Source: Ferruginibacter sp.
GTDB taxonomy: Bacteria > Bacteroidota > Bacteroidia > Chitinophagales > Chitinophagaceae
Assembly: GCA_019638575.1 (NCBI GenBank)
Contig: JAHBTN010000012.1
Coordinates: 52,574 to 116,573 of the forward strand
DNA: 64,000 nucleotides
Direction of reading: 5' to 3'
The notes under the pieces were generated by a model. It saw nothing but the letters and a program-made list of their open reading frames with translations. It ran no database searches and was not told the origin of the DNA. This document shows positions 1-64,000 of this stretch, one piece after another; positions within the stretch are counted from its first letter, which is position 1, and the number at the start of each line of letters is the position of its first letter. The translations under genes were made by a program, and so were the position numbers.

Positions 1-1
1 T

Positions 2-2128
2 TTCGACGATTCGTTACAGGAACCAACAGTATTGCCTACACGAATTCCGCAATTATTGGTAAACGGTAGCAGTGGTATTGCCGTAGGTATGGCTACCAAT
101 ATGATGCCGCATAATTTAAGCGAAGTAGTGGATGGATGTATTGCCTATATAGCTAATAAAGAAATTACGGCAGAAGAACTCATCAAATTTGTAAAGGGTC
201 CCGATTTCCCAACAGGTGGAATTATTTATGGATTTGAAGGTGTAAAAGAAGGTTTATTAACCGGGCGTGGAAGGGTAGTGTTACGTGGTAAAGTAGAGAT
301 TGAAGTAGGGAAAAATGGAAGGGAAAAGTTAGTTATAACACAAGTTCCTTACCAGGTAAATCGTGATGCATTAACTGCAAAAATTGGTGAATTAATAAAT
401 GATAAAGCTATTGAAGGGATTGCCGATGTAAACAATGAAAGCAACAACAAGGAAGGCACCCGTGTGGTAGTGGAACTAAAGAAAGATGCGGTAGCACAGG
501 TTGTTATTAATCACCTGTATAAACAAACCGAATTACAAACATCATTTGGTATTAATAATGTAGCACTGGTTAGAGGAAGGCCAAAAGTTTTAAACCTAAA
601 AGAACTTATCAGTGAATTTGTACAATTCCGTCATGAAATAGTAGTTAGGCGTACCCAGTACGAATTACGTAAAGCCGAAGAAAGAGCACATATACTGGAA
701 GGATACATCATTGCTTTGGATAACCTGGATGCAGTTATTAAACTCATTCGTGAATCGGCAACACCAACAATTGCCCAGGAAGGGTTGATGACCCAGTTTG
801 GCATGAGCGAAATTCAGGCAAAAGCTGTTCTGGAACTACGCCTGCAAAGGTTAACCGGAATGGAGATTAATAAAATTCGTGAAGAACATGCAGAAATACT
901 GAAACTGATTGAACATTTAAAAATGATATTGGCCAATGAAGACCTGCGATACGATATCATTAAAAAGGAACTGGAAGAAGTAAAAGCCAAATTTGGCGAC
1001 GAGCGGAAGTCGGAAATAGTATATGTGGGAGATGAGATTAATATGCTTGACCTTATTGAAGATGAAGATGTTGTGGTAACTATTTCACATTTAGGTTATA
1101 TTAAGCGAACTTCAGCTACAGAGTATCGCCAGCAGCGGCGTGGAGGCCGTGGAGCCAAAGGAAGCAGTACCCGGGAAGAAGATTATATAGAACATTTGTT
1201 TGTAGCCAGCACACATAGCAGTTTACTATTCTTTACCGAAATGGGCAGATGTTTTTGGTTAAAAGTGTACGAAATACCCGAAGGCGATAAAACAAGTAAG
1301 GGCAGGGCGCTTCAAAACATGATTCAGATACCACCTGAGGATAATGTAAGAGCAATTATTGATATTAAGAGTTTTGAAGATGAAGAATTTGTAAAAAATC
1401 ATTATATTTTATTATGTACCAAGCAGGGTATAATAAACAAATCAAGACTTAAAGATTTTAGCCGCCCTCGTCAAAATGGTATTAATGCAATAACTATCAA
1501 TGAAGGAGACCAATTAATAGAAGCAAAATTAACAGATGGTAATTGTGAAATAATGATGGCTGTTAAAAGTGGCCGAGCAATACGATTCCCGGAAGAAAAA
1601 GTAAGGCCAACCGGGCGTGGAGGCATTGGTGTTAGAGGAATTGATGTAGATGATTCAACAGACGAGGTAGTAGGTATGATTTGCGTAAATAAAGAGGATA
1701 AAGAAAGTACCGTATTAGTGGTTAGCGAAAAGGGATATGGTAAAAGGACCTTCCTTGATGACCCAGAAACAGGTGAAAACAATTACCGTATTACCAACCG
1801 TGGCGGAAAAGGAGTAAAAACAATTAATGTTACTGCCAAAACCGGCTCACTGGTTGGCTTACTGGCTGTAACTGAAGCACACGACCTGATGATAACTTGT
1901 GTAAGTGGCATCACCATTCGTATGCCGGTATCACAAATTAGCGAACAGGGCCGGGCAACGCAAGGTGTTAAACTTATAAAGGTTGACGAAGGTGATGAGA
2001 TTGCAGCCATCACTAAATTGGCTGAAAAAGAGGAAGAAGAAGAAAACTTACAAGATGATTCAGAAAATGATAATACCAATGAAAATACAAAATCGACAGA
2101 TGCTCCCGAATCAGAAAATGAATCATAA
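2..2128 (+). CDS. gyrA: DNA gyrase subunit A, 3' part (5' end outside window)
   Basis: Gyrase A is the breakage-reunion and DNA-wrapping subunit of the A2B2 gyrase that introduces negative supercoils. The reading frame is open from base 2 at the window edge, so the true start and the catalytic tyrosine lie upstream. The first residues, FDDSLQEPTVLPTRIPQ, lead into LLVNGSSGIAVGMATNMMPHN, a classic GyrA/ParC block. The coiled-coil tower follows, then six-bladed C-terminal repeats. A GyrA box, QRRGGRG, is encoded near 1133-1153; it distinguishes GyrA from ParC. The tail is strongly acidic (EEEEE and D/E/N-rich), as is common in gyrase A. A TTG at 32 is only an artefactual start inside the gene. 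An intrinsic terminator follows. ParC is the alternative, disfavoured by the intact GyrA box. Confidence 0.96.
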   Translation, partial: FDDSLQEPTVLPTRIPQLLVNGSSGIAVGMATNMMPHNLSEVVDGCIAYIANKEITAEELIKFVKGPDFPTGGIIYGFEGVKEGLLTGRGRVVLRGKVEIEVGKNGREKLVITQVPYQVNRDALTAKIGELINDKAIEGIADVNNESNNKEGTRVVVELKKDAVAQVVINHLYKQTELQTSFGINNVALVRGRPKVLNLKELISEFVQFRHEIVVRRTQYELRKAEERAHILEGYIIALDNLDAVIKLIRESATPTIAQEGLMTQFGMSEIQAKAVLELRLQRLTGMEINKIREEHAEILKLIEHLKMILANEDLRYDIIKKELEEVKAKFGDERKSEIVYVGDEINMLDLIEDEDVVVTISHLGYIKRTSATEYRQQRRGGRGAKGSSTREEDYIEHLFVASTHSSLLFFTEMGRCFWLKVYEIPEGDKTSKGRALQNMIQIPPEDNVRAIIDIKSFEDEEFVKNHYILLCTKQGIINKSRLKDFSRPRQNGINAITINEGDQLIEAKLTDGNCEIMMAVKSGRAIRFPEEKVRPTGRGGIGVRGIDVDDSTDEVVGMICVNKEDKESTVLVVSEKGYGKRTFLDDPETGENNYRITNRGGKGVKTINVTAKTGSLVGLLAVTEAHDLMITCVSGITIRMPVSQISEQGRATQGVKLIKVDEGDEIAAITKLAEKEEEEENLQDDSENDNTNENTKSTDAPESENES

Positions 2129-2153
2129 AATTTTCTTTTAAATATATAAGGTT

Positions 2154-2194
2154 AAAAAGAATGTTGCCTAATAGTAATGGGCAACATTCTTTTT
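2154..2194 (+). terminator. Intrinsic terminator of gyrA
   Basis: A 15-bp perfect inverted repeat (2154-2168 with 2180-2194) encloses an 11-base loop. The arm contains GAATGTTGCC and the 3' arm ends in a T-run. It lies 25 bases after the gyrA stop. Because the arms begin with an A-run and end with a T-run it could work in both directions, but only gyrA ends here on this strand. Confidence 0.85.
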
Positions 2195-2383
2195 ATATAG
2201 AGGGTAGTGTCTCAAGTATCAAAATTTTTTATTTAACATAATATTAATTATAAGTAAATTAGTTTTTCTTACTAGTCAACAGGATTGAATATTTTAGTTA
2301 AACTGCAGCAATAATTTTAAGTGCAATTATAAGCAGATGCTGAAAACTCTATTTACTTATAATTTCAGAAAATTATGAAGCAT

Positions 2384-2416
2384 AAAAAAATCCTCCGGAA
2401 AACGCTGGAGGATTTT
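2384..2416 (-). terminator. Intrinsic terminator of the primary sigma factor gene
   Basis: AAAATCCTCC (2387-2396) pairs perfectly with GGAGGATTTT (2407-2416). Read on the minus strand, the hairpin comes 21 bases after the sigma-factor stop and is followed by a run of U residues. Together with the gyrA terminator it insulates two convergent genes. The rest of the 309-base gap 2129-2437 is AT-rich and shows no gene. Confidence 0.85.
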
Positions 2417-2437
2417 ACTTTTTTATTTATTATGGAA

Positions 2438-3295
2438 TTATCCTAAATAAGCTTTTAAGGCGCCGCTGTAACGGGCTTTTTGTAAACGTTTAATTGCACG
2501 TTCTTTTATTTGACGGATACGCTCTTTTGTTAAATCGTATTTCTGTCCAATCTGCTCAATAGTTACACCATTTTCACCATCTAAACCAAAATAGGCATTT
2601 ACAATTTCGGCCTCACGTGGACTTAATGATTTTAATACCCTTCTAATTTCATTTTTTAAAGAATCATGCATCACATCTTCATCTGTTTCATCAACACCTT
2701 TTAATAAATCGCCCATGGCTACATCTTCAGCTTCGTGCACAGGAGCATCCAGCGATGTGTGCCTGGTATTACTTTGGAAAATATTATTAATCTCAGTTTC
2801 GCTCATTTCAAGCAACTCAGCTAATTCTTCGGTACTTGGCTCACGCTCATGCTCTTGCTCAAACGCCATATATGCTTTGTTGGCTTTATTATATGTGCCG
2901 ATTTTATTTTGCGGCAAACGTACTAACCTTCCCTGTTCAGCTAAAGCCTGCAATATTGATTGACGAATCCACCATACAGCGTATGAAATGAATTTAAATC
3001 CTTTGGTTTCATCAAAACGCTGTGCTGCTTTTATAAGGCCAAGGTTTCCTTCATTAATCAAATCACTTAGCGAAAGCCCCTGGTGCTGGTATTGTTTTGC
3101 CACCGATACCACAAAACGCAGGTTGGCCTGCACTAATTTATCTAATGCACGCTGATCGCCCATTTTAATCTTTTGGGCCAGGATGGTCTCCTCTTCGGGA
3201 GTAATCATCGAAATTTTAGAAATTTCCTGCAAATACTTCTCAACTGCCTGTGAATCACGGTTGGTTATCTGCGTAGCGATTTTAAGTTGCCTCAT
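2438..3295 (-). CDS. rpoD: Primary (housekeeping) RNA polymerase sigma factor, RpoD/SigA type
   Basis: The sigma-70 factor directs RNA polymerase to housekeeping promoters, which in this phylum carry TTTG at -33 and TAnnTTTG at -7. The 285-residue protein starts MRQLKIATQITNRDS, the usual start of the short Bacteroidota primary sigma that lacks region 1.1. Region 1.2 (YLQEISKISMITPEEE), region 2 (ANLRFVVSVAKQY, GNLGLIKAAQRFDETKGFKF, YAVWWIRQSI), region 3 and region 4 (LSPREAEIVNAYFGLDG, then TKERIRQIKERAIKRLQ) all appear in order. Length and order are normal. A candidate -7 element lies about 100 bases upstream. The gene converges on gyrA, with a terminator on each side of the gap. Confidence 0.96.
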   Translation of the reverse strand: MRQLKIATQITNRDSQAVEKYLQEISKISMITPEEETILAQKIKMGDQRALDKLVQANLRFVVSVAKQYQHQGLSLSDLINEGNLGLIKAAQRFDETKGFKFISYAVWWIRQSILQALAEQGRLVRLPQNKIGTYNKANKAYMAFEQEHEREPSTEELAELLEMSETEINNIFQSNTRHTSLDAPVHEAEDVAMGDLLKGVDETDEDVMHDSLKNEIRRVLKSLSPREAEIVNAYFGLDGENGVTIEQIGQKYDLTKERIRQIKERAIKRLQKARYSGALKAYLG

Positions 3296-3397
3296 TGAAT
3301 TATATTAAGTACAGTAATAAAACACTTATTGACAATTTTAGTTTGGAAAAAGTTGCAAACGAAAGGTTAATGCCAGTTTTCCTTATAAAAATGTGTG

Positions 3398-3405
3398 CAA
3401 AGATA
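3398..3405 (-). promoter_or_regulatory. Candidate -7 promoter element of the sigma factor gene
   Basis: The minus strand reads TATCTTTG, a perfect match to the Bacteroidota TAnnTTTG element. It would give a leader of roughly 95 bases before the sigma-factor ATG. No clear TTTG at -33 is seen, so the call rests on one element. Confidence 0.45.
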
Positions 3406-3512
3406 CACAAAAACAGCCGCAATTCATAACGTAAGTGAATAAAAGAGTATAATAGTGGATAAATGTATCAATACTAATTAATTAAAATATGATTTTACTT
3501 TTTAAAGTATTT

Positions 3513-3548
3513 TTTAAAATAAAACCGGCAGAAACATCTACCGGCTTT
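3513..3548 (-). terminator. Intrinsic terminator of the TPR protein gene
   Basis: CCGG-C-AGA (3525-3532) pairs with TCT-A-CCGG (3537-3544) around a 4-base AACA loop, with one internal C/A mismatch. On the minus strand the hairpin is followed by a U-rich stretch. It lies about 40 bases past the stop of the gene at 3584-4600. Confidence 0.7.
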
Positions 3549-3583
3549 AAAATATCAATCACTATTTTTAAAATCTTATAGAA

Positions 3584-4600
3584 TTATAAACCCATTATCA
3601 TCTTTTTATGTCTTAACCCTGCCAATGAAGGGTCTAATTCAATTGCTTTATCACACATTTGCTGCCCCTTTGATACTTCTCCCTTTTTTTGAAAACAAAG
3701 CCCGGCCTGGTATAATGCTTTGCCATCTTTCATATCCATTTCCATAAGTTTTTGGCAATACTCCAAGCATTTATCATACATTTTTCTGTCGTAAAAAGCA
3801 ACAGCCACATCCCTTATCAATTCTTTATCACCGGGTTTTCTACTCATAATTTCAATAAGTAATTTCTCTCCACTATCATAATTACCACTGTATATATATG
3901 CAAATCCCAGGTTTTCATTAAAGTCGTTACTTTTAATAAATCCATTTTCGGATGCTTTATTAAAGCTAATCACTGCATTTTTATAATCTTCATTATTATA
4001 ATACAATAACCCTAGTTCAAAATACCATTTGCTTCTAGTATTATCAAGTTGCAATGCTTTTACGTAATAAGGTATAGCTTTTCTTTCAAGTCCCATTTCC
4101 AAATATGTACGGGCTAAAGTATAGGTTGCTTCTGCATCCTGGGGATCTTTTTCAATCACCTTAAGTAAAGTTTTTTCGGCTTTGCCATAATCTTCCATTT
4201 GAAAATACGACATAGCTATTATCCGGTCCTTATCCTTGCAAGAATTACATTTTTGCGCAAAATCTATTGCTTGTTGATATTGTCTATAATTATAAAATAT
4301 TTCAACAAGTTCTGATACTGCCTTCTCATTCTTATTATCCAACTCATACGCTTTTGCAAAATTCATTTTAGCGGCATCGGTACGACGCATTTCTTTATTT
4401 GCAAAACCATTATGTAAATAAGCCTCTGAATATAAAGGATTTATACGAATTGCTTCATTAAATTCATTAGACGCCACCAGGTACCTTCTTGCACTCATTT
4501 CCTGCATTCCTTTATTAAAAAACAAAACTGCACTATCGCCAGGTTGCGAAAAAGATGATATCGTAAAAAATAAAAGGAGTATGATTATTGAGTTTTTCAT
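3584..4600 (-). CDS. Exported tetratricopeptide-repeat protein
   Basis: The 338-residue protein has an N-terminal signal peptide (MKNSIIILLLFFTISSFSQ), so it is exported, probably to the periplasm. The rest is a solenoid of about eight or nine TPR units; examples are YLVASNEFNEAIRINPLYSEAY and YGKAEKTLLKVIEKDPQDAEA. TPR solenoids bind peptides or scaffold complexes. No catalytic domain is attached, so the partner cannot be named. It lies 31 bases downstream of glgB on the same strand and could be cotranscribed with it, and it has its own terminator. Function in glycogen metabolism is not implied by the sequence. Confidence 0.85.
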   Translation of the reverse strand: MKNSIIILLLFFTISSFSQPGDSAVLFFNKGMQEMSARRYLVASNEFNEAIRINPLYSEAYLHNGFANKEMRRTDAAKMNFAKAYELDNKNEKAVSELVEIFYNYRQYQQAIDFAQKCNSCKDKDRIIAMSYFQMEDYGKAEKTLLKVIEKDPQDAEATYTLARTYLEMGLERKAIPYYVKALQLDNTRSKWYFELGLLYYNNEDYKNAVISFNKASENGFIKSNDFNENLGFAYIYSGNYDSGEKLLIEIMSRKPGDKELIRDVAVAFYDRKMYDKCLEYCQKLMEMDMKDGKALYQAGLCFQKKGEVSKGQQMCDKAIELDPSLAGLRHKKMIMGL

Positions 4601-4631
4601 AAGGATATAAAAATAGCAAAGATTAGTTCAA

Positions 4632-6641
4632 TTATACCAGGATTATACCTGCTAACGCTGGAAGTTGGAGATTTATTTCATAAATCTGCCTTTTTTTATC
4701 TACCAGTACGGCTTGGGGGGCAGGATTAAACACGTGGCCGGCACCCCAGTATTTTTCATAATCGCTATTGAAAATTTCGGTCCATGCAGCTTTTCCTTTT
4801 ACTCTAAGCTTCCAGTTGTGCCTAACCACCGGGGTCATATTTAAAACAACAAGCATATTGTTCTTTTTATTTTTACCTTTTCGTACAAAAGCAATTACTG
4901 ATTCTGCTTTATGCGCCAGATCAACCCATTCAAAGCCTTTTGTATCATACTGTAATTGATAAAGGGCAGGGTGGTTACGGTAAATCAGGTTTAAATCCCT
5001 AACACAATCCTGCATAAGCTGGTGGCAGGGATATTTCAAAAGCGGCCAATCCAGTTCAGTTTTATAATTCCATTCGGATGTTTGAGCAAACTCGTTGCCC
5101 ATAAAAAGTAGTTTAGCTCCGGGATGAGTATACATATAAGTATAAAGCAATCTCAGGTTTGCAAATTTTTGCCATTCATCTCCGGGCATTTTATATACCA
5201 TTGGGCTTTTACCATGCACAACTTCATCGTGACTAAATGGAAGCATGAAATTTTCATCATAGAAATACATCATGCTAAAGCTGAACTTATCCTGGTGAAA
5301 CTGCCGCATAATGGGATTCAACTTAAAATAATCAAGTGTGTCGTGCATCCACCCCATCATCCATTTCATTCCAAATCCAAGTCCGCCTTCTGTAGTGGGT
5401 TTTGAAATTTTAGGCCAGTCGCTTGCTTCTTCAGCTATAGTTTGTATATCGGGAAAATCACGGTAAACCGTTTCATTAAATAATTTGATAAATTCAATTG
5501 CTTCCAGGTTACCATTACCTCCATATTTATTTGGAACCCACTCCCCTTCTTTACGTGAAAAATCGAGCCGTAAAATCGAATTCACCGCATCTACCCTTAA
5601 CCCATCTGCATGAAATTGGTCTAACCAAAACCTGGCGCTGCTGATTAAAAACGAACGCACTTCTGCCCTTTCGTAATTAAATATATAGCTGTTCCAATCC
5701 GGATGGTAACCTTTACGCATATCGGCATATTCGTAGGTATGGGTACCATCAAACATAAACAAACCATGTGCATCATAAGGAAAATGCGATGGCACCCAAT
5801 CTAGTATCACACCAATACCTTCCTGGTGAAAAGCGTCTATTAGTTCCCGAAATTCATCGGGTGTGCCAAAGCGTGAGGTGGCTGCAAAAAAGCCCGTGCC
5901 CTGGTACCCCCAACTACCATCATAAGGAAATTCCATTACAGGCATTAACTCTACATGCGTAAAGCCCATTTTTTTTACATACGGTACCAGGTGTTCTTTC
6001 AATTGCAGGTAGCTGTTAAAACTTTCTTCATCTGTTTTTACTGGCCTCATCCAACTGCCGGGATGCACTTCATAAACACTCCAGGGAGCATTTAATGCAT
6101 TGTTCTTTTTTCTTTTCTTCATCCATGCGGCATCTTTCCATTTATACTTGCTTTGCCATCCTAAAGATGCATTGGAAGGCCGCAGTTCGCAAAATTGGCC
6201 GTATGGATCAGATTTTTTTGATTCGGCTCCCTTAAAACCTTTTATATAATATTTGTAATTGTCTCCTTCTTTAAAACCCGGTATAAAACCTTCCCAAATA
6301 CCTGATTTATCAAGCCTTACAAACAACGGATGCAACTTAGTTTTCCATCCGTTAAAATCACCAATCACCGAAACAAAAGTTGCATTAGGCGCCCATACTG
6401 CAAAATAAAAACCACTTGTTTTTAGTACGTTTAGTTTATGGCTGCCAAATTTTTGGTACCCGTTATAAAGCGTTCCGTTTTTAAAGTTTGTGATGTCTTC
6501 GTCGGTAAATAAAGAATAATTCCAAACAGGTTTTTTTGAATCAATAAAATGTTGCTCCTCGTATTTAAGTACCGGAGCTATAGGCAGGTTCTTTTTGCTA
6601 TTCCTTGCAACTTTTGCCGATGATAATTTGGATGTTGCCAT
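4632..6641 (-). CDS. glgB: 1,4-alpha-glucan branching enzyme (GH13)
   Basis: GlgB cuts alpha-1,4 chains of glycogen and re-attaches the piece as an alpha-1,6 branch; it acts in the cytoplasm. The 669-residue protein has an N-terminal CBM48-like domain (about residues 60-160, FYFAVWAPNATFVSVIGDFNGW) and a GH13 barrel. The nucleophile is Asp351 in DGLRVDAVNS, the acid/base Glu404 in TIAEEASDWP, and the transition-state Asp472 in FSHDEVVHGK. NEFAQTSEWNY and the C-terminal beta domain follow. All catalytic residues are present. It belongs with glgC and glgA at 10.3-13.0 kb, although a divergent receptor pair now lies between them. The 151-base divergent upstream region holds two inverted repeats. 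Confidence 0.95.
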   Translation of the reverse strand: MATSKLSSAKVARNSKKNLPIAPVLKYEEQHFIDSKKPVWNYSLFTDEDITNFKNGTLYNGYQKFGSHKLNVLKTSGFYFAVWAPNATFVSVIGDFNGWKTKLHPLFVRLDKSGIWEGFIPGFKEGDNYKYYIKGFKGAESKKSDPYGQFCELRPSNASLGWQSKYKWKDAAWMKKRKKNNALNAPWSVYEVHPGSWMRPVKTDEESFNSYLQLKEHLVPYVKKMGFTHVELMPVMEFPYDGSWGYQGTGFFAATSRFGTPDEFRELIDAFHQEGIGVILDWVPSHFPYDAHGLFMFDGTHTYEYADMRKGYHPDWNSYIFNYERAEVRSFLISSARFWLDQFHADGLRVDAVNSILRLDFSRKEGEWVPNKYGGNGNLEAIEFIKLFNETVYRDFPDIQTIAEEASDWPKISKPTTEGGLGFGMKWMMGWMHDTLDYFKLNPIMRQFHQDKFSFSMMYFYDENFMLPFSHDEVVHGKSPMVYKMPGDEWQKFANLRLLYTYMYTHPGAKLLFMGNEFAQTSEWNYKTELDWPLLKYPCHQLMQDCVRDLNLIYRNHPALYQLQYDTKGFEWVDLAHKAESVIAFVRKGKNKKNNMLVVLNMTPVVRHNWKLRVKGKAAWTEIFNSDYEKYWGAGHVFNPAPQAVLVDKKRQIYEINLQLPALAGIILV

Positions 6642-6702
6642 TTATGGAATACCTGTTTAATAATGTTAACTAAGTATAGAAATTTGTTTTAACGTAAAAT
6701 TA

Positions 6703-6724
6703 AGAATTAGGATTTAGTAATTCT
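6703..6724. repeat. Inverted repeat in the glgB/receptor divergent region
   Basis: AGAATTA (6703-6709) and TAATTCT (6718-6724) are perfect 7-base inverted arms with an 8-base spacer. The dyad sits midway between the divergent glgB and outer-membrane receptor genes, a sensible place for an operator. The local AT richness makes chance occurrence possible. Confidence 0.3.
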
Positions 6725-6744
6725 AAATTAAATAAACCACCTTT

Positions 6745-6760
6745 AACTAAATTTTTAGTT
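6745..6760. repeat. Palindrome upstream of the outer-membrane receptor
   Basis: AACTAAA-TT-TTTAGTT is a perfect 7-base-arm inverted repeat ending 32 bases before the receptor ATG. It could be a regulator-binding site for the receptor-GLPGLI pair. No protein can be assigned to it. Confidence 0.35.
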
Positions 6761-6792
6761 TTAATTCATATTTACTCAATTTAAACAACTGT

Positions 6793-9564
6793 ATGGCCAG
6801 GCTAACCCTAATCTTGCTTTTAACCTGTACTTCTTTTTTATCTGTAAATGCACAAACTGCTTCACTTTCGGGCAATGTTAAAGACACTGTACAAAACGAA
6901 GCTGTAAAAAATGTTGTAATTGCTTTATTGTATCCTAACGATTCTGTTTTATATAAGTTTACACGTACAGATGCAAACGGAAAATTTACATTTAAGAATA
7001 TTCTTGCAGGTAATTATATCATCATGGCAACTCACCCCTATTTTGCCGATATCATTTTTAATGCAGATGTAAAAGGGTCCGAAACCACAATACCTACTAT
7101 AGATTTAACATCAAAAAGTAAATTACTTGAAGAAGTGGTAGTTAAAAGCGGTACTCCAATAAGGATAAAGGGCGATACCACTGTATATACTGCAGATAGC
7201 TTTAAAGTAAGGCCCGGCGCTAATGTAGAAGAGCTTTTGAAAAAACTACCAGGTATACAGGTGGATAAAAATGGAAAGATAACCGCTATGGGCGAACAGG
7301 TAAAAAAAGTGTTGGTGGATGGTGAAGAATTTTTTGGCGATGACCCCGGCATTGCAACAAAAAACCTGCGGGCCGATGTGGTGAAAGAAGTGGAAGTATT
7401 TGATAAAAAAAGCGACCAGGCTGTATTTACAGGGATTGACGACGGCGTAAAAGATAAAACGATTAACCTTAAACTTAAAGACAATGCCAAGAAGGGGTAT
7501 TTTGGAAAAGCAGAGGCAGGTACCGATTTTAGTAATTATTATAACAACAGTGTGATGGTAAACGCCTTTAAAGGAAAACGTAAACTGGCTGCTTATGGCA
7601 TTATGAGCAATACGGGCCAAACTAATTTAGATTGGCAGGACAACCAGAATTATGGCGGGAATGATGGAACAACATTTGAGGAATTAGACGGTGGCGGTAT
7701 CATGATAACCTCTACCAATGATGGAGACAGTTACTATAACGGCCGCGGCGGCATACCCAAAAACTGGAATGGAGGTTTGCATTACAGCAATAAATTCAAC
7801 AACAACAAACAATCATTTAACAGCGGTTATAAAATAACCAAGGTAAACAGCCCAAGCGGCGAAAGAAATTATACTACAAATTTCACCGGCGATTCATCTT
7901 ATAATTCAAACAGCATTACAGATGGTTTTACTTCAAAAATAAAGCAAAGCCTCAACCTTACTTTTGAAACCAATATCGACTCGGCCAACTCCCTTAAATT
8001 TACCGCAAAAGGCAACTTTAATAACACAAAAACCAACAACAACTATACACAAAATTCAATCAGTGATAAAAAATTACCCATAAACAATATCACACGCAGA
8101 ACAAACAGTGATGTTGACAATTCTTCGTTTAACAGCAGCCTGTTATGGAAGCATAAGTTCAAAAAAACAGCCCGTACGTTAACCATGAACCTGGGTTATA
8201 ACTTTACAGGAACTAAAAACCAAAACTTCCTGTATTCGGAAAACGATTATTTTACCAATGGTATTCCGCAATACAATGATACGATTGACCAGAAGAACAA
8301 ACGGGATAATGAAACCAACAGTTTTTCTGCAAACATCACTTATACCGAACCATTATCCAAAGAGCTTTTCCTTTCGTTTACTTATGGGTTTAGTGTAGCT
8401 GCCAATACAAACGACCGGGCAAGTTTTACAAAAGATATCAAAGGTGATTACAACAACAAGATAGATTCATTAAGCAATTCGTATTTTTTTAAACAGGTAA
8501 ACAACAAACCAGGCGTAAGTATCAGATATGTAAAAAAGAAATTTAATTTTAGTGTAGGCTCATCTGTAAGTTTCAGCAATTTTGAACAAAACAATAAGAC
8601 CACCGGGCTTGTAAGGAAATATAATTTCACTAATTTTTTCCCTACGGCTTCTTTGTATGTAAAACTGAAAGGCTATGCAGGCATTAGGTTTAACTATAAT
8701 GGCAGCACAAGGGTGCCTACACTTGATCAATTGCAACCGATAGCTGATAACACCGACCCATTAAACCAATACATTGGCAACCCCGATTTAAAACAATCAT
8801 TTACACATAACCTGAACCTGAATTACAATTTTTATAATGTTTTGCAGGAACGGGGCTTGTGGGCCGGTATTTACGGCAACTTTACCCAGAATGCTTTTGT
8901 TAGCGACAGAACAATTTATGGCGCCGCACAATCTATCTACCGAACCGTTAATGCAAACGGCAATTACTATTTTGGACTTTACTCTAATTATAATTTTAAG
9001 ATTAAGAAACCCAATATTCGCATAGGATTTGGCCCCAATGCTAATGTTTCAAGAAACATTTCTTTCTTAAACAACCAAAAAGCTATAAATACCAATTCCA
9101 GTTATGGTTTAAATTTTAATGTGGGCAAAGAAAAAGAAAATAAATATGATATTTCAATTGATGCAAATATTTCAAGAGTAAATGCAAAAAACAGCATCAA
9201 TACGCTTGCCTTGGCAAGCTATTGGCAAGGAAGTTTGAACGGAAACATAAGGATAACATTGCCATACAAGTTCAGGTTAGAGAATAACGTTGAGTTTACT
9301 GCCAAACAGGTTGACCCTAATTTCCCGGTTAAAAATAAATTTACCATCTGGAATGCCAGCTTACGCAAATTTATTTTTAAAGAAAAGCTGGAAATTTCTG
9401 CATCTGTTTTTGATATTTTAAATGAAAGGCGTGGTTACGACAGAAGCTTTAACGAATTCCGTTATTCAGAAACTTATTACAATACTTTAAAACGGTACTG
9501 GATGCTTACCCTCACCTGGAATTTTTCTAAAAACGGGAAACCGGCATCAGGCTTTTTTAATTAA
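6793..9564 (+). CDS. TonB-dependent-receptor-like outer membrane beta-barrel protein
   Basis: The 923-residue protein has a signal peptide (MARLTLILLLTCTSFLSVNAQ), then a carboxypeptidase-regulatory-like domain (about residues 22-95, SGNVKDTVQNEAVKNVVIAL), a plug region (DTTVYTADSFKVRPGANVEELLKKLPG) and a long C-terminal beta-barrel rich in alternating aromatic strands. This is the architecture of the Bacteroidota outer membrane beta-barrel family related to TonB-dependent receptors. The substrate is unknown. A GLPGLI-family gene follows 14 bases later; such pairs are common in this phylum, which suggests joint function in the envelope, possibly metal or peptide handling. Placement between glgB and glgC-glgA does not by itself link it to glycogen. 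Confidence 0.85.
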   Translation: MARLTLILLLTCTSFLSVNAQTASLSGNVKDTVQNEAVKNVVIALLYPNDSVLYKFTRTDANGKFTFKNILAGNYIIMATHPYFADIIFNADVKGSETTIPTIDLTSKSKLLEEVVVKSGTPIRIKGDTTVYTADSFKVRPGANVEELLKKLPGIQVDKNGKITAMGEQVKKVLVDGEEFFGDDPGIATKNLRADVVKEVEVFDKKSDQAVFTGIDDGVKDKTINLKLKDNAKKGYFGKAEAGTDFSNYYNNSVMVNAFKGKRKLAAYGIMSNTGQTNLDWQDNQNYGGNDGTTFEELDGGGIMITSTNDGDSYYNGRGGIPKNWNGGLHYSNKFNNNKQSFNSGYKITKVNSPSGERNYTTNFTGDSSYNSNSITDGFTSKIKQSLNLTFETNIDSANSLKFTAKGNFNNTKTNNNYTQNSISDKKLPINNITRRTNSDVDNSSFNSSLLWKHKFKKTARTLTMNLGYNFTGTKNQNFLYSENDYFTNGIPQYNDTIDQKNKRDNETNSFSANITYTEPLSKELFLSFTYGFSVAANTNDRASFTKDIKGDYNNKIDSLSNSYFFKQVNNKPGVSIRYVKKKFNFSVGSSVSFSNFEQNNKTTGLVRKYNFTNFFPTASLYVKLKGYAGIRFNYNGSTRVPTLDQLQPIADNTDPLNQYIGNPDLKQSFTHNLNLNYNFYNVLQERGLWAGIYGNFTQNAFVSDRTIYGAAQSIYRTVNANGNYYFGLYSNYNFKIKKPNIRIGFGPNANVSRNISFLNNQKAINTNSSYGLNFNVGKEKENKYDISIDANISRVNAKNSINTLALASYWQGSLNGNIRITLPYKFRLENNVEFTAKQVDPNFPVKNKFTIWNASLRKFIFKEKLEISASVFDILNERRGYDRSFNEFRYSETYYNTLKRYWMLTLTWNFSKNGKPASGFFN

Positions 9565-9578
9565 AAAATAGCGAAATC

Positions 9579-10304
9579 ATGAAATACATCATCATAGTTT
9601 TAATTGTAACTCTCTCATCAACCTGTATCAAAGCACAGCAGTTTATTGATAAAGGGCTTATTGAATACACTGTTGTTATCAATAACCACAAAGCCATGGG
9701 CGAAGGTTCATGGGCCGAGATGTTTAAGGATAAGATACCCAGGTTATCAACCAGCTACTTCCAACTCACCTTTAACGATAATAAAGGCATTTACCTGTTT
9801 AACCGTAAAGACGATAAAACAAGATCACCCTGGGGCAATGATGAAGAAGAAAATACCTGGTACAGCGATTATGCTAATGATAAATTTGTACAGCAAAAAA
9901 TGATTTTTGGCAACAATTACCTTTTAACCGACAGCCTGCTAACCATTAACTGGAAGATGACCAATGAAAGTCGGAACATTGCAGGTTTTAACTGCCGCAA
10001 AGCCGTGGGCATTTTGTTCGATAGTGTTTATGTTTTTGCTTTTTATACCGATGAAATTCTTGTAAGCGGCGGCCCCATGGGATTGCATGGTTTACCGGGA
10101 ATGATTTTGGGAGTTACCATCCCACGCATGTACAGCAGTTGGGTGGCCAATAAGATTGAAATAAACGGTGTAGACTACACGAAAATTACCCCTCCATCAA
10201 AAGGTAAAAAGAAAAACCCAAAGGATTTGGAATCTACCATTATAGAAGCTACCAAAGACTGGGGTTCATACAGCCAGCAGGCAATATGGAAGCTAATTTT
10301 ATAA
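9579..10304 (+). CDS. GLPGLI family protein
   Basis: The 241-residue exported protein (signal peptide ending near residue 20, CIKAQ) carries the family's signature as GLPGMI at residues 171-176, within GGPMGLHGLPGMILGV. GLPGLI proteins are Bacteroidota-specific, predicted periplasmic, and typically encoded next to an outer-membrane beta-barrel, as here. Their biochemical role is not established. An NFNCRKA-like segment (residues 137-142) precedes the motif, as is usual. The stop is only 7 bases from the stop of convergent glgC, and no terminator separates them. The gene is probably cotranscribed with the receptor upstream. Confidence 0.88.
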   Translation: MKYIIIVLIVTLSSTCIKAQQFIDKGLIEYTVVINNHKAMGEGSWAEMFKDKIPRLSTSYFQLTFNDNKGIYLFNRKDDKTRSPWGNDEEENTWYSDYANDKFVQQKMIFGNNYLLTDSLLTINWKMTNESRNIAGFNCRKAVGILFDSVYVFAFYTDEILVSGGPMGLHGLPGMILGVTIPRMYSSWVANKIEINGVDYTKITPPSKGKKKNPKDLESTIIEATKDWGSYSQQAIWKLIL

Positions 10305-10311
10305 CAGTAGT

Positions 10312-11589
10312 TTAAATAACATACCCGTCGGGCAAAACCACACCTTTCTTAATTACAACAATACCGTCTTTAATGGTATATAATGCATGGTCTATATCAG
10401 CCTGGTGAGCGCCACCGGTTATCTTTACTTCGTTACCTATTCGGCAATCCTTGTCCAGTATGGCATTTTCAATATGGCAATTTTCGCCTATACCAAGTTT
10501 TGGAATACCTTTTTCAAGTGAATAAGCCATTTCTGAAATGGTTTCGTAATAATCGCTGCCCATCAGGTACGAATTGATGATGACTGATCCTTTACCAATC
10601 CTGGTTCTTATGCCAATTACACTATGAGCAATTCTGGAAGCATGAATAATTGAACCTTCGGCCAGGATACTGTTTTCTACTAGTGTATTACTCATTTTCA
10701 TTGGCGGCAACATGCGTGCCCTGCTAAATATTGCTTTAGTATTATCAAACAGGTTAAATGGTGGTATCTCCAGCGCCAGTGCAAGATTAGCTTCATAAAA
10801 AGAATATATATTTCCAATATCCGTCCAGTAACCGTCGTATTGAAAGCTTACCACTTTTTGTGAGTTGATGCAAGCCGGAATAATTTCTTTACCAAAATCA
10901 GTAGCATCTTTTTTCTCCCGCAGCAACTGGTTGAACAAAAATTCACGGTTAAAAATATAGATACCCATCGATGCCAGGTATTTCCTGCCTTCGGCTCTCA
11001 TTGCAACGCCGGTTTCGCTTTCCCATTGTGGCAATAATTCTTTTGCAGGTTTTTCTATAAATGAAGTGATGAAATCATCGGCATCGGTTTTTAAAATGCC
11101 AAACTCAGGTGCTTCCCTGTCGGCAACAGGGATAGTGGCAATGGAAATGTCGGCTTTTTTATCTATGTGGTTTTGAAACATTTCATTAAAGTCCATCTGG
11201 TAAAGCTGGTCGCCACTTAAAATAAGTACATACTCAAAATCATTGTTCATGATATGCTTTAGCGATTGCCTAACGGCATCGGCTGTACCCTGAAACCATC
11301 CCAGGCTATCGGGTGTTTGCTCGGCAGCTAATATATCAACAAAACCACTGCTGAAATTACTAAACTGGTAAGAGTTTTTAATATGCTTATTAAGTGAAGC
11401 AGAATTGTACTGCGTTAGCACAAACATGCGATTGATGTTTGAGTTGATACAGTTAGAAATAGGAATATCAACCAGGCGGTATTTTCCTCCAATAGGCACT
11501 GCAGGCTTACTGCGTGCAGATGTTAGTGGATAAAGCCTGCTTCCGGCTCCACCCCCTAATATAACGGCAACAACAGATTTACTTATCAT
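10312..11589 (-). CDS. glgC: Glucose-1-phosphate adenylyltransferase (ADP-glucose pyrophosphorylase)
   Basis: GlgC makes ADP-glucose from ATP and glucose-1-phosphate, the committed step of bacterial glycogen synthesis. The 425-residue protein starts with the nucleotidyltransferase signature GGGAGSRLYPLT, then RSKPAVPIGGKYRLVDIPISN. WFQGTADAVRQ and FIEKP follow in the catalytic half. The C-terminal third is a left-handed beta-helix with hexapeptide-like repeats (NSILAEGSIIHASRIAHSVIG). Length is normal. It lies directly downstream of glgA with a 6-base gap, so the two form an operon. Allosteric control is expected from the family but cannot be read here. Confidence 0.95.
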   Translation of the reverse strand: MISKSVVAVILGGGAGSRLYPLTSARSKPAVPIGGKYRLVDIPISNCINSNINRMFVLTQYNSASLNKHIKNSYQFSNFSSGFVDILAAEQTPDSLGWFQGTADAVRQSLKHIMNNDFEYVLILSGDQLYQMDFNEMFQNHIDKKADISIATIPVADREAPEFGILKTDADDFITSFIEKPAKELLPQWESETGVAMRAEGRKYLASMGIYIFNREFLFNQLLREKKDATDFGKEIIPACINSQKVVSFQYDGYWTDIGNIYSFYEANLALALEIPPFNLFDNTKAIFSRARMLPPMKMSNTLVENSILAEGSIIHASRIAHSVIGIRTRIGKGSVIINSYLMGSDYYETISEMAYSLEKGIPKLGIGENCHIENAILDKDCRIGNEVKITGGAHQADIDHALYTIKDGIVVIKKGVVLPDGYVI

Positions 11590-11595
11590 AAAATT

Positions 11596-13017
11596 TTATT
11601 TTTTTTGTGTGGCTTCATATAAAGCAATATATTTTTCGGCGCTTTGCTCCCAGCTGTTATCAATAGCCATTACCTGTTTGCGTAATGCAGTCATCTTTTC
11701 GGTATCATCATATAATTCTACAGCACGGTGTATTGAGTAAGTAATATCCCAAACGCTTGCATGATTAAATCGTATGCCATAACCACCGGGCTCACCAAAA
11801 TCTATTACTGTATCTTTTAATCCGCCTGTACTTCTCACCATTGGTATAGTACCATATCTCAAAGCATACATTTGGTTTAAGCCGCAGGGTTCTACCCTGC
11901 TTGGCATTAAAATAAAATCGGCGCCGGCATACATTTGGTGGCTTAGTTTCTCGTTGTATCCTATTTTTGAATTATAATAACCGGCAAAGCTACCCGTAAG
12001 ATATGTTAACTGGTCTTCTACCCGCCTGTCGCCACTGCCAAGTATTAAAAAACTCATCTTATTACCTATTTGGTGCAATGAATCTGATATTGTCTGCGGT
12101 AAAAGATCGGCAGCTTTTTCTCCTACCAGCCTCCCTATAAAAATAAACAATGGCAAATTGGGATTAAGGTTGAAATCTTTGCAAAGTTTTTTCTTATTTA
12201 ACTTTTTACCGGCATCAGCATCTTTGTCCGAATAATTATCAAGAATATATGTGTCTTTTTCGGGATTCCAAACCTCGGTGTCAATTCCGTTTAATATGCC
12301 CGAGCATTTAAAGAATTCTGCTTTAAATAACTGTTCCAGCCCATTGGCATTTGTTTTTAATTCTTCCATATAACTTGGGCTTACGGTGCTAACCCTGTCG
12401 GCACATTTAACGGCGCAGGCAAGAGGGTTAATCATATTATCCCAATCAAGCAAGCCCCATTGCCAGGTATCAAAAGTTGGAATATAATTACTGTTATCCC
12501 AACTCATCCAACCCTGGTATTGTGCATTATGTATGGTAAGTATTGTTGGCACATCTGCCAAATGGCTGTATGCATAGCAATGCTTCATCATAAAAGGGAT
12601 AAGGCCTGTATGATGGTCGTGCACATGTACTACATCGGGGCGGTGCTGCCATTTAGAAATCCAGTCTACCACAGCAACCTGGAAGGCAGTGAAGCGTTCC
12701 GTATCATCATCATAACTATAAACATTTTCCCTGTCGAGCAGGCCATAAATATCTACACAATACAAATCAAAATCCAGTTCGTTTGATTTTTCTTTGATGA
12801 TGGTATAGTCAAAATGATTACTACCCATCATAAAACCGCCTTTATGTTCAACTGTCCATTCATGCTCGTATAAAAACTTAGTACGGTGCATGGGTATCAC
12901 CACTTTTACAAAATGGCCCAGCTTCAGTTGATATTTTGGTAAAGTACCTACTACATCTGCCAATCCGCCAACTTTTGCATATGGGTAACATTCTGCACTA
13001 ACGTGTATAATTTCCAT
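11596..13017 (-). CDS. glgA: Glycogen synthase (ADP-glucose dependent, GT5)
   Basis: GlgA transfers glucose from ADP-glucose to the growing alpha-1,4-glucan in the cytoplasm. The 473-residue protein begins MEIIHVSAECYPYAKVGGLADVVG, which contains the KVGGL substrate-binding motif. The N-terminal Rossmann domain includes HVHDHHTGLIP and TIHNAQYQG. The C-terminal GT-B domain has FIGRLVGEKAADLL and the E-x7-E region SRVEPCGLNQMYALRYGT, followed by RSTGGLKDTV. It is first in a glgA-glgC unit, transcribed away from the ROK kinase gene across a 112-base divergent region. GT5 starch synthase is the same family; nothing argues for another function. Confidence 0.94.
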   Translation of the reverse strand: MEIIHVSAECYPYAKVGGLADVVGTLPKYQLKLGHFVKVVIPMHRTKFLYEHEWTVEHKGGFMMGSNHFDYTIIKEKSNELDFDLYCVDIYGLLDRENVYSYDDDTERFTAFQVAVVDWISKWQHRPDVVHVHDHHTGLIPFMMKHCYAYSHLADVPTILTIHNAQYQGWMSWDNSNYIPTFDTWQWGLLDWDNMINPLACAVKCADRVSTVSPSYMEELKTNANGLEQLFKAEFFKCSGILNGIDTEVWNPEKDTYILDNYSDKDADAGKKLNKKKLCKDFNLNPNLPLFIFIGRLVGEKAADLLPQTISDSLHQIGNKMSFLILGSGDRRVEDQLTYLTGSFAGYYNSKIGYNEKLSHQMYAGADFILMPSRVEPCGLNQMYALRYGTIPMVRSTGGLKDTVIDFGEPGGYGIRFNHASVWDITYSIHRAVELYDDTEKMTALRKQVMAIDNSWEQSAEKYIALYEATQKK

Positions 13018-13129
13018 GCTGTATAATTATGCATTCAATTTACCAATCATTTTGATGCAAACCAATTAAAACGAAAATTTTTCCTGTTGCTCTTTTTAAT
13101 TTACTTTCAATAATAAATAAACAAGTTTC

Positions 13130-14098
13130 ATGAAAAATAAATTTGCAATTGGAATTGATATTGGCGGCACCACTACAAAGTTTGGTGTAGTGGATAATAA
13201 TGGAAAAATACTGGAGCAGGACCGCATACTAAGTAATGAGCATGATGAAGTAGGCCAATTTATAGATGACATTTATACAAAGATGCAACCTATGATAAAA
13301 CATGCAGGTGGTATTGAAAACTTTATTGGTATTGGTATGGGCGCCCCCAATGGAAATATTTACAGGGGTACCATTGAATATGCTGCCAACCTGCGCTGGA
13401 AAGGTATTATACCCATTGCCGATATGATGAGTAAAAAATTTAACCTGCCAACAAGATTAACTAACGATGCCAATGCCGCAGCCATGGGCGAAATGCTTTT
13501 TGGAGCCTGTAAAGACTGTAAGCATTTTATAACCATAACGCTTGGCACAGGCGTAGGCAGCGGTATTGTTATTGATGGCAAAATAGTGGTTGGGCATGAT
13601 GGTTTTGCCGGTGAACTTGGGCATACTACTATCAGGCCCGGAGGCAGGCTGCATAAGGGTACCGGCCTGCATGGAAGCTTAGAATCATATGCATCGGCAA
13701 CAGGTGTAAGAGATACAGCTATTGAAATGCTTACCCACTACCCCGAAGAAACAAGCCTGCTTCGCAAATACAGCCTTGATGAACTTACCAGTAAATCGGT
13801 TTATGAATGTGCTATGAAAGGAGATAAAATAGCCAACCAGATTTTTGAATTCACCGGGCAAATATTGGGAGAATCGCTTGCTAATTTTGTAATGTTTTCT
13901 TCACCGGCACGTATAGTTTTGTTTGGAGGTTTAACCAAGGCCGGCAACCTTTTATTAAACCCTACCCGTAAACATATGGAACAAAACCTGTTACCGATTT
14001 TTCAAAACAAAGTGGAACTTATATTAAGTCAACTGCACGAATCTGATGCCGCTATTCTGGGAGCAAGCGCATTGGTTTGGGATTTGAATAAGAATTAG
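13130..14098 (+). CDS. ROK-family sugar kinase (glucokinase-like) with no cysteine zinc motif
   Basis: ROK proteins phosphorylate glucose or other hexoses. This 322-residue kinase has the phosphate-binding GIDIGGTTTKFG (residues 8-19), catalytic Asp113 in LTNDANAAAMGE, the ATP-binding TLGTGVGSGIV, and the ROK histidine in GELGHTTI. The usual CxCGxxGC zinc-binding cluster after that histidine is replaced by HKGTGLHGS (about 175-183), which has no cysteines. The fold and catalytic residues are otherwise complete. Being divergent from glgA, it may supply glucose-6-phosphate for glycogen synthesis or recycle glucose released from it. A ROK regulator is unlikely because there is no N-terminal helix-turn-helix. 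Confidence 0.85.
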   Translation: MKNKFAIGIDIGGTTTKFGVVDNNGKILEQDRILSNEHDEVGQFIDDIYTKMQPMIKHAGGIENFIGIGMGAPNGNIYRGTIEYAANLRWKGIIPIADMMSKKFNLPTRLTNDANAAAMGEMLFGACKDCKHFITITLGTGVGSGIVIDGKIVVGHDGFAGELGHTTIRPGGRLHKGTGLHGSLESYASATGVRDTAIEMLTHYPEETSLLRKYSLDELTSKSVYECAMKGDKIANQIFEFTGQILGESLANFVMFSSPARIVLFGGLTKAGNLLLNPTRKHMEQNLLPIFQNKVELILSQLHESDAAILGASALVWDLNKN

Positions 14099-14169
14099 TG
14101 GCCGAAAAAATTAAGGTTGTATTTTAATGGCCTATACAAATCGTGCATTCATCAATATAAATAATTAAG

Positions 14170-14658
14170 ATGGATAAAGATTATATCATTCCAGCACAAA
14201 CAAGAATTGGACATGTTCATTTAAAAGTAGCCGACATAAAACAATCGCTTGATTTTTATTGCGGGCTGTTAGGTTTTGAACTTACTACCATGTATGGCAA
14301 CCAGGCAGCATTTATTTCTGCCGGCGGCTACCATCATCACATTGGGTTAAATACCTGGCATAGCAAAGGGATGCCGCCTGCGCCTGTAAACAGTGTAGGT
14401 TTATACCATACAGCCATCTTGTATCCTACCAGAAAAGACCTTGCAATTATTTACGATCGTTTACGTCGTGCATATTACCCTTTAACCGGCGCCAGCGACC
14501 ACGGCGTTTCGGAAGCTTTATATTTAAACGACCCCGACGAAAACGGGGTAGAATTATATTGGGACAGGCCAAAAGAAATGTGGGCATACAAAGAAGACGG
14601 AACAATAGATATGTATACAAAGCCGCTTGATCTTGATAGTTTGCTGAAAGAAATTTAA
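14170..14658 (+). CDS. VOC-superfamily (glyoxalase/extradiol dioxygenase fold) protein
   Basis: The 162-residue protein has the paired beta-alpha-beta-beta-beta modules of the vicinal oxygen chelate fold. Plausible metal ligands are His in RIGHVHLKV, His in VGLYHTAIL and Glu in NGVELYWDR. The first module reads VADIKQSLDFYCGLLGFEL, a strong VOC signature. Resemblance is greatest to CatE-like catechol-2,3-dioxygenase homologues, which are often annotated without a known substrate. It is monocistronic in appearance, 71 bases after the ROK kinase on the same strand. Substrate and reaction cannot be assigned. Confidence 0.8.
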   Translation: MDKDYIIPAQTRIGHVHLKVADIKQSLDFYCGLLGFELTTMYGNQAAFISAGGYHHHIGLNTWHSKGMPPAPVNSVGLYHTAILYPTRKDLAIIYDRLRRAYYPLTGASDHGVSEALYLNDPDENGVELYWDRPKEMWAYKEDGTIDMYTKPLDLDSLLKEI

Positions 14659-14820
14659 ATCACACTGCTAAAAAACTTAAAATTCAACTTCAAGGAAAAA
14701 TAATCTTCTTCTCCTGGCATTATCCTCTTTTTTAAATTATAACAACTTATTGTAATTTTTTTAGCTTCCGATATAGGTACATCGTTTTAAAAGTTATATT
14801 TTGTAAATAAAAAAATTGAT

Positions 14821-16056
14821 ATGAAAATAGCTAATAAGATACCTGCTTTAATTTTAGCACTTGTTTTTATTGCCATGCAAAGTTGTAATGAACAGTCTAA
14901 TACAACGAATGATGCCAATAACCCCACAGGAAAAACTCCAGGTAAGTACAAAGAGGGCGCCGATTATATGCTTTTTGAAAGGGTACGTGCCTTTGATAAA
15001 GTTGGTTTTAGCCAACCGCAGGAAGCATTCAGTATTTTATTGCCTAAAGGATGGCAGCATAGCGAACAGGTGATATGGAACGCACCGGGTACCATGTGTG
15101 CAGGAACCAGTAAAACTTTAAAAGCTTCATCGGCCGATAATAAATACAGCCTTCAAATGTATCCTGATGTGTTATTTATATGGGGCGGCAATCAGCAAAT
15201 GATGCAGTTCAATCAAAATAACAACACTTCCACATCAACCTGTGCATACAGGCAACCCATTGATGCAGAAAATTACCTGCGTACAATTTTTGCAAAGGAA
15301 GAACTTGGCAATGCTGAAGTACTAAGCGTAACAGCAAACAAATTAGTAGTAGAACAAATGGCTACCATGAATGCAGCCAAGACGGCAGAGTTACAGCAGT
15401 ATGGCGCAGGTAATATTAACTTCTATCAATCGGCCATCAATGCAGTAGTTAAATGGCCCAATGGCACCGAAGGCATGGTTGTTTTGGGAGTAAATATTAT
15501 GGAAACCATTATACCCAATATGTATAATGGCAGCTACGATAAAACCTATACCACAGAGGTTTCAAAAATAACAGTTTTTAAATATCCTGGCAACGAAAGC
15601 GAGCAGGCAAAAAATCAATTTAGTTTGATAATGGGTAGTTTCAGGAGCAACCCTGCCTGGAATAATGCAGTGAGTGGTTTTTGGAAATCGGTGCGGCAAA
15701 GAAAACATGTTGAACACATAGGCAAGATACGCATGATGGATGAGCAAACAAGAAGGATGGGTGAGCAGGCGATAGCAAAAGGCAATGCCCGCTTAAGTGA
15801 AATGGATAACCAAATGCGTAACTGGGAAGCCACTCAAAGTTCGCAAGACAGGATGCACACCAATTTTATTAAAACAATAAGGGAAGTTGAAAATTTTAAA
15901 GATGCATCGGGCACGTATGAACTTTCATCAGGCTACTCACATGCATGGAGCCGTGGCGATGGCAATAGTTTTATACTTACCAACGATCCAAATCTTGATC
16001 CGGCCTTTATCTTTAAAGATCAAAACTGGAAAGAAATGCAAAAATCCGATAATTAA
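14821..16056 (+). CDS. Predicted lipoprotein of unknown function
   Basis: The 411-residue protein carries a lipoprotein signal peptide; the lipobox reads AMQSC with Cys22. The body has no domain that I recognise. Residues about 300-350 (RMMDEQTRRMGEQ, SEMDNQMRNWEATQ) look helical and charged, perhaps coiled coil, and the end contains a repeated aromatic-rich beta motif (YSHAWSRGDGNSFILTNDPNLDP). It is preceded by a 162-base AT-rich region without an evident terminator. The next gene is another small lipoprotein with its own promoter element, so the two need not be an operon. Confidence 0.75.
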   Translation: MKIANKIPALILALVFIAMQSCNEQSNTTNDANNPTGKTPGKYKEGADYMLFERVRAFDKVGFSQPQEAFSILLPKGWQHSEQVIWNAPGTMCAGTSKTLKASSADNKYSLQMYPDVLFIWGGNQQMMQFNQNNNTSTSTCAYRQPIDAENYLRTIFAKEELGNAEVLSVTANKLVVEQMATMNAAKTAELQQYGAGNINFYQSAINAVVKWPNGTEGMVVLGVNIMETIIPNMYNGSYDKTYTTEVSKITVFKYPGNESEQAKNQFSLIMGSFRSNPAWNNAVSGFWKSVRQRKHVEHIGKIRMMDEQTRRMGEQAIAKGNARLSEMDNQMRNWEATQSSQDRMHTNFIKTIREVENFKDASGTYELSSGYSHAWSRGDGNSFILTNDPNLDPAFIFKDQNWKEMQKSDN

Positions 16057-16123
16057 ATTATCAACTATCTTTTGCAATAGCATCAAAATAAATCAACATT
16101 AAAATTAAAGCACCAGGTAATTT

Positions 16124-16131
16124 TATATTTG
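16124..16131 (+). promoter_or_regulatory. Candidate -7 element, 4 bases before a start codon
   Basis: TATATTTG matches TAnnTTTG perfectly and ends 4 bases before the ATG at 16136. The implied transcription start falls at or next to the ATG, so the mRNA would be leaderless or nearly so. No clear -33 TTTG is seen. Confidence 0.5.
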
Positions 16132-16135
16132 TAGA

Positions 16136-16708
16136 ATGAAAAATAAACATCTTTTTTTCATTTCAGTTTTTATAAGTGTAATATTAATGGCAACCTGCAC
16201 AAAAAAAACAGATGTTGATACCAGGCCGGGATTGTACATTACATTAAAAGACACTTTGGGCAATGCTGTGGCAGGCGCTACAGTAAGGTTGTATAAAGAT
16301 GCACAGGATACTGGTATCATTAAAATATCCGATTCGTTAGGCGTGGTATATTTTACCAATCTTGATTCGGAGATTTATTATTGGTTGGCAACAAAAGGCT
16401 GTAAGACTAATTTAAACAGCCAAACCACCCTTAACCGAAAATTAATTACTAATGTTGTGCTGTATGGTTATTCGGTATTAACAGAAACAGGCACATTATC
16501 GATTACAAATTCAACTTCCGAACCTTACCAGGTAACTACCGATTCTGTTTTTACCACCAATGTATATATTGATACAGCTTATTTAGCTTATCCAAAAATT
16601 GGCACATACCTTATTCATACAGAAAAACTAAGTACCCCCGGCATAGGAAAAGATACACTGGTACATATAAATTGCGGTGATACAGTTTTTATACGATTGC
16701 CTTTATAA
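16136..16708 (+). CDS. Small predicted lipoprotein with a carboxypeptidase-regulatory-like domain
   Basis: The 190-residue protein has a lipoprotein-type signal peptide with a candidate lipobox LMATC at Cys21. Residues about 30-90 (GLYITLKDTLGNAVAGATVRLYKDAQ, then GVVYFTNLDSEIYYW) look like a prealbumin-like carboxypeptidase-regulatory fold, a small beta-sandwich often found on envelope proteins. The rest is beta-rich with many Thr and Ser. Function is unknown. It follows the 411-residue lipoprotein by 79 bases. Confidence 0.72.
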   Translation: MKNKHLFFISVFISVILMATCTKKTDVDTRPGLYITLKDTLGNAVAGATVRLYKDAQDTGIIKISDSLGVVYFTNLDSEIYYWLATKGCKTNLNSQTTLNRKLITNVVLYGYSVLTETGTLSITNSTSEPYQVTTDSVFTTNVYIDTAYLAYPKIGTYLIHTEKLSTPGIGKDTLVHINCGDTVFIRLPL

Positions 16709-16790
16709 TAGGCACCTTTCAGCAAAAAAAAATTATAATTAGTTCATCAAAAGGTACAAGAACACATTAGTCTATCCACTCAACTAAGTG

Positions 16791-16798
16791 TATTTTTG
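16791..16798 (+). promoter_or_regulatory. Candidate -7 element, 5 bases before the helicase ATG
   Basis: TATTTTTG is a perfect TAnnTTTG element ending 5 bases before the ATG at 16804. It predicts a transcription start at or beside the start codon. Confidence 0.5.
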
Positions 16799-16803
16799 CA
16801 GCC

Positions 16804-18123
16804 ATGCAACAAATTAATATACCGCTAATCCTTAACAGCCTTGGCTTTGATAAACTGAATGAAATGCAACAGGCTTCGCTTGAAGCCAATGCAAAAAATA
16901 CCGATACCATCTTGTTATCGGCAACAGGCTCCGGTAAAACACTGGCTTTTTTATTGCCTGTATTGCAACATTTAAACCCGGCTATTAATCAGCCACAGGC
17001 TTTGATAATAGTACCAAGCCGTGAACTGGCCATTCAGATTGATGATGTGTTCAGGAAAATGCAGACAGGTTTTAAAGTAACACTTTGCTATGGCGGTCAT
17101 AAAAGAGAAACCGAAGAAAATAATTTAAAAGAAGCGCCGGCACTCATCATTGGCACAGCAGGCCGTCTTGCCGATCATATCAGAAGAAATAATTTTAGTT
17201 TAGATAATATAACAACACTTGTATTGGACGAATTTGATAAATCACTGGAACTGGGCTTTACAGAAGAAATGAGTTTCATCATCGGCTCATTAAAAAACAT
17301 AAACAAGCGGATACTTACTTCGGCAACTTATGCTGCACCTGTTCCCGATTTTATCGGGTTAAACAACCCGGCGCAGCTTAATTTTTTACCTGAACAGGAA
17401 AACACTGAAAAGTTGCTGGATATAAAAACTGTGTTTAGTGCAGATAAAGATAAAGTGCCTGCCTTGTTCAAACTCATCTGTTATTTGGGCAACCGTTCCA
17501 CCATTGTTTTTTGTAACCATCGTGATGCGGTGGAACGCACCAGCAACATGCTTAAAGAAAAAGGTATTCTTAATGTTTTTTATCATGGCGGAATGGAGCA
17601 ACAAGAAAGGGACAGCGCCTTATGTAAATTCCGCAATGGAAGCAGCAATCTTTTAATTACAACCGACCTGGCTTCCCGTGGGCTTGACATACCAAACATA
17701 CGCTACATTATACATTTTCATTTACCCAATACCGAAGATGCGTTTATTCACCGCAATGGCCGCACTGCCCGTATGGATGCAAGCGGTACGGCAATTTTAA
17801 TTTTATCGGCACAGGAAAAATTGCCCGATTACATTGGTGAAGTGGAAAATATTGAACTGACCGGCGAATACCCTGTACCGGAAAAACCTAAATGGAGCAC
17901 TTTGTTTATTGCCGCCGGCAAAAAAGATAAAGTAAACAAGATTGACATTGTAGGTTTCCTCTCAAAAAAAGGTCAATTGAAAAAAGAAGACATCGGCATT
18001 ATTGAAGTAAAGGATTTTTTCAGTTTTGTAGCTGTACGCAAAACCAAGGTTGGGCATGCACTTGAATTAATAAAACATGAAAAAATTAAAAATAAAAAAG
18101 TGAAAATTGAAATTGCCAGGTAA
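16804..18123 (+). CDS. DEAD-box ATP-dependent RNA helicase with DbpA-like C-terminal domain
   Basis: DEAD-box helicases locally unwind RNA using ATP and act in ribosome assembly or RNA decay. The 439-residue protein has a Q-motif region (LNEMQQASLEAN), Walker A ATGSGKT at 40-46, PSRELAIQI, TAGR, a motif II that reads DEFD (142-145) instead of DEAD, LTSAT at 171-175, then the second RecA domain with TDLASRGLDIPN and HRNGRTAR. The final 70 or so residues (KIDIVGFLSKKGQLKKEDIGIIEVKDFFSFVAV, in two parts) match the DbpA/CsdA RNA-binding fold, which targets 23S rRNA in DbpA. It converges on lpxK with a 22-base gap. Confidence 0.92.
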   Translation: MQQINIPLILNSLGFDKLNEMQQASLEANAKNTDTILLSATGSGKTLAFLLPVLQHLNPAINQPQALIIVPSRELAIQIDDVFRKMQTGFKVTLCYGGHKRETEENNLKEAPALIIGTAGRLADHIRRNNFSLDNITTLVLDEFDKSLELGFTEEMSFIIGSLKNINKRILTSATYAAPVPDFIGLNNPAQLNFLPEQENTEKLLDIKTVFSADKDKVPALFKLICYLGNRSTIVFCNHRDAVERTSNMLKEKGILNVFYHGGMEQQERDSALCKFRNGSSNLLITTDLASRGLDIPNIRYIIHFHLPNTEDAFIHRNGRTARMDASGTAILILSAQEKLPDYIGEVENIELTGEYPVPEKPKWSTLFIAAGKKDKVNKIDIVGFLSKKGQLKKEDIGIIEVKDFFSFVAVRKTKVGHALELIKHEKIKNKKVKIEIAR

Positions 18124-18145
18124 CTGCTTGCTGTTGTAAACATGG

Positions 18146-19204
18146 CTATCTTTTGGGCAAATGACTTTCAATAAATGATGTAACCTGTTTTGTAAACTTA
18201 TCTTCTTCATCAAACAAAAAATAGTGTTGTATAGGTACCACGTACAATGGAAAATCCTTTAACTCGGGTTCAAATTTTTGCAGCCTTACAGCATCTTTCT
18301 CGGTGGTTAATACAATTTTTTTTGTTGCCTTTATTTTTTCAAACTGCTCTTTAATGTCTTTTAAATCATTGCTGTGAAAGATATGATGATCGGGATAACG
18401 CAGCATATCGTACGAGTTGGCATTTTTTGTAAGAAAAGCTTTCAGCGGCGCCGGGTTAGCAATACCGCAAACAAGCAGTATGCCATGTTCGGGTGAGATA
18501 TCTATTTCCTGTTTTGTAAAAAGATGATACGAAGTACCATAACGGATGGTTGTAAAATAAACGCTTTGCCCAACTGAAGGATGTATCTCTTCCATTATCT
18601 TTTTCTTTTCCGCTTCATCAAGCTGTGGTTTACATTTTGTAACGATGATGATATCGGCACGCTTGCTGCTGCTTCTCACATCCCTTAAATCGCCGGCAGG
18701 CAAAATAAGATCACGGGTATAAAGGTTAGCGCAATCTGTAAGCATGATGTTTAAACCGGCTTTCACCTGCCTGTGCTGAAATGCATCATCAAGTATGATG
18801 ACCTGTGTTTGTGGTTTTTCATGCAGCAGTTGCGGTATGGCCACTACCCTTTCTTCGCCAACGGCAATGGTTACACCAGGAAATTTTTGATGAAACTGCA
18901 TTGGCTCATCGCCAATTTCAAGCGCTGTGGTATGTTCATCGGCAATGGCAAAACCCGTGGTTTTTCTTTTATAACCACGGCTTAACGTAGCAACCGTATA
19001 ATGGTTTTTTAAAAGCCTGATAAGGTATTCCGTCATTGGTGTTTTACCGGTGCCGCCTGTTGCAAGGTTACCTACACAAATGATGGGAAAATTAAATGAA
19101 GATGATTTTAAGATATTCTTGTCGTACAGTTTATTTCTTATCCAAACTGCTGCTCCGTATATCCAGGAGATTGGTAAAAAAAGGTATCTGAAACTCTTTA
19201 ACAT
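18146..19204 (-). CDS. lpxK: Tetraacyldisaccharide 4'-kinase
   Basis: LpxK phosphorylates the 4'-position of the tetraacyl disaccharide in lipid A synthesis at the inner face of the cytoplasmic membrane. The 352-residue protein has an N-terminal hydrophobic segment (YLFLPISWIYGAAVWI), the P-loop GGTGKT at 50-55, the LpxK-specific LSRGYKRKT and VIILDDAFQHRQV, and a TTEKDAVRL segment near the C terminus. Length is typical. It lies 90 bases downstream of rsmD on the same strand. Presence of the gene agrees with a lipid A-bearing outer membrane. Confidence 0.95.
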   Translation of the reverse strand: MLKSFRYLFLPISWIYGAAVWIRNKLYDKNILKSSSFNFPIICVGNLATGGTGKTPMTEYLIRLLKNHYTVATLSRGYKRKTTGFAIADEHTTALEIGDEPMQFHQKFPGVTIAVGEERVVAIPQLLHEKPQTQVIILDDAFQHRQVKAGLNIMLTDCANLYTRDLILPAGDLRDVRSSSKRADIIIVTKCKPQLDEAEKKKIMEEIHPSVGQSVYFTTIRYGTSYHLFTKQEIDISPEHGILLVCGIANPAPLKAFLTKNANSYDMLRYPDHHIFHSNDLKDIKEQFEKIKATKKIVLTTEKDAVRLQKFEPELKDFPLYVVPIQHYFLFDEEDKFTKQVTSFIESHLPKR

Positions 19205-19294
19205 CAGTATTGAATATTTTCTTTTATAACTGCTATGCCAGTCTTTTGTTTACCTTGTTCATTATTTTTTGTATGGACAAATGATGGCAGCAAA

Positions 19295-19834
19295 TTAGTT
19301 GTTTATAAAGATAGAAAAGATTGTAGTGCCATAATTACGCTCAGTTTTATAATGGGCAAACTTCTTGTAATCATTTCGTGGCGTATGTTCCAAAACAAAC
19401 CAACCGCCGGGTTTTAAAATATTATGTTCAAAAATTTTTACGGGCAGTTCATCAATAGTTGCCAATGCATAAGGCGGGCCTGCAAAAATAAAATCATATT
19501 GCCGGGCGCTGCTTTCTATAAATTTAAACACATCCAGTTTAACTACGTTAAAATTTTCAAACTCCAGTTCGGCTGATGTTTTCTTTATAAAATCATACAT
19601 CTTGTTATCTTTTTCCACAATAGTAATAGTTGATGCTCCTCTGCTTGCCAGTTCGTAACTGATGCAGCCGGTGCCGCCAAAAAGATCAAGCACTTCCAGT
19701 GTATCAATCTCCAGGTTATTTTGTATGATGTTGAACAAACCTTCTTTGGCAATATCGGTGGTAGGCCTTGTATGCGGCATCTTTGCCGGTGGATGTATTT
19801 TTCTACCTCCATGTATGCCGCTTATGATACGCAT
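19295..19834 (-). CDS. rsmD: 16S rRNA (guanine-966-N2) methyltransferase, RsmD type, with GPPY motif
   Basis: RsmD methylates G966 of 16S rRNA using S-adenosylmethionine. The 179-residue protein begins MRIISGIHGGRKI and has the HTRPTTDIAKEGLFNII segment and SAM-binding motif I DLFGGTGCISYELASRGA, all typical of RsmD. Motif IV, usually DPPY or NPPY, reads AGPPYA at 118-123. The codon is GGC, one base from GAC. This is the residue that normally contacts the target amino group. The start overlaps the upstream DUF3822 gene by 13 bases, so the two are translationally linked. DUF3822-rsmD pairing is, from memory, a recurring arrangement in this phylum. Confidence 0.9.
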   Translation of the reverse strand: MRIISGIHGGRKIHPPAKMPHTRPTTDIAKEGLFNIIQNNLEIDTLEVLDLFGGTGCISYELASRGASTITIVEKDNKMYDFIKKTSAELEFENFNVVKLDVFKFIESSARQYDFIFAGPPYALATIDELPVKIFEHNILKPGGWFVLEHTPRNDYKKFAHYKTERNYGTTIFSIFINN

Positions 19835-20661
19835 GCTGCCAAATGAAATAATGAGTTGAAAAAATGTGGTGGCTGTTCTTTTATAGCATCTGTATATGTA
19901 AACCCAACGGGTAATTCATCAAATACCGTATGCAAAAAATATTTGTTTACTGCCGAGTACAAACCTGACCGTTTATCTATCATGCCGCTAATATGCAGGT
20001 GTACCGAGTTGCCGGCCACATCAAAACTTTTGCAAACATTCAGCAAATGATAAATACAATCATCGGCATTTATAAAATCAAAATTCTGTATCACCTGTAA
20101 CTTTCTATCCTTGCAAAGCATGATGCTGATGCTGTTGTGATAAAAAACTGTATAAAGGTTATTGCCTGCAGGTATATCACGGTTTACCAAGGTTGAAAAA
20201 AAATGTGATTGTATGGCAACCGGCAGGTAATTTGAAAACACATCAACTATCACTTCAGGTACCCGGTACACATTATGCAGGTTATGCCTGTACAGGAAAT
20301 CGGAATGGATAACGCCTTTTTTTGAATCGCCAAAAACAAGGTCAAGCATTTTTGAATTTCTTTCTTCATTCATCAGTTCGGCAGGCACCAATATGCTTTG
20401 TGCAAACGACCAGTATAAATATGTCTTGTTGAATTTTTGTTGAAGTAGTTTTTCGGTCTTAAATATTGTGGTGAATTTTTCTGCCATCTCCTGTTTGCTG
20501 ATGTCCGGCGAAAAAGCATAAACTACAACAGCAACAAAACAATTATCGCTGCTGAGTACGGTAAATGAAATCCCCATGGGGCCTGCTTCTGCAAACAAAC
20601 GGGATGTTTGGTAATCAATATGGGACTGTTGTATATTAAAAGATGGGGTCACAAGTTGCAT
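19822..20661 (-). CDS. DUF3822 family protein
   Basis: The family is Bacteroidota-restricted and of unknown function; its fold has been compared with actin-like ATPase domains. I take the start at the ATG of MQLVTPSFNIQQ (20661), giving 279 residues. A longer frame opens at 20868, but it would run 166 bases into the divergent MATE gene and its extra N terminus is hydrophobic antisense-like sequence. FTVLSSDNCFVAVVVYAF and FYHNSISIMLCKDRKLQVIQNF look like the two beta-rich halves of the family. The stop overlaps the rsmD start by 13 bases, suggesting an operon and perhaps a role connected with ribosome modification. Confidence 0.8.
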   Translation of the reverse strand: MQLVTPSFNIQQSHIDYQTSRLFAEAGPMGISFTVLSSDNCFVAVVVYAFSPDISKQEMAEKFTTIFKTEKLLQQKFNKTYLYWSFAQSILVPAELMNEERNSKMLDLVFGDSKKGVIHSDFLYRHNLHNVYRVPEVIVDVFSNYLPVAIQSHFFSTLVNRDIPAGNNLYTVFYHNSISIMLCKDRKLQVIQNFDFINADDCIYHLLNVCKSFDVAGNSVHLHISGMIDKRSGLYSAVNKYFLHTVFDELPVGFTYTDAIKEQPPHFFNSLFHLAACVS

Positions 20662-20679
20662 TTGGGTGGCAAAATAAGA

Positions 20680-20687
20680 TATTTTTG
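20680..20687 (+). promoter_or_regulatory. Candidate -7 element for the MATE gene
   Basis: TATTTTTG matches TAnnTTTG and ends 8 bases before the ATG at 20696. A TTTG at 20661-20664, 15 bases upstream, could be a rather close -33 element; it touches the start codon of divergent DUF3822. The mRNA leader would be only a few bases. Confidence 0.5.
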
Positions 20688-20695
20688 CTGACTTT

Positions 20696-22051
20696 ATGGA
20701 TAGTACTGCAATTACAAACAATTTGAAAGTAACGGTTACCAATAGACAAATACTGTCGATTGCCATGCCTATTACACTTGCCATACTGATACCACAGATA
20801 AACATGCTTACCAACAGCATTTTCCTGGGCGATTTAAGTATTGAAGCCCTTGGCAATGCAGGTATCACGGGAGTGTTTTACCTGATATTCGCTGTGGCAG
20901 GCAATGGACTCAACAATTCATTGCAGGCAGTTTTTTCGAGATATGCAGGCAGTGGCAACCATGCAGCATTTAACAGCATACTTAGCCAGGGCATCAGGAT
21001 AAGTTTACAGTTTGCAGCAGCAGGCATTTTAATTACATGGTTTATTGCGCCATTGATACTGCAACCAATTACAGATGAAAGGTCGTTTGCATTGCAAATA
21101 GATTTTTTAAAGATCAGGATTTTGGGACTGCCGTTTCTTTTTCTTTTTCAAATGGGCAATGCATTTTTAGTTTCAACACTCAACAGCAGGTACCTGATGA
21201 TTGCATTTGCTTTTGAAGCCGGCATCAACATCGTACTCGATTATCTTTTAATAAAAGGGCGCCACGGTTTCCCGGCTATGGGTTTCAACGGCGCTGCTGT
21301 TGCTTCAGTTATTGCAGAAATAACCGGCTTCATTGTGGTGATAGTTGTGCTTTATCGCACAGGATTAAAAAAACAATATGGTTTGCTAAAATCTTTTGTG
21401 TACGATAAGCTGATAACAAAAAAGATTATTTCCATTTCGGTGCCACTGATTTTGCAGTATGTGTTAAGTGTAACTACCTGGCTTGTATTTTTTATGCTGA
21501 TAGAAAGTTTGCACAACGAAAATTATAAAGCCATCAGCAATACCATGCGTAATGTATTTGGCCTTGCTGGTATTTTTGTGTGGGCTTTTGCCAGCACAAG
21601 CAATGTAATGGTAAGTAATTTGATGGGGCAGCAACGGGATGATCTTGTGATTACAGCCATCAATAAAATTGTAAAGCTTTGCATGATATTATGTGTCTTT
21701 ATCTGCCTGCTTGCAAACTTGTTCCCGGGTGCATTCTTCAGCATATTTAGCCAGGGCCAGGATTTTATACATCAAGGCATTCCAGTATTACGTGTAGTTT
21801 CAGCTGACCTGTTGCTCATGTGCCTTGCCAATATCTGGCTAAACGGCGTTACCGGCACCGGTAAAACAAAAATGAACCTGCTTATAGAAATTGTTGCCAT
21901 CACTTTCTATCTTATCCATAGTTGGGTATTTATTAAAATGCATTTTATTTCTCTTGCTTTTGCATGGGCCAATGAGTTTGTGTATTGGTCGGTGATATTT
22001 ACAATGGCGTATATTTTTTTAAAAAGCGGTAAATGGAAGATAAATAAATGA
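20696..22051 (+). CDS. MATE-family multidrug/metabolite exporter
   Basis: MATE proteins are 12-helix inner-membrane antiporters that export cationic drugs or metabolites with Na+ or H+. The 451-residue protein has two repeated halves, beginning ILSIAMPITLAILIPQINMLTNSIFLGDL and, in the second half, IISISVPLILQYVLSVTTWLVFFMLIESL, with hydrophobic segments throughout. The N-terminal GNAGITGVFYLIFAVAGNGLNNSLQAVFSRYAG region is typical. It is divergent from DUF3822-rsmD with only 34 bases between start codons, so the two promoters must overlap. Substrate is not predictable. Confidence 0.9.
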   Translation: MDSTAITNNLKVTVTNRQILSIAMPITLAILIPQINMLTNSIFLGDLSIEALGNAGITGVFYLIFAVAGNGLNNSLQAVFSRYAGSGNHAAFNSILSQGIRISLQFAAAGILITWFIAPLILQPITDERSFALQIDFLKIRILGLPFLFLFQMGNAFLVSTLNSRYLMIAFAFEAGINIVLDYLLIKGRHGFPAMGFNGAAVASVIAEITGFIVVIVVLYRTGLKKQYGLLKSFVYDKLITKKIISISVPLILQYVLSVTTWLVFFMLIESLHNENYKAISNTMRNVFGLAGIFVWAFASTSNVMVSNLMGQQRDDLVITAINKIVKLCMILCVFICLLANLFPGAFFSIFSQGQDFIHQGIPVLRVVSADLLLMCLANIWLNGVTGTGKTKMNLLIEIVAITFYLIHSWVFIKMHFISLAFAWANEFVYWSVIFTMAYIFLKSGKWKINK

Positions 22052-22094
22052 TGAATTATTTTATACAAGATTAACTGCCCAAAAAATTTCAAAC

Positions 22095-22490
22095 TTATTT
22101 TACCGTTGTAAGTTTTTTTGGATTTGCATTTTTTGCTGTTTTTTCTACATCTTGTTTTACGCAGAATTTCACCATTCTAGTTATCAATGCTGCCGGCAGT
22201 TTTTTATCTAAAGGAAACTGCACCGTAGCTTTTGATAATTTATAAGCTGTTAAATCATTTTTAAATGTTGCAATAGCTTTGGGTCCCGGATAAAAACCAA
22301 TATGATTTTTATAACCGGCATAATGCACCAGGTTTGCTTTTTGCCTGAACGTAGGTATGCCATAACTGATAACCTCTTTTGCTTTGGGTACAGCTTTGCT
22401 GATGATATGCCTGATGGCTTGCAATTGTACCTGCACAGTTTCTGGAAAATCCTTAATGTAACTGTTTATATCATTTATATTATTGCTCAT
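22095..22490 (-). CDS. DUF1801 (YdhG-like, iron-chaperone fold) protein
   Basis: The 131-residue cytoplasmic protein has the family core: INDYIKDFPETVQVQLQAIRHII-like opening, EVISYGIPTFRQK, LVHYAGYKNHIGFYPGP and VQFPLDKKLPAALITRMVKF. DUF1801 proteins share the fold of the iron chaperone frataxin-like YdhG group, but a chaperone role is shown for few of them. It stands alone, 43 bases from the convergent MATE gene. A lysine-rich tail (KTAKNANPKKL) ends it. Confidence 0.85.
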   Translation of the reverse strand: MSNNINDINSYIKDFPETVQVQLQAIRHIISKAVPKAKEVISYGIPTFRQKANLVHYAGYKNHIGFYPGPKAIATFKNDLTAYKLSKATVQFPLDKKLPAALITRMVKFCVKQDVEKTAKNANPKKLTTVK

Positions 22491-22691
22491 TACAAACCCT
22501 ATAAAAAAATGTTTACTAAATTATTTGAATGCTGAAATATCAAACACAAACTTACATTGGGCAATTAATAAATGCAATGTATACCTACGACAAATTTTGG
22601 GCAAAATGCGACAAAGTATTCAAGAATGTCTTTACAACTAATATTTCATAATATAAATTTGGATTCTTAATGGAGATGCTTTTAGTTTTTC

Positions 22692-23123
22692 TTATGTTGA
22701 TTTATTTTTTAACTCGGCAATGAAACCTGCAATTGTTTTTATTTGTGTTTTGCCAAAATTTTTAAGATCAAGTAAATCTTTGTCTCCTGTTAACAAGTAG
22801 TCAGCCTTACCGTCTTTAGCAAGCGCAAGTAAGAAATTATCTGAAGGATCTCTGCATATGTTAACAATGCTTTCAACTTCAATTAAGTCAATGAATGGAT
22901 CAAATACAGAAAACATTTCTTCAAGTGCATTTTTCTTGAAATATTTTTTTAGCCTTGGTTTTGATATTGTTTCATGTATTTCATTGATAAGTTCAGCACT
23001 GAAAAGAAGCCTTGCTGCTTTATTAAATAGAAATGTATCGAGTTGGTTTTGTTTGTTAGAAATTATAAAACTAATCCACAGGTTAGTATCAATGATGAGT
23101 TTAAGCGGTTTATTTTTTTGCAT
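22692..23123 (-). CDS. PIN-domain toxin of a type II toxin-antitoxin pair
   Basis: PIN domains are Mg2+-dependent ribonucleases; as toxins they cut tRNA, rRNA or mRNA. The 143-residue protein shows the four acidic positions of the fold: Asp in LIIDTNLW, Glu in ELINEIHE, Asp in CRDPSDNFLLALA and Asp in LLTGDKDLL. This matches the PIN family group annotated as toxin components. The start overlaps the end of the upstream 71-residue gene by 14 bases, the usual antitoxin-first order. Confidence 0.88.
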   Translation of the reverse strand: MQKNKPLKLIIDTNLWISFIISNKQNQLDTFLFNKAARLLFSAELINEIHETISKPRLKKYFKKNALEEMFSVFDPFIDLIEVESIVNICRDPSDNFLLALAKDGKADYLLTGDKDLLDLKNFGKTQIKTIAGFIAELKNKST

Positions 23124-23325
23124 AACGCTTTGCTCTTACTTCGTCAACTATTTTGGTGATTGCATCTAAACTTGGTACATCAGAAGCACTTTGCCTCATT
23201 TTTTTAAGGTAAGATTTTAAGGAAGAAACCGGCTCATCACTCACTTTAATAAGTTTAAGATCCTGCATTCCCTTTATGAGTTGTAATGCTTTTGGGTTTA
23301 ATATTTCTATTTTCAATGCTTCCAT
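23110..23325 (-). CDS. Antitoxin partner of the PIN toxin
   Basis: A 71-residue, charged protein (many Lys and Asp) encoded immediately upstream of and overlapping the PIN toxin. Its N terminus (MEALKIEILNPKALQLIKGMQDLKLI) resembles small Bacteroidota antitoxins that begin with a short strand and helix. The C terminus (RAKRYAKK) is basic. It would bind and block the PIN active site and probably repress its own promoter. A -7 element lies 4 bases before its ATG. Confidence 0.8.
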   Translation of the reverse strand: MEALKIEILNPKALQLIKGMQDLKLIKVSDEPVSSLKSYLKKMRQSASDVPSLDAITKIVDEVRAKRYAKK

Positions 23326-23329
23326 GTTT

Positions 23330-23337
23330 CAAATTTA
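23330..23337 (-). promoter_or_regulatory. Candidate -7 element of the toxin-antitoxin operon
   Basis: On the minus strand TAAATTTG is followed by 4 bases and the antitoxin ATG. A short dyad, TTCCT/AGGAA with a 2-base spacer (23378-23389), lies about 50 bases upstream and might be an operator. Both are weak on their own. Confidence 0.45.
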
Positions 23338-23447
23338 ATAATTTTCCCGGTTACTTAAATATCATTTGCTCCATTACTTCCTTCAGGAAATAATTTGTAA
23401 CAATGCAACCCTATATGCCCGATAACAGCCCTGCAACTGCATCCAAT

Positions 23448-25406
23448 TTAATTACTCTTCCAAACATTGTTTGCAAAGTTGATATCAGGAAAAACCTTTG
23501 CCGCATCTAGTTCTACTAATTTCAGTTCTTCTGTAGTGGGGAGTTTCACTTTCCAGGTATTAGTATTGTTCCACACTTCTACAGGTAATTTTAAAGAACC
23601 TTTTAATCCGCTTTTTGTTTCGTAGCTGATATTAACCGGCAATGCCATCCTATCTAAATTAGCAATAGTAACTATACTGCCATTTTCAGGATTACCTCTA
23701 TCGTAAGTAACAGATGTAATGGCCTGGTCAAACGTATAGTTTTCTATAAACCATTCTTTCCAAAACCAACTAAGGTCTTCACCGGCGGCATTATCCATGG
23801 TTCTGAAAAAATCCCAGGGTGTAGGATGTTTAAAAGCCCATCGTTTAATGTATTCCCTGAATGCATAATCAAAACGGTCGGGGCCTAAAATTTCATTTCG
23901 CAATAAAGTTAGCCCATAGCCAGGTTTATAATAAAGAGCCACTCCTATATTTCTTTCTTGTAAAGCATCGGGTGTGCTAAAGATGGGTTCGGTATGGCTG
24001 CCAAACATAAACCTGGCGCCGCTTTCCATATTCATTGGCTGGTCTTTGTATTCTCCATTATTAAAATCTTCGGCAGCCAGCGAATTGATAAATGTATTGA
24101 ACCCTTCATCCATCCATCCGTATTTACGTTCGTTACTGCCCACAATCATCGGGAACCATGTATGTCCAAACTCATGATCGGTAACACCAAACAAACCACC
24201 GCCCCTTGCACCTGAGCCACAGAAAACAATGCCCGGGTATTCCATACCACCTACATTGCTTGCTACATTTACTGCAACTGGGTAAGGAAACTCATACCAT
24301 CTTTTACTATATCCTTCAATACTTCCTTTTGTATATTCTGTTGACCTGCCCCATCCTTTAGCACCGGCACTTTCGGCCGGGTAAACACTCATAGCCAGCG
24401 CTGTTTTACCGCTTGGTAAATTCATACGGGCAGCATCCCAAATAAAACTTTTACTGCTTGCCCATGCCACGTCTCTTGCATTATTCATTTTAAAATGCCA
24501 GGTAAGTGTAGTGCCCGCCGGTCTCGATGAAGGATTGGTAACTTCTTCCTGTGTGCGTATCATCACTGTTTTATCACTTTTTCTTGCTGCTGCCAGCCTG
24601 CTTTGCTCAGTTGCAGTAAGTACTTCTTTTTCGTTTACCAATTCGCCGCTGCATACCACTATATGGTTGGCAGGTACGGTAAGTTTTACATCAAAATCAC
24701 CATACTCCAGGTAAAATTCACTGGGCCCAAGGTAAGGCAAAGTGTTCCATCCTTCCACATCATCGTATACGCACATACGTGGGTACCATTGTGCCACAGC
24801 AAAAATATCACCGTTCTTAGTACTTAATATTCCACATCTGTCGGCACCGTATTTTGGTAATTCAAAAGAGTAATCAATTTTTATGCGGATAACATCCCCT
24901 CCCGGTTTTACTGGTTTTGGCAACCGTATCTGCATACGGGTATCGTTTATAATATAGTTGGCGTTACTGTTATCGTCTAATAGTTTTACCGATGTGATGT
25001 TATACCCTCCGTTGAAAGAGCTTTTGCTATCGCCATAACGGCTGCGGCCATCAACCGGCATCCTTGCTTGCCCACGGCTTGATTTATTAAAAAGGTTTTG
25101 ATCGAGCAGTAACCATAAAAATGGCAATGCATGCGGACTGTTATTTTTATATGTGATAATTACACTGCCACTGATAACATGGGTAACATCGTTTAAACTT
25201 GCATTAATTTGATAATCGGCTTTGTTTTGCCAGTAACCGGTATTGGGTTCGCCGGTTGCAGCTCTTGTTATGGTACTGCCTACAGGATAAAAATTAGGGG
25301 CAAATAATGCATAGGGGTCGTATTTTGATTCTACTTTTTCTGTTTGTGCCAGTGCTGTTATTTGTAGTGCAAAAAAAAGCACTAAGCCAATAATTTGTTT
25401 TATCAT
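23448..25406 (-). CDS. M1-family (aminopeptidase N-like) zinc metallopeptidase
   Basis: The 652-residue exported protein (signal peptide ending ITALAQ) is a gluzincin. Zinc ligands are in HEFGH (411-415) with the third ligand Glu434 in WMDEGF, and a GGMEYPG exopeptidase-like loop lies at 386-392. The N-terminal beta domain ([31 protein letters not shown]) matches M1 saddle domains. The C-terminal armadillo-like domain is shortened compared with classical APN (about 850 residues), which is normal for this Bacteroidota subgroup. It probably trims peptides in the periplasm or at the cell surface. It is followed at a distance by the toxin-antitoxin pair. Confidence 0.92.
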
Positions 25407-25479
25407 CAGTTTTATTTTTTTTGAAAATTAAAGTTACTATAAAACAGGTAGGAAAGTTTTTAAAAACGTAAAGCAGATG

Positions 25480-26235
25480 TTATTGCCATTTTTTTAATAA
25501 AATCTTGCCTTTTTCTTTTATAGCTGCATCATCTTCAGTTTGTATAGGCAAGCTAAGCATTTGTTGCAGGTATGCAATGGCTTTAGTTTTTTGGTTGTTT
25601 TCTTTATATGCCTTTGCCATTTCAAGATAGTTCAATAAAAATTCGGGGCGCAGGCTACGGGCTCTTTCAAATGAAGCAATGGATTGCTGCAAGGTAACCA
25701 GAGGCATACCGCCATAAAAAACCTTTACTATACCACGTTCTACAGCATTTAGATTACTTATTTCGTACTGCCAGCGGCCCAATACATGCCATGCTTTAAA
25801 ATTGTGCGGATCATTTTTTAAAGCAACATCCAGGTATTTTTTTATTTCCCTTGCATTATCAATTTTATCACGCCCGCTTTTTGTCATCGACGAGCGGCCA
25901 AGTGCAATAGCCATCACGCAGTTTGCTTCCGAATTATCGGGTGCAATATTTAATGCAGCATCTGCATATTTTACAGCCCACTTGTAATAGTCATCCCTTA
26001 GTTTAGGGTTGGCAAGTTCACGCTGCCCAATGCGGCTGCATAGTTCGCTGCATTTAGTTAAAGCCAAAATGTTTGATGGGTTAATTTTTAATACTTCTTT
26101 ATACTTACTAAAAGAGGCTTTTTCGTCGGGGACCATCTCATGCCTGGCAGCTTCTTTAAGCAAAACCTCAATATCCTGTGCATTTATAAACAGGAACGAA
26201 AAGGTACAGATGATTATAGCGAATAAAAATTTCAA
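25480..26235 (-). CDS. Exported TPR protein
   Basis: The 251-residue protein has a signal peptide (MKFLFAIIICTFSFLFINAQ) and TPR-like helical pairs (SFSKYKEVLKINPSNILALTKC, YADAALNIAPDNSEANCV, KKYLDVALKNDPHNFKAW). The repeat pattern resembles RMD-like TPR proteins found widely in bacteria, for which no clear role is known. It overlaps the upstream folB stop by 4 bases, so it is translated from the same message as folB. That linkage looks positional, not functional. Confidence 0.8.
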   Translation of the reverse strand: MKFLFAIIICTFSFLFINAQDIEVLLKEAARHEMVPDEKASFSKYKEVLKINPSNILALTKCSELCSRIGQRELANPKLRDDYYKWAVKYADAALNIAPDNSEANCVMAIALGRSSMTKSGRDKIDNAREIKKYLDVALKNDPHNFKAWHVLGRWQYEISNLNAVERGIVKVFYGGMPLVTLQQSIASFERARSLRPEFLLNYLEMAKAYKENNQKTKAIAYLQQMLSLPIQTEDDAAIKEKGKILLKKWQ

Positions 26236-26585
26236 TTAAACTTTTTTTCATAGTTAACGCAAACCGAACCTTTTATATTCAGCATGGGCGGATGCTTTTT
26301 TTCAATGCTGATAGATATTGACTGCAGCCTGTTATCGAACCTGTAAATTTCTTCCGCCATCTCCTGTGCAAGGGTTTCAAGCAATGCTGTGGGTATATGC
26401 ATACGTTGTTTTATAAGCTGGTAGATGGATACATAATTAATTGTTTGGTGAATGCTGTTGATTTTTTCATCTGCATCAAAACAAACGTATGCATTTACAA
26501 TAAAGCTGTTGCCCAATATCTTTTCTTCCTCGTACACACCATGATGAGAAAAAAACTCAAGGTCTTTTAAATGAATTGTTATCAT
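26232..26585 (-). CDS. folB: Dihydroneopterin aldolase
   Basis: FolB cleaves 7,8-dihydroneopterin to 6-hydroxymethyl-7,8-dihydropterin and glycolaldehyde in folate synthesis. I place the start at MITIHLKDLEFFSHHGVY (26585), giving 117 residues, the normal length. The frame stays open to 26681, but that part overlaps trxB and is not family sequence. The catalytic region HHGVYEEEKILGN holds the conserved Glu, ETLAQEMAEEIY the second half, and EKKHPP the catalytic Lys. The gap to trxB is 41 bases. It overlaps the next TPR gene by 4 bases. Confidence 0.92.
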   Translation of the reverse strand: MITIHLKDLEFFSHHGVYEEEKILGNSFIVNAYVCFDADEKINSIHQTINYVSIYQLIKQRMHIPTALLETLAQEMAEEIYRFDNRLQSISISIEKKHPPMLNIKGSVCVNYEKKFN

Positions 26586-26626
26586 AGGCGCATGAAATTT
26601 ATTATTTATAATAAAAGTGCAGCTTC

Positions 26627-27565
26627 TTAATGCAATCCTTTTTCGCTTAAATATCTTTCTGCATCCAGGGCCGCCATACAACCACTGCCGGCCGCTGTTA
26701 CAGCTTGCCTGTACACTTTGTCCTGTACATCGCCAGCTGCAAAAACCCCTTCTACATTTGTTTTGGATGTACCCGGGATGGTTTTTATATAACCGGCCTC
26801 ATCCATATCTAACCAGCCTTTAAAAATATCCGAATTAGGTTTATGGCCTATGGCTACAAAAAACGCATCTAATACTATCTCCTGCTTATCCCCTGTTTGA
26901 TTGTTCCTGATACGCATGCCTTCTACTTTCTTATCGCCAAGTATTTCATCTGTTTCGCTGTTCCAGTAAATTTTAATATTGGTTGTGTTAATCACCCTGT
27001 CTTGCATCACTTTACTGGCACGCATTTCATTCCTGCGAACAATCATGTGCACACGGCTGCATATTTTAGACAAGTATAATGCTTCTTCTGCTGCAGTATC
27101 TCCTGCACCTACAATGGCCACTTCTTTTCCTTTAAAGAAAAAGCCATCACAAACAGCACAGGCACTTACACCATAACCATTTAACCTTTGCTCGCTTTCA
27201 ATGCCCAACCATTTTGCTGATGCACCGGTTGATATAATTAATGCATCCGTCTCTATCCATTTTTCTTCATCAATCTCTACCTTTAATGGCCTTGCTGAAA
27301 AATCAACTTTGGTTGCCAGCCCATACCTGATATCGGCGCCCATGCGCTTTGCCTGGTTTTCAAAATCTACCATCATTTCCGGTCCTTGTACCCCGTTAGG
27401 ATAACCGGGATAATTTTCTACTTCGGTTGTAATAGTTAACTGTCCGCCCGGTTGTATGCCCTGGTACAATACCGGGTTTAATCCTGCACGTGAAGCATAA
27501 ATAGCAGCCGTATAACCTGCCGGCCCCGAGCCTATTATTAAACAATGTACTTTTTCTGATGCCAT
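26627..27565 (-). CDS. trxB: Thioredoxin-disulfide reductase
   Basis: TrxB reduces thioredoxin with NADPH via FAD and a redox disulfide. The 312-residue protein has the FAD-binding GSGPAGYTAAIYASRAG (13-29), the redox-active CAVC at 136-139, the NADPH-binding VGAGDTAAEEALYLSK and the C-terminal FAD segment GVFAAGDVQDKVYRQAVTAAGSG. All cofactor motifs are intact and length is typical. It heads a trxB-folB-TPR group on the minus strand. Confidence 0.96.
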   Translation of the reverse strand: MASEKVHCLIIGSGPAGYTAAIYASRAGLNPVLYQGIQPGGQLTITTEVENYPGYPNGVQGPEMMVDFENQAKRMGADIRYGLATKVDFSARPLKVEIDEEKWIETDALIISTGASAKWLGIESEQRLNGYGVSACAVCDGFFFKGKEVAIVGAGDTAAEEALYLSKICSRVHMIVRRNEMRASKVMQDRVINTTNIKIYWNSETDEILGDKKVEGMRIRNNQTGDKQEIVLDAFFVAIGHKPNSDIFKGWLDMDEAGYIKTIPGTSKTNVEGVFAAGDVQDKVYRQAVTAAGSGCMAALDAERYLSEKGLH

Positions 27566-27626
27566 AAAATATCTGATGTATAATTTAATTTATAACGAAT
27601 GTAGGTGAAAATAGTTTATTAAGATT

Positions 27627-28508
27627 TTACCTGGCAATAACAGTACCAACCAATGATGCATAACCACAAAAAGCGCCAAGCGCTCCATTGCTGATGTTGC
27701 CAATTACCTTACCCGGTTGCGAAAAAGGGTTGCCAATACTTTGCTGGTTAAATTCCCATGTGTTCCAGAATGTGTAAGTTGCCTTATCAATATTTGAAAG
27801 TTTAAAAGATATTGTATCGCCCCTTGCAAAAAGCCTGTCGTCGCCGGTAGGTATGCTGCTGTTCCTGTCAACTCCCGGCTCCACAATACCCTGGTAGGTA
27901 GTACCGTCAGTAACATCATCATTAAAAACCGAATTAAAACCCGGTAAAAAAGGCCCGCTGTTTCGTTTGGTAAAATATCGTATATAATTGCCAAGGCCCG
28001 GCGGATCGATAGCCCTTGCCATTAACAACCGTTTAGATGTATCTACACCCGGAGGTGGCAACTTTGTCCAAAGCGAATCAAATATTTTTGTTAGCGCCGG
28101 TATTGTTGTATTTGCTGTATATGTTTTTCCATTCACTTTAATAGTTAATGAATATTGTTTGGCAAATTCACCTACAAATGCGGTTGCCAGGTTTGATGAA
28201 TCGATGCCATAATAATAAATAAAATAGCCGTTGCCCAGCGGCACCGTATATTCTTTTAATGTATGCGTTAGCGTTCCATTGCTCATGGTTACTTCTGCAT
28301 TGTGTACAAATGAATTTGACAATAACTGCGGGCTTATTTCGCTAAAAAAATCAAAGCTGGAACTTAAAGCTACAGTAGGCGCTGCACCGTTTTCAATTTG
28401 GGCATCTACAACTAAAACCGGTTCTACAGTTTTTAAATTAAAATCAATATTTTTTTCGCAAGAAAAAAATACTAAACAAAAAAGGGGTAATAAAAAATGT
28501 CTTTTCAT
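27627..28508 (-). CDS. DUF4249 family lipoprotein without a neighbouring receptor
   Basis: The 293-residue protein has a lipoprotein signal (LVFFSCEKN, Cys17). Residues 25-80 (VEPVLVVDAQIENGAAPTVALSSSFDFF) match the start of DUF4249, a Bacteroidota-specific beta-rich family. DUF4249 genes usually follow a TonB-dependent receptor. Here none is adjacent: the neighbours are trxB and a TraB/GumN gene. Function is unknown; surface exposure is likely by family. A -7 element lies 5 bases before the ATG, so it is probably transcribed alone. Confidence 0.85.
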   Translation of the reverse strand: MKRHFLLPLFCLVFFSCEKNIDFNLKTVEPVLVVDAQIENGAAPTVALSSSFDFFSEISPQLLSNSFVHNAEVTMSNGTLTHTLKEYTVPLGNGYFIYYYGIDSSNLATAFVGEFAKQYSLTIKVNGKTYTANTTIPALTKIFDSLWTKLPPPGVDTSKRLLMARAIDPPGLGNYIRYFTKRNSGPFLPGFNSVFNDDVTDGTTYQGIVEPGVDRNSSIPTGDDRLFARGDTISFKLSNIDKATYTFWNTWEFNQQSIGNPFSQPGKVIGNISNGALGAFCGYASLVGTVIAR

Positions 28509-28513
28509 TGCTG

Positions 28514-28521
28514 CAAATCTA
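28514..28521 (-). promoter_or_regulatory. Candidate -7 element, 5 bases before the DUF4249 ATG
   Basis: The minus strand reads TAGATTTG, then CAGCA, then ATG. It is a perfect TAnnTTTG match in the same near-leaderless position seen at four other genes in the window. Confidence 0.5.
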
Positions 28522-28595
28522 AACTATCAAACTAAAATTAAGGATGCCAAAGCTGTTAATATTATCAAAGTTATTTCATGAAAATTATTTACCCT

Positions 28596-29486
28596 TTATT
28601 TATTCTTTAATGGCCTCAGTTGGTAACCTTCGTTCTTTAATAATTGAATGATTCCGTCATTACCAATTAAATGACCGGTACCAACAGCTATAAAAACGGG
28701 ATTATTTTTTATGATATCTTTTAACTTGTTAACCCAGTCTTTATTTCGCTTATTTAACAAAATATCTTCGTTGTCTTTCATTCCCATTTCAGAATCAAAA
28801 ACCAGTTTTTTAATTGCTGACATATCCTGTTGCAGGTATGCTTTGTTCATCAATGCAAAATATTTTCTTGATTTATCCATACTATCAATTGTATTCAGCA
28901 ATTCTTTAGCCTGCACTTCGTATGGAATACTATCAAAAACAGAAGCCTGGAAAGCCATCGTCTCCAACCCTTTTATTTCTTTTTTATCTTCTTTTGCTAT
29001 AGCCATAATTCCTTCTTCTACGCCACTTACACTTTCGCAGGGCAACATTTTAGGATACAACATGGCTATTAAAAAATAAGGTTTCATATTTTTAAATATA
29101 CTCAGCGATGCTTTTAAACTATCTTTAAAAAATGCAGAAACCCTTTTATATTCATCTGCCGTAAGCAGGCTATCAAGTTTTTTGCCATCTTTCATATTCA
29201 ATAACATAAAACCTCCAAATAAAGTTGCAGGATCATCCAAATCCAATTCAAAATAAACTTCGTGGCTGTTGCTGATTGCCAGGCGGCAGGCATCGCTGAA
29301 ATTAATATCCTGTTTACATAACAAATGAAATGTACCAAAAATATAACTTGGCTTTGCCAAACCATTGCCGCTTATTTCCCAAAGCAATGTATTATCATCA
29401 GCATTTGTTTCAATTAAATTTGATGTGTTTTGTGCACCTGAAATAAACGAACACAACAAAAAACAAAAGACAATCACCTGTTTCAT
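28596..29486 (-). CDS. TraB/GumN family protein
   Basis: The 296-residue exported protein (signal peptide ending FISGAQ) has the paired motifs of the TraB/GumN (Tiki-like) fold: SYIFGTFHLL near residue 48 and AVGTGHLIGNDGIIQLL near the C terminus, with a conserved Glu in VYFELDLD. Tiki proteins of this superfamily are metallopeptidases, but activity of bacterial members is mostly untested. Residues between are helical and charged. It is divergent from the DUF3857 gene across 78 bases. Pheromone shutdown (TraB) is a family label, not an inferred role. Confidence 0.85.
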   Translation of the reverse strand: MKQVIVFCFLLCSFISGAQNTSNLIETNADDNTLLWEISGNGLAKPSYIFGTFHLLCKQDINFSDACRLAISNSHEVYFELDLDDPATLFGGFMLLNMKDGKKLDSLLTADEYKRVSAFFKDSLKASLSIFKNMKPYFLIAMLYPKMLPCESVSGVEEGIMAIAKEDKKEIKGLETMAFQASVFDSIPYEVQAKELLNTIDSMDKSRKYFALMNKAYLQQDMSAIKKLVFDSEMGMKDNEDILLNKRNKDWVNKLKDIIKNNPVFIAVGTGHLIGNDGIIQLLKNEGYQLRPLKNK

Positions 29487-29564
29487 TAAATAGTTTTTAT
29501 TTAAAATTACTGAATACCTTTTTATTACTGATTTAATTGTATAATTTAGTAAGAAAAGTTATCA

Positions 29565-31550
29565 ATGAAAACTGCTATCATTACTTTACTGCTATTTATT
29601 TCTTGCTCCATTACAACTATTGCACAAAAAGGGCAACCTGCTTTTGGCAAGATTGACAAGGCCGACCTTGAAATGAAAGACTGTGATTTTGACAAAGGCG
29701 CCGAAGCGCTTGTGCTGATTGATTATGGCAATACTTATTACGACCGGGGCACCGAAGGCTATTCATTATTTAAAACAGTGTATGAACGCCGCACCAGGAT
29801 TAAAATTTTAAAAGAAAAAGGTATTGAACAGGCCAATATTGAAATACCTTATTACACTCACAATAATGAAGAACGCATATTACGGTTGAAGGCCAAGACA
29901 TATAACCTGGATGAAACCGGTAAGGTTATAAGTACAGATGTGAAGAAAAGCAGCATCTACTCAAAAAAAATAGATGCATATTATTCAAAAATGATTATTG
30001 CATTCCCCGAAGTAAAACCCGGCAGTGTTATTGAATATTCGTATGCTATGGAAAGAGAAACCATGAGCCAGTTGCGTAACTGGTATTTCCAGGGACGTAT
30101 ACCTGTACGTTACAGCGAATATCAACTTACCATTCCACAGATATTTGTTTTTTCAGAACAGTCGATGACGATTGACCCAATTGAAAGAAAACAGGAAGTG
30201 GTTCAGGACCTTATTACATCCAGCCAGGGTGTGGTAGAAACAAATTCTTTCAAGAAAGATTATATCATGCAAAACCTGGTTGGTATTAAGGACGAACCAT
30301 ACATGGGCGCTGCCGTAGATTATATGCAACGCCTGGAATTTAATCTTTCGCAAGTAGCATATTCAGAAAATAATGTGATTGATATTAGCCTTAAATGGAA
30401 AGATGTAATTAAGAACTTAAAAGAAGATGAAGATTTTGGATTACAATTACAGAAAAACGTACAGGGCGCCTCGGGCCTTATTGAAGAATCGGCTAAGTAT
30501 ACCAATAAAGAAGAAAAGATGAAGTTCCTGTATAACCGTATCAGGGAACAAATAACATGGAACGGCGATTATGATGTATATACCGATAATGGTATCAATA
30601 AAACCTGGGAATCTAAAACAGGCAATTCGGCCGATATAAACCTTTTGCTTATCAATATACTTAACAAAGCCGGTATTAAAGTAACCCCTATCCTTTTCAG
30701 CACCAGGCTTAACGGGCTTGTATCTTCAGGATATCCTACCATTAAACAATTTAATGCAGTAATGGCCTATGTGGAAGCAGAAAATAAATCTTTTATATTA
30801 GATGCAACTGATAAATATATCAATTACAATTTGGTACCTGCAGCTGTTGTAAACACACAGGGTTTGTTATTAAAAGGCGAAGAAGGAATGTGGAAAGAAA
30901 TCTTAAATGGCAAATACAAGTATAAAGTAATGGCAGCCGTACAGGCAGAAATTGATGCAAATGGAAATATGAAAGGCAATGGTCTTGTAAATTGTTATGA
31001 CTATGCCCGTTTGCAAAGGTGCAAAAGCTATTTTTCGGATAAACAAAAGTTTAAAGAAAATTACTTTATTAAACCATACCAGTCTCTTTCTATTGATGAT
31101 ATCACCATAAATAACACAGATGCCGATTCGCTGCCGCTAGAACAAAAAATAAATTTCAACAGTAAACTTAATAGTTCGGGCGCCTACCAGTATTTTTCAA
31201 TTAACCTTTTCTCTGACCTGGAAACAAACCCTTTTCTTGCTGAGAAACGGGTTAGCGATATTGATTATGGTGTGCCACAAACCTATAATATATTTGGTAA
31301 CTATACCATTCCACAGGGTTACGTGTTTGACGGCCTGCCTCAAAATATCAACTTAACAACACCCGATAAAAGCATTGTATTTACCCGTATTTTAAAAACC
31401 GAAGCTAACCTGCTGAATGTGCACATAACTGTTGAGTTTAAAAGATCGTTTTACCTGGCCTCAACTTACCCCGACTTTAAAGAGTTTTACAAGAAAATGT
31501 TTGACAAGTTGAACGAACAAGTGGTGATTAAAAAGAGCAGCAAGCCCTGA
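29565..31550 (+). CDS. DUF3857/transglutaminase-like exported protein, catalytic Cys replaced by Ser
   Basis: The 661-residue protein has a signal peptide (ends TTIAQ), a DUF3857 domain (about 55-250, with GSVIEYSYAMERE) and a transglutaminase-like core (about 300-440). In the core the active-site Cys position reads TGNSADINLLL, with Ser355 where papain-like transglutaminases have Cys. FNAVMAYVEAENKSFILDATDKY holds the expected downstream Asp but the His position is an Asn (FNAV). The domain is therefore probably non-catalytic and used for binding, as seen in many Bacteroidota homologues. The C-terminal beta domain is DUF2569-like at most. It is followed by a T9SS cargo gene 114 bases on. Confidence 0.85.
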   Translation: MKTAIITLLLFISCSITTIAQKGQPAFGKIDKADLEMKDCDFDKGAEALVLIDYGNTYYDRGTEGYSLFKTVYERRTRIKILKEKGIEQANIEIPYYTHNNEERILRLKAKTYNLDETGKVISTDVKKSSIYSKKIDAYYSKMIIAFPEVKPGSVIEYSYAMERETMSQLRNWYFQGRIPVRYSEYQLTIPQIFVFSEQSMTIDPIERKQEVVQDLITSSQGVVETNSFKKDYIMQNLVGIKDEPYMGAAVDYMQRLEFNLSQVAYSENNVIDISLKWKDVIKNLKEDEDFGLQLQKNVQGASGLIEESAKYTNKEEKMKFLYNRIREQITWNGDYDVYTDNGINKTWESKTGNSADINLLLINILNKAGIKVTPILFSTRLNGLVSSGYPTIKQFNAVMAYVEAENKSFILDATDKYINYNLVPAAVVNTQGLLLKGEEGMWKEILNGKYKYKVMAAVQAEIDANGNMKGNGLVNCYDYARLQRCKSYFSDKQKFKENYFIKPYQSLSIDDITINNTDADSLPLEQKINFNSKLNSSGAYQYFSINLFSDLETNPFLAEKRVSDIDYGVPQTYNIFGNYTIPQGYVFDGLPQNINLTTPDKSIVFTRILKTEANLLNVHITVEFKRSFYLASTYPDFKEFYKKMFDKLNEQVVIKKSSKP

Positions 31551-31664
31551 TGTAAAATTACCGGCAGCAAGGCTATAAATAACAAAAAAAGATATTTAAC
31601 TTTAAGAAAGTTTTTCTTTCTGAATGGAATCTTTTTTTCCTTACAATCATCAAATAATAAGATT

Positions 31665-34232
31665 ATGAAAAAGAATCTACACTACAACTTATTTTTTATC
31701 CTGTTCTTATTCTTTGGCAATTCTTCATTGTTTGCACAGCAGGCTGCTACAAGTTTTCAAACAATACAGCCAGTAAAAAATGAAACTAGCGATGCTATCA
31801 TGCAGAGGCAGGCGCTGGCACCGGCAAAACTACCAAGAGTAAGGCCCGAGTTTGAAGAACTTGAAAGGGATAACCTGCCTCAGAATCCTTTATCGAAACC
31901 GCAAGCAACATTTCCTTATAGCGAAACCGGTTTTACCGGCGATGGTGGAGCAAGTTCTTTTGTAACCGGAACTTCATTTAATGGAGTTACAGGCCCAACA
32001 GAAACAGGCGCTTTTCCGCCGGATGATATGGGCTCCATTGGCCCTACACAATATATATTGGCAGTTAATGGCCGCATTAGAAGCTTTAATAAAACAACCG
32101 GTACAGCCGATGGCGTGTTAAATGTAGACCCTGATGTATTTTTCAGTTCGGTGATGACACCTGTTAGCGGATCTGTAACCCAGGTTTTTACATCCGACCC
32201 CCGTATCCGTTACGACAGGGTATCTGCCAGGTGGCTTATTATTATTATAGATGTGCCGCTTAATGCAAGCGGAGGAACACCGGTAGCAAACAGGGTATTG
32301 GTTGCCGTTAGCAACAGTTCTACCATTACAGGTTCTACCGTTTGGACATTTTCACAATTCGTAGGACAGGCAAACACGTTTTTTGATTATCCTACCCTTG
32401 GTATTGATATAAATGGGATTTATATAGGTGGTAATATGTTTAGCCTGGCAGGAAGTTTTTTAAGAACAAACGCATATGTAATGAACCGTGCCAATGTAAT
32501 GGCCGGTGGCGCTTATACGGTTTATATTTTTAGCGCAATTGCCACATCTTCTGTTGCCGGCCCTTATACACCACAAGGGGTAGATAATTTTGATTTATCG
32601 GCAACAGAAGGATATTTTATTGGTGTAGATGTATTGAGCTATGGTATACTACAAATAAGAAGAATAAGTACACCAGCCGGAGTACCCACCATATCGGCCA
32701 ATATAACAGTAACAGTAAATACCACTTCATCGCCACGCACTGTACCACATTATGGAAATTCAGGTGGCACAAGCGGGCAACTTGATGCAGTAGACGACAG
32801 GCTTTTTGCAGCAGTTATACGAGGTGGTAGGCTTTGGACGGCACATTGCATTTCGGTAAACACATCAGGCGTAGCAGCTACAACAGGCACCATACGCCGT
32901 AACGGCAGCAGGTGGTACGAACTACAAAACCTCACCGGTACACCAACTGTTTTTCAGTCGGGTACAATTTTTGACCCGGCGGCAACTGCAAGTAACCCTC
33001 GCTGGTATTCATTTCCTACTGTAATGGTATCGGGGCAAGGCCATGCAGTTTTTAGTATGACTACAGCCGGAAATAACGACCGGGCAAATGCAGCCGCCAC
33101 CGTGCATTTAAGCGGCGATGCTGCAGGCACAACACAAACAGCCGCATTACTAACAGCAAGTTCTACTGCTTATAACCCTCCCTCAGATCCGGGCCCGGGC
33201 AGAAGATGGGGCGATTACTCTTATGTATCGCTTGATCCTTTAGATGATATGACTATGTGGACAGTGAACCAATATTGCTCAGGCACCAATGTGTATGGTT
33301 GCAATGTTACTAAAATATTAGCGCCCCCGCCGGCAACACCAACAAGCACATTCCCGTCAAGTACAAATCCTGGCCAAACATCAGTTAACATTGTAGTAAC
33401 CGGTACTTCTGTAAGTGGCAGCGGTTTTTATGACCCCGGATCAGATTTGGCACCACCTGCCCTACCATTCAATCATATTACTGCATCTGTTTCGGGTGGC
33501 GATGTAACAGTTAACAGTGTTACCTATACCGATCCTACGCATATAACTATCAATATTAATACGGTTGGCGCTGCACAAGGCGCAAGAAACATAACGGTAA
33601 CCAATCCCGACGGGCAATCATTAACAGGCAATGGTATCTTCAGTATTTTAGGTGTTGTTCCTATTACAAGTACCGGGTTGCATGGAAAGCTTAACAATAA
33701 TCTTACTGTTTCTTTAACCTGGAGCACCGAGTCAGAATCAAACAACAAGGGTTTTTATATTGAGAGGATTGATGATAACTCTTCATCTAACTGGGTTAAC
33801 ATTGGATTTGTAAATGGTGCAGGAAACAGTGTTTCTACAAAAAACTATTCATCCATTGATAATAATATACAGCTTGATAAGATATACCGCTATCGTTTAA
33901 AACAGGTTGATTTTGATGGTAACTTTACTTATTCAAACGAAGTGGTAATTAGGGTGAAAGATTTACAAAAGAACATTTTAATACTTTCCAGCTCACCAAA
34001 TCCATTTAAAGGAAAGACATCAATTAAATACAACTTACCTGCAGATGGGGTTACAACGCTTAAAGTATATGATATAACAGGAAAAGAAATTGCAGTGCTG
34101 CAAAGCGGGTTTCAAAAAGCAGGAGTTTATACCAAAGAGTTTAATGCAACAAAACTTAGCAGCGGTACTTATTTCTGTAAACTTGTTTTTGGTGAAGAAA
34201 CAATCACCAACCAACTTTTACTGGTAGATTAA
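31665..34232 (+). CDS. Large secreted protein with type IX secretion C-terminal domain
   Basis: The 855-residue protein has a signal peptide (ends SSLFAQQ) and a C-terminal type A T9SS sorting domain: SSSPNPFKGKTSIKYNLP, then LKVYDITGKEIAVL and SGTYFCKLVFGEETITNQLLLV. It is therefore exported through the type IX system to the surface or outside. The central part (about 110-560) contains repeated Asp- and Gly-rich beta segments with YFIGVDVLSYGILQIRR and a late NPRWYSFPTVMVSGQGHAVFSM, possibly a beta-propeller. No active site is recognised. An IPT-like segment (about 580-660) precedes the tail. A strong terminator follows. Confidence 0.85.
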   Translation: MKKNLHYNLFFILFLFFGNSSLFAQQAATSFQTIQPVKNETSDAIMQRQALAPAKLPRVRPEFEELERDNLPQNPLSKPQATFPYSETGFTGDGGASSFVTGTSFNGVTGPTETGAFPPDDMGSIGPTQYILAVNGRIRSFNKTTGTADGVLNVDPDVFFSSVMTPVSGSVTQVFTSDPRIRYDRVSARWLIIIIDVPLNASGGTPVANRVLVAVSNSSTITGSTVWTFSQFVGQANTFFDYPTLGIDINGIYIGGNMFSLAGSFLRTNAYVMNRANVMAGGAYTVYIFSAIATSSVAGPYTPQGVDNFDLSATEGYFIGVDVLSYGILQIRRISTPAGVPTISANITVTVNTTSSPRTVPHYGNSGGTSGQLDAVDDRLFAAVIRGGRLWTAHCISVNTSGVAATTGTIRRNGSRWYELQNLTGTPTVFQSGTIFDPAATASNPRWYSFPTVMVSGQGHAVFSMTTAGNNDRANAAATVHLSGDAAGTTQTAALLTASSTAYNPPSDPGPGRRWGDYSYVSLDPLDDMTMWTVNQYCSGTNVYGCNVTKILAPPPATPTSTFPSSTNPGQTSVNIVVTGTSVSGSGFYDPGSDLAPPALPFNHITASVSGGDVTVNSVTYTDPTHITININTVGAAQGARNITVTNPDGQSLTGNGIFSILGVVPITSTGLHGKLNNNLTVSLTWSTESESNNKGFYIERIDDNSSSNWVNIGFVNGAGNSVSTKNYSSIDNNIQLDKIYRYRLKQVDFDGNFTYSNEVVIRVKDLQKNILILSSSPNPFKGKTSIKYNLPADGVTTLKVYDITGKEIAVLQSGFQKAGVYTKEFNATKLSSGTYFCKLVFGEETITNQLLLVD

Positions 34233-34249
34233 TACAGTAAATGATAATT

Positions 34250-34284
34250 AAAAAAAGGAGCTATTTTAATGCTCCTTTTTTTAT
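34250..34284. terminator. Intrinsic terminator, possibly bidirectional, between convergent genes
   Basis: AAAAAAAGGAGC (34250-34261) pairs perfectly with GCTCCTTTTTTT (34271-34282) around a 9-base loop. It lies 18 bases after the stop of the T9SS cargo gene and 22 bases after (minus strand) the stop of the TPR gene at 34306. T-runs on both strands let it serve both genes. Confidence 0.88.
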
Positions 34285-34305
34285 TATTTCGATTTACAAT
34301 AAAGT

Positions 34306-35526
34306 TTAAAATCCAAACATCGAAGGATATTTAGCCAGTATATCTTTATTGAAATATTTTTTAAGCATGGTTTTAAAACCTTCCAGCATACGTACATTGT
34401 TAAGGTTTTTATCAGTTTCCCACATGGGTAGTTCCACCATTCGTTTATCCAGTGCAATATTTAAATTCTTTAAAGATTCAACAGGTTGTTTGCCCACACT
34501 GTATGCAGCACCTAAATTATAATATCCCCAGGGGTCATCGGGTAAAAAAGCTACCTGGTTATTAAACATAGCAATGGCCTCGGGTATCTTTTTTTGATTC
34601 AGCAAGCTGTAACCATATCTCTCTAAAATATCTTTTTCATTTTTATTTATCTGCCAGGCTTTGTTATAATAAAATTCGCTGCTGTCGTATTTATGCAGCT
34701 GGGTATAAAAAACATCGGCAGTCATTTTATAACCATTCCACTCGTTGGGTAAAATGGCATTGTATTTTTTAAAGCAGGCAATGGCATCTTCACTTTTATC
34801 AGAACCTGCATAAATAACTCCCAGGTTGAAATATACATTAGCGTTGCCGGGTTGCAAAGCTGCCACTTTTTTAAAATCAGAAAGTGCACCTTCTTTATCA
34901 TCTAAAATAAAACGGGCATTGCCCCGGTTAAGGAATGCGGCAGCAAGTGTTGGATTTAATTCAATTGCCTTGCTAAAATCACTGATAGCAGCTTTATAAT
35001 CTTTCAGCATATTTCTAGCGTTTCCACGCCCCATATAACCATCTACATCAGCAGGTTTTAATGCAATACATTTTTCATAATCCTTAATGGCTTCATCAAA
35101 TTTCTTTTCAGCATAAAAAAGCACTGCCCTGTTTTTATATGCTGTATAATAAGCCGCATCCAATTCAATGGCTTTATTATAATCTGCCAGGGCGCCTGTA
35201 ATATCGTTCAACCTGTATTTTACAATGCCCCGGTCGTTGTAGGCATTTGAATATGCCGGGTTTAGTTCAATAGCTTTTGTATGATCTTCTATTGAGCCTT
35301 TATAATCTTTAAGTGCATATTTGGTAAGGCCCCGGTTATGCCAGGCTTTTTCGTTTTTTACATCAAGCTCAATTGCTTTATTAAAATCTAAAAGGGCATT
35401 ACTGTAATCCTTAGCTTTAAATTTAGCAAGGCCCTGGTTATTATATTCTGTAGAACTTTGCGCTTGCAATATTTGCATATTAAGCGCAAGTCCCAATAGT
35501 ATAAACAGCAGGTTCTTTTTTTTCAT
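34306..35526 (-). CDS. Exported TPR protein with at least nine repeats
   Basis: The 406-residue protein has a signal peptide (ends LQAQ) followed by consecutive 34-residue TPR units, each with the consensus A-F-x-x-A-I-x-L-x-P pattern; for example YSNALLDFNKAIELDVKNEKAW, YKGSIEDHTKAIELNPAYSNAY and YKAAISDFSKAIELNPTLAAAF. TPR arrays scaffold protein complexes. No fused catalytic domain is seen. A candidate -7 element (TAGGTTTG) lies at 35580-35587 on the minus strand, about 50 bases upstream. It is the last gene before the glycan locus begins. Confidence 0.88.
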   Translation of the reverse strand: MKKKNLLFILLGLALNMQILQAQSSTEYNNQGLAKFKAKDYSNALLDFNKAIELDVKNEKAWHNRGLTKYALKDYKGSIEDHTKAIELNPAYSNAYNDRGIVKYRLNDITGALADYNKAIELDAAYYTAYKNRAVLFYAEKKFDEAIKDYEKCIALKPADVDGYMGRGNARNMLKDYKAAISDFSKAIELNPTLAAAFLNRGNARFILDDKEGALSDFKKVAALQPGNANVYFNLGVIYAGSDKSEDAIACFKKYNAILPNEWNGYKMTADVFYTQLHKYDSSEFYYNKAWQINKNEKDILERYGYSLLNQKKIPEAIAMFNNQVAFLPDDPWGYYNLGAAYSVGKQPVESLKNLNIALDKRMVELPMWETDKNLNNVRMLEGFKTMLKKYFNKDILAKYPSMFGF

Positions 35527-35579
35527 AACTGCATAATTAAAATAAAAATTGTTTTACTAAGTTACTGCATAGCAAATAT

Positions 35580-35587
35580 CAAACCTA
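35580..35587 (-). promoter_or_regulatory. Candidate -7 element of the TPR gene
   Basis: The minus strand reads TAGGTTTG, matching TAnnTTTG, about 54 bases before the TPR ATG. A perfect 7-base inverted repeat ATACAAA-GCAA-TTTGTAT (35587-35604) overlaps its upstream edge. The AT richness limits confidence. Confidence 0.35.
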
Positions 35588-35628
35588 TACAAAGCAATTT
35601 GTATTATTTTATTAGGATAGTTTTATAA

Positions 35629-38223
35629 TTACAATTGAATGAATGTAAACTCCCACTTCACCGGGTTTTGCCAGTCTTTTCCTTTAAACCCGGCAATTGG
35701 TGCTTTAATTAAAACATTGTTCCAGCCTTTTTGTAAATAAATTTTTGTCGGACTACGGTACTCATAGCCTTCATCAATTAATGGAATTTCTGAATTGCCT
35801 TTTTGACTGGCATGTAGCCACTGAGGTGGTGCAATTAATTTACTGTTTACCCAAACAGTACTGCCCTTGCTATCCCATGCATCTTTGGGAGGTGAATCAG
35901 TAGCAGGCGAACGGGAAAGATTATTGAAGCCAATCCAAATTTTTTTTTCTCCTGCTTCATCAGCCCAGATTTTTGTGGTAGCATACCAGGTTGTATTTTC
36001 TTTAGCACTGTCAATAGCTCCTTTGATGAGTGGTGCCCACCAATGCCGCAGTACAATAGTGCCGCCGGTTACTTCTTTATACACAGGTTCTTTTAGTTCA
36101 GCAAAGGAATTTGTTTCAGGTGAAAACTTTTTATGAACATCCCCGCTATTTTCATAAGGGCCGTAGAGTTTCCAGGTCAATCCGGTTTGTTTTGTATATG
36201 GGAAAGGTTTATCGCTGAAATATTCTTTTTTAAAATCCAGCAGCCGGTTTTCAAAATCAAAAAATGCTTTTACATCACCATCACTTATGTTGGCAATCCA
36301 GCCTTGCTTGCCTCCGCCCCGCCAGCTTCTTTCGGCAAAGGTCAGTATGCAGGGATAAACAGGATTCATCCGCAATACATCTTCTTCTTTTGCCACTGCC
36401 CTGTCGTGCCACATGCAAATAGTGCCACCTAACAGAGATGCATCGCCTTTTTCTTTATCACCAATCCGGCGATTGAAAATAGTGGTTACTGCTTCCTGCG
36501 GATCCATGTGATTGAGGTATAAATGCCGGGAGTCAATAAACTGAACTTGATTGTCTGATGTGTGATGTGCATTGTCATCCATCCACAACTGACGAATCGT
36601 ACTGTTAGAAAAATTACCCCCCGGTTGCCAGCCAATTACTTTCTTACCCAAATTTTCAATGAATCTTGTTACTTCGGGAACAAAATTCTTATTAGTGAAC
36701 TTTACTTCATCAGCGCCAATGTGGATATAGGGCACATCATAGGTTTCGCAAATCTCTTTAAGAATATTTTTTACAATGAGCAGGCCGCTATCGCTTTGCA
36801 TATCGGTTTTCATGGCCCGTTTAAATGCAGCGCTGTGGCCGGGCATATCAATTTCGGGCACAAAGGTGATGTGCCGTTCTTTACAATAAGCTATCAATTC
36901 TTTTATTTCGGCTTCGGTATAGTACATGCCTTTGTTGCGCAACATGTGTTCGGGTGCGGTGAGTTGCGGATATTGTTTAATGGCGATGCGCCAGGCAATA
37001 TCTTCGGTAGCATGAAAATGAAAAATGTTGAGCTTTGCCGCAGCCATTGCATCAATTTGTTGTTTTAATAAAGGCAGACTCATATAATTGCGGCCTACAT
37101 CAATCATATAACCACGCCAGCTAAATGCAGGCCAGTCGGTTATTTCGCAAGCATCCACCCCGCTACCATCACGCATCAATTGTTTTAAGGTTTGTATGCC
37201 ATTAAATATTCCATGAGCCGTATTGGCTTTTATCTGAATATTAAATTCGGATACTGCTAATCGATAGGCTTCATCTTTATATTGTGGTGCATTAATATTT
37301 TCCAGGCTCAATTCAATCACCTGTTCATTTGATTTTGATTCCGAAGCAATTTCCATTTGCAAACCGAGCGTTTGCAAATACTGCTGTAATTGTTTTGCTT
37401 CGGCAAAGAGGCTTTTATCTTTTACAACAATCTTATTGCATTGATATAATGCAAAGACACCGGGCTTCCACTGCAATTGCTGCGGCAATGGTATGAGCGA
37501 AGGCTTTTGTTGCAATCCATATACCAGTGGGTAAATCATGTGTTTCCATTGCAGGTATGCATTTCCCATTAAATGCAAACCATCATTGGTAAATTCCTTT
37601 TTGAGTTTTCCCTTTTCATCGGCAAATGAACTAAACAAATCAACGTACTGAAAATGTTTTGCCGCAGCATTGGCTTTGAGCTGTGCATTGAGTTGTTGAA
37701 TTAGAGCAGTGTTTTTGGTATGGCCTTTAAATTTTTCAAAAGCATCGTTTACCGGCAAAATGCTTTGTACAAACAACTTTGTAGCCGGAGATTCCTGCTT
37801 TAGATAGTCAGAAATCAATAAAATATTTTTCAGCACACTGTCGGCACTGACTCCCCTGGCCAAATCGTTGGTTCCAATCAATAGAAATACTTTGGAGGGT
37901 TTTCTTTTTACCATTGCATCCAGGCGATGAAGTACACCGGCACTGATGTCGCCGCTGATGCCTTGATTGATGATTCTTTTATCATTAAACAATTGCGACC
38001 ATTCCGCACCATCGGTAATGCTGTTGCCCAGGAAAATAATTTCATTATTCCTTACCGGCATGCTTTTAAAAAAAGAAGCCCGCTGGTGATAGTAAGTCGG
38101 AAAAAGGGTATCGGATAAAACAGGGAGTTTAACCTGTGCATAAGTATTAACAGAAAATAATAATACAATTATGTAAAAGAGCCTTTTCAAAAACAATATC
38201 ACAAAAGAGGAATTCAAAATCAA
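35629..38223 (-). CDS. SGNH esterase - GH20 beta-N-acetylhexosaminidase fusion
   Basis: This 864-residue exported protein joins two enzymes. Residues about 40-235 are an SGNH/GDSL hydrolase: GNSITDG with nucleophile Ser68, oxyanion Gly near QGISGD, Asn in GTND (117-120) and the catalytic Asp214/His217 in NDGLH. Residues about 245-690 are GH20: an N-terminal GH20b domain, then FSWRGYMIDVGRNY, PEIDMPGH and the catalytic Asp505-Glu506 pair in HIGADEV. The C terminus (about 690-864) is a beta-sandwich, perhaps carbohydrate-binding. GH20 removes terminal GlcNAc or GalNAc. The SGNH part may remove acetyl esters, for example from sialic acids. It ends the glycan locus. Confidence 0.9.
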   Translation of the reverse strand: MILNSSFVILFLKRLFYIIVLLFSVNTYAQVKLPVLSDTLFPTYYHQRASFFKSMPVRNNEIIFLGNSITDGAEWSQLFNDKRIINQGISGDISAGVLHRLDAMVKRKPSKVFLLIGTNDLARGVSADSVLKNILLISDYLKQESPATKLFVQSILPVNDAFEKFKGHTKNTALIQQLNAQLKANAAAKHFQYVDLFSSFADEKGKLKKEFTNDGLHLMGNAYLQWKHMIYPLVYGLQQKPSLIPLPQQLQWKPGVFALYQCNKIVVKDKSLFAEAKQLQQYLQTLGLQMEIASESKSNEQVIELSLENINAPQYKDEAYRLAVSEFNIQIKANTAHGIFNGIQTLKQLMRDGSGVDACEITDWPAFSWRGYMIDVGRNYMSLPLLKQQIDAMAAAKLNIFHFHATEDIAWRIAIKQYPQLTAPEHMLRNKGMYYTEAEIKELIAYCKERHITFVPEIDMPGHSAAFKRAMKTDMQSDSGLLIVKNILKEICETYDVPYIHIGADEVKFTNKNFVPEVTRFIENLGKKVIGWQPGGNFSNSTIRQLWMDDNAHHTSDNQVQFIDSRHLYLNHMDPQEAVTTIFNRRIGDKEKGDASLLGGTICMWHDRAVAKEEDVLRMNPVYPCILTFAERSWRGGGKQGWIANISDGDVKAFFDFENRLLDFKKEYFSDKPFPYTKQTGLTWKLYGPYENSGDVHKKFSPETNSFAELKEPVYKEVTGGTIVLRHWWAPLIKGAIDSAKENTTWYATTKIWADEAGEKKIWIGFNNLSRSPATDSPPKDAWDSKGSTVWVNSKLIAPPQWLHASQKGNSEIPLIDEGYEYRSPTKIYLQKGWNNVLIKAPIAGFKGKDWQNPVKWEFTFIQL

Positions 38224-39747
38224 TTAATTTATTTTTTCATAAAAAATTTTCAACGCATCCTTATCTTCATATTTCTCAATTATCTTCTTTAATTGTTGCA
38301 TGAGTTTCTTTTGAACTCGTTTGTAATTTTTCGCTCCATACACATTATTCATTTCGTGTGGGTCTGCCTGTAAGTCGTACAATTCCCAACTGTTTACTCT
38401 TTTATAAAAACGAATGAGTTTGTAGTGCCCGGTACTGATGCCGAAATGCGGCGATACAGCATGCTCCCCATTTTCGTAATAATGATAGTACATGGCTTTA
38501 CGGCCTTTGTACTTTTTATTGAGTACCTGCGATAAAAAGGATTGCCCCTGCATATCATTAGGAATGGGAACACCGGCTGCCTGTAACAAAGTGGGACCAA
38601 TATCTACATTCATCACCATATTGCTGTCAATGCTGCCGGGGGCGATGCGACCGGGATAGCGCATCACCATGGGAGTGCGAAAAGATTCTTCGTACATAAA
38701 TCTTTTGTCAAACCATCCATGCTCACCCATATAAAAGCCCTGATCGCTCATGTAAATAACAATTGTATTCCGGGCAAGACCATGTTTATCCAGATAATCC
38801 AATGTGCGTCCAATATTACGATCAAGAGAAGCCGCAGTAGCCAGGTAATCTTTCATGTAGCGCTGATACTTCCACTCCGTAAGTGCATTACCACTCAGAT
38901 TTTGTTTTTTAAAATCTTTATAAATGGACTGATAATAGGAATCAAATTTTGCCCGTTGAGCCGGATTCATTCTTGTAATCGTGCCGATTTTAATTTCGCC
39001 TTCATACATTTTTAAATCATAATCCAGAATCATTGTTTTAGCAATGGTCATATCCTGTACGGCAGCAGCCTTTCGGTTATTATAAGTATCATAAAAATTT
39101 TCAGGTAGCAGAAATGTCTTATTATCAAATCTGCCTAAATCACAGGTATCGGGGAACCAGGTACGATGTGTGTTTTTGTGACCAATCACCAAACAAAACG
39201 GTTTGGTAGTATCTCGTTTATTTAGCCAGGCTTCAGCTTCATCTTCCACCACATTGGCTGCATAGCCCTCTACTCTTTTCTTACTGCTGTCCATCATAAT
39301 AAAATCGGGATTGTAATAACTGCCCTGTCCCGGAAAGATTTGCCAGTAGCTAAAACCCTGTGGAATGGTTTCTAAATGCCATTTGCCAATCCATGCTGTG
39401 AGATAACCGGCCTTTGTGAGCTCTTTAATGAATGAATTTTGTGCGCCGTTGAACCGTGAATTTTCATTGTCTTTAAAACCATTTTTGTGGCTGTACTTAC
39501 CCGTAAGTATCACAGCACGACTGGGACCACAAATAGAATTGGTAACATAAGCTTTATTAAACAGCACCCCTTCATTAGCAATACGGTCAATACCCGGTGT
39601 AGGCATCATGGTACTGCCATAAGCCCCAATGGTTTGATAGGCATGATCATCAGAAAGGATTAAGATGATATTGGGGCGTTGTTGTGCTTTTAAAGCAAAA
39701 CAGCCCATCATAAAGATTGAAGTAAAAAGTATCCGTTTAATCTTCAT
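38224..39747 (-). CDS. Cys-type sulfatase (N-acetylglucosamine-6-sulfatase-like)
   Basis: The 507-residue exported sulfatase has the modification motif CGPSR (Cys73 to Arg77). The Cys must be converted to formylglycine by a maturase before activity. Metal and sulfate ligands are in LILSDDHAYQTIG and YMSDQGFYMGEHGW. The overall sequence (TGKYSHKNGF, WFDKRFMYEESFRTPMVM) resembles S1_11-type N-acetylglucosamine-6-O-sulfatases, an inference from memory. I start at MKIKRILFTS (39747), which follows AAAGGAATGAAATTAAA. An upstream extension to 39816 would overlap the flavoprotein gene. It abuts the SGNH-GH20 gene and is probably cotranscribed with it. Confidence 0.9.
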   Translation of the reverse strand: MKIKRILFTSIFMMGCFALKAQQRPNIILILSDDHAYQTIGAYGSTMMPTPGIDRIANEGVLFNKAYVTNSICGPSRAVILTGKYSHKNGFKDNENSRFNGAQNSFIKELTKAGYLTAWIGKWHLETIPQGFSYWQIFPGQGSYYNPDFIMMDSSKKRVEGYAANVVEDEAEAWLNKRDTTKPFCLVIGHKNTHRTWFPDTCDLGRFDNKTFLLPENFYDTYNNRKAAAVQDMTIAKTMILDYDLKMYEGEIKIGTITRMNPAQRAKFDSYYQSIYKDFKKQNLSGNALTEWKYQRYMKDYLATAASLDRNIGRTLDYLDKHGLARNTIVIYMSDQGFYMGEHGWFDKRFMYEESFRTPMVMRYPGRIAPGSIDSNMVMNVDIGPTLLQAAGVPIPNDMQGQSFLSQVLNKKYKGRKAMYYHYYENGEHAVSPHFGISTGHYKLIRFYKRVNSWELYDLQADPHEMNNVYGAKNYKRVQKKLMQQLKKIIEKYEDKDALKIFYEKIN

Positions 39748-39796
39748 TTTAATTTCATTCCTTTTAAGCAATGTAAGAATAAATCTTTGGACTACC

Positions 39797-41080
39797 CTAC
39801 TCACAAAAAAAGGCATTCCATTTATTCAAAAACTTTTGATACGGATCGTATTTTTTTATCAGGGATTTGAAGTCGGAAAATTTTTCGTACTGTTTTTCCA
39901 GATAAGCTTTATCCCAGCTTGCATCCTTTCCCCAGTGCGGACGACCGCCGTTTTGCATGGCCCAGTTTTCAAAATGGCTTAGTTGCTGTTCCCAGTTTTC
40001 TTTACTATCCATATTGTACATGGAAAGCCAAATACTATCCCGCTTATATGCAGGACTCAGCCAGAAATCATCTGCCTTTGTAAAGCGTACTTCCTGTACA
40101 AAATTATAATAGCCGCCACTCTGCTGCAACAGGTTTTTGTATTCCTGCAACAAGCGTCGGGCATCTTTAGCATCAAAGGCCCATTCGGTTTCCCTATGCA
40201 CGGGAGGCAGTGGTGTAAGAAAGCCTACTACGCTTTTGCAAATGCGTTCATTAAATTTTCCACCTGCCTTTGTAAGAAAGCGATTAATGGCGGGAATAAA
40301 TTTTTTGCGGTTGAGTTTACCCACCCACACCAAAAAACGATACATCCAAACAGAGATTAAATCATCCTGCACAAAGCGCTTGAAGTTGCTGTCATTTCTT
40401 TTGGCATCGGTGCGATTGTTTTTAAACAGAATTAGTTTTTGCGAAGGCGCCAGCCACCAGAATTTAAAATGATCGTAGCCGGAAATATATTGTTCTATAT
40501 TTTCTATCACTTCATCAAAACCTGCAGAATCGGTAATGGCATGCATTTGAAAACAGTTGACCACATTTAATGTAATGGTATGGATGATGCCGCAACTACC
40601 CATGCCCGTGAGCAGGGCATAAAATTCAGGATTGTCTTTTTCAAACAAATGATTTCGCCCAAGACCATCCAGCATTTCAAAACTATGCACCTGTGCAGCG
40701 AGGCATTGAAAATTTTTGCCCGTGCCATGTGTACCGGTGCATATGGCGCCTGCAAGGGTTTGCGCATGTATGGAGCCGAGGTTTGCCATGGCAAGGCCCT
40801 TTTGCTCTAATGCTGTAAGCAAATTTTTTAAGATGATGCCTGCCCTTGTTCTTACTTTTTTATTTTCAATATCAATTTCAAGTAGCTGATTGAGTTTTTC
40901 AAGCGATACCAATGTTTCATCGGTTACTATTCCCTGCGACCAGGAATGTTTAGAACCCATTGGCCTTAGTTTTGGATTGTCTATTATCAATTGCGCCAAT
41001 TCGTCAACAGTTGCAGGAGTTGCAATTTTTTTGGGTACAAAGCTCCAGGTACGGCCAAAATTTTGAATGGGTTTAGGCAT
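39797..41080 (-). CDS. FAD-linked oxidase of the D-arabinono-1,4-lactone oxidase type
   Basis: The 427-residue protein has no signal peptide, so it is probably cytoplasmic. The FAD-binding PCMH domain includes RPMGSKHSWSQG (about 39-50), whose His is the position of covalent FAD attachment in related aldonolactone oxidases, then GLAMANLGSIHAQTLAGAICTGTHGTG. The C-terminal substrate domain ends with the ALO-type GGRPHWGKD. Such enzymes oxidise aldonolactones or alditols with O2. Its location between two sulfatases on the same strand in a glycan locus is unusual. The gap to the downstream sulfatase start is 49 bases. Substrate is unknown. Confidence 0.85.
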   Translation of the reverse strand: MPKPIQNFGRTWSFVPKKIATPATVDELAQLIIDNPKLRPMGSKHSWSQGIVTDETLVSLEKLNQLLEIDIENKKVRTRAGIILKNLLTALEQKGLAMANLGSIHAQTLAGAICTGTHGTGKNFQCLAAQVHSFEMLDGLGRNHLFEKDNPEFYALLTGMGSCGIIHTITLNVVNCFQMHAITDSAGFDEVIENIEQYISGYDHFKFWWLAPSQKLILFKNNRTDAKRNDSNFKRFVQDDLISVWMYRFLVWVGKLNRKKFIPAINRFLTKAGGKFNERICKSVVGFLTPLPPVHRETEWAFDAKDARRLLQEYKNLLQQSGGYYNFVQEVRFTKADDFWLSPAYKRDSIWLSMYNMDSKENWEQQLSHFENWAMQNGGRPHWGKDASWDKAYLEKQYEKFSDFKSLIKKYDPYQKFLNKWNAFFCE

Positions 41081-41139
41081 TAGTCAAAAATAATTATTTA
41101 TCGGTTTCGGATTAGATTATTAAGTTGTGGCCATTGCTG

Positions 41140-41193
41140 ATAGTAGCACTGCAGTACAAGTGTGCGACGCAACGATGTTCAATAGTAGCACTG
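41140..41193. repeat. 12-bp direct repeats in the sulfatase-oxidase gap
   Basis: ATAGTAGCACTG occurs at 41140-41151 and again at 41182-41193, a period of 42 bases. GC-richer sequence (GTGTGCGACGCAACGATG) lies between the copies and stands out from the AT-rich surroundings. An 8-base inverted repeat, CATTGTTG (41350-41357) and CAACAATG (41393-41400), lies at the other end of the gap. The 334-base gap 41081-41414 may hold a decayed repeat element. Confidence 0.5.
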
Positions 41194-41243
41194 TCGCCGG
41201 GTCAAAAAAAAATCTTAACTAAATTTTGTTAGTTACAATTAAA

Positions 41244-41318
41244 TTAGTTTGCCCGCCTCATATCTTTCACACACCTAAACCCCTTATTCTCCAATCCTGT
41301 ATCCGGACTGCTTTTCAT
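41244..41318 (-). pseudogene. Short relic resembling the C terminus of an FGE/SUMF1-type protein
   Basis: On the minus strand, a 24-codon frame reads MKSSPDTGLENKGFRCVKD, followed by MRRAN and a stop. GFRCVKD is the typical end of formylglycine-generating-enzyme (SUMF1) domain proteins in this phylum. An in-frame stop TAA directly precedes the ATG, and nothing recognisable of the domain lies upstream, so only a relic could remain. Formylglycine-generating enzymes mature Cys-type sulfatases, and the relic lies between two of those. The short length keeps this tentative. Confidence 0.35.
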
Positions 41319-41414
41319 TTAGTGACTAACGAGAAGCCGTAGCTGCTGGCATTGTTGCAAAGAAAACCGAACAGAGGAAACACAACAATGGAAGAAGCGG
41401 CAAACTTCCCCATA

Positions 41415-42926
41415 TCAGGGTTTATTTTGTTTAATTTTTTCCAGCAGGGATGCCAATTCTTTTACCTTATCGGGATAAGAGCCTGACAGGTTTATGCTTT
41501 CATTTTTATCTTTTGCAAGATGATATAACTGCGTATGTGGGGCATTTCCTGTTTCAATATTGGTGAGCAGCGGGCCGGTATTGGCCGGGCCATTATTGGG
41601 TTCAATATATTTCCAGCCGTCTTTTATAATACTTAATGCACCGCCCTGTGTTACCAATTCGCTTCGGCCGGTGCTGGATTTACCCAGCAGTGCAGGTAAC
41701 ATATTTTTACTGTCGGTTGCCACGCTATCAGCCAATGGCACATGAAGCAGGGAAGCAAAGCTTGCCAGTAAATCCATTTGGCATATAAGGGCATCGGAAG
41801 TTTTTGAGTGAAGTTTGCCCGGCCAGTTCATAATAAAGGGAACACAAGTGCCGGCTTCAAGAGCGCTGTACTTGCCTCCACGAAAAGGCCCATTGGGTGT
41901 ATGCCCATTGAGTTCAGTAACGGCGCCATCCACATATCCATCATCCAATACAGGCCCGTTATCGCTGCTAAAAATGATGATGGTATTTTTTTCAATGCCT
42001 GTTGCTTTTACCTGCTTCATTATTTCTCCCACAGCCCAATCTAATTGTAAAATAGCATCGCCCCTGAAACCCAATCCGCTTTTACCTTTAAACATGGTGG
42101 AGGGCATACGAGGCACATGCGGTTCGGTAAGTGCATAAAAAAGAAAAAAGGGTTTGCTTTTGTTTACATCAATAAATGTTTTTGCTTTTTCCAAAAAGGT
42201 TAGGGGCATTTCTTCATCAGTCCAACGGGCTGTTTTGCCTCCGCTCATAAAACCAATTCGTCCAATGCCATTTACAATCGTATTGTTGTGCCCATGATTG
42301 GGCGATGCCTTCATTTTTAATAATTCGGGATGTTCAGCACCGGTAGGATCGTTCCCGATTTTTTTATGATAATCAACCTGTATTGGGTCGGTGGAATCTA
42401 AACCTACTACATGATGATTTTCTACAAACACCGATGGTACCCGGTCGGCTGTTGCCGGAAAAATAAATGAATAATCAAATCCTGTTTCATTGGGGCCGGG
42501 TTTTATTTCGCCATTCCAGTTTTTTTCAACTTGTTCACCCAAACCCAGATGCCACTTTCCTACAATAGCTGTTTGATAACCTGCTTGCTTAAAAACTTTA
42601 GGTAATGTTATTTTATTGGTGGGAACAATTAATGCTGCATCGCCTGGCAAAATATTGGTTCCGGTTCTGCGCCAGGGATATTGCCCTGTCATCAATGCAT
42701 AGCGGGACGGTGTGCAGGTAGCCGATGTAGAATGTGCATTGGTGAAACGAATGCCTTGCTTTGCTAGCTTGTCCAAATGCGGCGTATGTATTTTAGTGGC
42801 CCCATAGCAACTGAGATCGCCGTAACCGAGGTCGTCGGCATAGATAATAATTACATTGGGCTTTTGTGCAACACCCAATAAAGAAATACTAAAGAACAAT
42901 AAGAAAAGCAGTTTTCGCTTCATCAT
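41415..42926 (-). CDS. Cys-type sulfatase (arylsulfatase/galactose-sulfatase-like)
   Basis: The 503-residue exported protein (signal ends LLGVAQ) has the motif CTPSR (Cys71 to Arg75), preceded by IIYADDLGYGDLSCYG (metal-binding Asp pair), with AIVGKWHLG and IIFSSDNGPVLDDGY giving the remaining ligands. The segment TPSRYALMTGQYPWR and a downstream GTNILPGDAALIV are reminiscent of S1_20 sulfatases that act on 3-O-sulfated galactose of mucins, an inference that needs alignment. It lies 14 bases after the GH2 gene on the same strand, pointing to cotranscription. Confidence 0.9.
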   Translation of the reverse strand: MMKRKLLFLLFFSISLLGVAQKPNVIIIYADDLGYGDLSCYGATKIHTPHLDKLAKQGIRFTNAHSTSATCTPSRYALMTGQYPWRRTGTNILPGDAALIVPTNKITLPKVFKQAGYQTAIVGKWHLGLGEQVEKNWNGEIKPGPNETGFDYSFIFPATADRVPSVFVENHHVVGLDSTDPIQVDYHKKIGNDPTGAEHPELLKMKASPNHGHNNTIVNGIGRIGFMSGGKTARWTDEEMPLTFLEKAKTFIDVNKSKPFFLFYALTEPHVPRMPSTMFKGKSGLGFRGDAILQLDWAVGEIMKQVKATGIEKNTIIIFSSDNGPVLDDGYVDGAVTELNGHTPNGPFRGGKYSALEAGTCVPFIMNWPGKLHSKTSDALICQMDLLASFASLLHVPLADSVATDSKNMLPALLGKSSTGRSELVTQGGALSIIKDGWKYIEPNNGPANTGPLLTNIETGNAPHTQLYHLAKDKNESINLSGSYPDKVKELASLLEKIKQNKP

Positions 42927-42940
42927 TTTACTTGCATTAT

Positions 42941-44977
42941 TTATTCAAATATTTTCTGCGTTACCACATAACCTGCAGGTCTCATAACAGTAATTACCGC
43001 CTTACCCTTGTACATATCATCCACTTCAAAATTAATTCTTTCTCCCGGGTGAATGGTGGGCAAATCATAGCTCTTGCCTTGTAGATAATTTTCTTCTTTA
43101 TCGGATACGTATATTTTGTATCCACTCACAGTATGCTGTGGCAATCCAATGCTTCCAAAAATTAAAACATTTAGTTTCCCATTCTTCCATTTTCGTACCC
43201 CCTGTACTTCTACCGGCGAAGAAAGCTCCCTCAATACCTTCATGGATGGCTTGGGATTGCCATACATATCATAAATGCCGTGTATCCTTCTCCTGAATTT
43301 TGTAGTGTCGCTGGTGCCCGGATAATGAGTGCGGTAATCGGTAAGATCAAAATAAATGGCACCTTCCACATAAGGTTTGCTTTCGTAAATGCTCATGTGA
43401 TAAATCAGGTCCTCCACCCTTCTTTCATCGCCTCCTTTAAAATTGGGTTCGCACAAACCAAACTCCGAAATAAAAAAAGGTTTAGTGGGGTAACTCAAAT
43501 GCACGCTGTCTAAATAATAATTTATTTTCCCCGTTGGGATATCCCACCAACTGCCGCCATATTCATTCATCATCAGGTAATCGCCATCTGCCCCAGCATC
43601 GGGAATAAATTTTGGATTATTGTAAAATCCCTGCGTTAATGTATTGCTTACATAAGCTGTCATTCTGGATGGGTCTAATTCTCTTGAGCGTTTTAATAAA
43701 TCTGCAATCATGCGTTTCATATCTGCATCTCTTGCCCGCAACTCATTGCCCACTCCCCACGAAAAAATGCTGGGGTGATTATAAAAATTACTCACCATCC
43801 TTTCTAACTGTTTCATTGAAATGGAGCGAATAGTATCATTGGCCGGCGTTTCGTGCCCCCACAGCGGCACTTCCTGCTGAACAATAATTCCATTGCGGTC
43901 GCAGAAATCATAAAACAATTCATCCTGTTGAAAATGCTGCCGGCTGAAAATACAATTCACATCTTTCATCAGTTTGCCCATGGCTATAATAACAGAATCA
44001 GGTTCGGCAAATCCATAATCCGGGTTGCTGCCTGCTGTCCACTCCACCCCCATCAATTTAATATGTTCGCCATTTAAATACACTTTCCCGTCCTCCATCT
44101 TTATCTGCCTAAAACCAATATTGGTGGATATTTTATCTGTTTCATTTTTTCCATTCAGCACTGTTACATCAATTCGATACAGGTTTGGAAAATCAAAATG
44201 CCAGGGATTAACTTTTGTGAGCATGAATGTTGCAACTGCTTCATTGTTTTGCCAGGTAGGATTTACAGTAGCAGTATAAACAATATTATGTGTTGGTTGG
44301 TTTTCTTCGGTAACCTTTATGCTTAGCTGTATTTTTTGATTGGGGTTATCAAAACCAAGTTTGAGTATGCAATTACCGGAATTATCAACAAGGTTTAGCT
44401 TAGGCGCTGCATGCAAATATTTTGCAGATGGCCTGCCGCTCACTATCAACGCCACTTTACGGATGATGCCGCCATCATTGGGCCAGTCGAACGAACTGCC
44501 AAATGGCACTTTGTTTTTCCCATATTCATTATTGCAGGCAACTGTGATGATGTTTTCCTTACCATAATTAAGTTTCCCGTTAAGGTTTATAAAAAATTTA
44601 TTGTAGCCATCGCCGATGTTTGAATCAACCAATTTCCCATTAATATAAATTTGTGAAGTATGATTGATGGCGCCAAACTGAAGCACAACATTTTTATTTT
44701 TCCAACCGGCTGGTACAGTCATCTTTTTTTGATACCAGCCCCAGCCATAATGATTTTGATTTTCTGCTTCCACATTCCAGGTATGTGGAAGCGATACGGT
44801 ACGGGCATTGGGCAAAAGCTGTTGGTACCATTTTGCCGATAAGCCTTCGGCCTTTTTATCAACTGTAAATTGCCAGTCATTGTTCAATGCCATTGTATCT
44901 CTTTGGGCAAATAACGGGTTGCTTTTGATGAGCAGCATTACCATTATTATAATTCCGAACTTTGTAATTCTAATCAT
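42941..44977 (-). CDS. Glycoside hydrolase family 2 enzyme (beta-galactosidase-like)
   Basis: The 678-residue exported protein (signal ends NPLFAQ) has the GH2 order: jelly-roll sugar-binding domain (about 30-185, VSLPHTWN and YGWGWYQKKM), immunoglobulin-like domain (about 190-290), then a TIM barrel. Acid/base Glu412 is in SWGVGNELRARD and nucleophile Glu505 in FFISEFGLCE. GH2 includes beta-galactosidases, glucuronidases and mannosidases; the sequence does not decide among them, but the sialidase and sulfatase context favours beta-galactosidase. The C terminus is short compared with LacZ (about 1000 residues). It is separated from the upstream GH20 gene by an oppositely oriented DUF2945 gene. 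Confidence 0.88.
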   Translation of the reverse strand: MIRITKFGIIIMVMLLIKSNPLFAQRDTMALNNDWQFTVDKKAEGLSAKWYQQLLPNARTVSLPHTWNVEAENQNHYGWGWYQKKMTVPAGWKNKNVVLQFGAINHTSQIYINGKLVDSNIGDGYNKFFINLNGKLNYGKENIITVACNNEYGKNKVPFGSSFDWPNDGGIIRKVALIVSGRPSAKYLHAAPKLNLVDNSGNCILKLGFDNPNQKIQLSIKVTEENQPTHNIVYTATVNPTWQNNEAVATFMLTKVNPWHFDFPNLYRIDVTVLNGKNETDKISTNIGFRQIKMEDGKVYLNGEHIKLMGVEWTAGSNPDYGFAEPDSVIIAMGKLMKDVNCIFSRQHFQQDELFYDFCDRNGIIVQQEVPLWGHETPANDTIRSISMKQLERMVSNFYNHPSIFSWGVGNELRARDADMKRMIADLLKRSRELDPSRMTAYVSNTLTQGFYNNPKFIPDAGADGDYLMMNEYGGSWWDIPTGKINYYLDSVHLSYPTKPFFISEFGLCEPNFKGGDERRVEDLIYHMSIYESKPYVEGAIYFDLTDYRTHYPGTSDTTKFRRRIHGIYDMYGNPKPSMKVLRELSSPVEVQGVRKWKNGKLNVLIFGSIGLPQHTVSGYKIYVSDKEENYLQGKSYDLPTIHPGERINFEVDDMYKGKAVITVMRPAGYVVTQKIFE

Positions 44978-44996
44978 TCATCTTATATTTTAGAGT

Positions 44997-45218
44997 ATGA
45001 AGAAAAAAACTTTTAACATTGGCGACCATGTTTCGTGGAATTCGGAAGCAGGCCGGGTTTCGGGAACCATCATTAAAATACATCTTTCTAATTTCAATTA
45101 CAAGGGTTATACGCACCATGCCAGCGCCAATGAACCGCAGTATGAGATAAAGAGCGACAAGACCGATCATATTGCAGCACACAAAGGAAAGGCTTTACGA
45201 AAATTGAAAAAGAAATAA
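44997..45218 (+). CDS. DUF2945 (HVA1/TUDOR-like) small protein
   Basis: The 73-residue protein matches the HVA1 TUDOR-like family end to end: FNIGDHVSWNSEAGRVSGTIIKIH, YTHHASANEPQYEIKSDKTD and HIAAHKGKALRKLKKK. Family members are small SH3-like proteins found in bacteria and fungi, with no assigned function in bacteria. It sits alone on the plus strand inside the minus-strand glycan operon, 19 bases from the GH2 start and 55 bases from the GH20 stop. Both strands must therefore be transcribed here. A CDS is supported by full-length family similarity. Confidence 0.85.
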   Translation: MKKKTFNIGDHVSWNSEAGRVSGTIIKIHLSNFNYKGYTHHASANEPQYEIKSDKTDHIAAHKGKALRKLKKK

Positions 45219-45273
45219 CTATACACCAATTTAATTTCAAAAATCATTTTCAAACTGCTCATAAAGCACTTCA

Positions 45274-47574
45274 TTAATTCACCATCAGTTCGTCTGCAAA
45301 AATCCAAGCCGGTTTACCTTCGCCGGGATGTCCCTTGGGGCAAACAGTATTAGTTGCAGTAACCCTTACAAACCTTGTTTTACTTGCCGCAAAAGTTGCT
45401 GTAAAATCTTTTATCACCGAAGCTTTTTCATCTACAGGCACTGTGTTGGTTACCGTTTGCACTGTTGTGAATGTTTTTCCATCCAGCGAAATTTCAAACT
45501 TTACTGCCGATGGCATAAAAATCCAGTCCCTGTAATGTTGCAAACAACCAAGCGATATGGAGCTTATCTCTTTTTCCTGTTCCAGGTCGATTGTTGCAAT
45601 CATATCTTTCCCCGAAAACCCATGCCAGTATTTATTTACAGCAGATGTACCCCTAATGCCATCTGTTAATGAATTGGGGCCATCGGCCATATAATATTTA
45701 CTTACCGGGTTTGTATAAATAACATCTTTACCAATGGCTTTGTGCATTACAAAAGATTGTTCGGCAGGTTTTAAACCCATCAGTTTTCCATTTAATACCG
45801 TTACTGCTTTTACGGTTGCTGAAGAAGTAATGCTTACAGGTGTTGTATATTTTAAACTTTCTTTTGTTGGCAGGCTTCCATCTATAGTATAATAAATTTC
45901 GCCATTCAGCGCTTCTGTTGAAAGCGCTACGCTAAGTTTACCGTTTTGAGATATAGGTTTTATATTAACTGTAAAATTTCCGGCACAATAATTAATACCT
46001 CTTTGTTCAAATTTCCTGAAATGGGTTTGCAGGCGCTCATTAAAATTTTGCCAGTTTCTTTTTTCTTTTGGACTCCAATCTACTTCTGCAAGTGCAAGCA
46101 TACGTGGCAGCAGCATGTATTCAACATGCGCAGGAGTAGTAATAAACTCTGCCCAAATATTTGCCTGTGCACCTAAAATATATTTTGCCTGTGTGGCATC
46201 TAATTCTTTTGGCACGGGGTCGTAATCATATACTTTTTTCAAAGTGTTCATTCCGCCAATGGCAAGCGGTTCGCCTTCGGGGCCGGCCTGGTAATTGTCA
46301 AAATATAAAGGAGAACCGGGAGTCATCACTACATCATGCCCCATCTTTGCGGCTTGTATACCGCCGGCTTCGCCACGCCAACTCATTACTGTAGCTTCGG
46401 GGGCTAGACCTCCTTCCAGTATCTCATCCCAACCAATCATCTTCCTGCCTTTGCTTATAATAAATTTCTCCATTCTTTTTACAAAATAGCTTTGCAGTTC
46501 TTCTTCGTTTTTTAAACCCTCGGCTTTTATCCTTGCCTGGCAGCGTGGGCATTTTTTCCAGGGTTCTTTATCCACTTCATCACCGCCAATATGAATATAT
46601 TTGGATGGGAATAAATTTATCACTTCGGTTAACACATCCTGCAAAAACAAAAACACACTATCGTTGCCTGCACAATAATTTGAAGACATATTTGTGTAAT
46701 TGCCTCCTGTTAACGGTAACTGTGGTTGCTGTGTGCAACATAATGCAGGATAAGCTGCAATGGCCGATGCTACATGCCCTGGCATTTCAATTTCGGGTAC
46801 AATGGTTACATTTCTGTCAGCAGCATATTTAATAATTTCTTTCACCTGCTCCTGCGTATAGTAACCGCCGTAAGTGGCCGCCTGCCCTTGTTTTGCCTGT
46901 GGCCTGTCGCCCCAAACCTTATCCGTTTCATCTACACGCCATGCGCCCACTTGTGTTAGCAACGGATATTTTTTTATTTCTAAGCGCCATCCCTGGTCAT
47001 CAACCAAATGCCAATGAAACGTATTCATTTTATATGATGCTAACAGGTTGATATACTCTTTTACGAATTCGGGGCCAAAAAAATGACGGCTTACATCCAA
47101 ATGCATGCCCCGCCATTTAAACCGGGGATAATCTTTTATATCCATGCATGGAATACTCAATGCAGCATTTGTTCTGATGGCAGGCAATGTTTGAAACAAA
47201 GATTGCATGCCGTAAATGATACCTGCTTTTTTATTGGCAGAAATTTGAATACCTGCAGGTGTAATATGCAATAAATATCCTTCATCGCCCAACGATGCAT
47301 CACTGATGAATTTTAGTTCGATGATTTTTTTTATCCCTGCATGAAAAGGTAATTTGATACCGCTGATATCATAAATGGCTGTTCTGAAAAATAAAGCTGC
47401 CTGTTGCAATGCTGCATCGTCTTTATTGAAGTTAACTGACGTTTGTCCATCAATGACAAAATTACCGGCAGTAAGCTGCAGGCTTACCGGTTGCGGAATT
47501 ATAACAGGGTTTTGTGCGCTTAACATCATCGGAACAGAAATAAGCAGAACTAAAATCCATTTTTTTAATCGCAT
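45274..47574 (-). CDS. GH20 beta-N-acetylhexosaminidase with CHB and F5/8-type C domains
   Basis: The 766-residue exported protein (signal ends MLSAQ) has an N-terminal GH20b domain, a GH20 barrel (RFKWRGMHLDVSRHF, WHLVDDQGWRLEI, PEIEMPGH), and the catalytic Asp332-Glu333 in YIHIGGDEVDKEPW. A chitobiase/beta-hexosaminidase C-terminal type segment (EIYYTIDGSLPTKES) and a galactose-binding-like F5/8 type C segment (IDLEQEKEISSISLGCLQHYRDW) follow. It would remove terminal GlcNAc or GalNAc. It lies 10 bases downstream of the GH35 gene and is cotranscribed with it. Confidence 0.94.
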   Translation of the reverse strand: MRLKKWILVLLISVPMMLSAQNPVIIPQPVSLQLTAGNFVIDGQTSVNFNKDDAALQQAALFFRTAIYDISGIKLPFHAGIKKIIELKFISDASLGDEGYLLHITPAGIQISANKKAGIIYGMQSLFQTLPAIRTNAALSIPCMDIKDYPRFKWRGMHLDVSRHFFGPEFVKEYINLLASYKMNTFHWHLVDDQGWRLEIKKYPLLTQVGAWRVDETDKVWGDRPQAKQGQAATYGGYYTQEQVKEIIKYAADRNVTIVPEIEMPGHVASAIAAYPALCCTQQPQLPLTGGNYTNMSSNYCAGNDSVFLFLQDVLTEVINLFPSKYIHIGGDEVDKEPWKKCPRCQARIKAEGLKNEEELQSYFVKRMEKFIISKGRKMIGWDEILEGGLAPEATVMSWRGEAGGIQAAKMGHDVVMTPGSPLYFDNYQAGPEGEPLAIGGMNTLKKVYDYDPVPKELDATQAKYILGAQANIWAEFITTPAHVEYMLLPRMLALAEVDWSPKEKRNWQNFNERLQTHFRKFEQRGINYCAGNFTVNIKPISQNGKLSVALSTEALNGEIYYTIDGSLPTKESLKYTTPVSITSSATVKAVTVLNGKLMGLKPAEQSFVMHKAIGKDVIYTNPVSKYYMADGPNSLTDGIRGTSAVNKYWHGFSGKDMIATIDLEQEKEISSISLGCLQHYRDWIFMPSAVKFEISLDGKTFTTVQTVTNTVPVDEKASVIKDFTATFAASKTRFVRVTATNTVCPKGHPGEGKPAWIFADELMVN

Positions 47575-47584
47575 TACAGGCCAG

Positions 47585-49405
47585 TTAATTGGTTAAAAAG
47601 TATTTTGTTTTTACAGGCATGGCTGTTGTTTCCATCATTTCAAAAATTACCAGTTTATTGGTTCCTTTTTTAAGCCATGATGCCGGGCAATACAATCGTT
47701 TTTGCGGGCCTATGTTCCAGTAGCGGCCAAGGTTGTGGCCGTTTATATAAACGTATCCTTTATAATAACTACTAAGGTCAAAATAAGTATCACCAATTTC
47801 AGATAACTCAAAACTTCCTTCGTAAAAAGTACAGTGTTTATTTTCGTTGCTTTGCTGAGGAGCAGGTTTTTTGCCTGCCATAAATTTTTCATCCATTGGG
47901 AATAAAGTTGTTTCCCAGTTCATGAGTGTCATCCCATTTAGGGTAACCCTGTCGGTTATGCCTTTCCGGTCAATTATAAATTGTCCAAAATTGATATGGC
48001 CCATACCTTCCACCAAAATTTCCAGTTCGGGATTTGGGACAATGGATTTAGGCAGGTCAACTTCCCAATTTCCTCCATCCCTATAAACGGTATCAATGAA
48101 TTTACCATCCAGGAATACCAATGCATAGTCATGTGGTTCCCAAATTTTTAATTTACCACTTTTGTGTCCAATTAATTTTGTTCTGTACAAAATCAATCCC
48201 TGGTTTTGGCCATACATTTCCATTGGTTTGGGTTGTGGCGAATAAGTTGAAGGCAGGTTATAATCCCAAAGACTGTATGCTTTTTTCATTTCAATGGCAG
48301 GATACTGAAAAGATGTGATTGGTTCAGGCACATCGGGAATTTTATAATCTACATATTGCTGTATCAGGTTACGCAACATATAATATTTGGGTGTTGCACT
48401 TCCCTGGTCGTTGATGGGTGCATCATAATCGTAGCTAGTTATATCGGGCTGGTAACTGGTTGCAGAAGATGCGTTAGCCCCGGCAGTGAAACCAAAATTT
48501 GTTCCGCCATGTATTACATAAAAATTAAACGATTTTTTATTCTTCAGCAAAAATTCCACTTCTTTTTTAAGGTTGTTGGTATCGGGCCGTTGCCATTTTT
48601 CGCCCCAATGTGTTAACCAACCGGGATAAGTTTCGCCACTGAAAGCAGGTACATTGGGATTGCGTTGTGCTGCCCTTGCAAAGTCTGCCGAATCGCTGCC
48701 ACTATCCAAACCTATTGCTGCACCATCAATATTACCTGCTTCAAGCATATAAGAAGTAGCGCCATCTGATGTGTAAAATGGAACAGTAATTCCGTTTCTT
48801 ATCCAGGCAGTTCTTATAGCTTCCATATAAGTTTTATCATTGCCATAACTTCCATATTCATTTTCTACCTGTACCATTAAAATAGGGCCGCCATTTGTAC
48901 ATTGTAACGACACTATTTCTTTTGCAAGTTTATTTATATACCTGTTTGCTGCTTCCATATATCTTGTATCCATACACCTAACTTTAATATCAGGTATCTT
49001 AAGCAGGTAAGGTGGCAGTCCGCCAAAATCCCATTCGGCACATACATAAGGGCCGGGCCTAAATAAAACCCACATACCTTCTTCCTGGCAGGTGCGAATG
49101 AATTTTGCCACATCCCTGTTGCCGGTTTTAAAATCAAAAACACCTTCAGATATTTCCTGGTAGTTCCAGAAAATATAAGCTGCAATGGTATTGCAGCCCA
49201 TTGCTTTTGCCATTTTAATGCGATGTCTCCAATATTCCTGTGGAATACGTGCAGGGTGCATTTCACCACTGATAATTTGAAATGGTTTACCGTCCAGCAA
49301 AAATTCTGTCTTGCCAAGTTTAAACTCATGTTTGCCCTTTTGTGCAAGCAGGCTATTGCTTACCAATAAAAACAATAACGGTAAAAGAAATAATTTTTTC
49401 ATCAT
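47585..49405 (-). CDS. GH35 beta-galactosidase
   Basis: GH35 enzymes release terminal beta-linked galactose from glycans such as mucins and keratan sulfate. The 606-residue exported protein (signal ends SLLAQ) shows the family start FLLDGKPFQIISGEMHPARIP and YWRHRIKMAKAMGCNTI. Acid/base Glu183 is in VQVENEYGSYG and nucleophile Glu258 in AFSGETYPGW. The C-terminal beta domains end with YVYINGHNLGRYWNIGPQ. Length is as expected. It follows the sialidase gene by 36 bases. Removing sialic acid first would expose its galactose substrate. Confidence 0.94.
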   Translation of the reverse strand: MMKKLFLLPLLFLLVSNSLLAQKGKHEFKLGKTEFLLDGKPFQIISGEMHPARIPQEYWRHRIKMAKAMGCNTIAAYIFWNYQEISEGVFDFKTGNRDVAKFIRTCQEEGMWVLFRPGPYVCAEWDFGGLPPYLLKIPDIKVRCMDTRYMEAANRYINKLAKEIVSLQCTNGGPILMVQVENEYGSYGNDKTYMEAIRTAWIRNGITVPFYTSDGATSYMLEAGNIDGAAIGLDSGSDSADFARAAQRNPNVPAFSGETYPGWLTHWGEKWQRPDTNNLKKEVEFLLKNKKSFNFYVIHGGTNFGFTAGANASSATSYQPDITSYDYDAPINDQGSATPKYYMLRNLIQQYVDYKIPDVPEPITSFQYPAIEMKKAYSLWDYNLPSTYSPQPKPMEMYGQNQGLILYRTKLIGHKSGKLKIWEPHDYALVFLDGKFIDTVYRDGGNWEVDLPKSIVPNPELEILVEGMGHINFGQFIIDRKGITDRVTLNGMTLMNWETTLFPMDEKFMAGKKPAPQQSNENKHCTFYEGSFELSEIGDTYFDLSSYYKGYVYINGHNLGRYWNIGPQKRLYCPASWLKKGTNKLVIFEMMETTAMPVKTKYFLTN

Positions 49406-49441
49406 GCTTTTTTTAATTTTTAATTCTTAATTTATGCTTTG

Positions 49442-50608
49442 TCATTTCCATTTTATTACACTAAATACAATTTGCGAATAGCCATCTCTCTCGTACAATA
49501 CCCCAATTTTATTTTTTGAAATTTTCACTAAATCGGAATAGGCTGTAAAATCATTTCTTGTATTGTCTTTGCTTTTATCAACTATAATATTTTTGCTCCA
49601 GGTCATTCCATCATCGTAACTGATACGAAGCGTAAGGTTATCCCTGCGTTTTGCATCGGCTGCATTGCAAAATGCAACAATGGCTTTACCGTTTTTTTTG
49701 CCGATGGTTAAAATACTTCCCTGGTTAACAGGGTCAATAAGTGTATTATCAAAATAAGTGGTATCCCAGCTTTGGCCACCATTGCTGCTTATAGAAACTA
49801 TCCTTGCTTTAATATCTCCTTTTTGATTACGACTGTTCATCATCAACCTGTCATTACTAATTTCAGTAGCCATCGATTCATTGCTGCCCGGCAAGTTTAC
49901 AGTTTCGGCAAGATGAAATGTTTTACCATGATCATCGGTATAAAAACCATGCGCTTTATAATCCATAAACCCTGGTTGCGGACCGCCTGCTGAATGGTTG
50001 GCAGCAATAAAAATTCTTCCTTTGTATTTGCCCGAAACAAATTGCATGGCATGCCCCGGCGTGTTGGCATAACTGCGCCAGTCTTCTGTAAAATTATAAG
50101 CTGCATTTACCTGCGGTTGTTTTGGCCTGTGTGTTTGTGTGGTAATGTTTACCGGATTGCTCCATGTAAGCCCGGCATCTGTTGATGTTTTGTACCATAC
50201 TTCCCTGTAGCCTTTTCCTTTTCGTACTTCACCCTCGTGGTTATTGCCTGTATTATAAAACAAAAAAATGCGGCCTTCAGGATAAGCAGGATCATACAAA
50301 TCCACAACCGGAGCAGGGTTGCCGGCCTGCAGCGAATCTGCATCAACAATTGTTTGTAAAGGGCTCCAGGTTTTACCTTTGTCGTTGCTACGTTTCATTA
50401 CAATATTTATATCGCCAAAATCGCCTGCACCATGTACCCTTCCTTCGCAAAAAGTCAACAAGGTTCCATTGGGCAATGATATAATTGCAGGTATGCGGTA
50501 GCTCTTATGCCCTTCGGTACCCGAAACAAATACAGGCACTTTTTGCTGTGCACTAACAAAACCTGCACAACAAACAAAAATCAACAGCGATAATAATTTT
50601 CTTTTCAT
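49442..50608 (-). CDS. nanH: Exo-alpha-sialidase (GH33)
   Basis: GH33 sialidases cleave terminal sialic acid from glycoconjugates, with retention of configuration. The 388-residue exported protein (signal ends VSAQQ) has the arginine motif SYRIPAI (Arg38-Ile39-Pro40) and five Asp-box beta-propeller repeats, such as SNDKGKTWSP, STDAGLTWSN, TDDHGKTFHL, SSNGGQSWDTT and SYDDGMTWSK. It starts with RIP then five boxes, the GH33 layout. Length is shorter than multi-domain sialidases, with no carbohydrate-binding module. It stands after a 432-base gap from the epimerase gene and precedes GH35. Confidence 0.93.
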   Translation of the reverse strand: MKRKLLSLLIFVCCAGFVSAQQKVPVFVSGTEGHKSYRIPAIISLPNGTLLTFCEGRVHGAGDFGDINIVMKRSNDKGKTWSPLQTIVDADSLQAGNPAPVVDLYDPAYPEGRIFLFYNTGNNHEGEVRKGKGYREVWYKTSTDAGLTWSNPVNITTQTHRPKQPQVNAAYNFTEDWRSYANTPGHAMQFVSGKYKGRIFIAANHSAGGPQPGFMDYKAHGFYTDDHGKTFHLAETVNLPGSNESMATEISNDRLMMNSRNQKGDIKARIVSISSNGGQSWDTTYFDNTLIDPVNQGSILTIGKKNGKAIVAFCNAADAKRRDNLTLRISYDDGMTWSKNIIVDKSKDNTRNDFTAYSDLVKISKNKIGVLYERDGYSQIVFSVIKWK

Positions 50609-51040
50609 TTCACTTTGGTTTTACTTTTTGATACCGGTTTTAGTTATTTATTTAAAAGATTTGAACCCGTAATTGTTAAACAACATATTTTAATACACCA
50701 GGCTTAACAATGCAATAAAAGTAAACCTACTTCAAAGTATCATCAACTTATAAACAGGCTCTTCTGTTGAACCCGAAGTTATCATATCTTTTTAAATAAA
50801 CCGTATCTCTTACGGGTTAGAAATAGTCATTTGTTTGTAACAATTCTCTTTATAAAAATGTATAATTATGCACATCAGTTTTTTTATATATACATGTACT
50901 TGCAACATCAAAACCGGTGTTTACTATACTTCAAAAACAGATGAGCTTATAATGCTACATCTCTATATCATATGAAAATATTTGTGCTTACAGTAATGCA
51001 GTTAAACTAAATGATAAAGCCATATGACAGAAATCATATT
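50609..51040. other. 432-base gap between epimerase and sialidase genes
   Basis: No ORF of note and no RNA gene is seen. The region is AT-rich and likely carries the promoter of the sialidase-hydrolase group on the minus strand, but I found no TAnnTTTG with suitable spacing. A bulged dyad lies near 50801-50820 (AACCGTA and TACGGGTT). The string TTGAACCCG occurs twice, at 50661-50669 and 50769-50777. These are weak hints of regulation. Confidence 0.3.
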
Positions 51041-52234
51041 TTAGGAATTATCTTGTTTAAGATATTGGTTCAATATCTGCATACAATACCACTCCTGCCT
51101 TGGTAAATGAAAGGGGCCTTTAAATAAATTTCCTTTTGCGGTTTGGGCCAGGCTTCCGTCACGATGCAGGTATCCAAACCATTCGCCGTTTTCTTTATCA
51201 TGAAAATGTTTATAGGCATATTCATGCACTTGTCTATGCCAGGCTGCATATTTTTCATTGCCTGTTACCAGGTAAGCCAGTAATGTTGCAATGATAGTTT
51301 CATTATGCGGCCACCAGAATTTCATATCCTGCCAGTATTCCTGTACGGGTTTGCCATATACATCCCTGAAATATAAGATGCCGCCATGTTCCTTATCCCA
51401 TCCATGTTCCCACATATAATCAAGCATCCGGCAACCCAAATCAATTAAATGTTTATCGTTGTTGCGGTATTTTGCTTCGTGCAGGATAAACCATACACCT
51501 TCAATAGCATGGCCGGGGTTTAATGTACGGCCATCAATATGGTTAATGATACTGCCATCGGGCGCCACCTGTTCCATCACCGTCCTGATATCGTCTTTTA
51601 CAAAATCAGTTTCTATTTCTTTTATCCATTTTTCAATCCATTCATCGCAACGGCTATCACCAATTGTTTCTCTCAACTGCTGTGCAGTGTTCATCATTAT
51701 CATAGGTACGCCAATGCCTTTTGATGGCCTTACTGCTGTGAATTTTGGTTGTAACAATCCTGCTGTGGTTGCATATCGGATACAATTACCAAAAACAAGA
51801 CGGGCTTTTTCTGCTGCCGATTCATCACCGCTTGCTTTGGCATAAGCGGCTGCGGCAATCACATAAAAAGTTTCAGAAAAAAAATACCTTCTTTTACGTA
51901 AGGGGCTTCCCTGCCTGGTTACATGAAAAAACATTTGTCCATCTTCATCAAAACAATGTTTATTTAAAAAATCATATCCCAGCCTTGCACCCTCAAGCCA
52001 TTCCTGTTTTTTTTGAACAGTGTTATACAAAGTGGCGAGCAGCCAGGTAGCCCTTCCCTGAATCCAAACTGCTTTATCATCATCAATCAGGCTGCCATCA
52101 TCATCTCTCATCAACAAAAAACCGCCATGCTCATAATCGTACGAACGGGGAAACCAAAAAGGCACCGTATCATTCAATAACTGGTTTAAATAAAAATCAT
52201 GCAAAGCCTGTAAATCTGCAATACTGTAATTCAT
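51041..52234 (-). CDS. nanE: AGE-family epimerase (N-acylglucosamine/N-acylmannosamine 2-epimerase)
   Basis: AGE enzymes interconvert N-acetylmannosamine and N-acetylglucosamine. The 397-residue protein has no signal peptide, so it acts in the cytoplasm. It shows the alpha/alpha-barrel signature residues: KAVWIQGRATWLLATLYN, SETFYVIAAAAYAKASGD, NPGHAIEGVWFILHEA with the conserved Arg/His/Glu, and KFWWPHNETIIATLLAYL. In the nanLET arrangement of Bacteroides and Tannerella an epimerase of this type follows sialic-acid lyase; the same job is inferred here. It lies 11 bases downstream of the transporter remnant, in the same transcript. Confidence 0.87.
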   Translation of the reverse strand: MNYSIADLQALHDFYLNQLLNDTVPFWFPRSYDYEHGGFLLMRDDDGSLIDDDKAVWIQGRATWLLATLYNTVQKKQEWLEGARLGYDFLNKHCFDEDGQMFFHVTRQGSPLRKRRYFFSETFYVIAAAAYAKASGDESAAEKARLVFGNCIRYATTAGLLQPKFTAVRPSKGIGVPMIMMNTAQQLRETIGDSRCDEWIEKWIKEIETDFVKDDIRTVMEQVAPDGSIINHIDGRTLNPGHAIEGVWFILHEAKYRNNDKHLIDLGCRMLDYMWEHGWDKEHGGILYFRDVYGKPVQEYWQDMKFWWPHNETIIATLLAYLVTGNEKYAAWHRQVHEYAYKHFHDKENGEWFGYLHRDGSLAQTAKGNLFKGPFHLPRQEWYCMQILNQYLKQDNS

Positions 52235-52245
52235 AATTACACTGG

Positions 52246-53540
52246 TTATTTAATAGCGTCAAAATCGTTTGCCCTTGGGCGTAATACCGAAAGCTGGATG
52301 ATTAAAGCAACTACTACAACTGCCCCCATCATAGCAAAACTTTTACCCAGGTTTCCTTCATCGGTTGATTTACCAAGCAAATCGGTAATAAAAGCACCGG
52401 CAAAAACCCCCACCATATTCATAAGGCCATAAGCCGTAGCCCTGTATTTTGCAGAAACAAACTGGCAAAGTATGGGCATATTGTTTGCATCAAACATACC
52501 ATAACCAAAACCAAAACAGAAAGCGGCGCCAACTACATGAAAAATAGAATGCCCGAAACCTATCAGCAATAAAGCAGGGATGGTTAATGCCAAACCGATG
52601 GCACTTGTATAAATTCTTCCCCGTAAATTTTTCTGCACCCACCTGTCGGATAATATGCCGCCAAAAATTACACCGAGGAAAGAAGAGGCTGCAATAGTAA
52701 TGGTTGACATAGGCCCGGCCTTTGACATATCAATATGTAAATTATCGGCAAACAAAGTAGGCAGCCAGTTTTTTACGCCCCATCCCGGTAAGCTGGGAAT
52801 TGCAAAATAAAAAAGTATCACCCAGAAAGAAATGTTAACCAACAACACCGAAAGCCCTTTTAATAATGGAGGTTTATTATTTTGTATTGACTGCAACTGT
52901 GGCTCACTGTATTTCTTTTTTCTTTTAAAAAGAAAATTAAAACTGCCGCATACACAATACCTATTATTCCAAAAGAATGAAAAGTTTGTTGCCACGAAAA
53001 CGTTGCAGCAATGGTAGCGCCAAACCCACCAATGGCCTGCCCCATGTATAAACCCGTCATGTGAATACCAATTGCAAGCGACCTGGTTTTATCGGTATGG
53101 TAATCGGCTATCAATGCAAGTCCTGCTGGGATATACAATGCTTCGCTAACACCCATCACTGCCCTTAACCAATACAACTGGTTAAATGTGGTGGCATAGC
53201 CCATGGCAAAAGTAACCGCACTCCAAACAAACAAGCTGCCAACAATGAGCCATTTCCTGTTAAGCCTGTCGGCAATAATTCCCGAAACAGGACTCATAAA
53301 ACCATATATCCATAAAAAGATGGCCATGAGGTAACCGAAGTTGGTAGCCGATTGCAGTTCATGAATATCAATCTGCATGGTAGGCTTCATGGTAGAGAGC
53401 ATTTGCCTGTCCATATAATTAAGCAATGCCACCACCCATAACAAGGCTACTACCAGCCAGGGATAAACGCCTACAGGTTTACCGGCAACTGATGCCCCTG
53501 AAATATCTTTTAACTTATCTTCATTCGGCATGACATGCAA
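52246..53540 (-). pseudogene. MFS transporter broken by a one-base frameshift (NanT-like sialic acid importer)
   Basis: Two partly overlapping frames, 52860-53540 and 52246-52995, carry the halves of one 12-helix major facilitator. The first half ends ...LIFFLKEKRNT and continues out of frame; the second half resumes as KKKYSEPQLQ. One extra T in the T6 tract at 52916-52921 (A6 on the coding strand) would fuse the frames into 431 residues with LKEKKKYSEPQ. Helices and motif A-like GIIADRLNRKWL are intact on both sides, so the change looks recent, or it is a sequencing error. Position between lyase/kelch and epimerase points to sialic acid uptake. It abuts the kelch gene with no gap. Confidence 0.85.
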
Positions 53541-54701
53541 TCATTTTATGGTTCCTAATAAAATTTGAGGTGTTCTAACACCTGCTTTTATTTCGCCGCT
53601 TGGTATAAAAATACATTTTCCCCAAAGCACGGCAGTAGTTGTTGCAGCAGAAGGGAAAGGTATATTGGCTAATTTACTCCACTTGTTTGTAACAGTATTG
53701 TACAACAACACTTCGGGTTTAAAACCCGGATGCGCCATTTGCAATTTATTTTTTTGTTCAATCAATGCCTTTTTTTTCAGTTCGTCTTTTTCGTTGGCAA
53801 TGGCCATTATCAAAGTTTCGGTCTTATTGAAAGTCTCGCCTTCATCGCCGCCAAATAATAAGATACTATTTTTACCAACTGCAATACCTGTACCTGCAGC
53901 TTTTGGTGAAGGGATTGGTTTTTCTTCCTGCCATGTACCAGTTGAAAGATTAAATGCATAAACCGAATTATAAAAATCACTTACAGCATTTGTGTTTTTC
54001 TTTCGGCCACCAATAAGGTAAATATTTTGTTGTTTTCCGTTTGATTGAACTGCCAATACAGCGCTTGATACTGCGTAAGGCAGGCTGGGCAATTGTTTCC
54101 ACCCTTTTGCCGTATCATTAAGATTTAATGAAAAAAAATTATCCGATACAGCATTTATTGTTTCTCCTCCGGCAATGTAAATAACATTTTCATAAACTGT
54201 GACCGAAGCATTGGTTAACGGGATTGGTAAGTTGGGTAAATTATTTATTTCAATCTTTTGCAGTTGACTGTTCCATTGCAATAAAAAAGCCTTATTAGAA
54301 ATACCGTTTTCTTTTTCACCACCCAGGTAAGCAATTCCATGTTTTGTACTTACATTGGCGCCGTAAGCTGTAGTAAACGGTAATTTTTGTGAAGATGAAT
54401 TGAGCCAATGAAACTTACCTTTTGTTTTATGTTGCAAAACAAAAATGTCGTTATGGTATTTTTTCTTTCCGCCGTTCCAGGGCAATCCATCGGGAAAGTT
54501 AGCACCACCGGCAACTATCAGTACATCATTAGTAACACCGGTAAGCGGCCCTGCCAATCCAATTGAAACAGTTTCACCATTAGCGGCAGGAAGTTGTGCT
54601 GCTATCTTCCATTTTACAGAAGATATACCCGGTTGCTGTGCTAAGATTTCAGCGTGAACAGACATAAATAAAACAAGTAAGATAATCGTTAAACATTTCA
54701 T
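53541..54701 (-). CDS. nanM: Kelch-repeat cyclically permuted mutarotase (NanM-like)
   Basis: NanM-type mutarotases interconvert alpha- and beta-anomers of sialic acid in the periplasm. The 386-residue exported protein (signal ends ILAQQ) contains a six-bladed kelch propeller with typical GG pairs: LIVAGGANFPDGLPW, IAYLGGEKENG, VIYIAGGETIN, IYLIGGRKKN, ILLFGGDEGE and FIPSGEIKAGVRTPQI. It lies 19 bases downstream of the lyase gene and immediately upstream of the transporter, as expected for import of beta-Neu5Ac. The family name reflects circular permutation relative to E. coli NanM. Confidence 0.88.
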   Translation of the reverse strand: MKCLTIILLVLFMSVHAEILAQQPGISSVKWKIAAQLPAANGETVSIGLAGPLTGVTNDVLIVAGGANFPDGLPWNGGKKKYHNDIFVLQHKTKGKFHWLNSSSQKLPFTTAYGANVSTKHGIAYLGGEKENGISNKAFLLQWNSQLQKIEINNLPNLPIPLTNASVTVYENVIYIAGGETINAVSDNFFSLNLNDTAKGWKQLPSLPYAVSSAVLAVQSNGKQQNIYLIGGRKKNTNAVSDFYNSVYAFNLSTGTWQEEKPIPSPKAAGTGIAVGKNSILLFGGDEGETFNKTETLIMAIANEKDELKKKALIEQKNKLQMAHPGFKPEVLLYNTVTNKWSKLANIPFPSAATTTAVLWGKCIFIPSGEIKAGVRTPQILLGTIK

Positions 54702-54720
54702 TTGGTAATATTGCTTTAAC

Positions 54721-55650
54721 CTATGTTGGCATTACAGATTTAAAGCTATTGAAATTAATCTGCTCTGTATCTTTTTTAAATGCAGCAAATTGTTCGGCTG
54801 TCATATTTTTTACCGGCAGGCGAAACTCACCACAATCAAGGCCAATTAGTTTCATATAAGCCTTACCGGTAGCGATGCCCCCGTATTTTCCAAGCAGGCG
54901 TATCATATCAATTGATAGCTCCTGCAATTGTTGGGCTTTTTGTAACTGCCCTTTTTCAAAAGCATCAATCAAATCATGATACAGCGGAGCAGCATAATTG
55001 TAAGTGCTGCCCACAGCGCCTTTTGAGCCTATTGCCAATGCCGGCAACATATTTTCATCACGGCCCCAAAGCATATCATATTTGCCATTGGCATATAAAG
55101 TGCAGGAAAGAAAATCCATAAAATCTTCATGCGTATATTTTATGCCGGCAAAATTTTCAACCTTTCCATTTACGGCTTTCAGCAAATCAATCATTGAAAA
55201 ATTTACGCCGGTTAATACAGGAATATGATAATAATAGAATGGCATACCGGGTACCACCGATGCAATTTCGTAACAGGCTTGTGCAAGCATGTTAACATCG
55301 GCAGGTTTAAAATAAAAAGGCGCAGTAAATGAAATTGCATCCATGCCTGCTTCTTTTGCATATAGCGCCAGTTCTTTACAATCATTAATACTTGTTCCGC
55401 CAAGCAAAGGCATTACTGTAAAAGCATCATCATTTTTTGAACAGGCAGCCCATGCATCCATCATTTTCTTTTTTTCATCGGCTGTCATAGAAACACCTTC
55501 GCCGGTAGAACCGCAGATGAAAGCGCCGTTCACCTTATTAGCTTTAAGCATTTTGTAATATGCCGGAATGATGTTTACATTAAGCGAACCATCGCTGTGC
55601 ATGGGTGTAAAAGGAGCCGCTATCAGTCCTTGTAAATGTTTTTTACTCAT
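54721..55650 (-). CDS. nanA: N-acetylneuraminate lyase (dihydrodipicolinate synthase family)
   Basis: NanA cleaves N-acetylneuraminate to N-acetylmannosamine and pyruvate through a Schiff base. The 309-residue barrel protein has GSTGE (47-51) for substrate carboxylate binding, Tyr141 in YYYHIP, and Schiff-base Lys171 in NFAGIKYTHEDF. Dihydrodipicolinate synthase is the alternative, but the neighbourhood (epimerase, kelch mutarotase, transporter, sialidase) decides for a sialic-acid lyase of the NanL type. No signal peptide, so cytoplasmic. It lies downstream of the susCD pair, separated by an intrinsic terminator. Confidence 0.9.
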   Translation of the reverse strand: MSKKHLQGLIAAPFTPMHSDGSLNVNIIPAYYKMLKANKVNGAFICGSTGEGVSMTADEKKKMMDAWAACSKNDDAFTVMPLLGGTSINDCKELALYAKEAGMDAISFTAPFYFKPADVNMLAQACYEIASVVPGMPFYYYHIPVLTGVNFSMIDLLKAVNGKVENFAGIKYTHEDFMDFLSCTLYANGKYDMLWGRDENMLPALAIGSKGAVGSTYNYAAPLYHDLIDAFEKGQLQKAQQLQELSIDMIRLLGKYGGIATGKAYMKLIGLDCGEFRLPVKNMTAEQFAAFKKDTEQINFNSFKSVMPT

Positions 55651-55680
55651 CTTCTATCATTTGATTTTAAACAAATTTAA

Positions 55681-55709
55681 AAAAAAACCGGGGGCAAGAC
55701 TCCCCCGGT
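55681..55709 (-). terminator. Intrinsic terminator between susD and nanA
   Basis: ACCGGGGG (55687-55694) pairs perfectly with CCCCCGGT (55702-55709) around a 7-base loop. On the minus strand the hairpin comes 49 bases after the susD stop and is followed by a run of U from 55687 down to 55681. It is GC-rich in an AT-rich genome, so it should work well. It lies 30 bases before the nanA ATG, leaving little room for a separate promoter. Confidence 0.88.
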
Positions 55710-55757
55710 GTAAAACGACTGCTTGCTTATGAGAAAAACTGAGTTAAATAAATTTTA

Positions 55758-57284
55758 TTAGTATCCTGGCGTTTGTGTTAACAAAGGGTCATTAGCTATC
55801 ATAGCTGCAGAAATTGGTAACAAAAATTTAGCCTGAGAAGTTGGTGAAAGATAAGCCGGGTTGATATTGGCATACACATAACTGTCACCCGCTCTTCTTA
55901 AAGCTAACCAATGTTTTCCTTCACCGATAAATTCTCGCAGATTTTCTGCAAGAATAGCATCCATATTTTGAGTGATAGAGCCATTTACAAATACAGGAGC
56001 TCCAGCACCATAAGCTCTAGCCCTGATAGCTGTAATTTCTGCAGTTGGGTCTTCACCTAATTTTGTTTTTGCTTCTGCTAACAGTAACAGCACATCTGCA
56101 AACCTGTAAATAGGATAATCGTTGTTATAAATTTGAGATGTACCTGCTGATGTTCCTATATATTTTGTTAGCATGATTCCTCTTATCGCATAAGGTGCAG
56201 AATTATTATACATTATTTTAAATGTATTGCTTATCCTTTGATCGGCCGGTGCTGAAGTAAGTGTTGAAATTAAAGGAAGGCTAATTCCCACCCTGTTTGC
56301 TCCATTTACGTAAGGATAAACAGTTGCTATTGTTGGAGCAGTTGATTGTGTAAAAGATAAAGTAGCCGCCTGTATTGAATTGACCCTGAAATTGCCAAAA
56401 ATTCCATTTTCGCTTTGTTGTATCTCGTAATTAACAGCAAAAATAATTTCCTTGTTATTCACTTTTTTAGTAGGATCAAATATATCCGCATAATTTGCCT
56501 GCAAGTCTAACAATGCACTCTGCATGTTTTTAGCTTCGGTAAGTGCTGCTTTAGCAATATTAAAATCTGCAGCACCACCACCCATATGTGTGCCCGACCA
56601 TATATATACATCTCCTTTTAAAATAAGCGAAGCTAACCTGTTCCAATATACTCTTTTTCCTGATGGTATTGCATTTGAAGGTCCAAATAGTGTTAAAGAT
56701 TGTTCAATATCGCTTTTCACTTGAGCCAAAACTGAATCAGCGCTTGATCTGTGTTTGTAAGTTTCAGCAGCATTGTTAATTGTTTCTACAGGTTCGGTAT
56801 TCAACGGTACACCTCCCCATGTTTGCACCATCAAATAATATACATAAGCCCTAAGCCCATATACTTCTGCTAAAATCCTGTCTTTTTCAGCCTGGGGCAA
56901 TGTTGTTTGAGGAATTATCTTTATTACATTATTCATGTTGTAAATAAGATTATAAAAGCCGCCCCAGTTTGAAAATGGTACATTGGTAGCACTTATATTG
57001 TGTGTATATAAGTTTTGTAGCCCACCATCAGCCGATTCAGAGAATAACCCATCGGCCCAAATTTCAGACCTCATTTCTCCTAACTGAAAAATTGTACTGT
57101 TATATGCTCTAAACCGTGAATAAATTCCATAATAAAGGGTTCGGGCCGCATTCGGATCTTTTAATGCCTGTTCTTTACTGATTGCATCCTGTGGAATAAC
57201 ATCATCCAGTTCTTTTGAACAAGAAACCAGCCCCAACATTGCTATGAAGCTTATGGCGATGATAAAAAATATTTTCTTTTTCAT
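55758..57284 (-). CDS. SusD/RagB-family surface glycan-binding lipoprotein
   Basis: SusD proteins sit on the outer surface and deliver glycans to the SusC channel. The 508-residue protein has a lipoprotein signal with lipobox LVSC (Cys22) followed by SKELDDVIPQ, typical of SusD. TPR-like helical segments include AEKDRILAEVYGLRAYVYYLMVQTWGGVPLNTEPV, a hallmark of the family. It ends with the normal ...ILPISAAMIANDPLLTQTPGY tail. It is encoded 28 bases after susC and followed by an intrinsic terminator. The bound ligand is inferred to be a sialylated or sulfated glycan from the locus content. Confidence 0.95.
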   Translation of the reverse strand: MKKKIFFIIAISFIAMLGLVSCSKELDDVIPQDAISKEQALKDPNAARTLYYGIYSRFRAYNSTIFQLGEMRSEIWADGLFSESADGGLQNLYTHNISATNVPFSNWGGFYNLIYNMNNVIKIIPQTTLPQAEKDRILAEVYGLRAYVYYLMVQTWGGVPLNTEPVETINNAAETYKHRSSADSVLAQVKSDIEQSLTLFGPSNAIPSGKRVYWNRLASLILKGDVYIWSGTHMGGGAADFNIAKAALTEAKNMQSALLDLQANYADIFDPTKKVNNKEIIFAVNYEIQQSENGIFGNFRVNSIQAATLSFTQSTAPTIATVYPYVNGANRVGISLPLISTLTSAPADQRISNTFKIMYNNSAPYAIRGIMLTKYIGTSAGTSQIYNNDYPIYRFADVLLLLAEAKTKLGEDPTAEITAIRARAYGAGAPVFVNGSITQNMDAILAENLREFIGEGKHWLALRRAGDSYVYANINPAYLSPTSQAKFLLPISAAMIANDPLLTQTPGY

Positions 57285-57312
57285 TGTAATTATTTTTATT
57301 GATTTGAATGAA

Positions 57313-60300
57313 TTATAATGCTAACCTAACGCCAAAGGTTAACCGTTTTGGTATTGGGAATTTTCCCTGGTCCATACCTCCTACTTCGGGGAAATTGCCA
57401 CTGTAGCCTGAAAAATAAACCAGGTTACTGCCGGTAATATTTACACTTAATCCTTTAATCTTATTGGCAAGATATTTTCCAATAATTTGAGACGACAAAT
57501 CATAAGAAAGTGTCAATTCCCTTAACATTACATAATCTCCTTTCTCCCACATATTAGCCGGGGGGTTATTTCCGCTTGCATCTGTTGCATAGTTCCTGCC
57601 CTGGTTTGCCCAATAAAATCTTGGAAGTGTACCGCCTGTATTAGTTGGCGACCATGAATTTAATACCTCAGTAGTTTGGTTTTGAGAACCCTGTACCTGG
57701 CTAAGGCCACGTAACACTTCATTATTTAAAATAACAAACCCAAAAGCATAATCAAATCCTGCATATAAACTAAGCCCTTTGAATGAACTAGCAAGGTAGA
57801 AACCACCGGTGTGCTGAGGGGTGGTGCGGCCAACATATACAAACTGCTTCGAATCAATTGTATCATTATTATATACCTGGTGCCACTGAGCATCTCCTAA
57901 TTGTTTTATTTTTTTATTATTATATGGTAGAAACGAATTCCAAACATTGGCATTGGCAGTAATTTGTGACTGGTCGGTATAAATACCATCCCATTTTGGT
58001 GCCCATACTTCGTCTAATCCAATACGTTGTCCTTCTACCAAACCGCCTACATATTTTTGTTGGCCCGGGTTATTGGGATCCCATACAAAAAAACCACTTG
58101 TTCTGTTTCCGGGTAATGCATTGTAAGGAAGCTTTTTTGCATAACTCTTTACATGAAAATAGTTCACACCAACCTCCAGGTTAAATCCATCGGCACTTTT
58201 AGATTTTATAATTTTTCCAATTGCTGCAATTTCAATACCCCTGTTTTGCAATTGGCCAAGATTAGTATTATAACTGGTAAACCCGGTTTGTGCAGAAATT
58301 CCTAAACCTGCAATCTTATCATATACATTACGAATGAAATAGTCAACATTAACTGTTACTCTTTCATCTAGTAAACCTAAATCCAAACCAAAGTTTAAAG
58401 TATTTGTACGCTCCCATCTTACATCAGGATTAATATAAGAAGCGGCATAAGTTCCTCCATAACCATTATAAGTTCCGGCATTATTATACACTTGTGCAGT
58501 TGCATATAAACCAAGTGAATTTACATTACCATTAACACCGTAGCTAAACCTGGGCTTAATGCTGCTTATATATTTATTTACAACAGAGCCTTTAAAGAAA
58601 TTTTCGTTATGTAAGTTCCAGCCTACAGATACACCCGGGAAGGTTCCAAAATAATTTCCTTTTTTAAGCCTGCTCGATCCATCCACACGTACAATACCAG
58701 TTAATAAATATCTATCCATGTATGTATAATTAACCCTTGCAATACCTGAAGAAATCCTTTCCCATGCATTAAAATTAGAAGATGCACCGGCTGGATTGAT
58801 AATTGTGGTTCCCTGTACACTAGGCGATGTAGAAGCTACTAACCAGGGAATAAGATCGGTAGGTGCACCTCTTGAAAAACCAGAGTTCACATAGCTTTTA
58901 TAATCATAAAATTCACCACCGGCCAATGCTGTAATGTTGTGCCCTTTAAACCTTTTTTCAAACTGTACAAAAGCATTGGTAGTGTATTGTATAATTTTTT
59001 GGTTACTGAAACTTGCAGCCCTGCTGGTATTGATGGCACCACCATTACCTTGCTGGTAAGCTTTAGTAAAAAAATCATTAGCGGTATATTGATAATAACC
59101 CGAGCCGCTTGCTAACAATTTTAAATAAGGAAGAATTCTATATTCCAGGTTAATACCACCCAAAAACCGTTGTTGATTAGTACTGTTATCTGTAAGGTTA
59201 CTCCAGTAATTGGGGTTACCTAATGTTACATCATTAGGGCCGGGTAATTCTACTCCTGATGTATCATTCACATATCTCACTGTTGGGGCAACACCTACAA
59301 AACGTTGCATTAGCCCACCTGATCCGCCACCTTCAGGATCAACATTATTAAACCCGCCATAAGGTAATGATTGTTTAACATTATAAGCGGCAATATTAGT
59401 AGTAACCTTCAAATTTTTTCCTACATTTAATCCGCCATTGAAATTCATATTGATTCGCTTTAATGATGAGCCAATCAGCATACCATCATCTTTTACAGTA
59501 CCAAGTGATAATGAATATGAGCCCTGTTCATTAGCGCCTGAAAAATTTAAATTATGTTCAAGTGTATTTACCTGGCGCAGTAACATATCTTCCCTCTCTC
59601 TTGCACTCAAATCGGTAAATAGTATACTGTCCATCAAGTTTACATTGAAAGGATTGGGATCTATTAATAATTTCCATCTTGGGTCATTCAATAAATGCCT
59701 GTTTGTACTACTTACCAATTGAGTAGTATATAAGCCTTCGGCCGATCTCCATCCGCTATTTACTGCCCAACCCCATGCACCTGTTAATTGGTTACGGTCA
59801 TTATTCATAGCGCCTGTATTATTATCTAATGAATCTCCTCTGAATCTCGACTGGATACCAATCCTGTTCATACGTATATAATTAGCTGCATCTAAATAAT
59901 CAGATGCATTGCGCCTAATATAGTTTGTAGTATAACTAAAATTATAAACAACTTGTGTTTTGCCTCTTTTACCTTTTTTTGTGGTAACCAATACTACGCC
60001 ATTTGCAGCTCTTGCTCCATAAATAGCTGTAGTAGCAGCATCTTTCAATAAATCCATACTGGCAATATCATTTACATCAATACCATATAAAGAAGGTACA
60101 ATAACTCCATCTACAATAAACAATGGAGTACCGCCACCACCAAATTCAGTACCACCTCTAAATGATATTGAAGGTGTGGTACCAGGTTGGCCGGTTCGTT
60201 GCTGCACCCTTAAACCCGGAGTGTTACCTTGTAATACAGTGGCTGCATTTGTAGTTGGTGTATGTTCAAATGCTCGGCTATTAACCGAAGAAACTGCACC

Positions 60301-60669
60301 TGTAACTTCTTTTCTTTTTTGTGTACCGTAACCCACCACTACCACTTCATCCAATTTGCTGGCAACAGCCTTTAACACTACATCATAAGTGGATGCACTG
60401 CCAATTTTGATGGTTTGAGTACCATAACCAATAAAAGAAAAAATAAGTGATTCACCTTCCGAAGCATCAATGCTGTATGAACCGTCTGCATCGGTTTGTG
60501 TGCCCGCAGTTTTTCCTTTAATGGTGATGTTTACACCCGATAATGGTTTATTGTCTTCTTCTGAAGAAACCTTACCGGAAATTTTTTTTGATTGCGCTTG
60601 TGTTGTTGAAAAAAGAAAAAAAGCAACAACAGTTAATAAGCTTTTTAGATAGTTTAGTTTTGATAGCAT
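57313..60669 (-). CDS. SusC/RagA-family TonB-linked outer membrane glycan transporter
   Basis: SusC is a TonB-dependent barrel that imports glycan fragments across the outer membrane. I start at MLSKLNYLKS (60669), giving 1118 residues; ATGs 27 bases upstream are possible. A signal peptide ends TTQAQ, followed by a carboxypeptidase-regulatory-like domain (ISGKVSSEEDNKPLSGVNITIKG), the SusC motif LDEVVVVGYGTQKR, a plug (LLKDAATTAIYGARAANGVVLVTT) and a large beta-barrel. It is first in the susC-susD unit. Its promoter region overlaps two inverted repeats, suggesting control by the divergent GntR-family gene. Confidence 0.95.
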   Translation of the reverse strand: MLSKLNYLKSLLTVVAFFLFSTTQAQSKKISGKVSSEEDNKPLSGVNITIKGKTAGTQTDADGSYSIDASEGESLIFSFIGYGTQTIKIGSASTYDVVLKAVASKLDEVVVVGYGTQKRKEVTGAVSSVNSRAFEHTPTTNAATVLQGNTPGLRVQQRTGQPGTTPSISFRGGTEFGGGGTPLFIVDGVIVPSLYGIDVNDIASMDLLKDAATTAIYGARAANGVVLVTTKKGKRGKTQVVYNFSYTTNYIRRNASDYLDAANYIRMNRIGIQSRFRGDSLDNNTGAMNNDRNQLTGAWGWAVNSGWRSAEGLYTTQLVSSTNRHLLNDPRWKLLIDPNPFNVNLMDSILFTDLSAREREDMLLRQVNTLEHNLNFSGANEQGSYSLSLGTVKDDGMLIGSSLKRINMNFNGGLNVGKNLKVTTNIAAYNVKQSLPYGGFNNVDPEGGGSGGLMQRFVGVAPTVRYVNDTSGVELPGPNDVTLGNPNYWSNLTDNSTNQQRFLGGINLEYRILPYLKLLASGSGYYQYTANDFFTKAYQQGNGGAINTSRAASFSNQKIIQYTTNAFVQFEKRFKGHNITALAGGEFYDYKSYVNSGFSRGAPTDLIPWLVASTSPSVQGTTIINPAGASSNFNAWERISSGIARVNYTYMDRYLLTGIVRVDGSSRLKKGNYFGTFPGVSVGWNLHNENFFKGSVVNKYISSIKPRFSYGVNGNVNSLGLYATAQVYNNAGTYNGYGGTYAASYINPDVRWERTNTLNFGLDLGLLDERVTVNVDYFIRNVYDKIAGLGISAQTGFTSYNTNLGQLQNRGIEIAAIGKIIKSKSADGFNLEVGVNYFHVKSYAKKLPYNALPGNRTSGFFVWDPNNPGQQKYVGGLVEGQRIGLDEVWAPKWDGIYTDQSQITANANVWNSFLPYNNKKIKQLGDAQWHQVYNNDTIDSKQFVYVGRTTPQHTGGFYLASSFKGLSLYAGFDYAFGFVILNNEVLRGLSQVQGSQNQTTEVLNSWSPTNTGGTLPRFYWANQGRNYATDASGNNPPANMWEKGDYVMLRELTLSYDLSSQIIGKYLANKIKGLSVNITGSNLVYFSGYSGNFPEVGGMDQGKFPIPKRLTFGVRLAL

Positions 60670-60679
60670 AGCATGTGTT

Positions 60680-60702
60680 TTTATTATGTATGACATAATA
60701 AA
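60680..60702. promoter_or_regulatory. 23-bp perfect palindrome: candidate GntR-family operator
   Basis: TTTATTATGT-ATG-ACATAATAAA is a perfect inverted repeat with 10-base arms and a 3-base spacer. The centre GT-ATG-AC fits the GT-N3-AC core of GntR/FadR-type operators. It begins 11 bases upstream of the susC start chosen here and lies next to a GntR gene. It overlaps the candidate susC promoter, so binding would repress. Confidence 0.65.
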
Positions 60703-60706
60703 GATA
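60699..60706 (-). promoter_or_regulatory. Candidate -7 element of susC
   Basis: The minus strand reads TATCTTTA, one base from TAnnTTTG. A TTTG (minus strand, 60728-60731) lies 21 bases upstream as a possible -33 element. The transcription start would fall in the middle of the palindrome. Confidence 0.4.
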
Positions 60707-60722
60707 AAATTAATTATCTTTA
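60699..60722. promoter_or_regulatory. Second perfect inverted repeat in the susC/gntR region
   Basis: TAAAGATAA (60699-60707) and TTATCTTTA (60714-60722) are perfect 9-base arms with a 6-base spacer. The left arm overlaps the first palindrome by 4 bases and contains the -7 element. It might bind a second dimer or another regulator, or be an AT-rich coincidence. Confidence 0.45.
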
Positions 60723-60825
60723 ATCACCAAATTTTTTTTGCCATTTTTTTAACTCACTGATTTTAAGCAAAAAACAAAGGACGATGTAAAATCTAATGCC
60801 TATTTTTGAACAAGCACTATTAAAT

Positions 60826-61539
60826 ATGACTAACACAATTATAAATGAAAGCCTAAAATCAATCGACACCAGTTCATTAGTTGATAAAGTAGAAGATGGG
60901 CTGGTAAAGCTGTTACAGGAAAAGAAACTGAAAGTGGGCGACAGCATCCCCAAAGAAGTAGAATTGGCCGAAACACTTGGCGTAAGCCGTACCGTAATCA
61001 GGGAAGCTTTATTAAGGCTTAGGATGATGGGACTTATTGAATCGAAGAAAAAGAAAGGAGCGGTAATTACAAGCCCCGACCTCTTTGGCATATTGGGAAA
61101 AAGTATGAATCCGCATATACTTAGCCAGGAAACCCTGAAAGGGATTTTTGAAATTAGGCTTGTATTGGAAATAGGGATGGCAGATTTTTTATTTCACCGT
61201 GTAACAAAAGCAGATATTGAAGAGTTGAAAGAGATTGTTAGCAATGAACCGCCTGTTGCACAATTTCATTTATTTAATATAGACCATGAAATTGCTTTTC
61301 ATGGCAAACTGTACGAAATAACCGGTAACGAAACGCTTAAAAAATTTCAAAGCCTGCTGCTGCCCGTTTTTGATTATGTACACAACAGTGGTTTATTAAA
61401 GCAGCAGTCAAAACTTAAAACCTTTGTATCGCATGGCGGGCTTGTAGAAATTCTTGAAAAAGGCACTCCCGAAGAATTCAGGAATGGTATGCGTAACCAC
61501 CTGGAAAATCATTTTGTAAGGCTTTTTGAATCGGAATAG
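60826..61539 (+). CDS. FadR-subfamily GntR transcriptional regulator (NanR-like)
   Basis: The protein has an N-terminal winged helix-turn-helix (SLVDKVEDGLVKLLQEKKLKVGD, then ELAETLGVSRTVIREALLRLRMMGLI) and a C-terminal FCD effector domain with the metal/ligand histidines in IDHEIAFH, SHGGLVEIL and HLENHF. FadR-type regulators of this build often bind sugar acids; NanR binds sialic acid. I take the ATG at 60826 (237 residues) because a TATTTTTG element at 60801-60808 lies between it and an upstream ATG at 60796, which would give 247 residues. The gene diverges from susC, the natural target. Confidence 0.88.
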   Translation: MTNTIINESLKSIDTSSLVDKVEDGLVKLLQEKKLKVGDSIPKEVELAETLGVSRTVIREALLRLRMMGLIESKKKKGAVITSPDLFGILGKSMNPHILSQETLKGIFEIRLVLEIGMADFLFHRVTKADIEELKEIVSNEPPVAQFHLFNIDHEIAFHGKLYEITGNETLKKFQSLLLPVFDYVHNSGLLKQQSKLKTFVSHGGLVEILEKGTPEEFRNGMRNHLENHFVRLFESE

Positions 61540-61653
61540 ACTTAACTTTTTTAAACAATAAAGTTCAGGATTGAATTTTTAAATATTCGTAAGAGAATTT
61601 ATTTACCAGATTTTAAACTTTACAGTTAACAATACAATAAAAAATCATGCAAT

Positions 61654-61661
61654 TATATTTG
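61654..61661 (+). promoter_or_regulatory. Candidate -7 element of the ClC gene
   Basis: TATATTTG is a perfect TAnnTTTG match 23 bases before the proposed TTG start at 61685. No clear -33 element is seen. Confidence 0.45.
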
Positions 61662-61684
61662 CATTGGCGTAAACAAATAATGTT

Positions 61685-63493
61685 TTGCATGTAAAATCAA
61701 CCCATAAATTTTTAACCAGGTGGCTTGTCATTATTAATGACTGGCGTAAACGAAAAATTTCTAAAACTAATTTTCTCATCATAGTTGCTGCTGTAGTTGG
61801 GGTTTTGGGTGGTGTTGCTTCTTCTTTATTAAAAAAACTTACGCATTATATTGCCAGTTTTCTACAGAACGATTTTCATTGGCAATACAAATATTATCTC
61901 TATCTTTTTTTTCCGCTTATTGGTATATTTTTAACCATCCTCTATATACGTATTTTTATTCGCAGGCATAAATTTCAGCATGGTATTCCTGCTATACTCT
62001 ACAACATTTCCCGAAACTCAAGTAAACTTGATTTTCATAACATTTACAGCCAGGTAATAACAAGTGCATTCACTGTAGGGTTGGGTGGTTCTGCTGGCCT
62101 TGAAGCTCCGGCTGTTGCCAGTGGGTCTGCCATTGGTTCTAATATAGGCAGGTTATTTGGGCTTAACTACCGTGAAACCACACTGCTACTTGCTTGTGGT
62201 GCGGCTGCCGGTATTGCAGGCGCATTCAACAGTCCCATTGCAGGAATGATTTTTGCCATAGAAGTAATACTTCCCGAATTTTCGATACCGGCAGTTATTC
62301 CGTTATTATTGGCTTCAGCCCTTGCTTCAGTGATATCAAAACTCCTATACAGCGAACCATTGTTTGCATTGGTAACAAAAGACTGGATTGTAGAAGCATT
62401 TTGGTATTATATAGCGCTGGGTGTTTTAATTGGCTTGTATTCGGTTTTTTACAGTAAACTAAACAGCAAAATTTTTAAGTTGTTTGATAAAATAAAAAAC
62501 CGCTATAACAAAGCATGGATTGGAGGAATTTCTTTAGGTATATTAATCGCATTACTACCGGCGCTGTATGGCGAAGGATATATCACTATTCAAAAACTTT
62601 TAAATGGCGATTATACTTCTTTACTTGCTAACAGCCTTTTTGGCCAATACCAAAATATAGCCTGGGCGCTGGTTTTATTTGCTGCCCTGTCGATGGCAGG
62701 AAAAACATTTGCCAGTGTTATCACCATGGCAAGCGGTGGCAACGGTGGCATGTTTGGCCCCACAGTAGTTGTGGGTGGTTTATTTGGTTTTGTTTTTGCT
62801 TTTGGACTTAATCAAACCGGGATAGTACATTTGAATATCACTAATTTTATCATTGCAGGTATGGCTGCATCGGTAAGCGGTGTAATGCATGCCCCATTAA
62901 CAGGTGTTTTTCTTGCAGCAGAAATTACGGGTGGTTATGTTTTGATGGTGCCGCTTATGATTGTTTCAGCACTCTCCTATTTTATCAACAAAGCCATTTT
63001 AAAGTACTCTATCTATACCAGGGGACTAGCTGAACAAGGCCATTTATTATCGCATGAAAATAAAGACAACAGTGTATTAAGAAGCATTAAATTAAAATAT
63101 CTTTTAGAAAAAGATTTTGTAATTCTTAAGCCGGATGATACACCTAAAGAGCGCAGCAATGATATCATTCATACCAAAAGAAATATTTTCCCGGTTGTAG
63201 ATGACGAAGGTATTTTAACCGGACTTATTGATAGCGATAATTTGCTTGAACTATTAGTAAGTAATAATGAAGAAGACAGTAAACGATTGATTAAAGACAT
63301 TGCACAACCGGCACAAAAAGTTATTCATCTTAATACCCCAATGACCGACGTTATGCAAATTATGGATAGCCAGGACCTGCGTATTTTACCCGTTGTAGAT
63401 AATAATAACAAATACCTTGGCTTTGTAACCAAAAACAGCATATTTATAAAGTACCGTACCATGCTTAAACGCCAGGCCGATTATATGCAATGA
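61685..63493 (+). CDS. ClC-type chloride channel/antiporter with CBS pair
   Basis: ClC proteins move Cl- (or F-) across the membrane as channels or H+ antiporters. The 602-residue protein has about ten hydrophobic segments, ClC motif 2 as GSAGLEAPAVASGS (with the gating Glu in place of GREGP), and GGNGGMFGPTVVVGG as the GxFxP motif. C-terminal CBS domains (about 470-595) include FPVVDDEGILTGLIDSDNLLELL and ILPVVDNNNKYLGFVTKNSIF. The only in-frame start before the conserved region is TTG at 61685; ATGs nearby are in another frame or followed by a stop. That is unusual in this phylum, and an N-terminal frameshift is possible. Confidence 0.88.
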   Translation: MHVKSTHKFLTRWLVIINDWRKRKISKTNFLIIVAAVVGVLGGVASSLLKKLTHYIASFLQNDFHWQYKYYLYLFFPLIGIFLTILYIRIFIRRHKFQHGIPAILYNISRNSSKLDFHNIYSQVITSAFTVGLGGSAGLEAPAVASGSAIGSNIGRLFGLNYRETTLLLACGAAAGIAGAFNSPIAGMIFAIEVILPEFSIPAVIPLLLASALASVISKLLYSEPLFALVTKDWIVEAFWYYIALGVLIGLYSVFYSKLNSKIFKLFDKIKNRYNKAWIGGISLGILIALLPALYGEGYITIQKLLNGDYTSLLANSLFGQYQNIAWALVLFAALSMAGKTFASVITMASGGNGGMFGPTVVVGGLFGFVFAFGLNQTGIVHLNITNFIIAGMAASVSGVMHAPLTGVFLAAEITGGYVLMVPLMIVSALSYFINKAILKYSIYTRGLAEQGHLLSHENKDNSVLRSIKLKYLLEKDFVILKPDDTPKERSNDIIHTKRNIFPVVDDEGILTGLIDSDNLLELLVSNNEEDSKRLIKDIAQPAQKVIHLNTPMTDVMQIMDSQDLRILPVVDNNNKYLGFVTKNSIFIKYRTMLKRQADYMQ

Positions 63494-63553
63494 TTTCTTT
63501 TGCACTAACATCAACTTTAAAACAAAAGACTATCTTTTTAAATAAAACAATAC

Positions 63554-63916
63554 CTATTCGGGTAACACAATAAAATTCTGTATATCACTAATAACTATTT
63601 GAGATGTGTTTTTATATTTGGAAACAGTACCTTTTACAATTACTTTTTTCCCATCAAGCAAGTACTGTGGATTTAGTGCCGTATAGGCTTTATTATAAAA
63701 AACAACTGTTAATGGAGTTTTTGGATAAGGTTTATCTAAACTAAGTATCAAAATGCTTTTCCCGTCTTTTTCAATAAGCCTGGAGCCTGCAACAATTGCT
63801 TTTACAATAACTTCCCTGTTTACCATTGATTTTGCTTTCCTGGCTTTTATTGTATCCCCCTGAGCAAACGAACCAATAGCAGTTATTAAAATTAAAAATG
63901 TGAAAATACTTTTCAT
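63554..63916 (-). CDS. Small secreted OB-fold-like protein
   Basis: I start at MKSIFTFLILITAIGSFAQ (63916), a signal peptide, giving 120 residues. An upstream extension to 63949 adds 11 residues and is less likely. The mature part (VNREVIVKAIVAGSRLIEKDGKSILIL, VVFYNKAY, GKKVIVKGTVSKYKNTSQIVISDI) has the strand pattern of an OB-fold, as in small periplasmic nucleic-acid- or oligosaccharide-binding-like proteins. Function is unknown. The gene converges on the ClC gene with a 60-base gap. Confidence 0.75.
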   Translation of the reverse strand: MKSIFTFLILITAIGSFAQGDTIKARKAKSMVNREVIVKAIVAGSRLIEKDGKSILILSLDKPYPKTPLTVVFYNKAYTALNPQYLLDGKKVIVKGTVSKYKNTSQIVISDIQNFIVLPE

Positions 63917-64000
63917 TATAGCTGTAGCAGGTGATAAACTTTTGTACAATGGTAATAAAAAACTGCAAAAAATGCAGGTATATTATATTGTTGGAGATAG

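Follow-up and report, generated by a model that had tools for sequence, protein, structure and literature searches.

The locus analyzed here raises the question of what a perfect palindrome is doing in front of a susC gene of Ferruginibacter sp., directly next to a divergent regulator gene. To what extent can its role be read from the locus and its relatives? The analysis covers a stretch of 64,000 nucleotides, here referred to as the window. The relevant features, given with coordinates and strand, are as follows.

49442..50608, minus strand: sialidase-like BNR protein, GH33-like (Pfam BNR_2 9.4e-31)
51041..52234, minus strand: N-acylglucosamine 2-epimerase, AGE (Pfam 1.5e-44)
52246..53540, minus strand: MFS transporter, in the window two overlapping frames (249 and 226 aa)
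53541..54701, minus strand: nanM-like Kelch mutarotase/epimerase (Pfam NANM 5.2e-46)
54721..55650, minus strand: nanA-like N-acetylneuraminate lyase (Pfam DHDPS 1.7e-44; PRK04147 3.7e-44, below cut-off)
55758..57284, minus strand: susD, NanU-like (NCBIfam NanU 4.6e-89, below the model cut-off)
57313..60669, minus strand: susC, first gene of the operon, likely start ATG 60669 (TIGR04056 4.1e-197)
60680..60702, no strand: full 23-bp palindrome as first described, its outer two base pairs not conserved
60682..60700, no strand: core operator TATTATGTATGACATAATA with GT-N3-AC, predicted site of the GntR/FCD repressor (by conservation, at least 14 of 16 arm positions)
60699..60706, minus strand: -7 box TATCTTTA of the susC promoter, TAnnTTTG class, sharing 60699-60700 with the core operator
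60699..60722, no strand: second dyad, TAAAGATAA (60699-60707) and TTATCTTTA (60714-60722), arms 9/9, loop 6 nt
60728..60731, minus strand: -33-like element TTTG, 21 nt from the -7 box
60826..61539, plus strand: NanR-like GntR/FCD regulator, divergent from susC (Pfam GntR 3.8e-15, FCD 2.7e-14)

The palindrome and the neighboring regulator

The palindrome consists of TTTATTATGT (60680-60689) and ACATAATAAA (60693-60702) around a central ATG. It is perfect over 23 bp, with 10/10 complementary arm positions and the core GT-ATG-AC, and is overlapped by the second dyad over 4 nt. Both structures had been described in a previous reading of the window (here referred to as the sequence-only reading) and were found at the same positions. 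When the window was shuffled 30 times with its dinucleotide content kept, a mean of 0.17 dyads with a 3-nt loop and perfect 10-base arms was obtained per window, compared to 1 observed. The corresponding values were 1.2 and 3 for 10-base arms with loops of 0-6 nt, and 0.47 and 3 for 9-base arms with a 6-nt loop. Within the 156-bp stretch 60670-60825 (20,000 shuffles) P was 0.0027 for the first and 0.007 for the second dyad type. Both dyads by themselves are thus only mildly unusual, and it is their conservation that decides the case.

The adjacent gene had been taken for a FadR-type GntR gene. This was borne out, since the protein combines a GntR winged helix with an FCD domain, both with Pfam matches above cut-off. 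Several orthologs begin with a methionine at M11 of the listed ORF 60796-61539, and the regulator therefore probably starts at 60826. The best NCBIfam match was the NanR model NF003011 (2.8e-26, 92.6 bits), which lies below the curated cut-off of 260 bits. The structure predicted from an alignment of 31 sequences (mean pLDDT 83.2) had a FadR/FCD fold. Among the 50 Foldseek matches listed, the top TM-score by query (0.56) belonged to 6on4_A, the E. coli NanR with sialic acid, at 19% identity.

In E. coli NanR, Arg128 and the zinc ligands Asp172, His176, His222 and His244 have been described (PMC8012715). R111, E155, H159, H203 and H225 of the regulator align to these five residues and were invariant in the 31 sequences. 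The conserved residues fit an acidic ligand that would be held through a metal, and are non-specific for sialic acid. An arginine and metal-site residues of the NanR kind are common among FCD proteins.

Conservation of the predicted operator and its position on the susC promoter

The relatives studied were the best 80 of 145 confirmed candidate loci, giving 81 loci together with the window. By their titles they include Chitinophagaceae, Pedobacter, Emticicia and Flectobacillus. For the scoring, each 19-mer of the region that precedes the regulator was compared with the 16 arm positions. In 79 of the 81 loci a 19-bp core, TATTATGT-N3-ACATAATA, precedes the ortholog of the GntR/FCD gene, with 14/16 arm matches in 8, 15/16 in 31 and 16/16 in 40 of them. 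By comparison, only 1 of 810 shuffled upstream regions (ten per region) attained 14 matches. The two remaining loci were left out of the logo and the pair counts (n = 79): in L064 the contig begins 254 bp before the gene match, and in L099 (Pedobacter frigoris) a 15/16 site is located 44 bp from the gene match, beyond the region scored. In L103, which carries two perfect sites, the gntR-proximal one entered the scoring. A divergent susC adjoined the site in 77/79 loci; in the other two, for which none was found, the site precedes nanA (L042) or is located near AGE/BNR genes (L110).

The operator columns carried 1.72 bits of information each, compared to 0.39 and 0.27 in the flanks (79 loci). 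Columns 5, 7, 8 and 12-17 were invariant in the 79 aligned sites. These include G7, T8, A12 and C13, so that GT and AC are placed 3 nt apart within the palindrome of the predicted operator in 79/79 sites; the GT-N3-AC core had been recognized before as the operator pattern of the family. All eight symmetric pairs were retained in 43/79 loci, seven in 31 and six in 5. Both outer pairs of the 23-mer were retained in only 4/79 loci, which puts the conserved operator at about 19 bp. Thus, the first dyad passes the test of conservation in related loci on which the sequence-only reading had made itself dependent, but of the proposed 10-base arms only the inner 19 bp of the palindrome stand.

That reading had also suggested a search for further copies of the palindrome in the genome; besides the own site, none was present in the genome of the window at 0-1 mismatch (19-mer). 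With up to 3 mismatches, 83 places per strand were found compared to 106 for the reversed control, so a wider regulon in this genome is not above chance. One exact copy of TTATGT-N3-ACATAA in the own genome (L002) was discounted, as it lies inside a 230-aa frame that is ClpP-like by eye.

In flavobacterial sigma-A promoters the -7 box has the sequence TAnnTTTG and is located at -12 to -5 (PMC9723704). Read on the strand of susC, 95% of the 79 loci have a T at column -6, and 95% have an A at column -5. The eight letters from column -6 read TAnnTTTA in 43/79 and TAnnTTTG in 12/79 loci. TTTG was present 18-21 nt upstream of the box in 47/79 loci; 24/79 had no TTTG 12-26 nt from the box, several of them with TTGG or CTTG instead. 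The final two letters of the box are operator columns 1-2, which agrees with the overlap already noted in the sequence-only reading. Column 2 was A or G in 74/79 loci. In 15 loci it was G while the mirror column was unchanged, as if the promoter pulled this column away from symmetry. From the spacing of the -7 box the susC transcription start is predicted near 60694, at operator position 7. Owing to this position and the overlap with the box, a bound dimer would block the box as well as the start.

A longer susC frame begins within the palindrome at ATG 60696. The counterpart in L037 stops after seven codons (by eye), and for this reason ATG 60669 is preferred as the start of susC.

A further copy containing the GT-N3-AC core and matching 12 or more of the 16 arm positions (consensus TATTAAGTAATACATAATA) was located between the first site and the regulator in 47/79 loci. 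In 45 of these 47 it was centered 9-16 nt before the first in-frame ATG found by script. Shuffles gave about 8/79 with at least 12 matches, the core not being demanded. The window and L035, a Ferruginibacter MAG with a GntR protein 97% identical to that of the window, lacked this copy (best 11 and 12 matches, core missing), and autorepression there would therefore need the shared site.

The second dyad was different. At the spacing of the window, 9/9 pairs were present in the window only, 8 in two loci (one of them L035), 7 in two and six or less in 74 (n = 79). When any position within the 34 nt upstream was allowed, the best match reached 9 in 1, 8 in 4 and 7 in 23 of the 79 loci, compared to 0.2, 2.5 and 15.2 expected from shuffled flanks. 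As its right arm is the -7 box, this half is kept. The second dyad looks like a small excess in AT-rich DNA, probably a fortuitous pairing of the -7 box with a chance partner. The proposal that it is an operator as well was rejected, since it is already imperfect in a relative with 93% identity and unconserved beyond it. In G202 (L221:1017-1059), two operator-like sites with 14 and 13 of 16 matches were located 24 bp apart upstream of susC.

Linked genes and distribution of the site

Within the best 80 of 145 loci, the divergent side carried SusC in 76, SusD in 73, NanA in 73, NanM in 69 and the N-terminal half of the MFS transporter in 62. All five were arranged in the order of the window in 61/80. 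On the same side, AGE was present in 26 and the GH33-like gene in 44 of the 80 loci, many of which end about 10 kb out. By gene position, the site is thus linked to nanA, nanM, AGE, sialidase-like genes and SusCD, which bears on a putative control of sialic-acid genes.

The window and L035 shared 93% DNA identity over 51053-55761 and 60318-64000. Of the SusCD block in between (55762-60317), a lone 192-bp piece aligned, at 70%. Among 73 loci with a long SusC match, the identity of SusC to the window was bimodal, reaching at least 50% in 22 loci and remaining under 45% in 51; the mean GntR identity was nearly equal in both classes (78% and 77%). The MFS region 52246-53540 is a single open frame of 410 codons in L035, and the split in the window reflects either a disrupted gene or an error of the assembly.

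A scan of 294 genomes from the family to which the window belongs found the exact 17-mer TTATGT-N3-ACATAATA in 57. It was present in 39/46 genomes with a regulator match of at least 53% identity and in 18/248 others (Fisher p 1.6e-27, a value that overstates independence because the genomes are mutually related). The reversed 17-mer occurred in 41/294 genomes (11/46 with regulator, 30/248 others); since this control is so common, single 17-mer matches without a telling neighbor mean little. Gene matches of at least 66% identity had the 17-mer 70-334 bp upstream in 34/40 cases. The remaining six comprised G162, G250, G202 and G008 with 14-15/16 sites, G077 (by length, the contig of L065) with a 15/16 site and G213, a 63-residue fragment. 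Of eight regulator matches with 53-65% identity, one had the 17-mer upstream and another (G116) a 15-mer. In G077:C157, some 100 bp separate a 15-mer site and a distant GntR gene.

Additionally, exact copies were found where the regulator gene does not adjoin. They precede susC-susD-nanA in L157, susC-susD in L158 and L159, and nanA-nanM-MFS-acetylesterase in L155. Further exact copies precede a GH20 hexosaminidase (L156) and a sialidase-like gene (L161); the copy of L167 precedes GH16 genes and is a poor fit to sialic acid. Another 16 distal copies comprised 11 within reading frames, which were discounted, and 5 intergenic ones. Of the latter, those of L205, L206 and L207 adjoin genes resembling the sialidase or nan genes of the window (27-41%, tblastn), and those of L208 and L212 had no adjoining sialic-acid gene. 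The analysis covered 51 of the 64 exact 17-mer sites, all but those of G010, G047, G103, G143, G156, G176, G190, G207, G209, G265, G288 and one each of G071 and G150.

A distant group of regulators with 40-52% identity was found near TTATGT-N3-ACATAA sites with other centers, beside SusCD (L162-L165, L168). Genomes of this kind also carried copies by BNR, NANM and DHDPS genes (L165, L169, L170), with L160 (fucosidase) and L172 as misfits. The paralogous GntR/FCD group was present at L205 and L206, too, with SusCD or sialidase-like genes close by. In the helix-turn-helix, five aligned paralogs (L162-L165, L168) had SRN where the main group had SRT. Tentatively, and with rather more doubt than confidence, we propose that two paralogous GntR/FCD repressor groups (about 55-100% and 40-52% identical to that of the window) run one sialoglycan regulon of environmental Bacteroidota. 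They would have the operator TTATGT-N3-ACATAA in common, with a center of mostly ATG/CAT in the one and AGT/AGA/ACT in the other, and operator and promoter would stay the same when the SusCD cassette is replaced as a whole. If this is true, a single constant switch controls a variety of uptake pairs.

Proposed regulation and comparison with known systems

The conservation of the operator, its overlap with the promoter and its linkage to the regulator and the pathway genes are apparent from the compared sequences. The repressor encoded by the adjacent gene very probably docks on the 19-bp palindrome. The model that we propose with considerable confidence is that the palindrome is bound by a NanR-like repressor of the FadR type, which keeps the susC promoter closed and leaves the DNA in the presence of sialic acid or one of its derivatives; DNA binding, repression, ligand and the single transcript are predictions from sequence. 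A repressor dimer would sit on TATTATGT-N3-ACATAATA with one winged helix per GT/AC half-site. There it would lie across the last part of the -7 box and the start predicted at about 60694 and thereby close the promoter to RNA polymerase. Repression by operator occlusion, as suggested in the sequence-only reading, is the likely mode given a site over the -7 box. Binding of sialic acid, or of a product like ManNAc, to the FCD domain would then free the repressor from the DNA, and susC-susD-nanA-nanM-MFS-AGE-sialidase would be switched on. A ligand of the sialic-acid type is plausible from the pathway and from the residues common to E. coli NanR.

Other explanations were considered. Both dyads are perfect in the window and could form a composite operator for two side-by-side repressor dimers, for which the paired sites of G202 (L221) offer a parallel; furthermore, 5/79 loci including the window and L035 keep at least 7/9 pairs at the spacing of the window, an uncontrolled count. 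We regard this as very unlikely, since the second dyad has no GT-N3-AC core, drops to 8/9 in L035 and has best matches over the 79 loci close to those of shuffled flanks. Some GntR proteins are activators, and the regulator might act on the same site as an activator or dual regulator. This is even less probable, because in most loci a protein that occupies the -7 box together with the predicted start should stand in the way of the polymerase.

A site for a Crp-type global regulator that activates sugar genes would have similar TATGT...ACATA half-sites, as in the motif wwwTATGTTnTAnAACATAwww proposed for Bacteroides (PMC3878776). We give this less credit again: GT and AC are 6 nt apart in TATGTTnTAnAACATA but 3 nt here, and up to 30 regulated genes in that system (PMC3878776) compare with a single own-genome copy at 0-1 mismatch. 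In addition, the presence of the site tracks the GntR gene, and its location over the -7 box and the start suits a repressor. The chance level of about 0.17-1.2 dyads of this size per window and the AT-rich stretch would favor a fortuitous dyad or a structured RNA element of the susC leader. Such an origin is next to negligible, since the sequence itself is conserved beyond pairing in 79/81 loci, GT and AC are invariant in 79/79, and the predicted start inside the palindrome would leave its left arm untranscribed.

A repressor acting on the 19-bp palindrome can be compared to several known systems. Bifidobacterium breve NanR, from another phylum, has been described as a GntR-type repressor of sialic-acid utilization that responds to N-acetylneuraminate (Egan et al. 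2015). Bacteroides NanR (BT0433) belongs to the same phylum and is predicted to control genes for sialic acid and GlcNAc, but as a member of the ROK family it is unrelated to the GntR/FCD regulator (PMC3878776). Our literature search, which extended to titles and abstract openings with most subscription papers outside its reach, revealed no report of the operator or of any regulator of sialic-acid genes of the GntR type in Bacteroidota. The operator described here is a precise, testable prediction of how sialic-acid genes may be controlled in Chitinophagaceae, Pedobacter and relatives, for which the alternative in this literature is the ROK-type Bacteroides NanR. It can also be used as a search pattern for further sialoglycan genes.

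In operators of the FadR subfamily, a spacing of 3 nt between GT and AC is typical (PMC4494728). The site resembles those of FadR, LldR, PdhR and GlcC in its GT-N3-AC core within an AT-rich palindrome. It differs from the consensus TKGT/ACMA of the 2015 survey by its TATGT/ACATA boxes; this survey analyzed 0 FadR-subfamily proteins from Bacteroidetes (PMC4494728).

E. coli NanR is of the same GntR/FCD subfamily and serves the same pathway. Its operator consists of GGTATA direct repeats (PMC8012715), whereas the conserved site is a symmetric palindrome without such repeats. Furthermore, the metal ligand Asp is Glu here, and the regulator is linked to a SusCD operon in Bacteroidota. The regulator probably works like NanR, although neither the curated cut-off nor the type of operator makes it a NanR ortholog. 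Taken together, this suggests a FadR-subfamily regulator of sialic-acid genes that, unlike E. coli NanR, uses an ordinary palindrome.
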